This document shows positions 1-38,838 of a DNA stretch of 38,838 nucleotides, piece by piece. A program made the position numbers and the translations under genes. The DNA comes from a virus, in the IMG/VR virus record IMGVR_UViG_3300046462_000954, positions 1 through 38,838 of that record, one strand, 5' to 3'. Each line of letters begins with the position of its first letter. Position 1 is the first letter of the stretch. The notes below the pieces were generated by a model. The model was not told the origin of the DNA. It searched no databases and worked only from the letters and a program-made list of their open reading frames with translations.

Positions 1-126
1 GTAATTAATGTCTTGTGGAGTTGGATCACGTCCCATGAAAGCATCCACGAACACTTTGGAAGAAGTCCTTCCTACTGATGACGCGTCGAGAAATTCAGGT
101 TGAGTGGTGTTAATGAAATTGGTCAT
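1..126 (-). CDS. Tail fibre-like protein, N-terminal fragment (runs off left edge)
   Basis: The ATG lies at 124-126 and the frame stays open for 42 codons to the first base of the window, so only the N-terminus is present. The end reads RDPTPQDINY, like the RPPTVNDILY stretch near the N-terminus of the fibre-like protein at 2540-3481. This suggests a virion-anchoring N-terminal segment followed by a variable distal part. The start overlaps the stop of the preceding fibre gene (ATGA), as expected for translational coupling. The gene may continue into the repeat-rich fragment at the right edge of the window, whose frame is compatible, but some sequence is probably missing between them. Confidence 0.55.
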   Translation of the reverse strand, partial: MTNFINTTQPEFLDASSVGRTSSKVFVDAFMGRDPTPQDINY

Positions 127-749
127 TTTGAATACCCATACAAACTAAAGTTTCCCGTAGTAATTGTTCCAGCGCTATAAAAAATATTCAACGCATTGAC
201 AACATTCGTTCCCCCTAAAAATCCATAAACATTCATAAGTGACCACGAAACCGAACCGTTCTTTCCTATTCCTTGTCCATAAATATTTGCGTCCGAAGCT
301 CCACTTGTTAGGTTATTTAAATATATCGTTCCGGCTGAAAAAACATTCGTATTACTCGTATTTTGAGGTCCCGTTAGAAATAAACTCGAAGAAGCGCTCC
401 CCTGGGATGTAAAAGTAGTGGCTCCGACTGCTGTTATGGTGCAAGATCCATTATAATTTGAATTTATATAAGAACTTCCTCCGTTAGTTGAAAATTGTAT
501 TTGCAAAACAGCTCCTGTATTAGATGCTAAAGCTGAATCAAATATTAAAAGATAATTATTGTATGTTGTCGTAATCCCAGTTGTAAATGTAACAGCAGAT
601 GAGGCGGATGCGGACTTGGTTTGTATTAAAGTCAGAGCACTACTTGAAGCTGGAAGAGCTTGAAAAGTTGGAGATGATCCAGCACCTGTAGATGTTAGGA
701 CTTGCCCGGATGTTCCTGTTCCAAAATCACATGCATTCTGTGTTACCAT
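123..749 (-). CDS. Putative tail fibre / receptor-binding protein
   Basis: A 208-residue protein rich in Ser, Thr, Gly and Asn with almost no charged residues, a composition typical of beta-structured phage fibres. Residues 9-25 carry the GTGTSGQVLTSTGAG motif common in phage fibre and adhesin N-termini. The C-terminal half has regular short hydrophobic strands and ends in LYGYSK. The start codon overlaps the stop of the upstream gene (TAATG) and the stop overlaps the start of the next (ATGA), so it sits inside a tightly coupled fibre operon. The receptor is unknown. Fibre function is inferred from composition, motif and neighbours. Confidence 0.6.
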   Translation of the reverse strand: MVTQNACDFGTGTSGQVLTSTGAGSSPTFQALPASSSALTLIQTKSASASSAVTFTTGITTTYNNYLLIFDSALASNTGAVLQIQFSTNGGSSYINSNYNGSCTITAVGATTFTSQGSASSSLFLTGPQNTSNTNVFSAGTIYLNNLTSGASDANIYGQGIGKNGSVSWSLMNVYGFLGGTNVVNALNIFYSAGTITTGNFSLYGYSK

Positions 750-1255
750 TAGACCACCGTTAAATTTCCTATTGAACTAAGAACATTCCATTTTAGATTC
801 GCTGTTTGGCAAACCATTCTCACCGTATTTCCAGGCAGATTAGAGGACAAACTTCCCCCGGCTCCCGATGTCGTCGTTGCATTTCCAATCCTTATTTGCT
901 GTCCTGCTGCTTGAGTAATGCTAAACCCGGTTGAACCATCTAAAGTTATTTCTATAATATCTCCAAGTGCAGACGTAGCTGGGAGAAGAAGAGCCAATAC
1001 AGCTCCCGATGTACAAATATACCCTGAGTTAACAGCTAGAGTTTGAGAAGCACCTATCGTTGACCAAACAGCGACACCGGAGGAAGAAATGGTTAATGTA
1101 TTGGTTCCAGGGTTTCCAGTGACGGTTAAATCTCCAGAACCTAATAGGAAAATGATATTAGAACCGTTAGGACCAACAGGACCTCCCGTGTTCCCTTGAA
1201 TATCAGCTACCACTCCTGGAGAACTTGAAGGTCTTAACCCTCCTGCCTGACTCAT
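749..1255 (-). CDS. Putative tail fibre protein with MSQAG N-terminus
   Basis: A 168-residue protein beginning MSQAGG, nearly the same N-terminus as its upstream neighbour (MSQAGA). A Gly/Pro-rich stretch follows (about residues 10-35), then a beta-rich C-terminal domain with the pattern LGDIIEITLDGSTGFSITQ and a Gln/Gly-rich turn, like the trimeric C-terminal domains of phage fibres. The shared N-terminus suggests both proteins dock on the same virion site or on each other. The spacing to the upstream gene is 7 nt. Function is inferred. Confidence 0.6.
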   Translation of the reverse strand: MSQAGGLRPSSSPGVVADIQGNTGGPVGPNGSNIIFLLGSGDLTVTGNPGTNTLTISSSGVAVWSTIGASQTLAVNSGYICTSGAVLALLLPATSALGDIIEITLDGSTGFSITQAAGQQIRIGNATTTSGAGGSLSSNLPGNTVRMVCQTANLKWNVLSSIGNLTVV

Positions 1256-1262
1256 TTTGTAC

Positions 1263-2198
1263 CTATAAGTATTCTATAAACCAAACTTCACCTCTTGCAC
1301 CATTTCCTCCTGTCCCACCTGCTCCCATAAGGATTTCAGCAGCTCCTCCACCACCTCCTCCTCCGCCCGGTATAGCACCATTCCCTCCTGTACCTCCGTC
1401 ACCTACTTCATTTGCTCCACCACCACCGCCTCCTGTCCCTCCGGATATAAAAGAAATTGTATTACCTGCATTACCATCTCCACCATTCCCTCCTTCAACA
1501 ACCCCACCTAATCCTCCGAAGAGAAGAGTTTGATTAGATCCAGCAATCAAGAATAAGTTTTGTGCACCAAGAAGAACATCTCCCCCTTTTAGACCATCAT
1601 GAGAGCCTCCGTTAAGAAATCCCCCATATCCTCCTGCGGTACCTATTCCAGGTATATAGTTATCAAAAGTTGTTCCATTTGAACCTGAAATGAATTCATT
1701 AGGTCCTTTTGAAGATCCATCAGGGTTCCATCCAAATGGCCCCATAGATGCTGCAGCAACGGTATTTTGAGATATTCCCCCTGACAACCCGCCGGTGGCT
1801 CCTGTGCTGCCCCAAGCTATCATATTACCTATAGCTAAAGTCACAATTGTATCGCCTCCCGGATCCCCATTCATAGTGAACCCTCCGCCTATTGGAGCTC
1901 CCGCTCCTCCATTCCCCCCTTGTCCTATTACGACAGCCGTACTTGGACTGAATGCGGAAGCTTGAAAGGTCATATTAACAAAATATCCCTGTCCTCCTCC
2001 ATTCCCTCCACTAGGATGATTCGGATCGTCGTCAACAGCTCCTCCTCCTCCTCCAGAACCTCCTCCCCATGCATAGACATCAACCATCACTGTGCTCGAG
2101 TTAATTAAAAAATTCCCATCTGCAGTGAATTTGGTAACAATCACACCTGGTGTGCTTGGACCCCCTCCTCCAGAACTATTGGCTCCAGCTTGGCTCAT
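1263..2198 (-). CDS. Polyglycine-rich tail adhesin
   Basis: A 311-residue protein starting MSQAGANSSGGGG. An N-terminal beta-rich part contains VTKFTADGNFLINSSTVMVD. Most of the remainder is glycine-rich, with many GGxGG and GGGGGG runs, ending GNGARGEVWFIEYL. Glycine-rich stretches of this kind form sandwiches of polyglycine type II helices in known distal adhesins such as the gp38 adhesin of phage S16, so a receptor-binding role is likely. The ATG follows the upstream stop TAA directly, and the Shine-Dalgarno (GAGGAC) lies inside the preceding gene. The opposite strand shows a long proline-rich frame that is only the complement of these glycine codons. Confidence 0.7.
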   Translation of the reverse strand: MSQAGANSSGGGGPSTPGVIVTKFTADGNFLINSSTVMVDVYAWGGGSGGGGGAVDDDPNHPSGGNGGGQGYFVNMTFQASAFSPSTAVVIGQGGNGGAGAPIGGGFTMNGDPGGDTIVTLAIGNMIAWGSTGATGGLSGGISQNTVAAASMGPFGWNPDGSSKGPNEFISGSNGTTFDNYIPGIGTAGGYGGFLNGGSHDGLKGGDVLLGAQNLFLIAGSNQTLLFGGLGGVVEGGNGGDGNAGNTISFISGGTGGGGGGANEVGDGGTGGNGAIPGGGGGGGGAAEILMGAGGTGGNGARGEVWFIEYL

Positions 2199-2531
2199 TT
2201 ATGTCCTCGCGTAGTACGACGAAAGATAAACATTTCCTGTTCCTGCGGTTCCTTTAACTAAAAATGCTGTTCCAGCAGCAATTTCACAAATTTGTGATGT
2301 CTCTTTATTTGAAGAGATATCTAAAAGAATGAAACTTCCCGCAGGCACATATTCATGATCATTTATCCCATCCCAAGACACCGTTACATCCTGAGTAGAA
2401 TTATTAGTTATCTTGATTATTCTTGCAGGAAAAGTAAGAGCGGTACCGATGATCGCATAAGTACCACTCACACTTGCAGAAGCTATTGATCTCAATGTTT
2501 GGGGGTAGAGAGATGAACCTAAACCACTCAT
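2199..2531 (-). CDS. Small beta-sandwich tail/baseplate protein
   Basis: A 110-residue protein with the pattern TFPARIIKITNNSTQDVTVS, then WDGINDHEYVPAGSFILLDIS and a C-terminal VKGTAGTGNVYLSSYYA. This alternation of strands is typical of small phage proteins that describe a spatial or positional jelly-roll at the tail tip; comparable short proteins occur next to fibre genes in many phages. The Shine-Dalgarno (AGGAGG) is strong. It sits between two fibre genes, so it could be a connector or a head/tail decoration subunit. No enzymatic motif is visible. Confidence 0.55.
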   Translation of the reverse strand: MSGLGSSLYPQTLRSIASASVSGTYAIIGTALTFPARIIKITNNSTQDVTVSWDGINDHEYVPAGSFILLDISSNKETSQICEIAAGTAFLVKGTAGTGNVYLSSYYART

Positions 2532-2539
2532 ATAACCTC

Positions 2540-3481
2540 CTAGTTAACGATGAACCATGCAATTGTTGATGTATCGGTTGCTTGGGAAGCTGTTATAGTA
2601 AAATTTACTCCGACGGATGTTGCACTTACACATAACCCTGAAGCTATCGCTACTGTTCCCAATGCTTGACAGGTTAAAAAAATCATAGAATTTGCTGTAA
2701 CGGCTGATGTTGCTACCACAGCTGCGCCACCAACGAGTACTACAGTTCCAAAAGAATTGGCTCCTGCAGTTGTTGTTGAAGCGACACTTGTGCTATTTAG
2801 TTTATTTCCAGCTGTTCCTAGAACAAAATTCCCATTAGTAGCAGTAATATTCCCCAGAGTTGCAGTTATACTTGTTCCTGCTGTCACTGTAGTAGCTGCA
2901 CTGACAGCTCCTGCGGATGCAGCTATATTTCCTGTTGTGGAAGTGATTCCGGTTCCTGCTGTAACAGTAGTAGCAGCAGACATTGATCCTAGTGTAGATG
3001 TTATATTTCCTGTTGATGCTACGATATTTCCAGTTGTAGCTGTTATTCCTGTACCCGCTGTGACGGTAGTTCCTGCGGCAAGAGTAGTTGTTGCGGTTGC
3101 AGAACCAGGGAAAGTAACTGCTACAGGAAAAGATAATGTTACCGTGGACCCACCCGCTGTTGTTGTGATCTGACTTGCTGTTCCCGCTATTTTTATATTT
3201 CCTGCGACTGGTGTTGCTGTTCCTGTATCACCTGTCAAAGTATTTAACGCTGTTGTCCCACCCCCTGTAGCTACCCAAACAGATTGTGTAACACCTAATG
3301 AAGCTGTTTGTGCTACTAACTCGTATCCTGATTGACCTACCTGATCTATCCATCTCTTTCCTATTGGATATAGAATATCGTTAACTGTTGGTGGTCTAAC
3401 ATCGTTATGAGGGACTTCGACATTCTCGGGACGAGAACCGAATCCTTGCGTGTATACATTTGCGCCTGGTTGAAATGACAT
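2540..3481 (-). CDS. Repeat-containing tail fibre protein
   Basis: A 313-residue protein. The N-terminal 75 residues (RPPTVNDILYPIGKRWID, then ELVAQTASLGVTQSVWVATGGG) match the usual wrapping segment of phage fibres. Residues about 138-222 are three tandem repeats of a TTVTAGTxITxTxGNI unit. The C-terminal 70 residues are hydrophobic and beta-rich and end TSTIAWFIVN. A GGAG Shine-Dalgarno lies 9 nt before the ATG. It is the first gene of the left minus-strand fibre operon, starting next to a divergent intergenic region. A fibre or spike shaft role is inferred from the repeats. Confidence 0.65.
   Translation of the reverse strand: MSFQPGANVYTQGFGSRPENVEVPHNDVRPPTVNDILYPIGKRWIDQVGQSGYELVAQTASLGVTQSVWVATGGGTTALNTLTGDTGTATPVAGNIKIAGTASQITTTAGGSTVTLSFPVAVTFPGSATATTTLAAGTTVTAGTGITATTGNIVASTGNITSTLGSMSAATTVTAGTGITSTTGNIAASAGAVSAATTVTAGTSITATLGNITATNGNFVLGTAGNKLNSTSVASTTTAGANSFGTVVLVGGAAVVATSAVTANSMIFLTCQALGTVAIASGLCVSATSVGVNFTITASQATDTSTIAWFIVN
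2816..3070 (-). repeat. Threefold coding repeat in fibre gene
   Basis: Three consecutive units begin TTVTAGTGITATTGN, TTVTAGTGITSTTGN and TTVTAGTSITATLGN (residues about 138, 171 and 197 of the fibre protein). The first unit is longer, about 33 residues; the others are 26. The DNA copies are diverged but recognisable on the plus strand as repeats of GTTCCTGCTGTNACNGTAGT. Variable repeat number would change shaft length. Confidence 0.7.
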
Positions 3482-3628
3482 ATAAAATCTCCTATCTTGT
3501 TAATTTAAAATTTAACCTATGTAAATTTTTTTAGCTAGGATATTCAAGTAAAGAATGGGGATTGTGATTATATTGAAGGATTGCTATTCTGTTTGGTAAA
3601 ATTACTGGGTTTTTATAAGGAAGGAATT
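3482..3628. promoter_or_regulatory. Divergent intergenic region with candidate plus-strand promoter
   Basis: This 147-nt AT-rich spacer separates the leftward fibre operon from the rightward small membrane-protein genes. On the plus strand TTGAAG (3573-3578) and TAAAAT (3597-3602) are separated by 18 nt, a plausible sigma-70-like promoter ending about 25 nt before the ATG at 3629. AAGGAAGG just before that ATG is the ribosome binding site. A leftward promoter is expected but no clear match was seen. Confidence 0.35.
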
Positions 3629-3844
3629 ATGACTAACGATCAACTTCTAACTATCATATTATCAATTGGTCTTCCTATGTTGGCTGGATTTGGTTTTATG
3701 ATTTTTAAAATGTTTTCATTCCAGAAAGATGTATCTAGAGAAATGAAGGATCTTTCTAATGACATCAGAAGTCTTGATCGTCGACTTTCTCATATAGAAG
3801 GATATTTAATGGGAAGGGATACAAAAACAGGAACACACGAATAA
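3629..3844 (+). CDS. Small membrane protein with coiled coil (holin-like candidate)
   Basis: A 71-residue protein. Residues 5-26 form one hydrophobic segment (LLTIILSIGLPMLAGFGFMI), followed by a charged coiled coil with heptads (DVSREMKDLSNDIRSLDRRL) and a polar tail. The chosen ATG has a strong AAGGAAGG site; an upstream in-frame ATG lacks one. It is the first of three short transmembrane genes in a cassette opposite in strand to its neighbours. One transmembrane helix plus a coiled coil resembles small phage holin or pore-associated proteins of the XhlA/BhlA kind, although in XhlA the order is reversed. Function is inferred only from architecture. Confidence 0.5.
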   Translation: MTNDQLLTIILSIGLPMLAGFGFMIFKMFSFQKDVSREMKDLSNDIRSLDRRLSHIEGYLMGRDTKTGTHE

Positions 3845-3848
3845 AGGT

Positions 3849-4124
3849 ATGGAAAATATGGAAAATAAAAAATGGTTTGCATCTCATGGTGACACGATTT
3901 CTATTCTAACTGCTTTTATTATAGGAGTTTTATGGTTGAGCAATAGTTTTAAGGATTTGAGATTTGAGATGCATCAAAACATCTTTTCAGTAAAAGAAGA
4001 AATGAATACTCGTTTTAATGAAATAGATAAAGATTTGATAATGATTAAAACTTCATTGATTATGAAAGGTATAATTCCTTCCGAATTAGCTACAACTCAA
4101 ACAAAAGAAACCATGGAGATTTGA
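3849..4124 (+). CDS. Small membrane protein with coiled coil
   Basis: A 91-residue protein with a transmembrane segment at about residues 16-31 (ISILTAFIIGVLWLSNSF), then a long amphipathic coiled coil (FEMHQNIFSVKEEMNTRFNE and onward) and a polar tail. It has the same architecture as the preceding gene and as the 64-residue protein at 26557-26751, which suggests a family. It starts 4 nt after the upstream stop with an AAAGGT site. It may act with its neighbours at the inner membrane, possibly in lysis, but no sequence motif proves this. Confidence 0.5.
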   Translation: MENMENKKWFASHGDTISILTAFIIGVLWLSNSFKDLRFEMHQNIFSVKEEMNTRFNEIDKDLIMIKTSLIMKGIIPSELATTQTKETMEI

Positions 4125-4126
4125 AA

Positions 4127-4237
4127 ATGGAAATTATAATGATTCCTTTTCTTATTGGATTTTGTTTCCTGATAATAAGAGAAATTTATTTTAGTTTTTT
4201 TGGAAAAAGCGAAGAAGAAGATACTTTATTTTACTAA
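4127..4237 (+). CDS. Tiny single-span membrane protein
   Basis: A 36-residue frame beginning MEIIMIPFLIGFCFLIIREI, almost entirely hydrophobic over residues 3-25 and ending in an acidic tail (GKSEEEDTLFY). The ATG begins 3 nt after the upstream stop. The stop overlaps the stop of the convergent virion gene by four bases (CTAA at 4234-4237), showing how closely this cassette is fitted in. It may be a third component of the small membrane-protein set. No better start exists. Confidence 0.4.
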   Translation: MEIIMIPFLIGFCFLIIREIYFSFFGKSEEEDTLFY

Positions 4238-5517
4238 CCGACCTTTTTGTATTTTCCTGGTTTTTTCTTTTCGTCTTCTTTAATTGCCTGTTCTAATTCA
4301 TCTATTTTCTTGTGGATTATTTTTGGATTGTCTGTGGCGGCAGCTGCTATTACTTTTGCATAATGTGTTTTTAATGCTTTTGATCTTAAAACTCTGTGCC
4401 CTAATTTAGAAGCTATATACGCAGTTACTCCAATTGAAGTTGCAAATGGGCCAGTGAGATGTGCTGATGCTGAAGGAATTCCTACCCCAAAAAGATGAGT
4501 CAATGCTGATGATTTACCATGTAAATATTTTTGTAATATCCTGCTTATGTAATTCGATTGCTCGATAGCCCCAAAAGCTTCATCTGCGGAACTTTGATAT
4601 TTCCACCATTCAGGATTAGCCTTACCATATTCCTGCATGGTATCACGAACATCATGAGAAATTTGCTTCGCTAATGTTTTAGCTCTTGTTCTAGATGCTT
4701 TATCTGTTAATTTAAATAAATTATTTTGTAATTCCTCGTTAAAAGATCTTTTTTGAGCCACTAAAGAACTCATATTTATTCTATTATTATTTATCAAACT
4801 CTTGAATTTATCAATTTCATCGAGAACAAATTTTTCAGAAGGTGCTACATTAGAACCGGGCCTACCCTGAAGGATTTTATTACTAAGAGAATTTAAAGAA
4901 TTATTCAAATTAAGTGCGCTTGTTGATGCATTCTGTGGTAATTTACTTGCAGCATTTTGATAAAGATTTTGAGCAATATTTTTTGCTCCGGTTGGATTAA
5001 GAAAGGACAACCCTAACATTGTTGAGGATTTAACTATATCACCTTTCTTTTTATCTCCTGAAAATAATTCCGTTCCCTTTCCTGCGGTATTAGCTGCAAG
5101 TGATATTCCTAATGATCTCATAGGACTAAATCCATATCGTCCCATTTTAAATAATTTTCCAGGCAAGAAAAGAGCTGCAGTGTCTTTAGCGATATCTCTA
5201 TTGAATTCTTCTAGTTTATTTTTTGGTTTTAAAATATTAAAATTTTCTTCCAAAACCTTTTGATGCTGTTCTGTTGTTGGTAAAATCTTTCCAATAGTCG
5301 TTTCCTCATATGGAACGGGTTCTTGTCTAAAAACATGTTTTGTAATTGGATCTGCTATTAAATTGTTAACAGTCTTCGCAACATCCCCAAATATCCCTGC
5401 AGTTTGCGCCGCGATTCCACCACCAGCTTGAGCGGGAAATCGACTTAAACTTTCCCCGAGATTAAACTCTTGTGCAGGCTGTTTTGTCTTATCAGAAGCG
5501 ACAATTTTATATCCCAT
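4234..5517 (-). CDS. Putative internal virion / DNA ejection protein
   Basis: About 427 residues, mostly alpha-helical and rich in Ala, Lys and Asn. Three hydrophobic, glycine-rich patches (around residues 30-45, 125-150 and 350-375) could insert into membranes, and the C-terminus is very basic (EDEKKKPGKYKKVG). The ATG chosen overlaps the upstream stop (TAATG) and has GGGAG 8 nt before it; an ATG 15 nt further upstream is a weaker choice. Its position at the distal end of the tail-protein operon, after two other helical proteins, matches the ejection-protein cluster of P22-like phages. No lytic transglycosylase motif was seen. Confidence 0.55.
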   Translation of the reverse strand: MGYKIVASDKTKQPAQEFNLGESLSRFPAQAGGGIAAQTAGIFGDVAKTVNNLIADPITKHVFRQEPVPYEETTIGKILPTTEQHQKVLEENFNILKPKNKLEEFNRDIAKDTAALFLPGKLFKMGRYGFSPMRSLGISLAANTAGKGTELFSGDKKKGDIVKSSTMLGLSFLNPTGAKNIAQNLYQNAASKLPQNASTSALNLNNSLNSLSNKILQGRPGSNVAPSEKFVLDEIDKFKSLINNNRINMSSLVAQKRSFNEELQNNLFKLTDKASRTRAKTLAKQISHDVRDTMQEYGKANPEWWKYQSSADEAFGAIEQSNYISRILQKYLHGKSSALTHLFGVGIPSASAHLTGPFATSIGVTAYIASKLGHRVLRSKALKTHYAKVIAAAATDNPKIIHKKIDELEQAIKEDEKKKPGKYKKVG

Positions 5518-6506
5518 TAAAGCATCTCCCATTGATCATCAATGCTCTTAAATCTTTGACCAGTTTCTTCATCTTCCACTGTCACATCAGGATGCAACAA
5601 AGCGGATATTTCATCCAATTCATTAATAGGAACTGAACCAGGGTTAATATATTCTTTTTTTATATCAGCTATTTTTTTTGCATTATCCTTTTTCCACATT
5701 CTTTTTGCTTTGCTTATTGAAATATTTCCTGCACCCCTCTTATCAATAATATCTAAGACTCCTTCATTTCTCATAATATTTAATTTATTCATAAGATTAA
5801 TATCTCTTAAAACTACTCTTTTCCCCTCTGCAGTGTTTAATAATGTCGGAAGAGTTTTCATGTATGATTCTAAGTCAAAATTTGTAACTCGTGCACCAAA
5901 TGTATCTTTTGCTCCCTTAATTTCATCGGAAACTAATTTTACCGATTCTTGAGCTTCAGTACTTAATAAAGCATAAGCTTTTGGGTTTAACTCTCCATCT
6001 TTTGTAAACAATGCTGTCATTATGGCGGGAGGAAATTTTGTTTCGTTTTCAGGGGAAAATAAATTTTTTAACTTAGAATATCTCATTCGAGACGCTTCCA
6101 AATTTTCTAATTTTTCTTCCATTTCTTCTAATTTTTCTTCTGACCTAATCACGTTTTTATTTTTCATTTCTGCTTCTTTCGTAGCAATTCGAGCAAGATC
6201 TTTTTCTCCTGCTGCAGCGTATTTCTTAGCTTTTAATAAAGGGTCTTCATTGATTTGTTCAGAAAAAGATGGAGAATCACTTTTTGGATTTATTTCATCT
6301 ATTTTATTAACGTTGGGTGGAGCAGCAGGATTTATAGATTGTTTAGTATTTTCAATTTCATTCATTATTTTTTGTTTTTGTTTACGTTTAAATTTCTCCA
6401 TCCCTAATTGAGTTGCAAAGTCAGCTGCTTTTGAAAGACCCGTTCCGATCGATTGACCCATCAACTCCCCGAAACTTTGTTTTTGTCTGCTATGTACTGG
6501 TATCAT
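5517..6506 (-). CDS. Putative internal virion / DNA ejection protein, coiled coil
   Basis: A 329-residue protein. The N-terminal 60 residues contain SFGELMGQSIGTGLSKAADF followed by a Lys-rich helix (KFKRKQKQKIMNEIENTKQS). Residues about 100-150 form a strong coiled coil (RSEEKLEEMEEKLENLEASR). The rest is helical, and the protein ends DDQWEML. The gene is coupled to the next by TAATG. The helical, Lys/Glu-rich composition and place between the small Gln/Gly/Met-rich protein and the larger membrane-active candidate suggest one of the proteins ejected with the DNA. This is inferred from order and composition. Confidence 0.5.
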   Translation of the reverse strand: MIPVHSRQKQSFGELMGQSIGTGLSKAADFATQLGMEKFKRKQKQKIMNEIENTKQSINPAAPPNVNKIDEINPKSDSPSFSEQINEDPLLKAKKYAAAGEKDLARIATKEAEMKNKNVIRSEEKLEEMEEKLENLEASRMRYSKLKNLFSPENETKFPPAIMTALFTKDGELNPKAYALLSTEAQESVKLVSDEIKGAKDTFGARVTNFDLESYMKTLPTLLNTAEGKRVVLRDINLMNKLNIMRNEGVLDIIDKRGAGNISISKAKRMWKKDNAKKIADIKKEYINPGSVPINELDEISALLHPDVTVEDEETGQRFKSIDDQWEML

Positions 6507-6513
6507 AAATTCC

Positions 6514-7083
6514 TCATATTAACATTGCTAATGCAGCTGCTTGTGAAGCACCACCCGCTGCGCTTCCCATTAATTGTTGCCAAAAAGGAAGGGGTTTCTC
6601 GAAAAATCCTTGCGCTTGTGGTCTTTGACCTAATAACGCTCCACTCATTCCCATCATGTCCTGAATAGCTTGACGTTGTAAACCCATCCTTTGCGATTGT
6701 AACTGCTGAGCAAAATCAGAAGTTGCTTGCGTCGCAGTGTTTTGGAAACCAGAACTACGAGCAGCTCCCGATCCCATCCCAGCAAACTTAGATCCCAACC
6801 CTCCCATCATACTGGAAAATTGCTTCATAGCAGGAGCTTCCATTTGCTCAAATCCTGCTTGATCTCCTCCAGCTAATTTAGATGTAAAACTGCCTGGTTG
6901 TAAATGAGAAAACAGTGACTGGAAAAGCTGCATTTGTTCCGGTGTGAACTGCTGCATTCTTCCTACATCATAACCCTTTGGAACTTTGTTCCCTTGCATA
7001 TATCCTTGGGGAACTCCTTGTTTATTCCCCTGAGTCATATTTTTTGCTGCACCAAACCCTGTGGAGCCAACCATTGTAGACAT
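6514..7083 (-). CDS. Small Gly/Met/Gln-rich virion protein (ejection-type)
   Basis: A 189-residue protein of low complexity: an N-terminal GNKQGVPQGYMQGNKVPKGY stretch, then FTPEQMQLFQSLFSHLQPGS, a Met/Gly-rich centre and a small hydrophobic C-terminus (GSAAGGASQAAALAMLI). Comparable small Gly/Gln-rich proteins precede ejection proteins in many podovirus-like genomes. The FTPEQ...LFSHL helix followed by a DQAGFEQMEAPA segment is the best-ordered part. A GAGG ribosome binding site precedes the ATG. A virion role is inferred. Confidence 0.5.
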   Translation of the reverse strand: MSTMVGSTGFGAAKNMTQGNKQGVPQGYMQGNKVPKGYDVGRMQQFTPEQMQLFQSLFSHLQPGSFTSKLAGGDQAGFEQMEAPAMKQFSSMMGGLGSKFAGMGSGAARSSGFQNTATQATSDFAQQLQSQRMGLQRQAIQDMMGMSGALLGQRPQAQGFFEKPLPFWQQLMGSAAGGASQAAALAMLI

Positions 7084-7132
7084 AATAACCTCATATTTTC
7101 TTTAGAATATCATGATTAGATAATATTTTAAA

Positions 7133-7603
7133 TTAAACCTTACTCAACCATTCAAGAAGAATGAATCCGGATACAATAGTGGGTGACGCTACATCGGTAG
7201 AAAAAATAATCCCCGTAGGGCTAACAAAGACTCCAACATTCCCATTTGTAATTGTCGCTGCAACATACGGAATGGGGAAATAATTGCTTCCGTCAAATCC
7301 TATCCCTCGTATCACGGTAAAAAAAGAAATATTTGCAAAGTTCAAATTGTGATTGAAAGAAGAAGATCCAGTGAATTTAAAAACTTGACGTAAGGTCTGC
7401 TGCTTCACATTGTTTGTTAAAAACCAGGATTCACCTGTTATAGCTGGTTTTAAAGTAGGAAAAATTCCTATCGTTCTGACATTGATCTTCTCAGCGATAT
7501 CCAAGTAACTACGATTGATCTCGACAGAAAGAGGTTGGGGGTCGGAAGGGAAGTTTCTAGAGGTTCTAAGATATGGAGTTTGATTGATTGGATTTGTTGT
7601 CAT
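7133..7603 (-). CDS. Conserved-looking tail-associated protein of unknown function
   Basis: A 156-residue protein starting MTTNPINQTPYLRTSRNFP, with EINRSYLDIAEKINVRTIGI and a beta-rich C-terminal half (strands around GFDGSNYFPIPYVAATI and VGVFVSPTGIIFSTD). The N-terminal Ser-Arg-Asn-Phe-Pro pattern and the GESWFLT segment look conserved, but the fold was not recognised. Its ATG overlaps the stop of the giant tail gene (ATGA), so the two are translationally coupled and the product probably joins the tail. An enzyme is unlikely, since no motif is seen. Confidence 0.5.
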   Translation of the reverse strand: MTTNPINQTPYLRTSRNFPSDPQPLSVEINRSYLDIAEKINVRTIGIFPTLKPAITGESWFLTNNVKQQTLRQVFKFTGSSSFNHNLNFANISFFTVIRGIGFDGSNYFPIPYVAATITNGNVGVFVSPTGIIFSTDVASPTIVSGFILLEWLSKV

Positions 7604-10374
7604 GCGAGTAGTTGTGAGGGTTGAACATCAAGAATGAATCCATGCATTTCAATTTCTGCAAATTGGGAAATCGTTTTCCCATTATCATCTACAGCGAGCA
7701 TCTGAGCGTCTGAAAGCGTGAATCCTAACTGCACCGTATCTCCGATTAAGGAAGTGTTAATCCTGTGCCATGTTTGCGCTTGTGAAACTCCTGATGTCAC
7801 CATTTGAAGGTTAATATTAGCAGGTGTTAAACCTAAGTTTGTACTCTCGGGACATGTGAAAAGAACATCTGAATAAACCAACGAATCGTTTATCGATGCT
7901 TGATCGGGTAGAATCGGACCTGCATTATATGGAATCCCACCGGGACCTACGGTGTTTTGAGAAAGATAGATTTGGAGAGTGATCTGAGATTTTGCAGTTG
8001 TAGTGAACAAATATTGCTGACAACCAATCCTTGTTTTTCTAGCACTTCCCCAGGAAACTGGGAATTGTTTAGTCTGAATGAGTGGAACATACATTCTTGT
8101 AATCACCCCTCCTCCAAAATATGTCCCGGTCACAGCGGTGATCGTGAATGTGTTGGTTGTCGTCGTTCCCACTTTGAATATTTTATCATTAACCATGGAG
8201 GAAATAGTCCCAATGCACCCAGAAATGATGATAAAATCACCAGTATTTAAACAATGATTTGGCGCTGTTATTACTCCTCCAGAGAAGCTTTGAATGTATA
8301 ACGAAGTTCCTTCGTCTGTCCCATCATCTCTAAAGATAACAAACCCTTGCTGGTTTCCTGCAATAACCTCAACTTGTTCCAGAGTGGAGGTGCCAGCATT
8401 CCAAGGATCGGTCCAAACACTCCAAGTTGGGTATGCTTGGCTAACGGTTGCCCAAGTAAACCCAGATCTTCTTCTAAACTGTCCGTATGTTGTGTAGCAT
8501 TCGTTGAAAATCGCCCAAGAATTATCTCTATAATTGAATTGTAAGGTTTGATTAGGGAAATTGAATGCTACCTCGTTGGACGGGTAGGTGAAATATATCC
8601 ATTCGTTGATAAAATCTCTCTGAGCGGTAACTCGATCGGCTCCATTGTTAAGAAGATTGAACTGAAAGATTTGGTCAGGGATTTCTAAATCTATCCTCGC
8701 ACTCCCAACTTGACTTGTTTGAACAATCCCATGCTCTCCAATCGTCAAAACCCCGCGGTCAAGTGTTATGACTGAAAATGTGCTTGCTGATCCAAGTTCT
8801 GAGTTAACAATGAAGAAGTTAAAAGGAATAATATCATTACCTGTATAGACAAGTCTTGCCTCTCTGTTAGTAAATCCTATGAGCAACACATCTTCGTTAT
8901 TTCCTGCCGTTTTTATCGCTTGTTGATATCCAGCGGATATATACCCTCCAAACCCCGTTGAATCTTCAAAGTAAGCGGCTGCATTTGCAGTCTGAGTGTC
9001 AGGGACAAGTATTGGTGTCTGAACGGTGGTTAAGATCGTTGGATCGCCTGTAAACGATGCTGTGTAGTAAGGAGTTCCAAACTGAGAGAAAATGATAGTA
9101 TCTTGTAAATAAAACTTCGCATTCGAGGATGATTGAATCACAGGTCCTAAAAACAACAACCTATCCTTGTAGGGAAGGATCATTTTAGCTCCAGCTAAGT
9201 AATAGATAGCGGGAGGTTTTTGATCGATGGAATAAGCAAATTGAGAAAGAGGTGGAGAAAAGTTAACCCATCCCTTTTTTCCGTTCAGAGTAGGGGTTGT
9301 TGGATTTCCATTAGTGGGATCTCCGTCATACCAGCGGATACAATCTTTTGTTGCGTCAGCATTGCTGGTGAGATATTGCGCTATCCCTCCTGCTCCATTG
9401 GTTGCGATGGTTGCATTTGGAAACTCCACTCTCACTTTATTAGCACTTACAACCGTTACAACGTACCCAGTTTGAAGGTTTATCCCTGTGGTGGTGACTA
9501 CTTCATTAACAAAAACAAAATCACCAACCACGAGACCATGCGCAGTAATTGTAAGATCTGCAAAAGCGGGGGGACCTCCAGTAATATTATCTACAGTGAT
9601 AATGGGTTTAAATTGCATCGATATCTTAGAGGTGTCAAATGGGATGGGTACACCGTTTGTCGCCCATAACGCTCCTTCATAATTTGTCGTCCAGAACTGC
9701 TGATAATCATTCCCATTCCACTTAACAGGAGTGACATTTGTTTTAGTGGTATATCCTGGGTAGGTTGCCGTTGTTGGATTTTTATAGAATGAAACATCAT
9801 AAATCGGATAGGGAAAGGTGGGGACAACGTTGTATGAGTAAACTGTATCAAATCCCAATGTCCCTGGAAACTGACTAGAATCTAAAAGAAGATCCTCCAA
9901 CCCCATAACGGGAAGATCAGGATAGTAAAGAAAGGTGACCGTAGTGATAGTGTCATTTGCTCCTCCTGCGATTGTAATCGCGCCTGTAGCATAATTAATG
10001 GTTCCAGACCCAGCAGGGGCGCCCACAAGTATCCCATCTGCTCCTGGATCGGTGTAAACATTCCCAGTAGTGCTATCAGTTAAAGTTACTGACCCAGGAA
10101 CAATATTACCGTTTGTCTGGAGAGAAAATGAGGTGAGAAGATTACCGGCTCCAGCGACAAGGTTAAAAGAGGTTATTGACCCATAAGAAGGGTTTGCAGA
10201 GTCGAAGAACCTTTGCAATCTTCCTAAAAGAGATGTCCCTCTTTTCCTCTTAACCCTTCCTCTCCACTGATACGCATTAATGAGTGTGATAAAAGAATCG
10301 TTGTCGATGTTGAAAGCAGTGCGATTGGTTTGCAAACCGTGGTTTACTGGACCAACAACTATCTTTTCTCCCAT
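7600..10374 (-). CDS. Large tail hub / stabilisation protein
   Basis: A 924-residue protein with the N-terminal pattern INAYQWRGRVKRKRGT (residues 32-47), seen in large tail hub or nozzle proteins of short-tailed phages (P22 gp10-like or T7 gp12-like role). The body is beta-rich, with aromatic motifs such as FNYRDNSWAIF and KDRLLFLGPV that suggest propeller blades. Two inserted small beta modules at about residues 275 (LTITAHGLVVGDFVFVNE) and 708 (VITAPNHCLNTGDFIIISG) resemble the FCCH-type domains often annotated in phage tail proteins. It is followed by the ATGA-coupled 156-residue gene. The hub role is inferred from size, motifs and position downstream of the adaptor gene. Confidence 0.65.
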   Translation of the reverse strand: MGEKIVVGPVNHGLQTNRTAFNIDNDSFITLINAYQWRGRVKRKRGTSLLGRLQRFFDSANPSYGSITSFNLVAGAGNLLTSFSLQTNGNIVPGSVTLTDSTTGNVYTDPGADGILVGAPAGSGTINYATGAITIAGGANDTITTVTFLYYPDLPVMGLEDLLLDSSQFPGTLGFDTVYSYNVVPTFPYPIYDVSFYKNPTTATYPGYTTKTNVTPVKWNGNDYQQFWTTNYEGALWATNGVPIPFDTSKISMQFKPIITVDNITGGPPAFADLTITAHGLVVGDFVFVNEVVTTTGINLQTGYVVTVVSANKVRVEFPNATIATNGAGGIAQYLTSNADATKDCIRWYDGDPTNGNPTTPTLNGKKGWVNFSPPLSQFAYSIDQKPPAIYYLAGAKMILPYKDRLLFLGPVIQSSSNAKFYLQDTIIFSQFGTPYYTASFTGDPTILTTVQTPILVPDTQTANAAAYFEDSTGFGGYISAGYQQAIKTAGNNEDVLLIGFTNREARLVYTGNDIIPFNFFIVNSELGSASTFSVITLDRGVLTIGEHGIVQTSQVGSARIDLEIPDQIFQFNLLNNGADRVTAQRDFINEWIYFTYPSNEVAFNFPNQTLQFNYRDNSWAIFNECYTTYGQFRRRSGFTWATVSQAYPTWSVWTDPWNAGTSTLEQVEVIAGNQQGFVIFRDDGTDEGTSLYIQSFSGGVITAPNHCLNTGDFIIISGCIGTISSMVNDKIFKVGTTTTNTFTITAVTGTYFGGGVITRMYVPLIQTKQFPVSWGSARKTRIGCQQYLFTTTAKSQITLQIYLSQNTVGPGGIPYNAGPILPDQASINDSLVYSDVLFTCPESTNLGLTPANINLQMVTSGVSQAQTWHRINTSLIGDTVQLGFTLSDAQMLAVDDNGKTISQFAEIEMHGFILDVQPSQLLA

Positions 10375-10375
10375 A

Positions 10376-10978
10376 TCATATCACCATAAATCCTATGTTG
10401 ACACCATTCCAGGAATTAGACCCACGGAGAATCTGGAAGAAATTTGTAAATTTCTGCACCGAGAAACTGTTGGGGGGGTTGAAATTAAAAGGTTCTAGAA
10501 AAACAAAGTATGTGGTGGTAGGAAGAGGGGTAATGAAAGTGACAGTAATTGCGGTTATAGGATTTTGAACCACAGATGCTATGTTTACATTGATCGTATT
10601 TGGAATGGGAGCTATCGCACCAGTCCCCGCTATCCCTATATATCTTCCCATGCACTTAACAAACGGAGAGTACCCATTGATCTGCGATCCACCATTTGTC
10701 TTTCCTGCCATATATGTTTCCAACAACGTTGGACCTGGACCAAATGTTTTGGGATACATCTGCGTCATAGAGTTTCCAAGAACAGGGTCAGATTGCGGTT
10801 GAGTGAAAGTTGTATGAATATGCGTTCCATCATTTCCTGTCTGAAAACCGAAATGATCCACAGTGATAACACTCTTCAAAGTTTGCGTGTTGGTCAGAAT
10901 GATAGGTTGATCGACGGATGGAGAGTCATTTGATGCAGGTATACCATCGTTATAAACAAAAGATCCGTTGTAGGTCAT
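10376..10978 (-). CDS. Tail or connector protein of unknown function
   Basis: A 200-residue beta-rich protein with the segments TLKSVITVDHFGFQTGNDG and HIHTTFTQPQSDPVLGNS, followed by KTFGPGPTLLETYMAG and a hydrophobic C-terminal beta region ending VNIGFMVI. The HFGFQTGNDGTHIHTTF stretch resembles segments of phage tail proteins that form small knobs, but this is only a resemblance. It lies between the adaptor and hub genes, overlapping the adaptor stop by ATGA, so a tail structural role is likely. Confidence 0.5.
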   Translation of the reverse strand: MTYNGSFVYNDGIPASNDSPSVDQPIILTNTQTLKSVITVDHFGFQTGNDGTHIHTTFTQPQSDPVLGNSMTQMYPKTFGPGPTLLETYMAGKTNGGSQINGYSPFVKCMGRYIGIAGTGAIAPIPNTINVNIASVVQNPITAITVTFITPLPTTTYFVFLEPFNFNPPNSFSVQKFTNFFQILRGSNSWNGVNIGFMVI

Positions 10979-12150
10979 GTTGATCCAGCTCCTATTGAAT
11001 TTGTATTGGTTTGGGATTGAAGTTCAGAAAATATCGTTCCAGTTCGTGTAGAGGTGAACTGTCTCTGCGATCTTTTCCACACCAATCTCTCCTGTTCTAT
11101 AAAAAGAGGTTCATAAAACATGAACTGCTCTACATCCCCTGTATCAGAAAGAATCTTACGCGCAGCGCCTCTTGCTAAGTACTCAGCCATATAGGCGAAA
11201 GGAAGAGAAGCGCCTGTATTTAAGAAAGCAGCTGGCGTAAGATAAGCATCCATCTCAATGAGATAAGGGATATTAGGAGGTGGTCTAATGCTAATGGTAT
11301 TGTTGTTGAATAGGATGGATCTGGGTAATCCTGACTGGTAGAAATAAGACTGCGCGTTGATTGCAACTCCAGCTCCTATCACCAACGGATTTCCATTACT
11401 ATCGGTAAAAGTGACATTCACCACTCCTGTTTCATAGTTCACTGTATTTAAAGTCGCAGAATACCCACCAGCAAGACCAATATCTCCCGTAGGAGGGACA
11501 CCAGGGCGCATCAATAATCCTGTAAGCTCTCCCGATGTATTGCCCGCAAAGAACTGACCTGAATCAGAAACTATGATATTATTTCCTGATTGATCCGTCG
11601 TGGTGATGTAAACCCCTGCATAAACACTGGTTGTAGGGATGTTAGTCACGAACGATGACGTGAAAATTGGGTCGGTAACAGATCCGGTACTTATTATCCC
11701 TGTCATATCAATATGTCCAGGGATAGCAGGGAAAAAGGGGAGGGAAAAGGTGTAGTTTGCATTCACCCCGTCCCCTTCGCTTGCAGGATTGAGGGAATTC
11801 ACATAGTTCGGCCATATTTTGAAAAATGAGTCACGCGACGTGTAAAAAGGAGCTTCTATTCCATTGACAAAAACGGGATTCATGAACCCTTGATACACTG
11901 GTAGTAAAGAAATATTTTGATTTCCTGGTTCTACCTGAACGCTATAGAGCGGCATATTATAATCGGAAATGAAAGGAATCGTTTGAAATGCGTATCTTGT
12001 CTTTAGATCGAATAACTGCATTCTCGCGTCGACGTCCATGATCCAAAATCGATTGATGTAATCGATGATGAGTTCATCAGTGATTTGAGCGTTAGAAGGA
12101 GATTTGATTATCCTTCTAACGTAAGTTATGACATCAGACAGTAAGTTCAT
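10975..12150 (-). CDS. Head-to-tail adaptor (gp4-like tail accessory protein)
   Basis: A 391-residue protein. The N-terminus (LLSDVITYVRRIIKSPSNAQ, then DELIIDYINRFWIMDVDARM) is the helical pattern typical of podovirus tail accessory or adaptor proteins that bind the portal. A beta-rich insertion follows, and the C-terminal helices FAYMAEYLARGAARKILSDT and EQERLVWKRSQRQF complete the usual order for this family. It starts by overlapping the upstream stop (TAATG). Its place after the connector genes and before the hub gene fits a ring between portal and nozzle. Confidence 0.65.
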   Translation of the reverse strand: MNLLSDVITYVRRIIKSPSNAQITDELIIDYINRFWIMDVDARMQLFDLKTRYAFQTIPFISDYNMPLYSVQVEPGNQNISLLPVYQGFMNPVFVNGIEAPFYTSRDSFFKIWPNYVNSLNPASEGDGVNANYTFSLPFFPAIPGHIDMTGIISTGSVTDPIFTSSFVTNIPTTSVYAGVYITTTDQSGNNIIVSDSGQFFAGNTSGELTGLLMRPGVPPTGDIGLAGGYSATLNTVNYETGVVNVTFTDSNGNPLVIGAGVAINAQSYFYQSGLPRSILFNNNTISIRPPPNIPYLIEMDAYLTPAAFLNTGASLPFAYMAEYLARGAARKILSDTGDVEQFMFYEPLFIEQERLVWKRSQRQFTSTRTGTIFSELQSQTNTNSIGAGST

Positions 12151-12743
12151 TAGAAACTATTACCCATAAACAATGTTTTCCTTGTGTTGGCTGGATATGC
12201 ATCCAACCTCTGAACAATGTTGTCAACGACCATTCCTCCGTAATACTGCATCCCTCCATCACCACCAATCACCCGGTCTTGAGTTTTTAATCGGTGATAG
12301 GTACATCGCTTGATTTGCTCTGCTAGATATCTAGGACCCCATACGGGAGTATTTACTGGAATATCCCACTCTTCTGCAGGAACACCAGCGTAAGGTTTTG
12401 TCCATGCATCGATTGTCTCTCCGATAATCTCTTTGTTCTCCGCTATGAAACACACATACTCTTTATCAAATTCCCAATCCTTTCTATACTTTTCGTTGAA
12501 AACTTCTTTTGAACTAATCCTTCTCTTTGGTTTTAAGTAAATGTCCTTAGAGTTTTCTATTTCTTTCTGTGATAATTTTGTTTGGTTTTCTGTTTCTAGT
12601 TTTGGTGCAGCATTCATGCGATCAAGGGTTAATTCTTTGATATTTTCATCATATTTCTTAAAATCTTCTTCAGCTTTATCTAGCTGTCGCTGGGAATAAT
12701 CAGAACTTACTTTTGGTTTCTTAAATTCTTCTTCTTTTGACAT
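12150..12743 (-). CDS. Virion assembly or connector protein of unknown fold
   Basis: A 197-residue protein. The N-terminal half is charged and helical (RQLDKAEEDFKKYDENIKEL). The C-terminal half is compact with PYAGVPAEEWDIPVNTPVWG, PRYLAEQIKRCTYHRL and a Gly-rich GGDGGMQYYGGM segment, ending in TLFMGNSF. No family was recognised, though the AEQIKRC-YHRL pattern looks conserved. AGGAAGAT precedes the ATG. It lies in the head-to-tail joining region, so a connector or minor structural role is inferred. Confidence 0.45.
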   Translation of the reverse strand: MSKEEEFKKPKVSSDYSQRQLDKAEEDFKKYDENIKELTLDRMNAAPKLETENQTKLSQKEIENSKDIYLKPKRRISSKEVFNEKYRKDWEFDKEYVCFIAENKEIIGETIDAWTKPYAGVPAEEWDIPVNTPVWGPRYLAEQIKRCTYHRLKTQDRVIGGDGGMQYYGGMVVDNIVQRLDAYPANTRKTLFMGNSF

Positions 12744-12749
12744 ATCTTC

Positions 12750-13181
12750 CTATGGTGAAATGTTTATAAATGCACCCGGTATGGTTACACTATTTAATTG
12801 AATCCTACCATTATTGTTAATTAGACCGGAATTAAAATCACCAATAGGAATAATTTGAGGCTGAGTTGTATCTGACGTTGGATTTGCAACAAAGGTGTCA
12901 TACAATGTTGAATCGATATTTAGAACGACTTGATTTGCTGCTGGAATAGAGATGACAATCCCTGTTTGTTCGTTTAATTGTCTGCATCCGAAATAGATTG
13001 GCATGATAATTCTTACCAACTGCCCTACGACGAAGTTGTTATCTAAAACAGTAGTTATTGTGGTTGTGTGTCCGAGAGTGATCGCGCTGATGTTGAATAG
13101 GGAAGGGGAGTAGAATTGTGGTTCAATAGGCGGATTGTTTTCAGGCGCAATGGGACCAAATATTAATGGTGGGGTGTACAT
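12750..13181 (-). CDS. Small capsid/tail beta-domain protein, paralogue of neighbour
   Basis: A 143-residue protein. Residues about 35-125 are clearly related to the C-terminal part of the protein at 13220-14326: both have TTITT, then VxGQ-V, an IP/MP-Y-G-QLN stretch, VVxNI-STxYxxF, and PQI-xxGDxNxG. It is thus a stand-alone copy of that beta module. It starts directly after a strong terminator, with its GGAGA ribosome binding site next to the T-tract, so its expression depends on read-through or on a start within the terminator region. Capsid surface or connector roles are both possible. Confidence 0.5.
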   Translation of the reverse strand: MYTPPLIFGPIAPENNPPIEPQFYSPSLFNISAITLGHTTTITTVLDNNFVVGQLVRIIMPIYFGCRQLNEQTGIVISIPAANQVVLNIDSTLYDTFVANPTSDTTQPQIIPIGDFNSGLINNNGRIQLNSVTIPGAFINISP

Positions 13182-13189
13182 AGATCTCC

Positions 13190-13213
13190 AAAAAAAAGGG
13201 GGATTTCTCCCCC
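13190..13213 (-). terminator. Strong intrinsic terminator after the capsid-associated gene
   Basis: Read on the minus strand, GGGGG-AGAAAT-CCCCC (13213-13198) forms a perfect 5-bp G/C stem and is followed by eight T residues (13197-13190). It lies 6 nt beyond the stop of the 368-residue protein gene. It probably caps the abundant scaffold/capsid transcript and lowers, by read-through, the expression of the connector and tail genes downstream. Confidence 0.85.
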
Positions 13214-13219
13214 TAACAG

Positions 13220-14326
13220 TTACGGAATACTCATATCGTGTAAAAACGCTCTCCAGAAGATGACATCGTTATTTGCACCTACGAGAATAGCGGATGTATC
13301 CGTTACCCCTGTACCTGCTCCAATGACGAAACCTTGAGAAGTGTTATTTACAAATGCTCCACTGATTGCAGGCCCGTTAATCGTGCTTGCACCGTTCACC
13401 ACAGGAGATGGGTATAGAGCCCCTCCTGAGTAAGCGACACCACCAGTATTAACGTCTCCAACAGCAACTATCTGTGGGAGGGACTGTCCTACCATAGAAG
13501 CAACAGTTTGATTTGTTGCAAACGCTGTGTAGGATGTGGAGTTGATATTTACAACAACAGTTGTTGAGTTAGTCACAGAAGTTACATACCCATAGATCGG
13601 AGATCCAGGAAGAGCAACGTTCGGTAAACTATTCAACTGAACTGTTCCATATGCCGCAGGGATGCGGAACGCCACTTCTTGGCCAATGACCATGTTGTGG
13701 GGAGCAGTTGTTACAATTGTTGTTGTGGTTCCAGTTGTTATTGCACTAATGAAAGACACACCAGGAGCGTAAAGGAAAGGGTATAAAACCTTCTTAACGG
13801 TAGCCCCGGCAGGAGATGCAGAAAGTGCAGTATAATTGGATTGGTTTGTATTCCATGGGATTGTGAATGTTGTAGGAGCAGTCACAGTGACAACAAATGT
13901 CATACCGGAAATTTGCGGCATACCAGTTGTAGCACTTTGAAATAGTCCTTCAAGCATTACTACATCGCCCGTGGAATAACCATGAGCAGATGCAGTTGTC
14001 ACAACAGCAGGGTTTGCTTTTGTGATCCCTGAAATTTGCAGTGCAGCACCGAACTGCAAAGCTAGACCTGCGCTAAACGTACTAAAACCGTTTGTTGCAA
14101 CGGAGTCAGTAGTAAGAACAGGAGTTACATTGAAAAGCTCGATAACAGCGGTCCCTTGACCCATGTTAGCGTCCCAAAAAGCAAAAGGAACACCGTGTTG
14201 AGCGGGTGTTGTAGCTGCTGTTTGGTTGATAATTTCAATGAAGTCTGGTTGAAACGGAAGATTGATCATCTTCGCTGCACCAGTAGAGGTAAATTTACCC
14301 TTTGCCATTCTATTATATTCAGTCAT
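13220..14326 (-). CDS. Capsid-associated (decoration or head-fibre) protein with beta modules
   Basis: A 368-residue protein. The N-terminal 60 residues (FTSTGAAKMINLPFQPDFIE) form a segment often found in phage head or tail decoration proteins. A module near residue 112 (VVTTASAHGYSTGDVVMLEG) and another near residue 205 (TTIVTTAPHNMVIGQEVAF) resemble FCCH-type beta modules. The C-terminus is related to the next gene. A very strong Shine-Dalgarno (AAGGAGG) lies 7-8 nt before the ATG and a strong terminator follows, so it is probably made in large amounts with the major capsid protein just upstream. Decoration is inferred from position and expression signals. Confidence 0.55.
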   Translation of the reverse strand: MTEYNRMAKGKFTSTGAAKMINLPFQPDFIEIINQTAATTPAQHGVPFAFWDANMGQGTAVIELFNVTPVLTTDSVATNGFSTFSAGLALQFGAALQISGITKANPAVVTTASAHGYSTGDVVMLEGLFQSATTGMPQISGMTFVVTVTAPTTFTIPWNTNQSNYTALSASPAGATVKKVLYPFLYAPGVSFISAITTGTTTTIVTTAPHNMVIGQEVAFRIPAAYGTVQLNSLPNVALPGSPIYGYVTSVTNSTTVVVNINSTSYTAFATNQTVASMVGQSLPQIVAVGDVNTGGVAYSGGALYPSPVVNGASTINGPAISGAFVNNTSQGFVIGAGTGVTDTSAILVGANNDVIFWRAFLHDMSIP

Positions 14327-14338
14327 ACAATAACCTCC

Positions 14339-15680
14339 TTACGGTCCAGCGCTAGACGAGAGTCTAGTGCTTAACAGGTTTCGGATAGCTGTATCTTGAG
14401 TGATCGCTTGCGCTTGCGCGAATTTAACCGCTAAAGTTGCGTTTTGTGCGAGCATACCAGAATAGTACGGATCACGATAAATCAAGTTCATGGAGTATCC
14501 ATCTTGATTTATGTGCGTAATAGCTTGCTTACCAACAACAGTGTTGTAGTAAACATCTTGACTATTTTTAGACACACCACGAGCGATCGGAGCCTCAGAG
14601 CTTGTCAATATTCTTATGTTGAATACTGAACCAAACTCAGAAGGTAGAGCCGTTGCATTCGTAGGGTAGTTCCACTGGGACAGGAATCCTGATCCAGTTA
14701 AACCATCAAAATCCGTTTGAAGTTCAGTAGAGGATAGCATAAAATATGCTGACCTTACTGGACCTGTCAATTCTGTTACTTTTGTGACCAACTATAAGGA
14801 ATTACCTTATAGTTGGCGGGGACTTTCTCTACTTATCCCTCTCTATGTTTCCATAGAGTTCAGAGCACCGCATCCTAACAATCTCCCATTTTCCATAGTC
14901 TTTCTGCAAGACCGTCTGGAAGAGGGGAACATGATGTTAAGTCTTCTCGCTTGCTACGTTCAGGCTGAATATGATCACATGCTACAAAAACATCCAAAGA
15001 AGCAGGCCCTCCGTTCATGACCTGATCAAATTCTTTGCATTTTTTACATAATTCCATAATCTTGCCCCTTGTTGTCGCCGTCTTTACGCTGCGAGTTCCA
15101 AGTCTATCAGAGAAGATTTTACTTCGGCACACATTTTACCGAATCTGTCTTCACCCTCAATACCACTCATGAACTTCATGGCGTTATTGGTGTCAAGTGT
15201 TGTAGCGACTAAAGAAAAATCTGACGCTCCTAGATTCGTTGGATTATCTCCATTAGAACCTCCTCCTGCCATGATCTGACTTGCTGCCGATACGATGTAG
15301 TCACGGAGGATTAAATCTTCCGCTTGGCGCATAGCTACAGCTAAACGCTCGGAGACCCACGCGAGCACTCCTTCTTGGTCTTGCAAGATAACTTGCTCGT
15401 TAATGATACAACCTGTACCAAAAAACGCCATCTGCGCATCAATAATGTCGCGCTGTGGGACTTGCGCTGGAGGGTCAATACCCGAGTTCCCCAACTGAAC
15501 AGTAGGAGGAACCAACGCTTTTGGTCTCATAAAACGACATGTAGTACCACCATTTGCTGGCATAGCTACCTTGTCGCATACAAGAATATAATTCATTGTG
15601 GGGGTTGGGACATATAACATCGCAGGCGCTAAGCTCTGCAGGATCATCGGGCCCAAATTCCCAGTTGTAGTAATTGACAT
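14339..15680 (-). CDS. Major capsid protein, split by group I intron (join of two exons)
   Basis: Exon 1 is 15680-15138 and exon 2 is 14767-14339, giving a 323-residue protein after removal of 14768-15137. The ATG at 15680 has an AAAGGA site; an ATG 36 nt upstream has none. Exon 1 shows the N4-gp56 capsid pattern: MSITTTGNLGPMIL, a glycine-rich loop, LILRDYIVSAASQIMAGG, and GEDRFG. Exon 2 starts TGPVRSAYFMLSSTEL and continues with LPSEFGSVFNIRILTS and the usual C-terminal segment. Unspliced RNA would give a 198-residue truncated product with no C-terminal domain. The second exon has no credible start: only a TTG right after a TAG and without a ribosome site. Splicing restores the family-typical FGTGPVRSAYF. 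Confidence 0.85.
14768..15137 (-). ncRNA. Group I self-splicing intron in the major capsid gene
   Basis: The 5' exon ends TTCGGT (15143-15138) and pairs with GCCGAA (15128-15123) to form P1 with the required U-G pair at the splice site. The 3' exon ACA (14767-14765) pairs with UGU (15131-15129) as P10. P3 is AATCTTCT (15118-15111) with GGGAGATT (14887-14880), including two G-U pairs. P6 is GCAAGA (15065-15060) with TCTTGC (14911-14906). P7 is GACT (14900-14897) with AGTC (14824-14821). P8 is the 7-bp hairpin with a GAAA loop (14858-14841). P9 is a perfect 12-bp hairpin (14816-14788). The intron ends in G (14768). P4 and P5 were not resolved. The order of elements is that of group I introns. 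Confidence 0.85.
14875..15057 (-). CDS. Intron-borne small Cys-rich reading frame
   Basis: A 60-codon frame starting MELCKKCKEFDQVMNGG with an AAGGGG site 8 nt before the ATG. It has a C-x2-C pair at residues 4-7, a later ACDH, and a C-terminal cluster (TSCSPLPDGL, ending KMGDC). It starts inside the predicted P6 loop, where phage introns often carry homing endonuclease genes, but runs on through P6, P7 and P3. It is too short for a full HNH or GIY-YIG nuclease. It could be a remnant, a small zinc-binding protein or chance. Confidence 0.35.
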   Translation of the reverse strand: MELCKKCKEFDQVMNGGPASLDVFVACDHIQPERSKREDLTSCSPLPDGLAERLWKMGDC

Positions 15681-15875
15681 TTGTTTTCCTTTGTAGTCAA
15701 TTAAAACTAAGGTCATGCTGAGCGGTAAGGCGAACCGAACTACGCCATTTTCCTCATGTCCGGTGGTAACGATTTTCCACTACGTTATATGTCTATGACG
15801 CTAGACGAGCGAAACTTTCTTATATCAAAAATAATATATATATTTCAAGTAATGACAACATAGAAATAAGTAGGA
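15681..15875 (-). promoter_or_regulatory. Leader region upstream of the capsid gene
   Basis: A 195-nt stretch between the 109-residue zinc-protein gene and the capsid start. The upstream half on the minus strand is AT-rich (TATATTATTTTTGATATAAG), a possible promoter zone. The downstream half is more G/C-rich than its surroundings and can form short hairpins: GTCTA-gcgtca-TAGAC (15802-15787), GTGG-CCAC near 15780 and GGCG-CGCC near 15746-15729. No open frame with a ribosome site is apparent. It may be the promoter and structured 5' leader of the capsid mRNA. Confidence 0.35.
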
Positions 15876-16205
15876 TTATTTATCATCTACGTTATTTTGA
15901 TCTGCAATGACATGTGCTATCGCATCTTTCTTAATCTTTTCATACCGCATAGTTGCTTTGCTGAAATCTTCTTCAGTAAAGATTATATCCATCTTTACTG
16001 AATTCCAAATATCGTATTGCTTATCAAAGTCTTCTCTAGTACTACTTTCAGCATAAATATGCGTTATTCCGTCTTTCTTAATCTTTTCATACTGACTTTT
16101 TTGGTAATCAGCGCAATCTTCCATATCTCCTTCGGGACAACAACAAGGACACCGTTTGTTTCCAATCTCTTTGTCTGCATCGCACCATTCACATCTTTCT
16201 GTCAT
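15876..16205 (-). CDS. Small zinc-ribbon-like protein with internal repeat
   Basis: A 109-residue protein. The N-terminus has a Cys cluster (MTERCEWCDADKEIG, then RCPCCCPEGDMEDC) that looks like a metal-binding finger. The rest contains a duplicated segment: YEKIKKDGITHIYAESS and YEKIKKDAIAHVIADQN, about 50 residues apart. The ATG overlaps the upstream stop (ATGA) and has a GAGGAA site. It lies between scaffold and capsid genes. Function unknown; assembly or regulatory roles are possible. Confidence 0.5.
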   Translation of the reverse strand: MTERCEWCDADKEIGNKRCPCCCPEGDMEDCADYQKSQYEKIKKDGITHIYAESSTREDFDKQYDIWNSVKMDIIFTEEDFSKATMRYEKIKKDAIAHVIADQNNVDDK

Positions 16206-16384
16206 ATTTCCTCGCAAATCGTGCATAACCAAAAACCTTTCTCATATACCCGACTATTCTTTTCACATACTTCACAATAAGAGAGAGCGTCATCACAGAC
16301 CTCTTCTATTATCTCGATCTCGATGTCTTTTTTAGGAACGGAGGGTTTAAAATTCCCTCCGGTGAAAGGGACTATCTTTGCCAT
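16202..16384 (-). CDS. Small zinc-ribbon protein
   Basis: A 60-residue protein with an acidic N-terminal part (KKDIEIEIIEEVCDDALSY) and two Cys pairs, C-x2-C around residue 37 (YCEVCEKNSR) and a second near the end (WLCTICEEI), spaced as in a zinc ribbon. It begins by overlapping the scaffold stop (TAATG) and ends overlapping the next start (ATGA), so all three genes are co-translated. Function unknown. Confidence 0.5.
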   Translation of the reverse strand: MAKIVPFTGGNFKPSVPKKDIEIEIIEEVCDDALSYCEVCEKNSRVYEKGFWLCTICEEI

Positions 16385-17040
16385 TAAAGTCTCAATCTTT
16401 TTTTTAATTCTTGCATTTTGTCATAGGAACTCTTCTGCCCCGCTTCGCTGAAATCACCCACCGCAGCATAAGGAGCCGCGGCAATTCCAGACGGTTGATA
16501 GAAAGGGCTCTTACGATTCTGATCTATTTTATCCTGAATAGAATTTTTAGGATCTTCTTTTTTGTGCAGTCCCAGAGCCTTTATGTTCTTATAAACCAGT
16601 TTCTGTCTCTCAAATCCTTCCGGCATAGAAAGGATGGTCTCGGCCCATTCAGGATCCTTGTCCGCCAAAACTTGAGCATGTTGCATTACATCTGAAAAAT
16701 CAGGATTTTGTTTTAACCAATTGCTTCTTCTTTCCTCATCTATGATCTTTCTAGACTTTTCCTCAGCCCTCCTTTCGACGTTTTCACCAAAGTTGCGAGA
16801 GAACTTCTCTAATTCTTTCTTCAGTCTCTTGGAATCTACATACGGTTCGTTATCATTTTCATCGTCATCATCGTCTCTTCTTTTGACAGCAACTTTCTCT
16901 ATTTCCTCGATTTTTCTTTCAAGTTCGGCTCTTGCAGCTCTTTCTTCGTCAAGTTTACGCTTAAAAACTTCTTCTTGCTTGCGAAAGTTAAATTCTATGT
17001 TATTTTGCTCAGGCTCTGACTTATCAGTACTTACAGTCAT
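16384..17040 (-). CDS. Putative scaffolding protein
   Basis: A 218-residue, highly charged helical protein. Residues about 15-55 form a strong coiled coil (EEVFKRKLDEERAARAELER), followed by an acidic DDDDDENDNE tract, a second helical region (KRLKKELEKFSRNFGENVER) and a basic C-terminus (YDKMQELKKRLRL) as in scaffolds that bind the capsid shell. The start was placed at the ATG with a GGAG site (17038-17040); an upstream in-frame ATG gives 24 further residues that look unrelated. Position just upstream of the capsid gene supports the call. Confidence 0.7.
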   Translation of the reverse strand: MTVSTDKSEPEQNNIEFNFRKQEEVFKRKLDEERAARAELERKIEEIEKVAVKRRDDDDDENDNEPYVDSKRLKKELEKFSRNFGENVERRAEEKSRKIIDEERRSNWLKQNPDFSDVMQHAQVLADKDPEWAETILSMPEGFERQKLVYKNIKALGLHKKEDPKNSIQDKIDQNRKSPFYQPSGIAAAPYAAVGDFSEAGQKSSYDKMQELKKRLRL

Positions 17041-17079
17041 ACACTCCTTTGATTTGACTTTGTTTACTAAAATCCCTAA

Positions 17080-17108
17080 TTTATATTTATAAAATAAACC
17101 TTTTACAA
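17080..17108 (-). promoter_or_regulatory. Candidate late promoter for scaffold/capsid operon
   Basis: On the minus strand TTGTAA (17108-17103) and TATAAA (17085-17080) are spaced by 17 nt, a sigma-70-like arrangement, with the start site expected near 17073, about 33 nt before the scaffold ATG. A weaker rightward pair (TTGACT at 17054-17059, TAATTT at 17077-17082) could serve the divergent gene at 17121. The region is very AT-rich, so a chance match is possible. Confidence 0.4.
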
Positions 17109-17120
17109 ACAAGAGGAATC

Positions 17121-17642
17121 ATGAAACTGGATCGTTTAGAAACGCATGACAGACTTCTAGAACTTCAGAAACAAGCTGATAACATCTCTCAAGGATGTCA
17201 GGACTGTATCAATGCAAGACCAAAAGAATTCGGATCTCACCCTTTTTACATCTTCGCTCACAAACGTGAACTGGGAGTGGACGAGAAGTTTTCAATCATG
17301 ATGAACGGAGGGTATAGAGGGATGGGAGATGTTCCTACTCATCGGTTGATTTGGGTTCCTAGGTTGAAGAAACCGAGCGCTCAAACTAATTCCATGCTAT
17401 TTAAATACTATCCCTCTGAGGACCTCATAAACGTGCTCTGGATCATTCCTGCCCCCGAGCTATGGGATCAGTATAGTGAAGACAAGATGTGCGAAAATAA
17501 GGTGGTTATGGAAAGCATACACATGTTTAAAACTGACAAATTAAAACTTGAACAAGACGAAAAAGATGATTTGAGCGATAAAGAGATAGAAAAAATTTAC
17601 AAACAGATCGCCACAACAAAAAAGAAAAAAATTTTACTATGA
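17121..17642 (+). CDS. Conserved-looking phage protein of unknown function
   Basis: A 173-residue protein with QGCQDCINARPKEFGSHPFY, then THRLIWVPRLKKPSAQTNSM, a YPSEDLINVLWIIPAPELWD segment and a charged C-terminal helix (KLKLEQDEKDDLSDKEIEKI) ending in a Lys run. The aromatic and proline pattern of the middle part suggests a compact alpha/beta domain; no catalytic motif was recognised. AGAGGA precedes the ATG. It heads a four-gene plus-strand cassette between the scaffold and the small virion genes, and is coupled to the next gene by ATGA. Confidence 0.5.
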   Translation: MKLDRLETHDRLLELQKQADNISQGCQDCINARPKEFGSHPFYIFAHKRELGVDEKFSIMMNGGYRGMGDVPTHRLIWVPRLKKPSAQTNSMLFKYYPSEDLINVLWIIPAPELWDQYSEDKMCENKVVMESIHMFKTDKLKLEQDEKDDLSDKEIEKIYKQIATTKKKKILL

Positions 17643-18121
17643 ATAACCCTCCTCGCGGATCAAGAGCGAAAGCTAACTCTCCGCACAACCCCACCCCATA
17701 TCTAGGACTTCCAAGAAGGGATGAAAAAATATTCACAGTTCAAGAAAATCGTCTTCTTGATCAAATAACAACCGAGATAATACTCGCTTGGAAGGACGAC
17801 TTGCTTTTGATCAAACAGCATCATATAGCAAATAAAAAATTGCTAGACTCCTTAAAAGGTTTACAATGCGAACTATCGTGTTTCAAAGAGACGATCAAAG
17901 GATTTGAGTCATTGAATACACTGAACAATTTGGGTCACTTTATTGATCTTCAAAGGAATGCTTTGTTTTCAATGCAAAAGCTTGATCAAGAATTTCAGGA
18001 GTTCATGAAAAGGGAGAGTTTAAAAAAGTGCTGCGTTCCCCTCGTAAGAAAAGAAAAAGAAGAAAACAAGTCTTTTTTCTCTTGTCTAGGTGGGTTGTTT
18101 AAAAAAGGAAATAAAAAATGA
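17639..18121 (+). CDS. Coiled-coil protein of unknown function
   Basis: A 160-residue protein with a basic, Pro-rich N-terminus (MNNPPRGSRAKANSPHNPTP), a long helical centre (HIANKKLLDSLKGLQCELSC and LQRNALFSMQKLDQEFQEFM) and a Lys-rich tail ending FSCLGGLFKKGNKK, which is hydrophobic then basic and might touch membrane. The start overlaps the upstream stop. No family was recognised. Confidence 0.45.
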   Translation: MNNPPRGSRAKANSPHNPTPYLGLPRRDEKIFTVQENRLLDQITTEIILAWKDDLLLIKQHHIANKKLLDSLKGLQCELSCFKETIKGFESLNTLNNLGHFIDLQRNALFSMQKLDQEFQEFMKRESLKKCCVPLVRKEKEENKSFFSCLGGLFKKGNKK

Positions 18122-18133
18122 ATAGGAAAAAGC

Positions 18134-18394
18134 TTGAATATAGATGATGACGCTTTGGAAATTGAAGACTGGGTGGGTTATTTAAAACTTTGTATTAAAA
18201 ATAATAAAACAGACATTTTTGTTTCTAAGTTAAATGAATGCACTTATCACATGCATCTTCCTATTATAAAAGAACTTAATGAATACGCTGGCAGTCGCTG
18301 GGCAGAATGGATCGCAGACGATTTAAGAGAGGAATTTCGCGTTCGCCAAATTACAATAGAAGAAAACAAACGTTTAAAAAAAGGTAAAAAATGA
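18134..18394 (+). CDS. Small helical protein of unknown function, TTG start
   Basis: An 86-residue protein starting MNIDDDALEIEDWVGYLKLC, then a helical region (YAGSRWAEWIADDLREEFRV) and a basic end. The only usable start in this frame is TTG at 18134, with AGGAAAA directly upstream; the ATG at 18118 is out of frame and stops after nine codons. It overlaps the next gene by ATGA. No family was recognised. Confidence 0.4.
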   Translation: MNIDDDALEIEDWVGYLKLCIKNNKTDIFVSKLNECTYHMHLPIIKELNEYAGSRWAEWIADDLREEFRVRQITIEENKRLKKGKK

Positions 18395-18588
18395 AATGGA
18401 TAAGGATTGATGAGAAAAAACCAACCCCGTGCGAAGATATCATCTTTTCTGACGGAGAATGGGTATGGTATGGATGGTTGGAAACTTATCTTCCCGAGGA
18501 AGAACTTAGTTTTTCCTCTTACACTGAAAAAGATTACATAGAAGGGGTGAAGTATTGGTTTGAAATTCCTCCGATACCCTGTGACTAA
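18391..18588 (+). CDS. DUF551-like small protein
   Basis: A 65-residue protein: MKWIRIDEKKPTPCEDIIFS at the N-terminus, a central W-W-Y stretch and a YWFEIPPIPCD end. The W-x5-P start and the VKYWFEIPPIP end are the pattern of DUF551-type phage proteins (W...P...VTHWMPLP). Function of that family is unknown. The TAA stop overlaps the TAG stop of the convergent gene (CTAA at 18585-18588). Confidence 0.5.
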   Translation: MKWIRIDEKKPTPCEDIIFSDGEWVWYGWLETYLPEEELSFSSYTEKDYIEGVKYWFEIPPIPCD

Positions 18589-18845
18589 ACAACCCCTCTA
18601 GGAGGAGTTTTTAGCTGCTTCTTATTCACAGGACGAAACCCAACGGAAACATCACGCATCTTCCCCATAGGGTTTTTGTGCGATGTCCCATAATAGTCAC
18701 CCATTCCATATTTTGTATGGTCTGTATGAGCTTCCTTGGGGGTTTTTGGTGTTGATGATGGTAACTTTTTTAAGTTATTACCAACATCCGCCTTACCAGA
18801 ATTGCCCGCTCCGTAGAAAGATTTAACCCCTTTTGTCTTCACCAA
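18585..18845 (-). CDS. Small basic YYG-GK protein (paralogue of next)
   Basis: About 86 residues from a TTG start with AAGGAG 7 nt upstream. The frame continues much further 5' but has no ribosome site there, and the gene upstream still occupies that DNA. The segment YGMGDYYGTSHKNPMGKMRD resembles GNYYGVGYRTPVGKETAGSM of the protein at 18823-19074, so the two are paralogues. Both are basic, Gly/Tyr-rich and probably disordered, like small packaged virion proteins. Function unknown. Confidence 0.45.
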   Translation of the reverse strand: MVKTKGVKSFYGAGNSGKADVGNNLKKLPSSTPKTPKEAHTDHTKYGMGDYYGTSHKNPMGKMRDVSVGFRPVNKKQLKTPPRGVV

Positions 18846-19074
18846 AGAAAATCTCCTTAGGCGAAAAACAAGAGGATTTCTGTGGAATAGGGCCGCTCTC
18901 CATAGATCCTGCGGTTTCTTTCCCCACAGGTGTTCTATATCCCACCCCGTAATAGTTTCCAGCGGACAAAACTCCAGAATGCTGCACATCTTTAGTAGGA
19001 GCATTGAAAGTCCATGGGGATATCCCATCCACCTTCTCTTTAACCGCTATAGGGTCTTTAAGAACCTTATTCAT
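18823..19074 (-). CDS. Small basic YYG-GK protein
   Basis: An 83-residue protein from an ATG at 19074. The N-terminus is KDPIAVKEKVDGISPWTF, the middle SAGNYYGVGYRTPVGKETAG, and the C-terminus FSPKEIFFGEDKRG. It shares the YYG...P.GK core with the downstream gene and is coupled to it by a 23-nt overlap that contains the downstream ribosome site. It belongs to a group of three tiny genes transcribed after the portal gene. A minor virion role is a guess. Confidence 0.45.
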   Translation of the reverse strand: MNKVLKDPIAVKEKVDGISPWTFNAPTKDVQHSGVLSAGNYYGVGYRTPVGKETAGSMESGPIPQKSSCFSPKEIFFGEDKRG

Positions 19075-19103
19075 CTTTCACCGATTTTTATGTTTTTTAG
19101 ATC

Positions 19104-19316
19104 TTAGTAACGGTAACCAGGTCTCATTGGGTGAGATTTGATTTTTCCATCACCTTTCATCTGGTCTTCACGGATCTCTTCTGTAGTGTCAGGATAATCA
19201 TTAATTTTTCCTGAACCTTCAGCAGATTTGTATTCTTTTAGTTTGTTCCCAGACTTCATCATCATGTCAGATGTGTGTGGTTGACCATAAAAATCGTTAA
19301 TCTTGCGACTAGCCAT
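19104..19316 (-). CDS. Small Lys/Asp-rich protein of unknown function
   Basis: A 70-residue protein, MASRKINDFYGQPHTSDMMM at the start and HPMRPGYRY at the end, polar throughout. The start chosen has GAGAGGTT upstream; an in-frame start 57 nt earlier adds a hydrophobic stretch with no ribosome site. KINDFYGQPH and GKINDYPDTT look like two short internal repeats. It lies with two other tiny genes downstream of the portal gene. No family recognised. Confidence 0.45.
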   Translation of the reverse strand: MASRKINDFYGQPHTSDMMMKSGNKLKEYKSAEGSGKINDYPDTTEEIREDQMKGDGKIKSHPMRPGYRY

Positions 19317-19400
19317 ATATAACCTCTCAGTTTCTTTTAGCTCATAATACAACAATAAAAAAATCTTTAGCAATAGATAGATTATGTCCTATAGAGTAAG

Positions 19401-19595
19401 ATGTATAAATCTATGAAAACACTCGTATCCGCGGTTACACATCCCATCACATTTTTATATCTCATTTCCTTTGGGATCTATGCTCTTTTTAAATTAGACT
19501 ATTCTCAATTAGCCGGATTAATATGTTTGCTGTCTGGTCTATATTGTTTTATAAGCAAAATAATTTTAACTTACTTTGAATCTATTGACACATGA
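19401..19595 (+). CDS. Small membrane protein with two predicted spans
   Basis: A 64-residue protein with two hydrophobic segments (PITFLYLISFGIYALFK and YSQLAGLICLLSGLYCFISK) separated by a short polar turn. Two spans in a 64-residue protein is a class II holin-like size, but a holin role is only a possibility. It is the first gene of a two-gene plus-strand cassette convergent with the portal gene and overlaps the next gene by ATGA. Confidence 0.45.
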   Translation: MYKSMKTLVSAVTHPITFLYLISFGIYALFKLDYSQLAGLICLLSGLYCFISKIILTYFESIDT

Positions 19596-19771
19596 CTGAC
19601 TCAAAAAAACCAGAATACGAGCAAGCGTTTATTTTACGAAGAAAATGGGTTACACAGAAAAAGGCTCTCAAAATGTTCCCACCTTCTCCACGTGATAAAA
19701 TTTCTTTAAAAATAAAGACCATCCCATTCGATACTCCTGTTCATTTTTATGTTAAAACTATTGATTCATAG
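19592..19771 (+). CDS. Small basic protein of unknown function
   Basis: A 59-residue frame: MTDSKKPEYEQAFILRRKWV, then a Lys-rich stretch and KISLKIKTIPFDTPVHFYVK near the end. It starts in an ATGA overlap with the upstream membrane protein and its last 14 bases overlap the 3' end of the convergent portal gene. No family is recognised; the coupling argues that it is expressed with the membrane protein. Confidence 0.4.
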   Translation: MTDSKKPEYEQAFILRRKWVTQKKALKMFPPSPRDKISLKIKTIPFDTPVHFYVKTIDS

Positions 19772-21908
19772 CTTGCGGCTCTTCTTGCCCTTGCATCTGC
19801 TGATCCCCTTGCAAAGACTGCTGCTGCATCATCCCTCCCATTAGCTCCTGCATGAACTTATTAGACTCAGATGACTGCTTTGCTTGCTGTCTCTCTTGAT
19901 TCTCTCGCATCTCTTCTTCAAAGTTCAAGGATTGGATCTCATTCATTTTTAGATTGGTCTCAATCTCCCCATACTTACCTACGACTTCAACCAATTGAGC
20001 AAGAGCTTCCATTTTCGATTTAATCGAGAGAGATTGATTTTTACTGATTTCAGAAAGTCTCTCTTCGAGGAGACCAATATTGGACTCTGCTCTACCGTGC
20101 CTTTCCCTTGCTGTGGCAATCGCTGCTGCTGTTCTTGCATACATCTCCTTGATTTTAGCTTCATTAAATGTGTGCTCAATATTCTGAGCTTCTGCGTTAA
20201 CCGCTTGCATTTGCTGTTCTTGCTGTTGTAAATACTGCATAGCTTCCGCTTTACCGGATAGATTCATGTCTTTGATGATCATGCTAGGAGGGAACACTTC
20301 CCGTCCGAATATCTGGTTGATATCCATAAGCTGCTGAGCATGTAAGTTTCTCTGGGTTGGTGTTAGAACCCCTTCTTCTACTGCCGTGTGAAACTCTGAG
20401 AACACTCTGGATTCAAAGAATGGTGATGGTTGCTCGCCAATGAGCATGGAAACTTTAGCTGCATTCCAATTGTTAAGAATGATTTGCAGCATCCTTTCCC
20501 CGAGTATCTTCAACGACAAATCCCATTGATCAAAGTATTTCTGCAGCACAGTGAGGTTAGCCGCTTGCTTGAGCATGGTGGTGAGGGAGGAAGCTCCTTT
20601 GTCTCCTTGCGCACTCCAGTTCTCTAAATCTACTCCTGATGTTCCGAAAATAAGAGTCCGAAGTCTGTCAACCAAAGCAAAATCAGACTCAGGAACAACG
20701 TTTGGCACAATCTTTTCGCAATCTGTGAGCTCGTAACCTTCATTGATGATGATATCCCATCCCTGTCCCGACTTCTTAACGTTATCCTCATTTGCAACAG
20801 CTCCTACCTTTCTTTTCCACCCAGCGTTGATTGTAGCTTCTTTTTGATCGTGCGAGATGATGATCTGACGATTCATCAAATAATTTGAATCACGCATAGT
20901 CCGGACTAGCCCACGCACACGCAAATCATAATAATTATTGTGCGGCTCATAGTTCCAATAAACGGGAATGAAAGGACAGTCATCAAATCCGAGAGGATTA
21001 TCACCTTGGAACATGAGTTGATCGTTGAGGATGACAGCTAGTTTCCAGCAGGGAACTTCTAACTCCACCGACTCAAGGTCACCAATTGAATACAGTATTT
21101 GCTCAAGATTCCCATCACCACCAGCGTAATCAAAAAACTGATTACGAGAACGAGAATAGAGACGTTTTTTCTTGGTTTTCCATTTGTACCAGACATAAGA
21201 TAATACCATTAAATCGTTGCGGGCCATGTTATAGTTCTCAGGGAGGAAGTAAAAGCTTCCATATCTCTGAGGAGTTCCTGCCATAGGAGCAATGTTCTCG
21301 AGTTTATCAGGGAATCGGGACTCAGCTTCTTTCTTTGAAATATACTCTTGACACCATACGAATTGTGCGTCAGATGCGTCCGGCTCCCTGAAATAGGGGT
21401 CTATCAAAAATGAATTATACTCCCATAATTTTAATTTTAATTCACCTTGAGCGGGATCTTTCCCCTGAAAGTCTAAATACGGTTGCAACAGCACCATTCC
21501 AGTGATTGCAGCTTGCTCGCATGCTCGGGAGAACTGCTCATGTATCCCTTGCGTAGTGCATACTTGCGTCATCAACCGGGTATATTGATCTGTCGTTTGA
21601 GGATCTCCTCCGCCCGTTGGTATGTATGTTATCCCCTTTCTGTGCTGTCTTTGATATCCTGTCACCATGTTCACGGGTTGCTGGAGCAGGTTGAAGTAAA
21701 AGGATTGAGAGGATGAGGAAGGGGTAAAGTTGAAATAACGGTTAACGAAGGTCTGGGAACCAGCATAGAATAGAGTGTCAATGTTGCTCTGATTCCACCT
21801 GCTTTGCTCGATTGGTTGAAATTTCGAGTAGAGATTATCCAACCACTGGCGGACGTTCCCTTGATTAGGTTCTAATGCGTTGTTCCATGGGGGATAATAA
21901 AAAGACAC
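19758..21908 (-). CDS. Portal protein (P22 gp1-like)
   Basis: About 716 residues, the size of P22-type portals. The N-terminus (YPPWNNALEPNQGNVRQWLD, then FYFNLLQQPVNMVTGYQRQH) shows the start of the stem/wing region with the QPVNMVTGYQR pattern of this family. DSNYLMNRQIIISHDQKEAT and SGVDLENWSAQGDKGASSLT follow. The C-terminal 100 residues are a Gln-rich barrel-like helix (SNKFMQELMGGMMQQQSLQG). GTG at 21908 with GAGGTG 5 nt upstream is the best start; a second GTG is two codons earlier. It forms the dodecameric vertex through which DNA enters, and docks with the large terminase two genes upstream. Confidence 0.85.
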   Translation of the reverse strand: MSFYYPPWNNALEPNQGNVRQWLDNLYSKFQPIEQSRWNQSNIDTLFYAGSQTFVNRYFNFTPSSSSQSFYFNLLQQPVNMVTGYQRQHRKGITYIPTGGGDPQTTDQYTRLMTQVCTTQGIHEQFSRACEQAAITGMVLLQPYLDFQGKDPAQGELKLKLWEYNSFLIDPYFREPDASDAQFVWCQEYISKKEAESRFPDKLENIAPMAGTPQRYGSFYFLPENYNMARNDLMVLSYVWYKWKTKKKRLYSRSRNQFFDYAGGDGNLEQILYSIGDLESVELEVPCWKLAVILNDQLMFQGDNPLGFDDCPFIPVYWNYEPHNNYYDLRVRGLVRTMRDSNYLMNRQIIISHDQKEATINAGWKRKVGAVANEDNVKKSGQGWDIIINEGYELTDCEKIVPNVVPESDFALVDRLRTLIFGTSGVDLENWSAQGDKGASSLTTMLKQAANLTVLQKYFDQWDLSLKILGERMLQIILNNWNAAKVSMLIGEQPSPFFESRVFSEFHTAVEEGVLTPTQRNLHAQQLMDINQIFGREVFPPSMIIKDMNLSGKAEAMQYLQQQEQQMQAVNAEAQNIEHTFNEAKIKEMYARTAAAIATARERHGRAESNIGLLEERLSEISKNQSLSIKSKMEALAQLVEVVGKYGEIETNLKMNEIQSLNFEEEMRENQERQQAKQSSESNKFMQELMGGMMQQQSLQGDQQMQGQEEPQAMNQ

Positions 21909-21938
21909 GACCACCTCAAATTATTTCAATTTAAGGTT

Positions 21939-21968
21939 ATAATATCACTAAAGTTTTTATTATAGCAA
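21939..21968 (-). promoter_or_regulatory. Candidate promoter for the portal gene
   Basis: Minus-strand TTGCTA (21968-21963) and TATTAT (21944-21939) lie 18 nt apart, with an expected start near 21932, about 24 nt before the portal start codon. It sits in the AT-rich gap between the portal gene and the small acidic gene, so the portal may have a promoter of its own besides read-through from terL. Confidence 0.4.
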
Positions 21969-21978
21969 ACGCATCACA

Positions 21979-22239
21979 TTACTCTTGGATTTCTTTTTCG
22001 CATTCTTCATTTATTTTCTTACGGAGGTGATCGACACAGAAATCTAATTTGTCAGCAACAAACTCCAAGAGAAGAAGTCCCACGTCTTCTGAATCTAACC
22101 CATACTTGAACGCAGAAATGGTTATGCAGCTGAAGTAGTGAGAAATCTGATCTTTTATCTCTATCTCATGCTCATCGAAAATAGCTTGATCCATATTCCC
22201 GCGTCTAGCCAAAAAGGTTCTTGCCTGTTTTTCGTTCAT
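21979..22239 (-). CDS. Small acidic helical protein (paralogue of next)
   Basis: An 86-residue helical protein, MNEKQARTFLARRGNMDQAI at the start. FDEHEIEIKDQISHYFSCIT, then a hydrophobic helix and a C-terminal KKINEECEKEIQE. It is related to the 75-residue protein at 22236-22463: both have D-A-F-DE-EI, H-FS-IT and a following helix. The two are ATGA-coupled to each other and to terL, so they are co-expressed with packaging genes. Function unknown. Confidence 0.5.
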   Translation of the reverse strand: MNEKQARTFLARRGNMDQAIFDEHEIEIKDQISHYFSCITISAFKYGLDSEDVGLLLLEFVADKLDFCVDHLRKKINEECEKEIQE

Positions 22240-22463
22240 TTATCTGTCCCTTCCTTCGCTTCCCGATCTTTTATTTGTCGATCTATTCCGATGATAAAGA
22301 AATCCTTTATCTTTTTTAGGCTATAATTTCGAATAATTGCAAACGCAGTTATGCGAGAAAAAAGGTGAGCAAGAAGGGTTTCATCGTCTATCTCCATTTC
22401 GTCAAAAGCAATAGCATCTTCTGTCGCTCTCAAAATTAGAAATTCTTTTGTTTCTTTATTCAT
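22236..22463 (-). CDS. Small acidic helical protein between terL and portal
   Basis: A 75-residue helical protein with DAIAFDEMEIDDETLLAHLF and SRITAFAIIRNYSLKKIKDF, the same spacing of conserved residues as its neighbour. It overlaps both flanking genes by four bases (ATGA). Similar tiny genes lie between packaging genes in many phages, but no named family fits. Confidence 0.5.
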   Translation of the reverse strand: MNKETKEFLILRATEDAIAFDEMEIDDETLLAHLFSRITAFAIIRNYSLKKIKDFFIIGIDRQIKDREAKEGTDK

Positions 22464-23761
22464 CTAAACCCCGTGTTGTTCCAAGAATTAATCTTCATGT
22501 CCTGTTCTTTTAATCGATAGTACTCATTTAAATCAAATGAAGCGATCTTATGCGTTGCAACTGCATATCTAAGAGCATCGATTGCGTGATCGTTCTTCTT
22601 TATCGGTTCGTCCCATCCCTTTTCCGCCGCTTTATTATCCCATACATACCCCTCTATCTCTCTAATCAGATTGGTGCAATCCTCTTGGATATAGAGATCT
22701 CCGCATTTCATTAAGCTAGTGGTTATTTGAATCCCGTCATCCACACTATTATTGGTCTTAGCAACATGCAATCCCATTTTCCTTAGTTCAAGCTGAAAAG
22801 CTTCTGCAGACGGGTCGAGATATATAGACTTTACTCCATAGGGGTTCAAAAAAGCATATACGTCTTGAGCAAATTCTGAGTTCGTTTTTTGTTTTCCTCT
22901 TGTTTTAGGATCCCAGTAATATTCTTTAGCCACATACATCTTCTTAACCGGATGACCCGCTATTGCAGTACACACACCGATCAATACACACGCAAATGGG
23001 TTGACAGCTCCATAGTCAATCCCAGCTATGAAATATTGAGCGCAGAACTCTGGACGCTTAATTACATGAACGTTCTTATCAAAGAAGTCGAATATAGCGC
23101 CTTCAGCTAGACACCACTGTCCCAGGAAGTTTCTCTTGTAAAAGACTCCTGAGAGAGATTTTCGTATCATCTCGATATATGAGGTTGGAAGGTGTGGATT
23201 GTCTGTGATCATGTAATGCTGGGAATAGTAATTCTTATCTCCCATAAGACCCATGTCTATCCACATCTTCAACTTGTGAGTCGGATACGATGGATTCATG
23301 CTTGCAAACCCTTTCGAATGTTCATTAGATAGTCTAGAGTTAATCGCATCGATCACAGAATCAGGATAGAAGGTCATCTCATCGCAATAAACTAGAGAGA
23401 ATGTTTTCCCCATGATCGCACCAACCGCCCCATTGTCTTTGGCTCCTATGGTTCCTATGCATTTATCTCTATAATGCAATTCCCTGTTTCCGGTGAACCA
23501 GGTGCAGAATGGAGTAAAGACAGAGAGTGGGTTGTTAGGTTTGTTTCTAGCTTCAAGGATCAGTCTTATAGCATTGTCAAAGATAGTTGATGAAGTGTGC
23601 CCAATCATCCAGATGTCAGAATCAGGACAGTTATGAACCGCATGCATAAAGGCGAAGAGAGTGCCAACAGTCTTTCCAGTTCTTACGGCTCCGTGACATA
23701 TATTCCACTTTGCTGTACAATTTTCAAGAAATTCAAGCTGTTTAGGAGTGAGTGTGTCCAT
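22460..23761 (-). CDS. terL: Terminase large subunit (PBSX/phage family)
   Basis: A 433-residue packaging ATPase-nuclease. Walker A is GAVRTGKT (residues 24-31); Walker B is LVYCDE (123-128), with the catalytic Glu at 128; the coupling motif GFASMNP is at 151-157. The C-terminal RNase H-like nuclease shows GIDYG (D249), YLDPSA (D316) and NDHAIDALRY (D391/D395). Length and order are normal for the PBSX-type family. The start ATG lies in a CCATGG palindrome whose other strand carries the start of a divergent gene, so no spacer exists. No good Shine-Dalgarno is visible. It cuts and pumps DNA into the portal, probably with the TerS candidate at 25516-25929. Confidence 0.93.
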   Translation of the reverse strand: MDTLTPKQLEFLENCTAKWNICHGAVRTGKTVGTLFAFMHAVHNCPDSDIWMIGHTSSTIFDNAIRLILEARNKPNNPLSVFTPFCTWFTGNRELHYRDKCIGTIGAKDNGAVGAIMGKTFSLVYCDEMTFYPDSVIDAINSRLSNEHSKGFASMNPSYPTHKLKMWIDMGLMGDKNYYSQHYMITDNPHLPTSYIEMIRKSLSGVFYKRNFLGQWCLAEGAIFDFFDKNVHVIKRPEFCAQYFIAGIDYGAVNPFACVLIGVCTAIAGHPVKKMYVAKEYYWDPKTRGKQKTNSEFAQDVYAFLNPYGVKSIYLDPSAEAFQLELRKMGLHVAKTNNSVDDGIQITTSLMKCGDLYIQEDCTNLIREIEGYVWDNKAAEKGWDEPIKKNDHAIDALRYAVATHKIASFDLNEYYRLKEQDMKINSWNNTGFR

Positions 23762-24335
23762 GGACGACCAAGATAGTATAAGTTCCTTTATTGAGGAGGG
23801 TGTCGAGAAGGAAGAAATAAATCAAGAAAAAGATTGGTTATCCGTTCTTGTTGGTCTCGTACATGAAATTCAATATAACTCAGTGGAAGAGAAGAGAAAT
23901 AGATTCGGGGAAGGTGAGTGGTTGAGTGAGCCCGATTTCATAAAATTTGAATATCTTTCATTAAAGTGTATAATTAAAAGACATGAACTCTTAGGTCATC
24001 TTTGTGGGTATTGTGAAGTTCCATGTTTCCACCAATGGTTTGGTCGCAAGATGGAAGACTTGGACTGTAATGTCCACGGTGGAGTCACATATTATGGTAA
24101 CCTGGGACACATTGGAATAGATGGAGGAGTGTATATTGGGTTCCATAGCATGCATTCTTTTGACATTTGCCCTCGTATTTTAGATTTAGCTACGAAAGAA
24201 GGAGTGGATCTTTTTAAAAGATATAACATCTCTCAGCCATTCTTTCCAACTTACAAAAATATATCCTTTTGTATCGTAGAGTGTATGGGTCTTGCAGATC
24301 AAATCAATGCAGCATTGGGTACGAAAAATGAATGA
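23760..24335 (+). CDS. Phage protein of the Cys/HGG family, first copy
   Basis: A 191-residue protein. The N-terminal 60 residues are acidic and helical. The core has GYCEVPCFHQW, NVHGGVTYYGNLGHI and YIGFHSMHSFDI, followed by PTYKNISFCIVECMGLADQI. The same core recurs in the next gene. Phage proteins with a GY-x-P-HPW, VHGG and GFDCAH-D layout are common and of unknown function. The conserved His, Cys and Asp suggest metal binding or an enzyme, but no activity is known. The ATG at 23760-23762 overlaps the divergent terL ATG; GGAG lies 9 nt upstream inside terL. Confidence 0.55.
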   Translation: MDDQDSISSFIEEGVEKEEINQEKDWLSVLVGLVHEIQYNSVEEKRNRFGEGEWLSEPDFIKFEYLSLKCIIKRHELLGHLCGYCEVPCFHQWFGRKMEDLDCNVHGGVTYYGNLGHIGIDGGVYIGFHSMHSFDICPRILDLATKEGVDLFKRYNISQPFFPTYKNISFCIVECMGLADQINAALGTKNE

Positions 24336-24840
24336 ATTACCGGACTATATCGCACTGAAAGTTCAAAAGATTTATATACTAAACGAAGCGGAAAAGAGCG
24401 CGCTATGGGGTGACGGTACATGGGTAAGAGAGCCGGATTTTGTTTTCTATCGTCACCTAGGTCTCAAGTGCTTCCTTAAAAGAGATTTAACAATGGGAAC
24501 CTGGGATGGATACTGCGAGGTCCCAAGTACGCACCCTTGGGAACAACTTCGCGGTGTTGATCTTCCCTGCACCGTCCACGGAGGTGTGCGCTGTTTTGAT
24601 CATAATCCATATATCATGCTCAAAAACCGATTTATTGGGTTTCATTGTGCTCATTTTGGAGATATAATTCCGTCATCCAATGTGGAAATAAAAGATCATC
24701 TAGAAAATCTTAAGAAAGGGATACCAAAGATAAAAATCTCTAAATTTCCAGCTACATATAAAACATTTTCTTTCTGCATGTCTGAATGCATAAAGATGGC
24801 GCAACAGGTCCATGAAGCGGGGAACAAGAAAGATGAATGA
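24328..24840 (+). CDS. Phage protein of the Cys/HGG family, second copy
   Basis: A 170-residue paralogue of the preceding protein. Shared landmarks are LGLKCFLKRD, GYCEVPSTHPW, TVHGGVRCFDHNP, FIGFHCAHFGDIIPSS and FPATYKTFSFCMSECIKMAQ. It keeps HPW and the H-C-A-H-F-G-D pattern better than the first copy, which has lost them in part. It overlaps the upstream gene by 8 nt. Tandem duplication followed by divergence is the likely origin. Confidence 0.55.
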   Translation: MNELPDYIALKVQKIYILNEAEKSALWGDGTWVREPDFVFYRHLGLKCFLKRDLTMGTWDGYCEVPSTHPWEQLRGVDLPCTVHGGVRCFDHNPYIMLKNRFIGFHCAHFGDIIPSSNVEIKDHLENLKKGIPKIKISKFPATYKTFSFCMSECIKMAQQVHEAGNKKDE

Positions 24841-25021
24841 AGAGTTAGAATATAAATCTCCTGCACAAATTCATAATGAACGGGATGACCTTTTGCAGCA
24901 ATTTGAGTTAAATCTTGTGGGATATGAACAGTGGAATCCTAATGCTTTGAACAGTTATGTGACACATAGGGATCATCGGGACTTAATGAGGATGTTCTTA
25001 GAGATTTTAAAAAGAGGATAG
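24833..25021 (+). CDS. Small helical protein of unknown function
   Basis: A 62-residue acidic protein: MNEELEYKSPAQIHNERDDL and a C-terminal YVTHRDHRDLMRMFLEILKR. It overlaps the upstream stop by 8 nt, which places the start clearly. Helical throughout, no family recognised. Confidence 0.4.
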   Translation: MNEELEYKSPAQIHNERDDLLQQFELNLVGYEQWNPNALNSYVTHRDHRDLMRMFLEILKRG

Positions 25022-25024
25022 AGA

Positions 25025-25255
25025 ATGAATACGCACAAGGTGATTAGCGACGGATTGAGGGAACTGTCTTTCAAGGTACGTGACTTAGATGAAGATATGA
25101 CTGCTGGAGAGTTTTATCTAGATGTTTTACTGATTTTAATCGCCAATATGTACCAAAGTAGTACTAATATGGCCCAGACTTCCCGTTCTATTAGGAAAAC
25201 TTGGGAAGTTTCAGCTTCTGTTTTTGACATCAAACCGTTTGAAGAGGTGACGTAA
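25025..25255 (+). CDS. Small helical protein, paralogue of next
   Basis: A 76-residue protein with LRELSFKVRDLDEDMTAGEF and YLDVLLILIANMYQSSTNMA. The ELS-x2-V...T-x-EF-x2-D-x-L-x2-L-x4-Y-x-S pattern recurs in the following gene. AGAGGATAGAG precedes the ATG. It is coupled to the next gene by TAATG. Function unknown. Confidence 0.45.
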   Translation: MNTHKVISDGLRELSFKVRDLDEDMTAGEFYLDVLLILIANMYQSSTNMAQTSRSIRKTWEVSASVFDIKPFEEVT

Positions 25256-25503
25256 TGAAACCAGAAAAAGAACTGGACGCAATGGGAAGAGGGTTATTTT
25301 TCCAGAAAAAGGTTAAGGAGTTGTCTAAAGAGGTTTTAGCTCTCTATCCTGAAACCAGAACAGTGGAATTCTTTTTTGATTTCTTATCTGTCTTAACACG
25401 GATTATATACAATTCGTGTGGGTCCGAAGCGGGTGCTGCCTTTCTCATTAAATCAGCGATTAAGATGGGGAAAGATATGTACCTCAACGACAAAAAAGAA
25501 TGA
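25255..25503 (+). CDS. Small helical protein, paralogue of previous
   Basis: An 82-residue protein: KVKELSKEVLALYPETRTVE and FFFDFLSVLTRIIYNSCGSE, aligning with the upstream gene over about 45 residues. C-terminal KSAIKMGKDMYLNDKKE is basic. Translation is coupled to the upstream gene. It ends 12 nt before the convergent small terminase gene. Function unknown. Confidence 0.45.
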   Translation: MKPEKELDAMGRGLFFQKKVKELSKEVLALYPETRTVEFFFDFLSVLTRIIYNSCGSEAGAAFLIKSAIKMGKDMYLNDKKE

Positions 25504-25515
25504 TGTATTCCAACT

Positions 25516-25929
25516 CTATTCCAATTCCGCCTTCTTTCTTTCTTGCTGTAACAGTGTGATCCCATCCATTAGGGTTGCCATGGTTTGGATAGCTTCAGGA
25601 GCATAGCTCATCTCTGTTTTCTCAGAATAACCCCTTTCCTTGGCTCTGGTTCGAAGGAAGAACATGGTAGCTTGTAAGTTGTTATCTCGGTCGATTAGCT
25701 TCATCAGGACGTTTTCTGCGCGATCCTTGGACCTTTCCTGCGCTTGCTCCTTTATCATGGTTAGGTAAACAGATTCTCTTATCCTTTTATTGATCTGCCA
25801 ATATGACATCCCTAGGTCATCAGCGGCTAAGAATGGTAGTCCATGGAAGGTTAGCAATGCTTTTGCTATATCTAAGTCAGGTATTTCATAATAAGGATTT
25901 GTTGAAGGACCTGGTTCCGATTGGTTCAT
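25516..25929 (-). CDS. terS: Terminase small subunit candidate
   Basis: A 137-residue protein. The N-terminal part (DLDIAKALLTFHGLPFLAAD, then DLGMSYWQINKRIRESVYL) is a helix-turn-helix that could bind the packaging site. A central helix follows (AENVLMKLIDRDNNLQATMF), then FFLRTRAKERGYSEKTEMSY, the kind of K-x-R-Y-S/K segment seen near the end of many small terminases. Position upstream of terL with the same strand, although separated by a reversed cassette, supports this. AGGAG lies 11 nt before the ATG. Confidence 0.65.
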   Translation of the reverse strand: MNQSEPGPSTNPYYEIPDLDIAKALLTFHGLPFLAADDLGMSYWQINKRIRESVYLTMIKEQAQERSKDRAENVLMKLIDRDNNLQATMFFLRTRAKERGYSEKTEMSYAPEAIQTMATLMDGITLLQQERKKAELE

Positions 25930-25967
25930 TATTTATTTCACTCCTGTCTTTTTTATTAATAAATACC

Positions 25968-25997
25968 ATTATCAAACTATATTTACAACAATATCAA
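25968..25997 (-). promoter_or_regulatory. Candidate promoter for terS
   Basis: Minus-strand TTGATA (25997-25992) and GATAAT (25973-25968) are 18 nt apart, each one base from the sigma-70 consensus. The predicted start near 25961 is about 32 nt before the terS ATG. The surrounding 159-nt intergenic region (25930-26088) also has to drive the divergent gene at 26089; no good plus-strand match was seen apart from TTGCAT (26031-26036) with a short 15-nt spacing to TATAAG. Confidence 0.5.
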
Positions 25998-26088
25998 TTA
26001 GAATTTTTTAATTTTTCGAGGGATTTTTCTTGCATGAATATGTATTTGTGTATAAGATGGATGACATCAAACAACCAAACAGGTCAAA

Positions 26089-26283
26089 ATGAAAAATGAG
26101 TCGAGAATAGAGTTAACTCCATATGCGCGAATGCTAGTGGAGAGAGAGGGGCGCCCTGGGCTAACTGCTTTCGGGAGATTGTTAGGAGAGTCTTGTATTG
26201 AATTACAGGTTCCTGGGATTAATGAGATAGCTTCCAAGGGGATGAGGGCTATAAATAAGAATTTTACATCGTTTAAAAAGTAG
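26089..26283 (+). CDS. Small basic protein of unknown function
   Basis: A 64-residue protein: RIELTPYARMLVEREGRPGL, then TAFGRLLGESCIELQVPGIN and a Lys-rich tail. The LTPYARML...GRLLG pattern is unfamiliar. It begins after AGGTC and leads a rightward set of four small genes convergent with the early minus operon. No family recognised. Confidence 0.4.
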   Translation: MKNESRIELTPYARMLVEREGRPGLTAFGRLLGESCIELQVPGINEIASKGMRAINKNFTSFKK

Positions 26284-26315
26284 AAGGAAAAATATATTCA
26301 TTCAGGGAGGTCAAA

Positions 26316-26528
26316 ATGGGAAAAGAGAATACAACACAAATGCAGGTATGCGTTCTGGAAGAGAGGGGCACCGATCCTTTCGTTTTGAAGGAAATCAAGA
26401 GACAACGAAAAAGTATGAAGTTAGAAAAGAAGCTAGAGAGGTTTAGGAGAATGTGTCCGGATTCTCTTCATAATTTTGCTTCTAAAAAGTTAGATGAGTC
26501 TGAAAAGCGGTTTAGGGGTTTAAATTAA
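26316..26528 (+). CDS. Small basic helical protein of unknown function
   Basis: A 70-residue protein with many Lys and Arg (KEIKRQRKSMKLEKKLERFR) and a short C-terminal helix. A strong GGGAGG site precedes the ATG. The basic helix might bind nucleic acid, but there is no motif. Confidence 0.4.
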   Translation: MGKENTTQMQVCVLEERGTDPFVLKEIKRQRKSMKLEKKLERFRRMCPDSLHNFASKKLDESEKRFRGLN

Positions 26529-26556
26529 TTTTTTAAATATTGTCAAGAGGAAGAAA

Positions 26557-26751
26557 ATGAACTGGATAACATTTGCATCTGTTATGATACCGATTGCGGG
26601 AATGATATGGTTGATGCACCGAGAAAATGTGAAAATGTATTTAGATGCTACTAAATCAAACGCTCTTGAAATGAAAGATTTTCATGGGAGACTGTGTGTT
26701 TTAGAGGAAAAATATATTCAAATGATGCAACGATATTGGGAGAGTAAGTAA
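26557..26751 (+). CDS. Small membrane protein with coiled coil
   Basis: A 64-residue protein with one hydrophobic span (ITFASVMIPIAGMIWLMHRE) and a helical tail (LEEKYIQMMQRYWESK). The arrangement matches the two small membrane proteins at 3629-4124. GAGG precedes the ATG, and the stop overlaps the next start (TAATG). A role at the membrane is all that can be inferred. Confidence 0.45.
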   Translation: MNWITFASVMIPIAGMIWLMHRENVKMYLDATKSNALEMKDFHGRLCVLEEKYIQMMQRYWESK

Positions 26752-26936
26752 TGGAAAAGGGGGAGAGAAGGGTAAATGTTAATTTAAGTATTAGTGAATT
26801 TAAGCGTCTTAAAATTCTTTCAGTTGAAACTTTTGTTCCAATGGATACGATCATTAGGATCGCGGTTCTGAAGCATCTTTCTGAGTTCGGGCCCGCAGGA
26901 ACGGTGGGAGAAGAACCTTTGGGCGAATGTAGGTAG
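26751..26936 (+). CDS. Ribbon-helix-helix regulator
   Basis: A 61-residue protein with RRVNVNLSISEFKRLKILSV followed by ETFVPMDTIIRIAVLKHLSE. An N-terminal beta strand (VNVNLS), a helix and a turn before a second helix is the Arc/MetJ-type fold, which binds DNA as a dimer through the strand. It lies at the end of its cassette, facing the small-gene operon. The target operators are unknown. Confidence 0.6.
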   Translation: MEKGERRVNVNLSISEFKRLKILSVETFVPMDTIIRIAVLKHLSEFGPAGTVGEEPLGECR

Positions 26937-26939
26937 TAT

Positions 26940-27134
26940 TTATCTCACCCAGGTAAATTTCCCTTTCACGGTGATATCTGCTTCTTTTATGTCTCCTGCG
27001 AATTCAGCAACTGCTTTGTCTATAAGTTTTGACAGCATGGGGTCATCGTAAGAGAAGGTAACTGGGTCAAAAATAGGGTGTTTCGTCGTCGTCGATATAT
27101 GGTCGTCTTTTATTGTGATTGCTAGTTCCAGCAT
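26940..27134 (-). CDS. Small acidic protein of unknown function
   Basis: A 64-residue protein: MLELAITIKDDHISTTTKHP, then FSYDDPMLSKLIDKAVAEFA and a beta-like C-terminus (DITVKGKFTWVR). It overlaps the upstream gene by 68 nt in another frame, and GGAG lies 9 nt upstream of its ATG. It is the last gene of the long minus-strand small-gene operon. Confidence 0.4.
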   Translation of the reverse strand: MLELAITIKDDHISTTTKHPIFDPVTFSYDDPMLSKLIDKAVAEFAGDIKEADITVKGKFTWVR

Positions 27135-27378
27135 TCTTCAGTTCTCCAATATAGGTTTTGTCTGACTCTTGTTCATTTTTCTCAATCTGATCCCAATACG
27201 TGCTAATGCTCGCTGGGTCAACTTTGTAATAGTTTGCTGATTTGGATATCGCTATTTCTTTTGGATGCTCTTTCTTTAGCCTCCAGGCGAACATGACAGC
27301 TTTGAATAGTTCTTTGTCTGGGATATAGGGGAATGGGAATTTCTTTTTTGGTTGGTCTGGAGTGTGCTTATCGGACAT
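27067..27378 (-). CDS. Putative helix-turn-helix protein
   Basis: A 103-residue protein with a Pro/Lys-rich N-terminus, a helical centre (ELFKAVMFAWRLKKEHPKEI) and AISKSANYYKVDPASISTYW, which looks like a helix-turn-helix, then a basic tail (SNHNKRRPYIDDDETPYF). AAGGAAA precedes the ATG. It may regulate or act in replication, but the family is not recognised. Confidence 0.4.
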   Translation of the reverse strand: MSDKHTPDQPKKKFPFPYIPDKELFKAVMFAWRLKKEHPKEIAISKSANYYKVDPASISTYWDQIEKNEQESDKTYIGELKNAGTSNHNKRRPYIDDDETPYF

Positions 27379-27383
27379 TTTCC

Positions 27384-27569
27384 TTACTTCTTGTGCATCT
27401 TTTTGAGAGTTTCAGCAAGCACCGCTCTTTTGCGTAGTGTTGGGTCTTTAGAGTGCTCAGCTTTCTTTAGTTTCTTCGCGGGGATCTTTTCCCCTTCTTT
27501 AACGTGTAACTCTTTGTGCAACGCACCAGGGTGTTTTATAGCCCCTTTAATCCATTTCTTCTTTTCCAT
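27384..27569 (-). CDS. Conserved small basic phage protein
   Basis: A 61-residue protein: WIKGAIKHPGALHKELHVKE, then GEKIPAKKLKKAEHSKDPT and RKRAVLAETLKKMHKK. The order WI-x-AIK-PGAL, KIPA-KL and RA-LA-TL-K is widespread in small phage proteins of unknown function. AAGGTAAG precedes the ATG. A packaged or DNA-associated role has been guessed because of the charge; nothing in the sequence proves it. Confidence 0.6.
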   Translation of the reverse strand: MEKKKWIKGAIKHPGALHKELHVKEGEKIPAKKLKKAEHSKDPTLRKRAVLAETLKKMHKK

Positions 27570-27586
27570 GCTTACCTTACGACCAT

Positions 27587-27724
27587 TTATTTTCTTTTTT
27601 TGCCTTTCATTTCAACCATATCGCACATTTTGTCGCGTTTGATATCTTTTTTAACTAATTGCTTTTCTTGCTTTCCTGCAACTTTTTTCACTTTTTCAAA
27701 TCCTTTACGGATCTCTTTATCCAT
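27587..27724 (-). CDS. Small Lys-rich protein of unknown function
   Basis: A 45-residue, strongly basic protein (MDKEIRKGFEKVKKVAGKQE, ending EMKGKKRK). The start at 27724 has GGAAGACA upstream. An upstream in-frame start overlaps the next gene and lacks a site. It belongs to a set of four Lys/His-rich tiny genes at the distal end of the early operon. Confidence 0.4.
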   Translation of the reverse strand: MDKEIRKGFEKVKKVAGKQEKQLVKKDIKRDKMCDMVEMKGKKRK

Positions 27725-27798
27725 TGTCTTCCTTGGGAAAAATTTTGAATAAACAGAGCTACATCGCTGCAGCACTGTTTTTAAAAAAAGAAAACACA

Positions 27799-28005
27799 TC
27801 ATTTTTTGTGCTTAACTTTCTTGAGGTTCTTTCTATCCATAGATTTATCGTGAGCAGTTTCTTTGTGATGCTCTTTTTTTCCATGGTGTTTTTTTTCTGA
27901 ATGCTCATCTTTCCCCTTTACCATATGAGAAAGATGCTCATGTGCTTTGGATAAATGATGATGAGCTTTTTTATGATGATGCGAAGAGTGTTTTTCGTGT
28001 GCCAT
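27799..28005 (-). CDS. Histidine/lysine-rich small protein
   Basis: A 68-residue protein composed largely of His, Lys, Glu and Ser, starting MAHEKHSSHHHKKAHHHLSK and ending RKNLKKVKHKK. About a quarter of the residues are His, arranged in short clusters. This could bind divalent metal ions or condense nucleic acid. AGGAAAT precedes the ATG. There is no recognised homologous fold, and it is probably disordered. Confidence 0.5.
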   Translation of the reverse strand: MAHEKHSSHHHKKAHHHLSKAHEHLSHMVKGKDEHSEKKHHGKKEHHKETAHDKSMDRKNLKKVKHKK

Positions 28006-28072
28006 TGATATTTCCTATTGGTTATTTCTAATTTTAATTTAGAATATATAGAAAATTTAAGCAAAGACTTAT

Positions 28073-28729
28073 TTACAAAATGAATGAAATAACGTCATTG
28101 ACTGGTTCGTAGAATTGATTAACGTACGAGCAATTGATGCATGTAGTTTGTTTTATTTTGTCTTGTCCATATCCTTCATGAATATGTCCAAAAATACACA
28201 GTTTTAACTTCGGAAGATTTTCTATTCTTTCTCTTAGAGTAAAACTACCCACATTTTTTCCTGCTATTGTTAAATCCAAGCAATTTCTGGGAGGAGTGTG
28301 GGAGATTAATATTTCCGTATCACAAGGGATTTTTGCGTAAGCATATTCCAAAGCTTGCTCATTACCCATAAACGCTGTGCAAATAGGATTGCATTCAGGA
28401 AAAATCACCGAGTGAGGTGTTCCCCATATTTTATATCCCTTGTATTCTATTCCTGCATCTTGGAGGTAGGTTGTGTTGCTTTGCAGCATGTCGTTGAAGA
28501 TTTGAGGGTAATCTCTAATGAAGTTATCATGATTCCCGGCGATCAATATCTTTTTCTTATATTTCTGCTCGTTTAACCAATTGAAGAAAGAAGAGATGTT
28601 TTTAAAGTTATCATTTTTAAAATAATCCCCTGCAAGAATGAGTATATCCCCTCCAGGAGTTTGAGGGAAATATCCGTGAAGGTCAGAAAGAACAGTGACT
28701 TTCATGGAACTTGATTTTTTCTTTTCCAT
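28073..28729 (-). CDS. Calcineurin-like metallophosphoesterase
   Basis: A 218-residue enzyme with the full motif set of the family: D16-x-H18 (SDLHGY), GD at 34-35 (LAGDYF), GNHD 65-68, H144 (ISHTPPRN) and GHIH 181-184. These ligate a two-metal centre that hydrolyses phosphoesters. Length suits a stand-alone class III enzyme such as the MPPED/YfcE group; the substrate (nucleotide, nucleic acid end or phosphoprotein) is not predictable. It overlaps the previous gene by 47 nt if the first ATG is used, or 23 nt with the in-frame Met9. It sits in the early small-gene operon. Confidence 0.85.
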   Translation of the reverse strand: MEKKKSSSMKVTVLSDLHGYFPQTPGGDILILAGDYFKNDNFKNISSFFNWLNEQKYKKKILIAGNHDNFIRDYPQIFNDMLQSNTTYLQDAGIEYKGYKIWGTPHSVIFPECNPICTAFMGNEQALEYAYAKIPCDTEILISHTPPRNCLDLTIAGKNVGSFTLRERIENLPKLKLCIFGHIHEGYGQDKIKQTTCINCSYVNQFYEPVNDVISFIL

Positions 28730-28946
28730 AAATACTTAGTAAATATTCATAGGTCTGATAAAGGTAATCGGGTGTGGTAGCAAAGTATTTTGTTGTCGCA
28801 TCGGGAGTCGCAATTATCATGCAATATTTATAAAAATCGATTGTTACTCCTTCCCCAGGGTTAATTTCGTAAGCATAATAATGAAAACTATTTAAATTTG
28901 CTCCCACGAACACTTCTAAAATACTAGTCTTCTTTCTTTTACTCAT
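28683..28946 (-). CDS. Small protein of unknown function upstream of phosphoesterase
   Basis: An 87-residue protein: TSILEVFVGANLNSFHYYAY, EINPGEGVTIDFYKYCMIIA and a C-terminal LYQTYEYLLSIYGKEKIKF. The mixed beta/alpha pattern with many Tyr is not a recognised family. GAGAGGTG precedes the ATG, which overlaps the 57-residue gene upstream. Coupled by overlap with the phosphoesterase gene. Confidence 0.45.
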   Translation of the reverse strand: MSKRKKTSILEVFVGANLNSFHYYAYEINPGEGVTIDFYKYCMIIATPDATTKYFATTPDYLYQTYEYLLSIYGKEKIKFHESHCSF

Positions 28947-29112
28947 TCACCTCTCTCGGAAGGTTTGTCCAATAAACATTAGGATTGTCGTACATATATT
29001 TGATCATGTAACCAAAAGTAACTTGACATCTCCAATGATTCCCTAATTTATATGCGATAACGATCTCGATGTCTTCTGCGGGAGAGTGTTTACTAACCTT
29101 TTCCCATTTCAT
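28939..29112 (-). CDS. Short DUF551-like protein
   Basis: A 57-residue frame: MKWEKVSKHSPAEDIEIVIA, a central YKLGNHWRCQVTFGY and NVYWTNLPREVNE. The W at position 3, Pro near 11 and the YW-NLP end resemble DUF551 and the 65-residue protein at 18391-18588. It overlaps both neighbours, which is usual in this operon. It fills what would otherwise be a gap. Confidence 0.45.
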   Translation of the reverse strand: MKWEKVSKHSPAEDIEIVIAYKLGNHWRCQVTFGYMIKYMYDNPNVYWTNLPREVNE

Positions 29113-29293
29113 CCCACCACCCCGTTTGTAGTTTTTCTGGAAGTTTCTTTCTCAATTTGTCTAACTCCCGATTTTGATTCAATTTTTTTTTGCAATTCTT
29201 GCATGTGGGATCGAAATTTCCTGTTTTTTTGATTCTCGTGAATTCAAACAATTCTTGATCAATATTGCATTTACTGCACTTTTTCTTTTCCAT
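29093..29293 (-). CDS. Small zinc-finger protein
   Basis: A 66-residue protein starting MEKKKCSKCNIDQELFEFTR and containing CKNCKK, so two C-x2-C knuckles about 25 residues apart form one zinc site. This is a common phage zinc-ribbon layout (KCSKC...F-x...C-x2-C). The remainder is basic and helical (RELDKLRKKLPEKLQTGW). It probably binds nucleic acid or a protein partner. It overlaps the next gene by 20 nt. Confidence 0.55.
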   Translation of the reverse strand: MEKKKCSKCNIDQELFEFTRIKKTGNFDPTCKNCKKKLNQNRELDKLRKKLPEKLQTGWWDEMGKG

Positions 29294-29314
29294 AAAAGAT
29301 ATCAAACAATATAT

Positions 29315-29464
29315 TTATATCTTTTTCATTTGTGTGAACGTTTCCAAAAGTTTTTTCAATATCCATTTTTGCCGACGGTCATAGCTATCAAAATATTTGT
29401 ACAACTTTTTGGAAACTCGAACCTTAACAAACAGTCCAGAAAGATCATTTTGGGTTTTACTCAT
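29315..29464 (-). CDS. Short ribbon-helix-helix-like protein
   Basis: A 49-residue frame, MSKTQNDLSGLFVKVRVSKK, followed by LYKYFDSYDRRQKWILKKLL. A strand (GLFVKVRVS) followed by two basic helices gives the size and order of a minimal ribbon-helix-helix DNA-binding protein. AGGA lies 6 nt before the ATG. A regulatory role is a guess from shape. Confidence 0.4.
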   Translation of the reverse strand: MSKTQNDLSGLFVKVRVSKKLYKYFDSYDRRQKWILKKLLETFTQMKKI

Positions 29465-29482
29465 AGTTGATCCTGCGATTAT

Positions 29483-29683
29483 TCATTCATCTTTTTTGAA
29501 AGCAACAGAATAGGTATTATCAGACGTTAGGGTATTAATTACCTCTTTAGCCATTGAATAAGAACACTTTAACTTTCTCTGCACATACGCCTCTGACAAT
29601 TTTCCATAAGTTAGCAGAGCTGCGCAAAGGATTGTACGCTCATTTTGAGTTAAACATTGCTTGACTGCTAGTTTTTTGATCAT
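29483..29683 (-). CDS. FtsK-gamma-like winged-helix protein
   Basis: A 66-residue protein. The segment KLSEAYVQRKLKCSYSMAKE followed by VINTL resembles the recognition part of the FtsK gamma winged helix (S-x-LQRR-x2-I-GY-x-RAA-x2-I-x2-LE), placing a DNA-binding helix at about residues 30-50. Phage proteins with this fold usually bind DNA; a regulator or replication accessory is likely. The ribosome site is weak. Confidence 0.5.
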   Translation of the reverse strand: MIKKLAVKQCLTQNERTILCAALLTYGKLSEAYVQRKLKCSYSMAKEVINTLTSDNTYSVAFKKDE

Positions 29684-29698
29684 TTTAAATATTTTCTT

Positions 29699-29962
29699 CT
29701 ATAAATTCGGTGCATCTTTACTTTCTTCACTTTCACGCTCTTTTTTTCTCTCTCTTTCCTTATTGAAAATATAATTACCATAAAATGTGGATAAATACTC
29801 TTGCACCTCATCGTCTTCACTTTCTGTGAGCAATACAAGTTTTATGGTTAACATTTGCGCAATTTCTAAACTTTCTTTTAATGTTAACTGTTCTTCAATC
29901 AATTTTTCCGTGAACGCTTGAACGAAAAGATTCGTTTTGAGTGATTCTTCCTCGGCCGACAT
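29699..29962 (-). CDS. Small acidic helical protein, family member
   Basis: An 87-residue protein: MSAEEESLKTNLFVQAFTEK, LTLKESLEIAQMLTIKLVLL, then DDEVQEYLSTFYGNYIFNKE and a highly charged tail. It is a close relative of the protein at 30821-31087: both have AQML-x-I-x-LLL, a D-D/E turn, YL, and a Y-x-FNK end. AAGGGAAA precedes this ATG; an earlier in-frame ATG adds 41 residues that overlap the upstream gene and looks wrong. Confidence 0.5.
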   Translation of the reverse strand: MSAEEESLKTNLFVQAFTEKLIEEQLTLKESLEIAQMLTIKLVLLTESEDDEVQEYLSTFYGNYIFNKERERKKERESEESKDAPNL

Positions 29963-29972
29963 AAATTTCCCT

Positions 29973-30161
29973 TTAAACAAGATTTTTGAAAATAATATGA
30001 GGTAACACGCTGTGTGCGCACACCCAATAAATAACATAGAACCAGGATAGTATAGAATGTAGTATACACCACACAACCGATTCATTAATACTATATGACA
30101 ATATTCCGCTGATAAACCATCCAGGTATCAAATAACGGTTGAGAACAAATCTATATTTCAT
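29973..30161 (-). CDS. Small membrane protein
   Basis: A 62-residue hydrophobic protein with spans around YLIPGWFISGILSYS and WCILHSILSWFYVIYWVCAH. The start overlaps the previous gene by 11 nt without a strong ribosome site. The DNA is AT-rich and hydrophobic codons are easily produced by chance, so this is a moderate call. Confidence 0.35.
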   Translation of the reverse strand: MKYRFVLNRYLIPGWFISGILSYSINESVVWCILHSILSWFYVIYWVCAHSVLPHIIFKNLV

Positions 30162-30390
30162 CTTTTCTGGAATTAAATTTATCTAAATTTTCTAAATATG
30201 TTTCATATGCATCTAAGTATATTTCCTTCACTTCTGCATTTGAATATTTAGCCCCCATCAAAACCCTGATAGTAAAAAACTGCATTGCTCTTATCACAAC
30301 AAAGGTTTCGAGCTCCCCACTTTCGAAAACATCTAAAAGTTTCCTAGAGAGCTCGTTTGCTTCCTTTTCTATTCTTGTTTTTTCGTCCAT
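30151..30390 (-). CDS. Small acidic helical protein, tandem paralogue
   Basis: A 79-residue protein: RIEKEANELSRKLLDVFESG, AMQFFTIRVLMGAKYSNAEV and KEIYLDAYETYLENLDKFNS. It is very like the upstream protein at 30429-30662 (EANELSRKL-DV, AMQFFT-RVL, EVK-IYL-AYE-Y). AGAGATAG precedes the ATG. Function unknown. Confidence 0.5.
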   Translation of the reverse strand: MDEKTRIEKEANELSRKLLDVFESGELETFVVIRAMQFFTIRVLMGAKYSNAEVKEIYLDAYETYLENLDKFNSRKDEI

Positions 30391-30428
30391 ACTATCTCTT
30401 TTTTTTCTTTTTTGAGAGAAATCTATAT

Positions 30429-30662
30429 TTATTCTTCATTGGAATCAAATTGATATTTATTTTCTTCATAAATTTCATATGCTTGTAGGTATATCCCCTT
30501 TACTTCTTCGTCTGTAAATATATCGCCGGAGAGAACGCGGACAGTAAAAAACTGCATCGCCAATATCACAACGACATCTTCAATCTCATTACCTGATAAA
30601 ACATCAAAAAGTTTCCTGGAGAGTTCGTTTGCTTCCTTTCTTATTTTAGTGTTTTTGCTCAA
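30429..30662 (-). CDS. Small acidic helical protein, tandem paralogue (TTG start)
   Basis: A 77-residue protein beginning at a TTG with AGAGGTAG upstream. RKEANELSRKLFDVLSGNEI and AMQFFTVRVLSGDIFTDEEV are nearly the same as in the next gene. The two are recent tandem duplicates. Function unknown. Confidence 0.5.
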   Translation of the reverse strand: MSKNTKIRKEANELSRKLFDVLSGNEIEDVVVILAMQFFTVRVLSGDIFTDEEVKGIYLQAYEIYEENKYQFDSNEE

Positions 30663-30663
30663 G

Positions 30664-30813
30664 CTACCTCTTTTTTTTCTTTTTTGACTTCCCCGCTTTA
30701 CTCATTGCTATCGCTATAGCTTGCTTCTCAGGAACCCCAGAATTTCTTTCCCGACGGATGTTCTCTGATATCCCTTTCTTGCTCTTTGCTTTTTCTCCTG
30801 AAATTAATGGCAT
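30664..30813 (-). CDS. DUF6496-like small basic protein
   Basis: A 49-residue protein: MPLISGEKAKSKKGISENIR, RERNSGVPEKQAIAIAMSKA and a Lys-rich end. The pattern K-x2-IS-NI-x-E...G-P-KQA-AIA-S is widespread in phages and plasmids (DUF6496). Its role is unknown; high basicity suggests nucleic-acid binding. An earlier start in this frame lacks a site and overlaps the next gene. Confidence 0.6.
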   Translation of the reverse strand: MPLISGEKAKSKKGISENIRRERNSGVPEKQAIAIAMSKAGKSKKKKKR

Positions 30814-30820
30814 ACTATCC

Positions 30821-31087
30821 CTACTGTGGCTCAGAATTTCTGATATTTTTGTTGAAAAGATAATTTTTAAATATATCATCTAGATATATTTTTATTTGAT
30901 CATCAGAGTTATTTGAAAGCAATAAAATATGAATGAGTAGCATCTGAGCAGTATCGCAACTTTGGTAGATTGTAAAATTTGCTAGTTTAAGGTCATTGCA
31001 AATTTTTTCCATGACCTCATTCATTCTGATCCGCATCTTGATTTTTTCTTTTTCTTCTTTGGAATTTTTTCTTTTTTTCTCTTTCAT
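30821..31087 (-). CDS. Small helical protein, family member
   Basis: An 88-residue protein with a Lys/Glu-rich N-terminus (KKRKNSKEEKEKIKMRIRMN), then AQMLLIHILLLSNNSDDQIK and a YLDDIFKNYLFNKNIRN end. It is a paralogue of the protein at 29699-29962 and, more distantly, of the pair at 30151-30662. GGAGG precedes the ATG; it overlaps the RusA stop. Confidence 0.5.
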   Translation of the reverse strand: MKEKKRKNSKEEKEKIKMRIRMNEVMEKICNDLKLANFTIYQSCDTAQMLLIHILLLSNNSDDQIKIYLDDIFKNYLFNKNIRNSEPQ

Positions 31088-31088
31088 C

Positions 31089-31505
31089 TCAGTCCTCCAA
31101 TTCTTCTACATGTATAATAACTTTAGGAAAAAAAGAGTAGTATTTTTCAGCAGATATTTTACAGACTATATTGTCGTCCACAAGGACGGTGTTGACCATA
31201 GCGTCTTCGATATGTTTAATGTAGTTTGTTGTGTCGGGCCGTTTAGAGCAGTAAACTTTCTTCCCATTTCGAATTGCTTGTTGTAAAGATTTTGGAAGTG
31301 ATTTGGGAATTGGAACCTCGAATTGAAAATCGACGCGCACTTTGCTATTAAACAAAGGGACGGGGGAAGGGGTATTATGCTGCAATTTGAGTTGATGCTG
31401 GGATCTTCTTTTCTCTTTATATCTTGGGTTAAATGATCTCTTACCAAATCCTTGATGCGATTTCCAACTGATGGGAATACCGGGCAATTCATATGTTTTC
31501 CTCAT
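31089..31505 (-). CDS. rusA: RusA-like Holliday junction resolvase
   Basis: A 138-residue nuclease with PGIPISWKSHQGFGKRSFNP at the start and the RusA active-site block RPDTTNYIKHIEDAM (residues 89-103), followed by VDD at 109-111. Asp 91, 101, 110 and 111 are the expected metal ligands, with Asn94 and Lys97 in the usual places. It cuts four-way junctions made during recombination or branched replication. It overlaps the Cro-like gene by 17 nt and so is probably early. With ERF and YqaJ on the opposite strand it completes a recombination set. Confidence 0.8.
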   Translation of the reverse strand: MRKTYELPGIPISWKSHQGFGKRSFNPRYKEKRRSQHQLKLQHNTPSPVPLFNSKVRVDFQFEVPIPKSLPKSLQQAIRNGKKVYCSKRPDTTNYIKHIEDAMVNTVLVDDNIVCKISAEKYYSFFPKVIIHVEELED

Positions 31506-31728
31506 TTATTTTGACAATTTTACCATTTGGTAATATCCCATATCCCCAATGCGAAATAGGTATTTGATATTTCGTTGCTTTTGCAAGTCTAACAGCAAAT
31601 TTCTTCGATGGAATAGTCTTACCATTTGCCCACGCGTGTACTACGGATGGACTGGTTTTCAGCTTCCTCCCAAGTTCAGTATATGTCAATTCTTTTTCTT
31701 TAATCCAATTTTTTAATAATAGATGCAT
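31489..31728 (-). CDS. Cro/XRE-like helix-turn-helix regulator
   Basis: A 79-residue protein: WIKEKELTYTELGRKLKTSP, SVVHAWANGKTIPSKKFAVR and a C-terminal strand that ends IVKINEENI. It has the XRE helix-turn-helix and the Cro-like wing. The ATG at 31728 gives a leader after the candidate promoter; a TTG 24 nt upstream is less likely. It faces the divergent operon at 31841 and probably represses one or both promoters in the shared intergenic region. No larger repressor was recognised, so a lysogenic switch is not supported. Confidence 0.7.
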   Translation of the reverse strand: MHLLLKNWIKEKELTYTELGRKLKTSPSVVHAWANGKTIPSKKFAVRLAKATKYQIPISHWGYGILPNGKIVKINEENI

Positions 31729-31752
31729 CAAATAATTCTCTTTTATAGACAA

Positions 31753-31840
31753 TACGAAAGAGTGTAAATGGAAAAAAGAAAACTGTAAAGAATGAAGATT
31801 TTGCTAAGAATTGAAAACCTAAAAAATAAGTGATTTATCT
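31753..31840. promoter_or_regulatory. Divergent control region for early operons
   Basis: An 88-nt AT-rich gap between the leftward regulator gene and the rightward ERF operon. On the minus strand TTTACA (31789-31784) and TACACT (31766-31761) are 17 nt apart. A rightward promoter was not clear; TTGAAA (31813-31818) is a possible -35 with no good -10 in range. No clear operator repeat was seen by eye. Confidence 0.4.
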
Positions 31841-32161
31841 ATGAAAAAAGAAAAAAAGATGGACGAAAAAAGAAAACCTCTGGTATCTTCTGATCAGAAT
31901 TTAAGCAAAGAGGTTAAAAAAATGTGGTGGGGAACAGAACCCGATGAATGGGAAACAGAGGAGGACAATAAATTGCATAATCAGTTGATTGAAATATTTG
32001 AAACAGAATATATACCCTTCATGATGCTGTCAGAAGAAGTTCAAGAAGAGTTAGCACACGGTGAATCAGAGAATTCAATTATTGATGAGATTTGGAAAGA
32101 GTTTCCCGAATGGTGCAGAAATTATATAGAAGATCAAAAGGAATTTGGAGTTGCAGAATGA
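31841..32161 (+). CDS. Acidic protein of unknown function, first gene of ERF operon
   Basis: A 106-residue acidic protein: KKMWWGTEPDEWETEEDNKL, EIFETEYIPFMMLSEEVQEE and WKEFPEWCRNYIEDQKEFG. It leads the operon and is coupled to the next gene by ATGA. A second ATG 18 nt downstream could be the start. No family is recognised; the Trp-rich acidic pattern may reflect a protein-binding or inhibitor role. Confidence 0.45.
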   Translation: MKKEKKMDEKRKPLVSSDQNLSKEVKKMWWGTEPDEWETEEDNKLHNQLIEIFETEYIPFMMLSEEVQEELAHGESENSIIDEIWKEFPEWCRNYIEDQKEFGVAE

Positions 32162-32358
32162 ACAACATTACAATTGCAGTTACATTCCCAAGAAATGAAA
32201 TGAGGAATGATATTGGAGATATTTCCAGATGGAGAAATGAGTTTGAAAAACTCTTGACCATCCAAGGAATTGATTACGACATGAACTGGACAGACCAAAA
32301 GTCTAGGATAGAATTTACAGGAATTATTAACGAAGAGGAAGAAAATGAACCAATCTGA
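32158..32358 (+). CDS. Small protein of unknown function in recombination operon
   Basis: A 66-residue protein: MNNITIAVTFPRNEMRNDIG, DISRWRNEFEKLLTIQGIDY and a beta/acidic end. It starts in the ATGA overlap with the upstream gene, with GGAG 9 nt upstream, and overlaps the start of the ERF gene by 14 nt. The order strand-helix-strand suggests a small domain. No known family. Confidence 0.45.
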   Translation: MNNITIAVTFPRNEMRNDIGDISRWRNEFEKLLTIQGIDYDMNWTDQKSRIEFTGIINEEEENEPI

Positions 32359-32968
32359 ATCAATAAACGAGTTATCTACAGCTCTATCAAAAGCTCAGGG
32401 CCAAATGAATCACGCGGTGAAAGACACGACCAATGCTTTCTTCAAGTCAAGTTATGCTGACCTTGCATCTGTTTGGGACGCTGCCCGAGCACCCCTTGTA
32501 ACGAACGGGCTAGCAGTGATACAAACATTAGAAATTGTAAATGACAAACAGGCCCTGACGACAATGCTTACGCATTCTAGTGGGCAGTGGATTAAAAGTA
32601 CAATGTTTCTACCTGTTGTAAAACCCGGATCTCAAGAAGTTGGAAGCTGTATTACTTATTGTCGTCGCTATAGTTTAGCGGCAATCTGCGGTGTTGCACA
32701 GTCCGATGACGATGCAGAATCAGCCATGACATCAATTAGAGAAGATAATAAAAATTCATCTAGATCATTTTTATCAAAAGAACAAAAAACAAAATTAGAT
32801 GAATATATACAAAAGTTTCCAACATCTAATGATGCTTTATGTAGAAAATATCAATTAAAGAACATTCACGATCTTCCAGTAACATATTATGATTATGTAT
32901 GTGCTGAATTTGAAAAAAAATTAAAAGAAATAGAAGAAAGAAAATCAAGGAAAGAAAATGCAAGTTGA
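32345..32968 (+). CDS. erf: ERF-family single-strand annealing recombinase
   Basis: A 207-residue protein. The N-terminal 130 residues show the ERF domain: ELSTALSKAQGQMNHAVKDT, SYADLASVWDAARAPLVTNG, LTTMLTHSSGQWIKS and EVGSCITYCRRYSLAAICGV, then a DDDAE acid patch. This domain forms rings that anneal complementary single strands. The C-terminal part is Lys-rich and helical. It overlaps the YqaJ gene by 11 nt, as in paired exonuclease/annealase systems used for recombination, replication and genome circularisation. Confidence 0.85.
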   Translation: MNQSESINELSTALSKAQGQMNHAVKDTTNAFFKSSYADLASVWDAARAPLVTNGLAVIQTLEIVNDKQALTTMLTHSSGQWIKSTMFLPVVKPGSQEVGSCITYCRRYSLAAICGVAQSDDDAESAMTSIREDNKNSSRSFLSKEQKTKLDEYIQKFPTSNDALCRKYQLKNIHDLPVTYYDYVCAEFEKKLKEIEERKSRKENAS

Positions 32969-33797
32969 ACTTTGGTCACCAGAACATATTGAGCAGAGAA
33001 AAACTCATATAACCGCAACAGATGCGCGAGTGATCATGGGGGTTGATAAGTGGAAGAATGCATATCAACTTTACATGGAAAAGAAAGAGGGGGAGAAGAC
33101 TCCGGATAATGAAGGGATGCGCAGGGGGAGAGAAAGAGAACCTCAGGCTATTGCTCATTATGAAGAAATCAAAGGGGTAAAGGTAAAGGGAAAATGGGTG
33201 ACTAAAGATGGATGGATGGGTGCTACGCTTGATGGGATATCAGAAGACGGGAAGATCATGGTTGAAGTTAAAAATTCTTGCTTAGAAGACCACCAAACAG
33301 CGTTAAACGGTAACATCCCGTTTCATTATTACCCTCAATTGCAATGGCAGATGGAGGTGACAGGATTAGATGAGATGGACTACGTATCGCAAAGGTTAGA
33401 GGATTTTGAACCTATAGTAATAGTCAGAGTGAAAAGAAGTCCGGACTATTGCACCACTATGGTTGCTCTTGCGAAAGAGTTTCATGCAAGATTGTTAGAA
33501 GACAATCCACCGGATCATTTTGACTCTTGGGTTGACCATACTTTTATGGGGATTGAAGACGCTCTCGCATTTTATATGGAGCAAGCTAACGATGCGTCAA
33601 AAAAGGTGAAGGAGTTGAAGGATAAGTTAATTGAAAAGTGTGCAGGAAAGAAAACCTTGGGAAATAAGTTCAAAATCACACCTTTCGAAGTTTCTGGTAG
33701 TGTAAATTATGACGCGATTCCAGAATTACAAGGTGTAGATTTGGAGCAATACCGCAAACCTCACAGAGTTCAATGGAGATTTGACATAAAAAAATAA
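32958..33797 (+). CDS. YqaJ-like viral exonuclease
   Basis: A 279-residue nuclease. RITATDARVIMG-like opening (residues 18-29), RGREREP (56-62), ATLDG (89-93; D92), VEVK (102-105; E103 and K105) and PQLQWQME (126-133) are the conserved residues of the YqaJ PD-(D/E)XK fold. It resects double-strand ends to give single strands for the ERF protein. The C-terminal 80 residues contain a long helix (QANDASKKVKELKDKLIEKC). A strong terminator follows. Confidence 0.85.
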   Translation: MQVELWSPEHIEQRKTHITATDARVIMGVDKWKNAYQLYMEKKEGEKTPDNEGMRRGREREPQAIAHYEEIKGVKVKGKWVTKDGWMGATLDGISEDGKIMVEVKNSCLEDHQTALNGNIPFHYYPQLQWQMEVTGLDEMDYVSQRLEDFEPIVIVRVKRSPDYCTTMVALAKEFHARLLEDNPPDHFDSWVDHTFMGIEDALAFYMEQANDASKKVKELKDKLIEKCAGKKTLGNKFKITPFEVSGSVNYDAIPELQGVDLEQYRKPHRVQWRFDIKK

Positions 33798-33847
33798 AAA
33801 ACTTAACATGAAGGTATTTTCATAAGTTTTTTGATGTTGTTTGAGCT

Positions 33848-33876
33848 GAGGTTGGGAAGTCCCAACCTCTTTTTTT
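33848..33876 (+). terminator. Intrinsic terminator of ERF/YqaJ operon
   Basis: GAGGTTGGG (33848-33856) pairs with CCCAACCTC (33861-33869) around AAGT, a perfect 9-bp stem, followed by seven T (33870-33876). It lies 50 nt beyond the YqaJ stop and just before the stop of the convergent gene at 33875, so it ends rightward transcription before it runs into that gene. Confidence 0.9.
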
Positions 33877-34213
33877 ATGCTTCCCTTCTCAGCATTTCAC
33901 CCAGATCAACCGGACCTATCTCCATCCTATACTTCATATCCTCTGCAAACATGTTTAACCTTATCTCTCTTGGGGAATGTTTTCTATAGCACTTGAATGT
34001 GTAGTCAATCCCCTCAACGTGACATAAGTAATTCAAAAACACTCTCTCTTCTTTTGAGAGAAACGATTTTTTTACCTTTTCGTTCATCACTTGGATGTAC
34101 CCGAACTCTTTCGGTAATTCGTCTAGAGCGTTGTTTCGGTAATGTTTTGAGAGAGCTTTTAGCTTTTTGAGATCTTGCTCATTTTCTCTCCACTCAGTTT
34201 CAAAATTTTCCAT
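33875..34213 (-). CDS. Helical protein of unknown function
   Basis: A 112-residue protein: FETEWRENEQDLKKLKALSK, LPKEFGYIQVMNEKVKKSFL, EERVFLNYLCHVEGIDYTFK and a basic C-terminus (KYRMEIGPVDLGEMLRREA). It is the only leftward gene in this part. No clear ribosome site or promoter was seen. No family recognised. Confidence 0.4.
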   Translation of the reverse strand: MENFETEWRENEQDLKKLKALSKHYRNNALDELPKEFGYIQVMNEKVKKSFLSKEERVFLNYLCHVEGIDYTFKCYRKHSPREIRLNMFAEDMKYRMEIGPVDLGEMLRREA

Positions 34214-34283
34214 ATCTCACCAAATTTATCTGTCTATGAAGTCGATTAAAGAGTTTGCCAGAAAAGAGAATTTGAGAGTAGGG

Positions 34284-34451
34284 TATTAAATGAAAAAGGG
34301 CTCCCCACCAACCATAGTGCGAGCCCCAGAGAATTCGGATGTTCCTCTTAAGAACGTCCGAGATCTTATCTGAAGGGCCAAATTAAGCTCAACGGAAAAG
34401 ATAAATTTAATCTGGGATGGTGGGAAGTTCTTATAAAACAAGGAGCTTTTC
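34284..34451 (+). promoter_or_regulatory. Structured leader of the replication operon
   Basis: A 238-nt gap (34214-34451) ends in this region. A possible -10 (TATTAA, 34284-34289) would start RNA at about 34298. Hairpin A is GGGCTC (34298-34303) with GAGCCC (34321-34326). Hairpin B is CGGATGTTC (34336-34344) with GAACGTCCG (34352-34360) with one G-U pair. The loop of A holds CCCACC (34304-34309), complementary to GGTGGG (34419-34424), which would form a pseudoknot. AAGCTC (34385-34390) can pair with GAGCTT (34443-34448), covering the Shine-Dalgarno AAGGAG. No known riboswitch was recognised. An origin of replication is another possible role. Confidence 0.5.
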
Positions 34452-34709
34452 ATGATCAAAAAAAACCAATTTCCATATATTGACCGTCCTCACATAATCT
34501 TCCCAAGAGATATATTAAAATATGGATGGGAAAAAGCACTCATTTTAGGACATCTATCTCAATGTTTAAACCCGGATGGTACGCTACCTAAAACAAAAGA
34601 TCTTCATACTTTTTTTAAAGTTTTTGACAAAAAAATTTTTTACAAACTTTTAGGGGAGTTAATAGCCGAGGGTGTTCTCGCTGATGATGAGGAATACTCT
34701 CATGAATAA
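34452..34709 (+). CDS. Small winged-helix-like replication-associated protein
   Basis: An 85-residue protein: QFPYIDRPHIIFPRDILKYG, WEKALILGHLSQCLNPDGTL and KKIFYKLLGELIAEGVLADD. The KALILGHLSQ...YKLLGELIAEGVL arrangement resembles the N-terminal winged helix of the next gene (EEAVLIHHFQYW...RYLDSLVEKGVI). A strong AAGGAG precedes the ATG. It may be a partner or a truncated paralogue of the initiator. Overlaps the next gene by 8 nt. Confidence 0.5.
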   Translation: MIKKNQFPYIDRPHIIFPRDILKYGWEKALILGHLSQCLNPDGTLPKTKDLHTFFKVFDKKIFYKLLGELIAEGVLADDEEYSHE

Positions 34710-35649
34710 TTTTTCTTCCTTATCACATTCATATAACGTTGACATATGCTGTCTATATGGCCTAGAAGAAGCTGTTTTGATCCATCATTTTCAATATTGG
34801 ATAAGTCACAATCTAAACTTGAAAAGAAATTTTCATGATGGAAGAACATGGTCATTTCAAACCCACGCAGAAATTAGCGCTCATTTTCCTTATTGGACAC
34901 CGGACAAAATCAGAAGATATCTGGATTCTTTAGTAGAAAAAGGGGTTATTATAAAAGGAAATTTTAACAAAACCCCTTTTGATCGAACTATTTGGTATGC
35001 CTTTAGGGATGAAGAAAAGTTTTTAAGTAACGGTAATTCAAATATTCCTAACGAAAGGCTAATTCGCCAAATCCAACCGGCCGATGAGCCAAATCCAAAC
35101 GTCCAATTGGCCACACCTATACCAGATAATATACCATATACTAAAACAAAAGAGATACCGGCACCTTCGGCGCCCTGTTCCCACCCCGAGGCTGGGAACG
35201 TTTCTCTCCTTTTTTCGGAAGCAATCAAGAAAACCAAACCAGACATCAAAGAACCTGCGTTCATCTCCACTCAAAAAATTTTTGACAAACTGCTCAGGAT
35301 TGATAAGCGTAAAATAGAAATTATAAAAAAATTAATTGAATGGTTACCGACGCATAACTTCTGGAGCACTAAGATACTTTCAGCAGAAAGTTTCAGGAGG
35401 AACTTTGATAAGCTTGAGTTGGAGATGAATCAGAATCGCTCAAAACAGTGTTTAAATGACCCAGGATTGATTAATAAGATTAAAGAGCATGTGCATAGCA
35501 TTCCAACACATAAAGTGATTGTAGGGCAAAATTACGTGGAATTTCCTGAATTTCGAGACGCATACTTCAAAGTTGGTGATCCTAGATTTAAAGAAAATAT
35601 TTCACACCACTTCTATAAAATCGGTTACCCTCTGGAGGAAGACAAATGA
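34702..35649 (+). CDS. Phage replication initiator-like protein (DnaD-like winged helix)
   Basis: A 315-residue protein. Residues 10-115 (DICCLYGLEEAVLIHHFQYW, HDGRTWSFQTHAEISAHFPY, WTPDKIRRYLDSLVEKGVII, then DRTIWYAF) give a winged-helix domain very common in phage replication proteins. A Pro-rich linker follows at about residues 120-185. A C-terminal helical domain has KLIEWLPTHNFWSTKILSAE and FRRNFDKLELEM, the FW-x2-xI-S-x2-FR pattern of the same family. It likely opens the origin and recruits host helicase. The chosen start overlaps the upstream stop with GAGGAA before it. Confidence 0.7.
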   Translation: MNNFSSLSHSYNVDICCLYGLEEAVLIHHFQYWISHNLNLKRNFHDGRTWSFQTHAEISAHFPYWTPDKIRRYLDSLVEKGVIIKGNFNKTPFDRTIWYAFRDEEKFLSNGNSNIPNERLIRQIQPADEPNPNVQLATPIPDNIPYTKTKEIPAPSAPCSHPEAGNVSLLFSEAIKKTKPDIKEPAFISTQKIFDKLLRIDKRKIEIIKKLIEWLPTHNFWSTKILSAESFRRNFDKLELEMNQNRSKQCLNDPGLINKIKEHVHSIPTHKVIVGQNYVEFPEFRDAYFKVGDPRFKENISHHFYKIGYPLEEDK

Positions 35650-35876
35650 AAATAAAAAATTGTATATTTTGTCGCAATCCATGGCAGGATAGAGAATTGG
35701 AGCTATGCTTATGCCCAGACTGTATTCATGCTTTACGATTGCGTCCCAATAGGTATGAAGAAGTTCAGCTCGAACAGTTGATTAAGCTTGGAGATCTTAA
35801 GAAAAATGAAAATCTCGTGGATGCAACAAAGCTGATGTGGGAAGAGGTGAAGAAAATGAGATATGGGAATGTCTAA
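35646..35876 (+). CDS. Small zinc-knuckle protein
   Basis: A 76-residue protein with NCIFCRNPWQDRELELCLCP and a DC pair (C-x2-C ... C-x-C-x2-C), a metal-binding N-terminus, followed by a basic helical tail (EEVQLEQLIKLGDLKKNENL). A strong GGAGG precedes the ATG, which overlaps the initiator stop (ATGA). Coupling to the initiator suggests a helper for replication, but nothing specific. Confidence 0.5.
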   Translation: MKIKNCIFCRNPWQDRELELCLCPDCIHALRLRPNRYEEVQLEQLIKLGDLKKNENLVDATKLMWEEVKKMRYGNV

Positions 35877-35973
35877 AGTACAGATATGGGTGTTGTCAGT
35901 GATAATGTCGATTGTTATAGTTGGTGTAGCATATTTGAAGAGTTTCCTGCTTAGCAGTTTTAACAGCAGGTAG
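35863..35973 (+). CDS. Tiny membrane protein
   Basis: A 36-residue frame with a hydrophobic span (IWVLSVIMSIVIVGVAYLKS) and a Ser-rich end. It overlaps the zinc-knuckle gene by 14 nt in another frame. A second ATG two codons later is an alternative start. No strong ribosome site; modest confidence. Confidence 0.3.
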   Translation: MGMSKVQIWVLSVIMSIVIVGVAYLKSFLLSSFNSR

Positions 35974-36058
35974 AATGGATGTTTAAAAAAATTTATTGTT
36001 ATATAATATATTTTATGTATCCGTTATTGTTGTTCTATTTAATTTGGAAAATGAAAAA

Positions 36059-36208
36059 ATGATTAATGGTAAATTAGTTTTTAAAGATTATTATTTATTT
36101 ATATTATTTTTTTTATATTTTCTTCTTTTAGTGTATGTGATATCATTTAAAACTCATGAAACCAAGGACTTGCCCACAGAATGGGAACTGTGGATAAATG
36201 ACTTTTAA
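36059..36208 (+). CDS. Small membrane protein
   Basis: A 49-residue protein with one strongly hydrophobic segment (YYLFILFFLYFLLLVYVISF) and a polar C-terminal end (KTHETKDLPTEWELWINDF). GGAAAATGAAAAA precedes the ATG. A longer frame using TTG at 35996 is possible. The DNA here is much more AT-rich than the next gene. Confidence 0.4.
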   Translation: MINGKLVFKDYYLFILFFLYFLLLVYVISFKTHETKDLPTEWELWINDF

Positions 36209-36222
36209 AATTGAGATGAGAG

Positions 36223-36843
36223 ATGAGCATTGACGGATTGGGTAGGATTATTGTTGGAAGCGGGCACTTTGTGGAGAAAGCTCCTGGGATTATCGAAATG
36301 ACTCAAAAGGTGGTTGTTGGAGGGGGTCATTTTGTTAATGGGGTACAAGTGTTGGGAGCCGCTGGGGAGCGAGCATCTCAAGCATTAAATGCATCCAGAC
36401 AAGTTCAAGCGTTAGTCGCTCTACCTGCACACGTCCCTGTTGGAGGTGGTCATTTTATTAAACGTTCTATCCCTGTTATGCAATGCTTCGCTGATGCGAA
36501 CGGTAACTTAGTAAACATGGTGCTGTGCGGGGCGCATGAAGATGCTGTGGATCGGGAATGGAACAGACAGTCGAGTTATAACGATCAAAGAAGGTGGGAA
36601 GAAGAGATACAAAAACAACAACAGGAAGCAGAGAAGTTTAGAAGATATTCTGCTTGGAGAGACCATCATGAAAGTCAATTTAAAAAGCTGGAAAAGATGG
36701 GATGGAACACAGCTCAAGCTATCGGATGGGGGATGTCTGGAGACTATGGGGCTATGTTGGAGAAGTGTGTGGATGCTGGTATGGATTTAGCTGAGATAAC
36801 TTTGGAAAGTTTAAGATGGTCTTTTGAACATGCGGGTAAATAA
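36223..36843 (+). CDS. Unknown protein with three G(S/G)GHF motifs
   Basis: A 206-residue protein. IIVGSGHFVEKAPG, VVVGGGHFVNGVQV and PVGGGHFIKRSIPV occur at about residues 9, 31 and 73, each followed by a hydrophobic and basic or small stretch. Residues about 105-150 form a charged Gln-rich helix (RWEEEIQKQQQEAEKFRRYS), and the C-terminus is helical (MDLAEITLESLRWSFEHAGK). The DNA is visibly more G/C-rich than the flanking 35990-36210 and 36845-36970, which may indicate separate origin. A GAGATGAGAG site precedes the ATG. No known family fits, and function is unknown. Confidence 0.55.
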   Translation: MSIDGLGRIIVGSGHFVEKAPGIIEMTQKVVVGGGHFVNGVQVLGAAGERASQALNASRQVQALVALPAHVPVGGGHFIKRSIPVMQCFADANGNLVNMVLCGAHEDAVDREWNRQSSYNDQRRWEEEIQKQQQEAEKFRRYSAWRDHHESQFKKLEKMGWNTAQAIGWGMSGDYGAMLEKCVDAGMDLAEITLESLRWSFEHAGK

Positions 36844-36968
36844 TGATTATTTCATTAGCTCATGTGATGACATATAATTTAAACCATTCTTCACGAACAA
36901 CGATAACTGGTATATTTATATTGTTTATTGCATCTATCTTTATATATTTTAGATTTAAGGATTTATAA
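36843..36968 (+). CDS. Tiny membrane protein
   Basis: A 41-residue frame starting in a TAATG overlap with the preceding gene, with one span (TGIFILFIASIFIYFRF) and a polar N-terminal part. No separate ribosome site is needed if translation is coupled. The AT-rich DNA makes chance possible, so the call is tentative. Confidence 0.3.
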   Translation: MIISLAHVMTYNLNHSSRTTITGIFILFIASIFIYFRFKDL

Positions 36969-36972
36969 ATCA

Positions 36973-37158
36973 TCAATAATCTTTATAACAATCAATTATA
37001 AATATTCTTGGTGGATGGGAAGGGTTTTGATAAGGACATGAAGTATCTGCCTCAATCCTATCTAATATTTTTATCACCCCGGTTTCTTCGTCTTCATGAT
37101 ATGGGATTGAGAATGGGACGCAGGAAAAGAGGATAGTTAAGAAAATAAAGTATTTCAT
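36973..37158 (-). CDS. Small predicted lipoprotein or secreted protein
   Basis: A 61-residue protein starting MKYFIFLTILFSCVPFSIPY. A basic residue is followed by a hydrophobic core and LFSC, which resembles a lipobox with Cys at residue 13; cleavage could give a short lipoprotein with two later Cys (SCPYQNPSHPPRIFIIDCYK). Small lipoproteins in phages can be outer spanins or exclusion factors; neither can be shown. The start with an in-frame hydrophobic N-terminus was chosen; a longer frame exists 48 nt upstream, partly overlapping the convergent cassette. Confidence 0.45.
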   Translation of the reverse strand: MKYFIFLTILFSCVPFSIPYHEDEETGVIKILDRIEADTSCPYQNPSHPPRIFIIDCYKDY

Positions 37159-37187
37159 ATATTCTTTAGCATAAAAAAAGAGAGAGA

Positions 37188-37424
37188 ATGAATCAAGAGG
37201 TTTCAATGGATGAAGATAAAATCAAATTTGTAAAATATGAAACTGTTGGTGACGGGTATATTATGTCAAAACACCCTCCCGATCTCTCCTTTCCAAAAGT
37301 GTGGTTACAAGATGATTCTGCAGATTTCTATAAAGTTTTTAGATTAAATTCTTATGGAAGTTGGGAAGAAGTTGGAATAGTTTATAAATATAATTTTGAA
37401 AAGTCTATTCTTTTAGATCCTTAA
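37188..37424 (+). CDS. Small protein of unknown function
   Basis: A 78-residue protein: FVKYETVGDGYIMSKHPPDL, SFPKVWLQDDSADFYKVFRL and a C-terminal WEEVGIVYKYNFEKSILLDP. Both ATGs at 37188 and 37206 have a GAG-rich site. The stop overlaps the stop of the convergent spike gene (TTAA at 37421-37424). No family recognised. Confidence 0.45.
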   Translation: MNQEVSMDEDKIKFVKYETVGDGYIMSKHPPDLSFPKVWLQDDSADFYKVFRLNSYGSWEEVGIVYKYNFEKSILLDP

Positions 37425-38320
37425 GGACCTGTTGGGTATAAAACCGTAGTCAATGTTCCAGCGATTGTAGAGCTAGCGCCAGTAAAGTAAATAGTTTTCA
37501 AAGCTGTTGTTAATGTTCCCGTTCCGTCTACAACGTTTGCATTACTTGAATTCATGACTGTGGATATCACAGAGCAATTTGCTGCAGCTCCAATTACAAT
37601 AGAAGACGCAGTCCCATTACTTAAAAGACAATTAATAAATCCTGTTATTCCACTTCCATTTGCTATCAATCCATTAAGGTTGAAAGGAAAGTTAATTATA
37701 GAACAATCGGACATATTAAATCCTCCAGTTCCTGAGGTGGAAAAATTGTTACCACATAAACAATTGAACATCACAACCACACCCGCGGAATTGTTACTTA
37801 CTCCTGGATTTGCTGTAGTGAAAAATCCACTATTACTCATAGTAATTGAACCTGGAGAAGTCATATCCCATGCTGCAAATCCAGCAACTGTTATGGCAAA
37901 CGTTGAACTTTGTGCATTTAATGCAGAACTCGCATTAGAATTAGAAAAATTGAACCCTGTATGATCAATGCAATCGATTAGACAATTTATTAATCCTAGG
38001 CCACATTGATTAGCTCCCGAAACTTCTATTGCATAATCACCATTAGTTTGTACTGTAAGATCATGTAAAGTTGAAGATCCGGCTGCCGTCAAACTTACCT
38101 TTCCTTTTATTATAGTATTTGAACTTGTTGAACCAATTAAATTGTAGTTTGGAACTAAAATAACGTTTTCGATATAAGTTCCTACATTAATATATATATC
38201 ACAAGTTGATAAACCTGCCGTCACTGCTGAGTTAATAGCTGCCTGCACTGACGTAAAATCTCCCAATCCCGACTTATCTACTATAAGAGAGACAAAAGGT
38301 GAATAATTTCTATATCCCAT
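37421..38320 (-). CDS. Tail spike with beta-helix (pectate-lyase-like) fold
   Basis: A 299-residue protein. SLIVDKSGLGDFTSVQAAIN, AGLSTCDIYINVGTYIENVI and LVPNYNLIGSTSSNTIIKG are the start of a right-handed parallel beta-helix as in pectin esterase or lyase-like spikes (KSGxGDFTSVQAAIN, IxVxxGTYxEN). The rest repeats N-C-L-I-x turns and ends YFTGASSTIAGTLTTVLYP. Enzymatic residues cannot be assigned. It probably acts as a polysaccharide-binding or -degrading spike. It begins adjacent to the stop of the upstream fibre gene. Confidence 0.7.
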   Translation of the reverse strand: MGYRNYSPFVSLIVDKSGLGDFTSVQAAINSAVTAGLSTCDIYINVGTYIENVILVPNYNLIGSTSSNTIIKGKVSLTAAGSSTLHDLTVQTNGDYAIEVSGANQCGLGLINCLIDCIDHTGFNFSNSNASSALNAQSSTFAITVAGFAAWDMTSPGSITMSNSGFFTTANPGVSNNSAGVVVMFNCLCGNNFSTSGTGGFNMSDCSIINFPFNLNGLIANGSGITGFINCLLSNGTASSIVIGAAANCSVISTVMNSSNANVVDGTGTLTTALKTIYFTGASSTIAGTLTTVLYPTGP

Positions 38321-38838
38321 TAGTAGACCTCATAACTTGTTCCATTGAAGAGAAGATTTATCGCTCCATAGTTTGAGGCGATTGGATAGGTTGTCATTCC
38401 ATCAATTGTCACTGCTCCTCCTACTGTAGTCACTGATATGTTGCTTGCAGACGCACTTCCATCGTGATCCTTGATAACGAATAACCTTTTTGCTGCAGGG
38501 GCGTTTGGAAGTTTGATGGTTATCAATCCGGTAGAGGTTAGACATGCGATATAATAATCTGTAGAAAGAACGGTGTAAGGGGATGCAGCGTTGTTTACCT
38601 GAACATAATTGAACGCAAAAGGTGGGAAAGCAATTCCTGAGATTGTGATTGTATTTCCGGAACCGGTGGTGGAGATCGTTGTTAAATCTCCAAGCACATT
38701 CAATATATTTAAAGCTGGTGTGGCTGATCCCACATTTTCTACATAGGTTGTAGCAACATTGGGTCCAGCGTGTATTGTGAGGGTAGATGTTGCAGCGTTA
38801 CCGGTAGTTGTAATTGTTGTTAAATCACCAAAAACGTT
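38320..38838 (-). CDS. Repeat-containing tail fibre protein, C-terminal part (runs off right edge)
   Basis: The frame is open from the right edge to the stop at 38320 (172 residues seen). It begins within a repeat: VFGDLTTITTTGN, then TTYVENVGSATPALNILNVL and LGDLTTISTTGSGNTITISG, two copies of a repeat typical of phage fibre shafts (GSATPA...N-x-GDLTT...TTGSGNTITI). The C-terminal domain contains VLSTDYYIACLTSTGLITIK and KRLFVIKDHDGSASASNI, a known fibre-tip pattern. An internal GTG at 38733 is not the start. If the window were circular, the frame at the left edge would continue into it. Confidence 0.6.
   Translation of the reverse strand, partial: NVFGDLTTITTTGNAATSTLTIHAGPNVATTYVENVGSATPALNILNVLGDLTTISTTGSGNTITISGIAFPPFAFNYVQVNNAASPYTVLSTDYYIACLTSTGLITIKLPNAPAAKRLFVIKDHDGSASASNISVTTVGGAVTIDGMTTYPIASNYGAINLLFNGTSYEVY

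Follow-up and report, generated by a model that had tools for sequence, protein, structure and literature searches.

Is the major capsid protein of this uncultured phage encoded by a broken gene, by two fragments, or by a single gene from which an intron is removed at the RNA level? We analysed IMG/VR record IMGVR_UViG_3300046462_000954 over positions 1 to 38,838, the whole stretch of DNA (hereafter the window). On its minus strand, which carries all features described here, two open reading frames (15716-15084 and 14791-14339) are separated by 292 nt, and the sole start of the second, a TTG at 14791, lies inside the intron delimited below. Both features had been pointed out in an earlier note, which read the locus as an N4-gp56 type major capsid gene interrupted by a 370-nt group I intron. 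Sequence comparison indicates that the window does contain such a gene, cut by such an intron, with the boundaries as proposed.

When the strand is cut after TTCGGT (15138) and before ACAGGT (14767), the two frames join, as the note had claimed, into a single frame of 323 amino acids without a stop. Exon 1 (15680-15138; 543 nt) begins with an ATG at 15680 and encodes the N-terminus MSITTTG, as in intronless homologues; exon 2 (14767-14339) comprises 429 nt including the stop codon; and the intron occupies the 370 nt from 15137 to 14768, limits that homologues with zero gap and spliced alignment fix exactly. If reading continues past exon 1 into the intron, 17 amino acids are added, with a peptide ending in ..KMCAEVKSSLIDLELAA, until an in-frame TAA (15086-15084) stops it. 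The spliced protein matches PHROG 1357 (major head protein) at 7.9e-18, as compared with 2.6e-6 and 5.7e-8 for the two halves, which cover profile positions 18-203 and 202-338, respectively. Its score with TIGR04387 (N4-gp56 family major capsid protein), 81.6 bits, is the only one to exceed the curated cut-off of 60 bits, the halves scoring 35.1 and 34.0 bits and adjoining on the profile (18-174, then 177-315). Among 159 related loci in IMG/VR (relatives fetched by either exon, some contigs entered twice, once per exon), 126 have the N- and C-terminal exons directly abutting (a gap of 0), and the remainder carry inserts. In the intronless relatives the junction is exactly DRFG/TGPVRS, so the comparison that the note had suggested for the exon boundary bears it out. 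No second capsid copy was seen in the window. A BLAST search of the region against GenBank phages gave no match, and tblastn with the spliced protein gave two weak ones.

The boundaries, together with the comparative RNA evidence given below, also place the predicted helices. P1 is formed by the exon end UUCGGU (15143-15138) with the internal guide GCCGAA (15128-15123), leaving a U.G pair at the splice site, and the terminal G of the intron (G14768) is fixed by the zero-gap homologues. P3 pairs 15116-15110 with 14948-14942 (UCUUCUC/GAGAAGA), P4 pairs 15102-15099 with 15071-15068, P5 pairs 15094-15091 with 15078-15075 (UCGC/GCGA), and P6 pairs GGC (15066-15064) with GCC (14965-14963) and holds an ORF in its loop. 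P7 (14959-14862) consists of A14959-U14862, G14957-C14863 and AGCA (14955-14952) with UGCU (14867-14864), with C14958 and U14956 bulged; the additional bulged U defines what we term class-2 P7, a form common to the related introns L138, L003, L011 and L013. P1 with its U-G pair, the terminal G, P3, P6 and P7, all named in the earlier note, are thus present. Its "P8 with a GAAA loop" is a different element: that hairpin, CUCUAUGGAAACAUAGAG (14858-14841), is P9, and the true P8 pairs CUUAACA (14941-14935) with UGUUAGG (14880-14874), with 54 nt between the strands, an L8 insert that the covariance model described below permits. Downstream lie a P9.1-like hairpin identified by sequence, GGGAUAAGUAGAGAAAGUCCC (14839-14819), an element also found in L003, L013 and L138, and a P9.2-like hairpin (14816-14788). 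In the family to which the intron belongs, guide and P3 are only 5 nt apart, so that there is no P2. A candidate for the claimed P10 is present, UGU (15131-15129) facing ACA of exon 2 (14767-14765), but with 3 bp it is weak by itself; it is longer in some relatives, whose 3' sites were picked partly by P10, so that this helix has no fair control. Folding of the region as a single sequence returned no group I core, with a z of only -2.4.

The search that the note had recommended, Infernal with the Rfam model Intron_gpI (RF00028), was negative: the window gave no match at the gathering threshold and, at E values up to 10, only a meaningless 10-bit fragment. Clear members of the family described below likewise remained under threshold, so that RF00028 misses the whole subfamily and the case depends on a purpose-built model. 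A study of Bastillevirinae introns describes RF00028 as incomplete, lacking subgroups ID and IE (PMC11878797). The compact family resembles RF00028 in its P7-P3-P8 strand motifs (GACUAA .. AUAGUC) and in helix order, but differs from it in lacking P2 and in scoring below detection. Rfam matches to mir-1246 and to a snoRNA in the window were judged to be due to chance. An RF00028 match at L139 (3564-3806) was considered as proof that Rfam does contain the family and was rejected, as alignment identified it as a different intron; it is a standard RF00028 group I intron of 77 bits, residing in a capsid gene that it shares with several introns of the compact family. For annotation that relies on Rfam, capsid genes of this type look broken, and therefore intact phages are misinterpreted and too few introns are counted.

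The purpose-built model draws on relatives across viral sequence. A sequence pattern derived from the intron segment immediately 3' of the guide was found in at least 120 viral stretches. Among 142 distinct introns whose guide begins with G, 137 form a P1 of at least 6 bp with their own exon, beginning with U.G, as opposed to approximately 4% when exons are exchanged between introns with different guides; counted by guide class, 48 of 50 pair with their exons. In an alignment of 31 introns without large inserts, from which the window was excluded, 96.3% of cells in the core helices P3, P4, P5, P6, P6a, P7 and P8 are paired, compensatory (double-change) cells number 178 versus 47.5 in shuffles, and the covariation score is 0.591 versus at most 0.10 with slid partners. 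Every core helix contains compensatory changes, and RNAalifold, uninformed of the model, recovers the same nested helices, the P7 pseudoknot being beyond its reach. At the P7 pair adjoining the bulge (pair 117-177) A-U, G-C, U-A and C-G all occur, and the pair that follows is invariably G-C, in the window G14957-C14863. The resulting covariance model (R1) has a single match in the window, on the minus strand at 14858-15121, covering all 119 positions with 65.1 bits and an E value of 3.6e-13; with filters off, this match breaks into two because the inserts are long. P1, the terminal G, a P3/P7 pseudoknot around P4-P6, P8, and a bulged P7 with the G-binding G-C pair are therefore all found in the window, and with the R1 match and the covarying helices P1 and P3-P8 the group I reading of the 370 nt stands. 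Against it can be set the variant class-2 P7, the long L6 and L8 inserts, the 3-bp P10 and the silence of Rfam. On this comparative evidence, the insert is best described as a compact group I intron belonging to a subfamily that escapes Rfam.

Could the insert instead be a decayed copy, leaving a capsid gene that is broken or whose two fragments assemble? We consider this very unlikely. The class-2 P7 does deviate from the common form, and the Rfam scan yields nothing beyond the 10-bit fragment, which both speak for decay; however, neither exon is damaged, both closely resemble intronless homologues, P1, the 3-bp candidate P10 and the terminal G are retained, and the window offers no second capsid copy. 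Moreover, L138 (213 nt) has the class-2 core free of inserts, and L003, L011, L013 and L012 carry inserts in it, beside intact exons. A reading in which the RNA is never spliced, with ribosomes bypassing or frameshifting over 370 nt, or in which an intein or insertion sequence accounts for the insert, can appeal only to recoding as a general possibility in phage genes, and its probability is in our estimation close to nil. Inserts at this one point of the gene range from 201 to more than 800 nt with unrelated loop contents, the boundaries bear group I hallmarks, and the core covaries; stops within the insert rule out an intein, and no transposase was seen in it.

The explanation that we hold with high confidence is that a self-splicing compact intron would yield an intact N4-gp56 type capsid protein. 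The RNA is predicted to fold without P2 into a pseudoknotted P3-P8 core followed by P9 and the P9.1- and P9.2-like hairpins. After transcription, the guide GCCGAA would pair with the exon end UUCGGU as P1, a guanosine bound in P7 would attack 3' of U15138, and the freed exon end would in turn attack past the terminal G14768, joining the exons into the N4-gp56 type capsid reading frame. Prior to splicing, ribosomes leaving exon 1 would halt at the TAA at 15086, in the P5 region. The comparisons show the split gene, its exact junction in relatives and a conserved, covarying RNA architecture; catalysis, intracellular splicing and translation of the intron ORF are inferred from these. The intron may also have a second reading, in which an ATG behind a Shine-Dalgarno-like AAGGGG gives a protein of 60 amino acids; as that frame crosses P6, P7 and P3, its translation and the folding of the core should exclude each other on any one molecule.

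This ORF (15057-14875; MELCKKCKEF..IQPERSKRED..KMGDC) runs from L6 through the 3' strand of P6, P7, the 3' strand of P3 and L8, and ends with a stop codon in P8 (3' strand). The AAGGGG (15070-15065) lies within the P4/P6 strands, 7 nt 5' of the ATG, a spacing common to most relatives. Neither Pfam nor PHROG gave a match to the 60-amino-acid product, so its function is the least supported part of the analysis. We had considered the window's intron as a homing intron and rejected this, since by Pfam and PHROGs its ORF is not an endonuclease, and no homing endonuclease was found in the intron with these databases. Relatives of the intron do carry LAGLIDADG genes, in sense orientation in L139 and L141 and antisense in L091, L130 and L153 (introns at nt 489 of the capsid coding sequence) and in L005 and L017 (nt 543).

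Does this frame represent a gene, or is it an accident of a stop-free core? In the core, frames 1 and 2 meet a stop codon after no more than approximately 15 nt, so that long frames are confined to frame 0, and the window's own ORF is without a database match; both points would suit an accident, a matter separate from the intron reading, and yet we regard it as rather improbable. L6 inserts of at least 60 nt occur in 78 introns, and in most of these a frame opens 0-5 nt past the P6 strand, after AAGGGG. The ATG frames in L6 are in phase with the core triplets CAG-CCU-GAA (QPE) in 59 of 63 cases, and L6 is open in 59 of 63. L8 inserts of at least 45 nt are open in the core frame in 30 of 41 cases, compared with 9 and 2 for the other two frames, and L8 inserts are accompanied by an L6 insert in 41 of 43. 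The encoded proteins, which we refer to as cargo, are diverse: DUF551 was assigned in 4 of 30, several are Cys-rich, and the majority have no assignment. Five homologous cargo pairs show dN below dS, with ratios of roughly 0.14-0.55 (dS being saturated in one); pairs under approximately 50% identity, mostly unrelated, were left out. Homologous cargo is found in both core types (L193 and L284).

These patterns lead us to propose, tentatively, a wider model to which we give somewhat less than an even chance. In it, a P2-less, Rfam-invisible group I subfamily with its main home in phage capsid genes would use L6 and L8 as a cargo bay, in which small non-endonuclease phage genes (DUF551, Cys-rich) would be translated through the core, adding a constant peptide of the QPERSKRED or QPERLNPED type, and translation of the cargo would exclude removal of the intron. 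If true, capsid output would be tied to cargo output. An ORF that shares letters with the G-binding site makes the question of translation versus splicing testable on many independent examples. As a separate observation, the P5 loop of L003, L006, L012, L014 and L094 forms a second cargo site, where the ATG overlaps or closely trails the stop of the exon 1 read-through; the arrangement looks like translational coupling to the capsid.

Spliced alignment of 117 complete, distinct capsid genes shows approximately half without an insert and the others with 1-5, frequencies that are biased in that the first query included 17 intron-read residues and the loci are nearest relatives. Recurrent or unambiguous insertion sites lie at nt 86, 93, 207, 231, 234, 312, 350, 360, 366, 432, 489, 498, 539, 543, 552 and 645 of the coding sequence, a total of at least 16 that leaves out the ragged junctions near 264-345 (312 excepted) and beyond 945; the window's intron is at nt 543. 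The stretches around these sites are slightly more conserved than random positions (0.97 and 0.94, respectively), with 0.5% of random draws equally high. Introns at nt 539, 4 nt upstream of where the window's intron sits, have the guide GACCUG for CAGGUU^UGG, as opposed to GCCGAA for UUCGGU^ACA; matching guides thus indicate that one intron family employs two overlapping sites. By the same comparisons, the N4-gp56 capsid gene is a hot spot for the compact family, and a single gene with many insertion sites and dozens of guides tracking their exons amounts to a natural experiment. Spliced alignment places five introns per capsid gene, in approximately 950-970 coding nt, in L096, L114, L083 and L139. 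L284 (JAJFUZ010000398.1, from a bin named Parachlamydia) has nine R1 matches in 3 kb with a split N4-gp56 capsid gene, and may be the densest case.

Among the family matches listed, 86 of 138 fall in capsid genes by tblastn, and more do by eye; it is important to note that this preference is partly one of ascertainment, because the search pattern came from capsid introns. Other hosts include portal, terminase, ribonucleotide reductase (two kinds), tape measure and other head genes. Capsid relatives were also found in bins named Parachlamydia and Pseudomonadota, which may be binned phage contigs. In GenBank, a family intron splits the P22-type coat gene of MW202674.1, a member of the family splits the ribonucleotide reductase of Roseobacter phage CRP-118, and another lies in an unannotated region of Nitratidesulfovibrio phage SRB7757. 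In the deposited record, the MW202674.1 locus (16569-18084) consists of two "P22 coat protein" genes and one hypothetical, and since the family intron separates the annotated pieces, the coat is probably one spliced gene. In CRP-118, a cultured phage, the intron lies between two annotated ribonucleotide reductase genes (OR420741.1, 34084-36157).

The earlier note had considered a capsid gene a less usual host, a view that precedents do not favour. In mycobacteriophage LittleE, splicing of a capsid-gene intron was established by RT-PCR and N-terminal protein sequencing, and the same paper cites a capsid-gene intron in Tuc2009 (PMC3706429). The LittleE intron, judged to be group I, resembles the window's in its host, a major capsid gene, in the U preceding the 5' site and in the terminal G, and it holds a LAGLIDADG-like ORF on the opposite strand (PMC3706429). 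The likeness is one of features alone: LittleE is a single phage with a single 819-bp intron, whereas the compact family occupies many sites, is invisible to Rfam and, in the window, carries an ORF that is not an endonuclease. Coding that enters the ribozyme core also has precedents, in the T4 td intron, where the I-TevI ORF lies in L6 and its 3' end forms part of P6a and P7 (the "core creep" model), and in a Synechococcus lividus rRNA intron, whose ORF overlaps P6/P7/P3/P8/P9.0/P9 by 81 nt (PMC3073962). The "core creep" ORFs are homing endonucleases (PMC3073962), whereas those of the compact family are mostly small non-endonuclease proteins, often with a second coding stretch in L8, and recur within one intron family. 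Several introns per structural phage gene are known from ICP1, where splicing of three was demonstrated (PMC10448857), but that gene is the tape measure, whereas here a capsid gene of approximately 970 nt holds as many as five. A literature search, which covered few subscription papers, found no paper on the compact family, on repeated invasion of N4-gp56 capsid genes, or on cargo other than endonucleases whose frame crosses the core.

Two neighbours of the capsid gene are worth recording. Beside it, at 14326-13220, a protein matches PHROG 584 (major tail protein), with the Pfam family E1_FCCH just under threshold; upstream, at 16232-15876, lies a Cys-rich ORF with a repeated motif (YEKIKKDxIxH).
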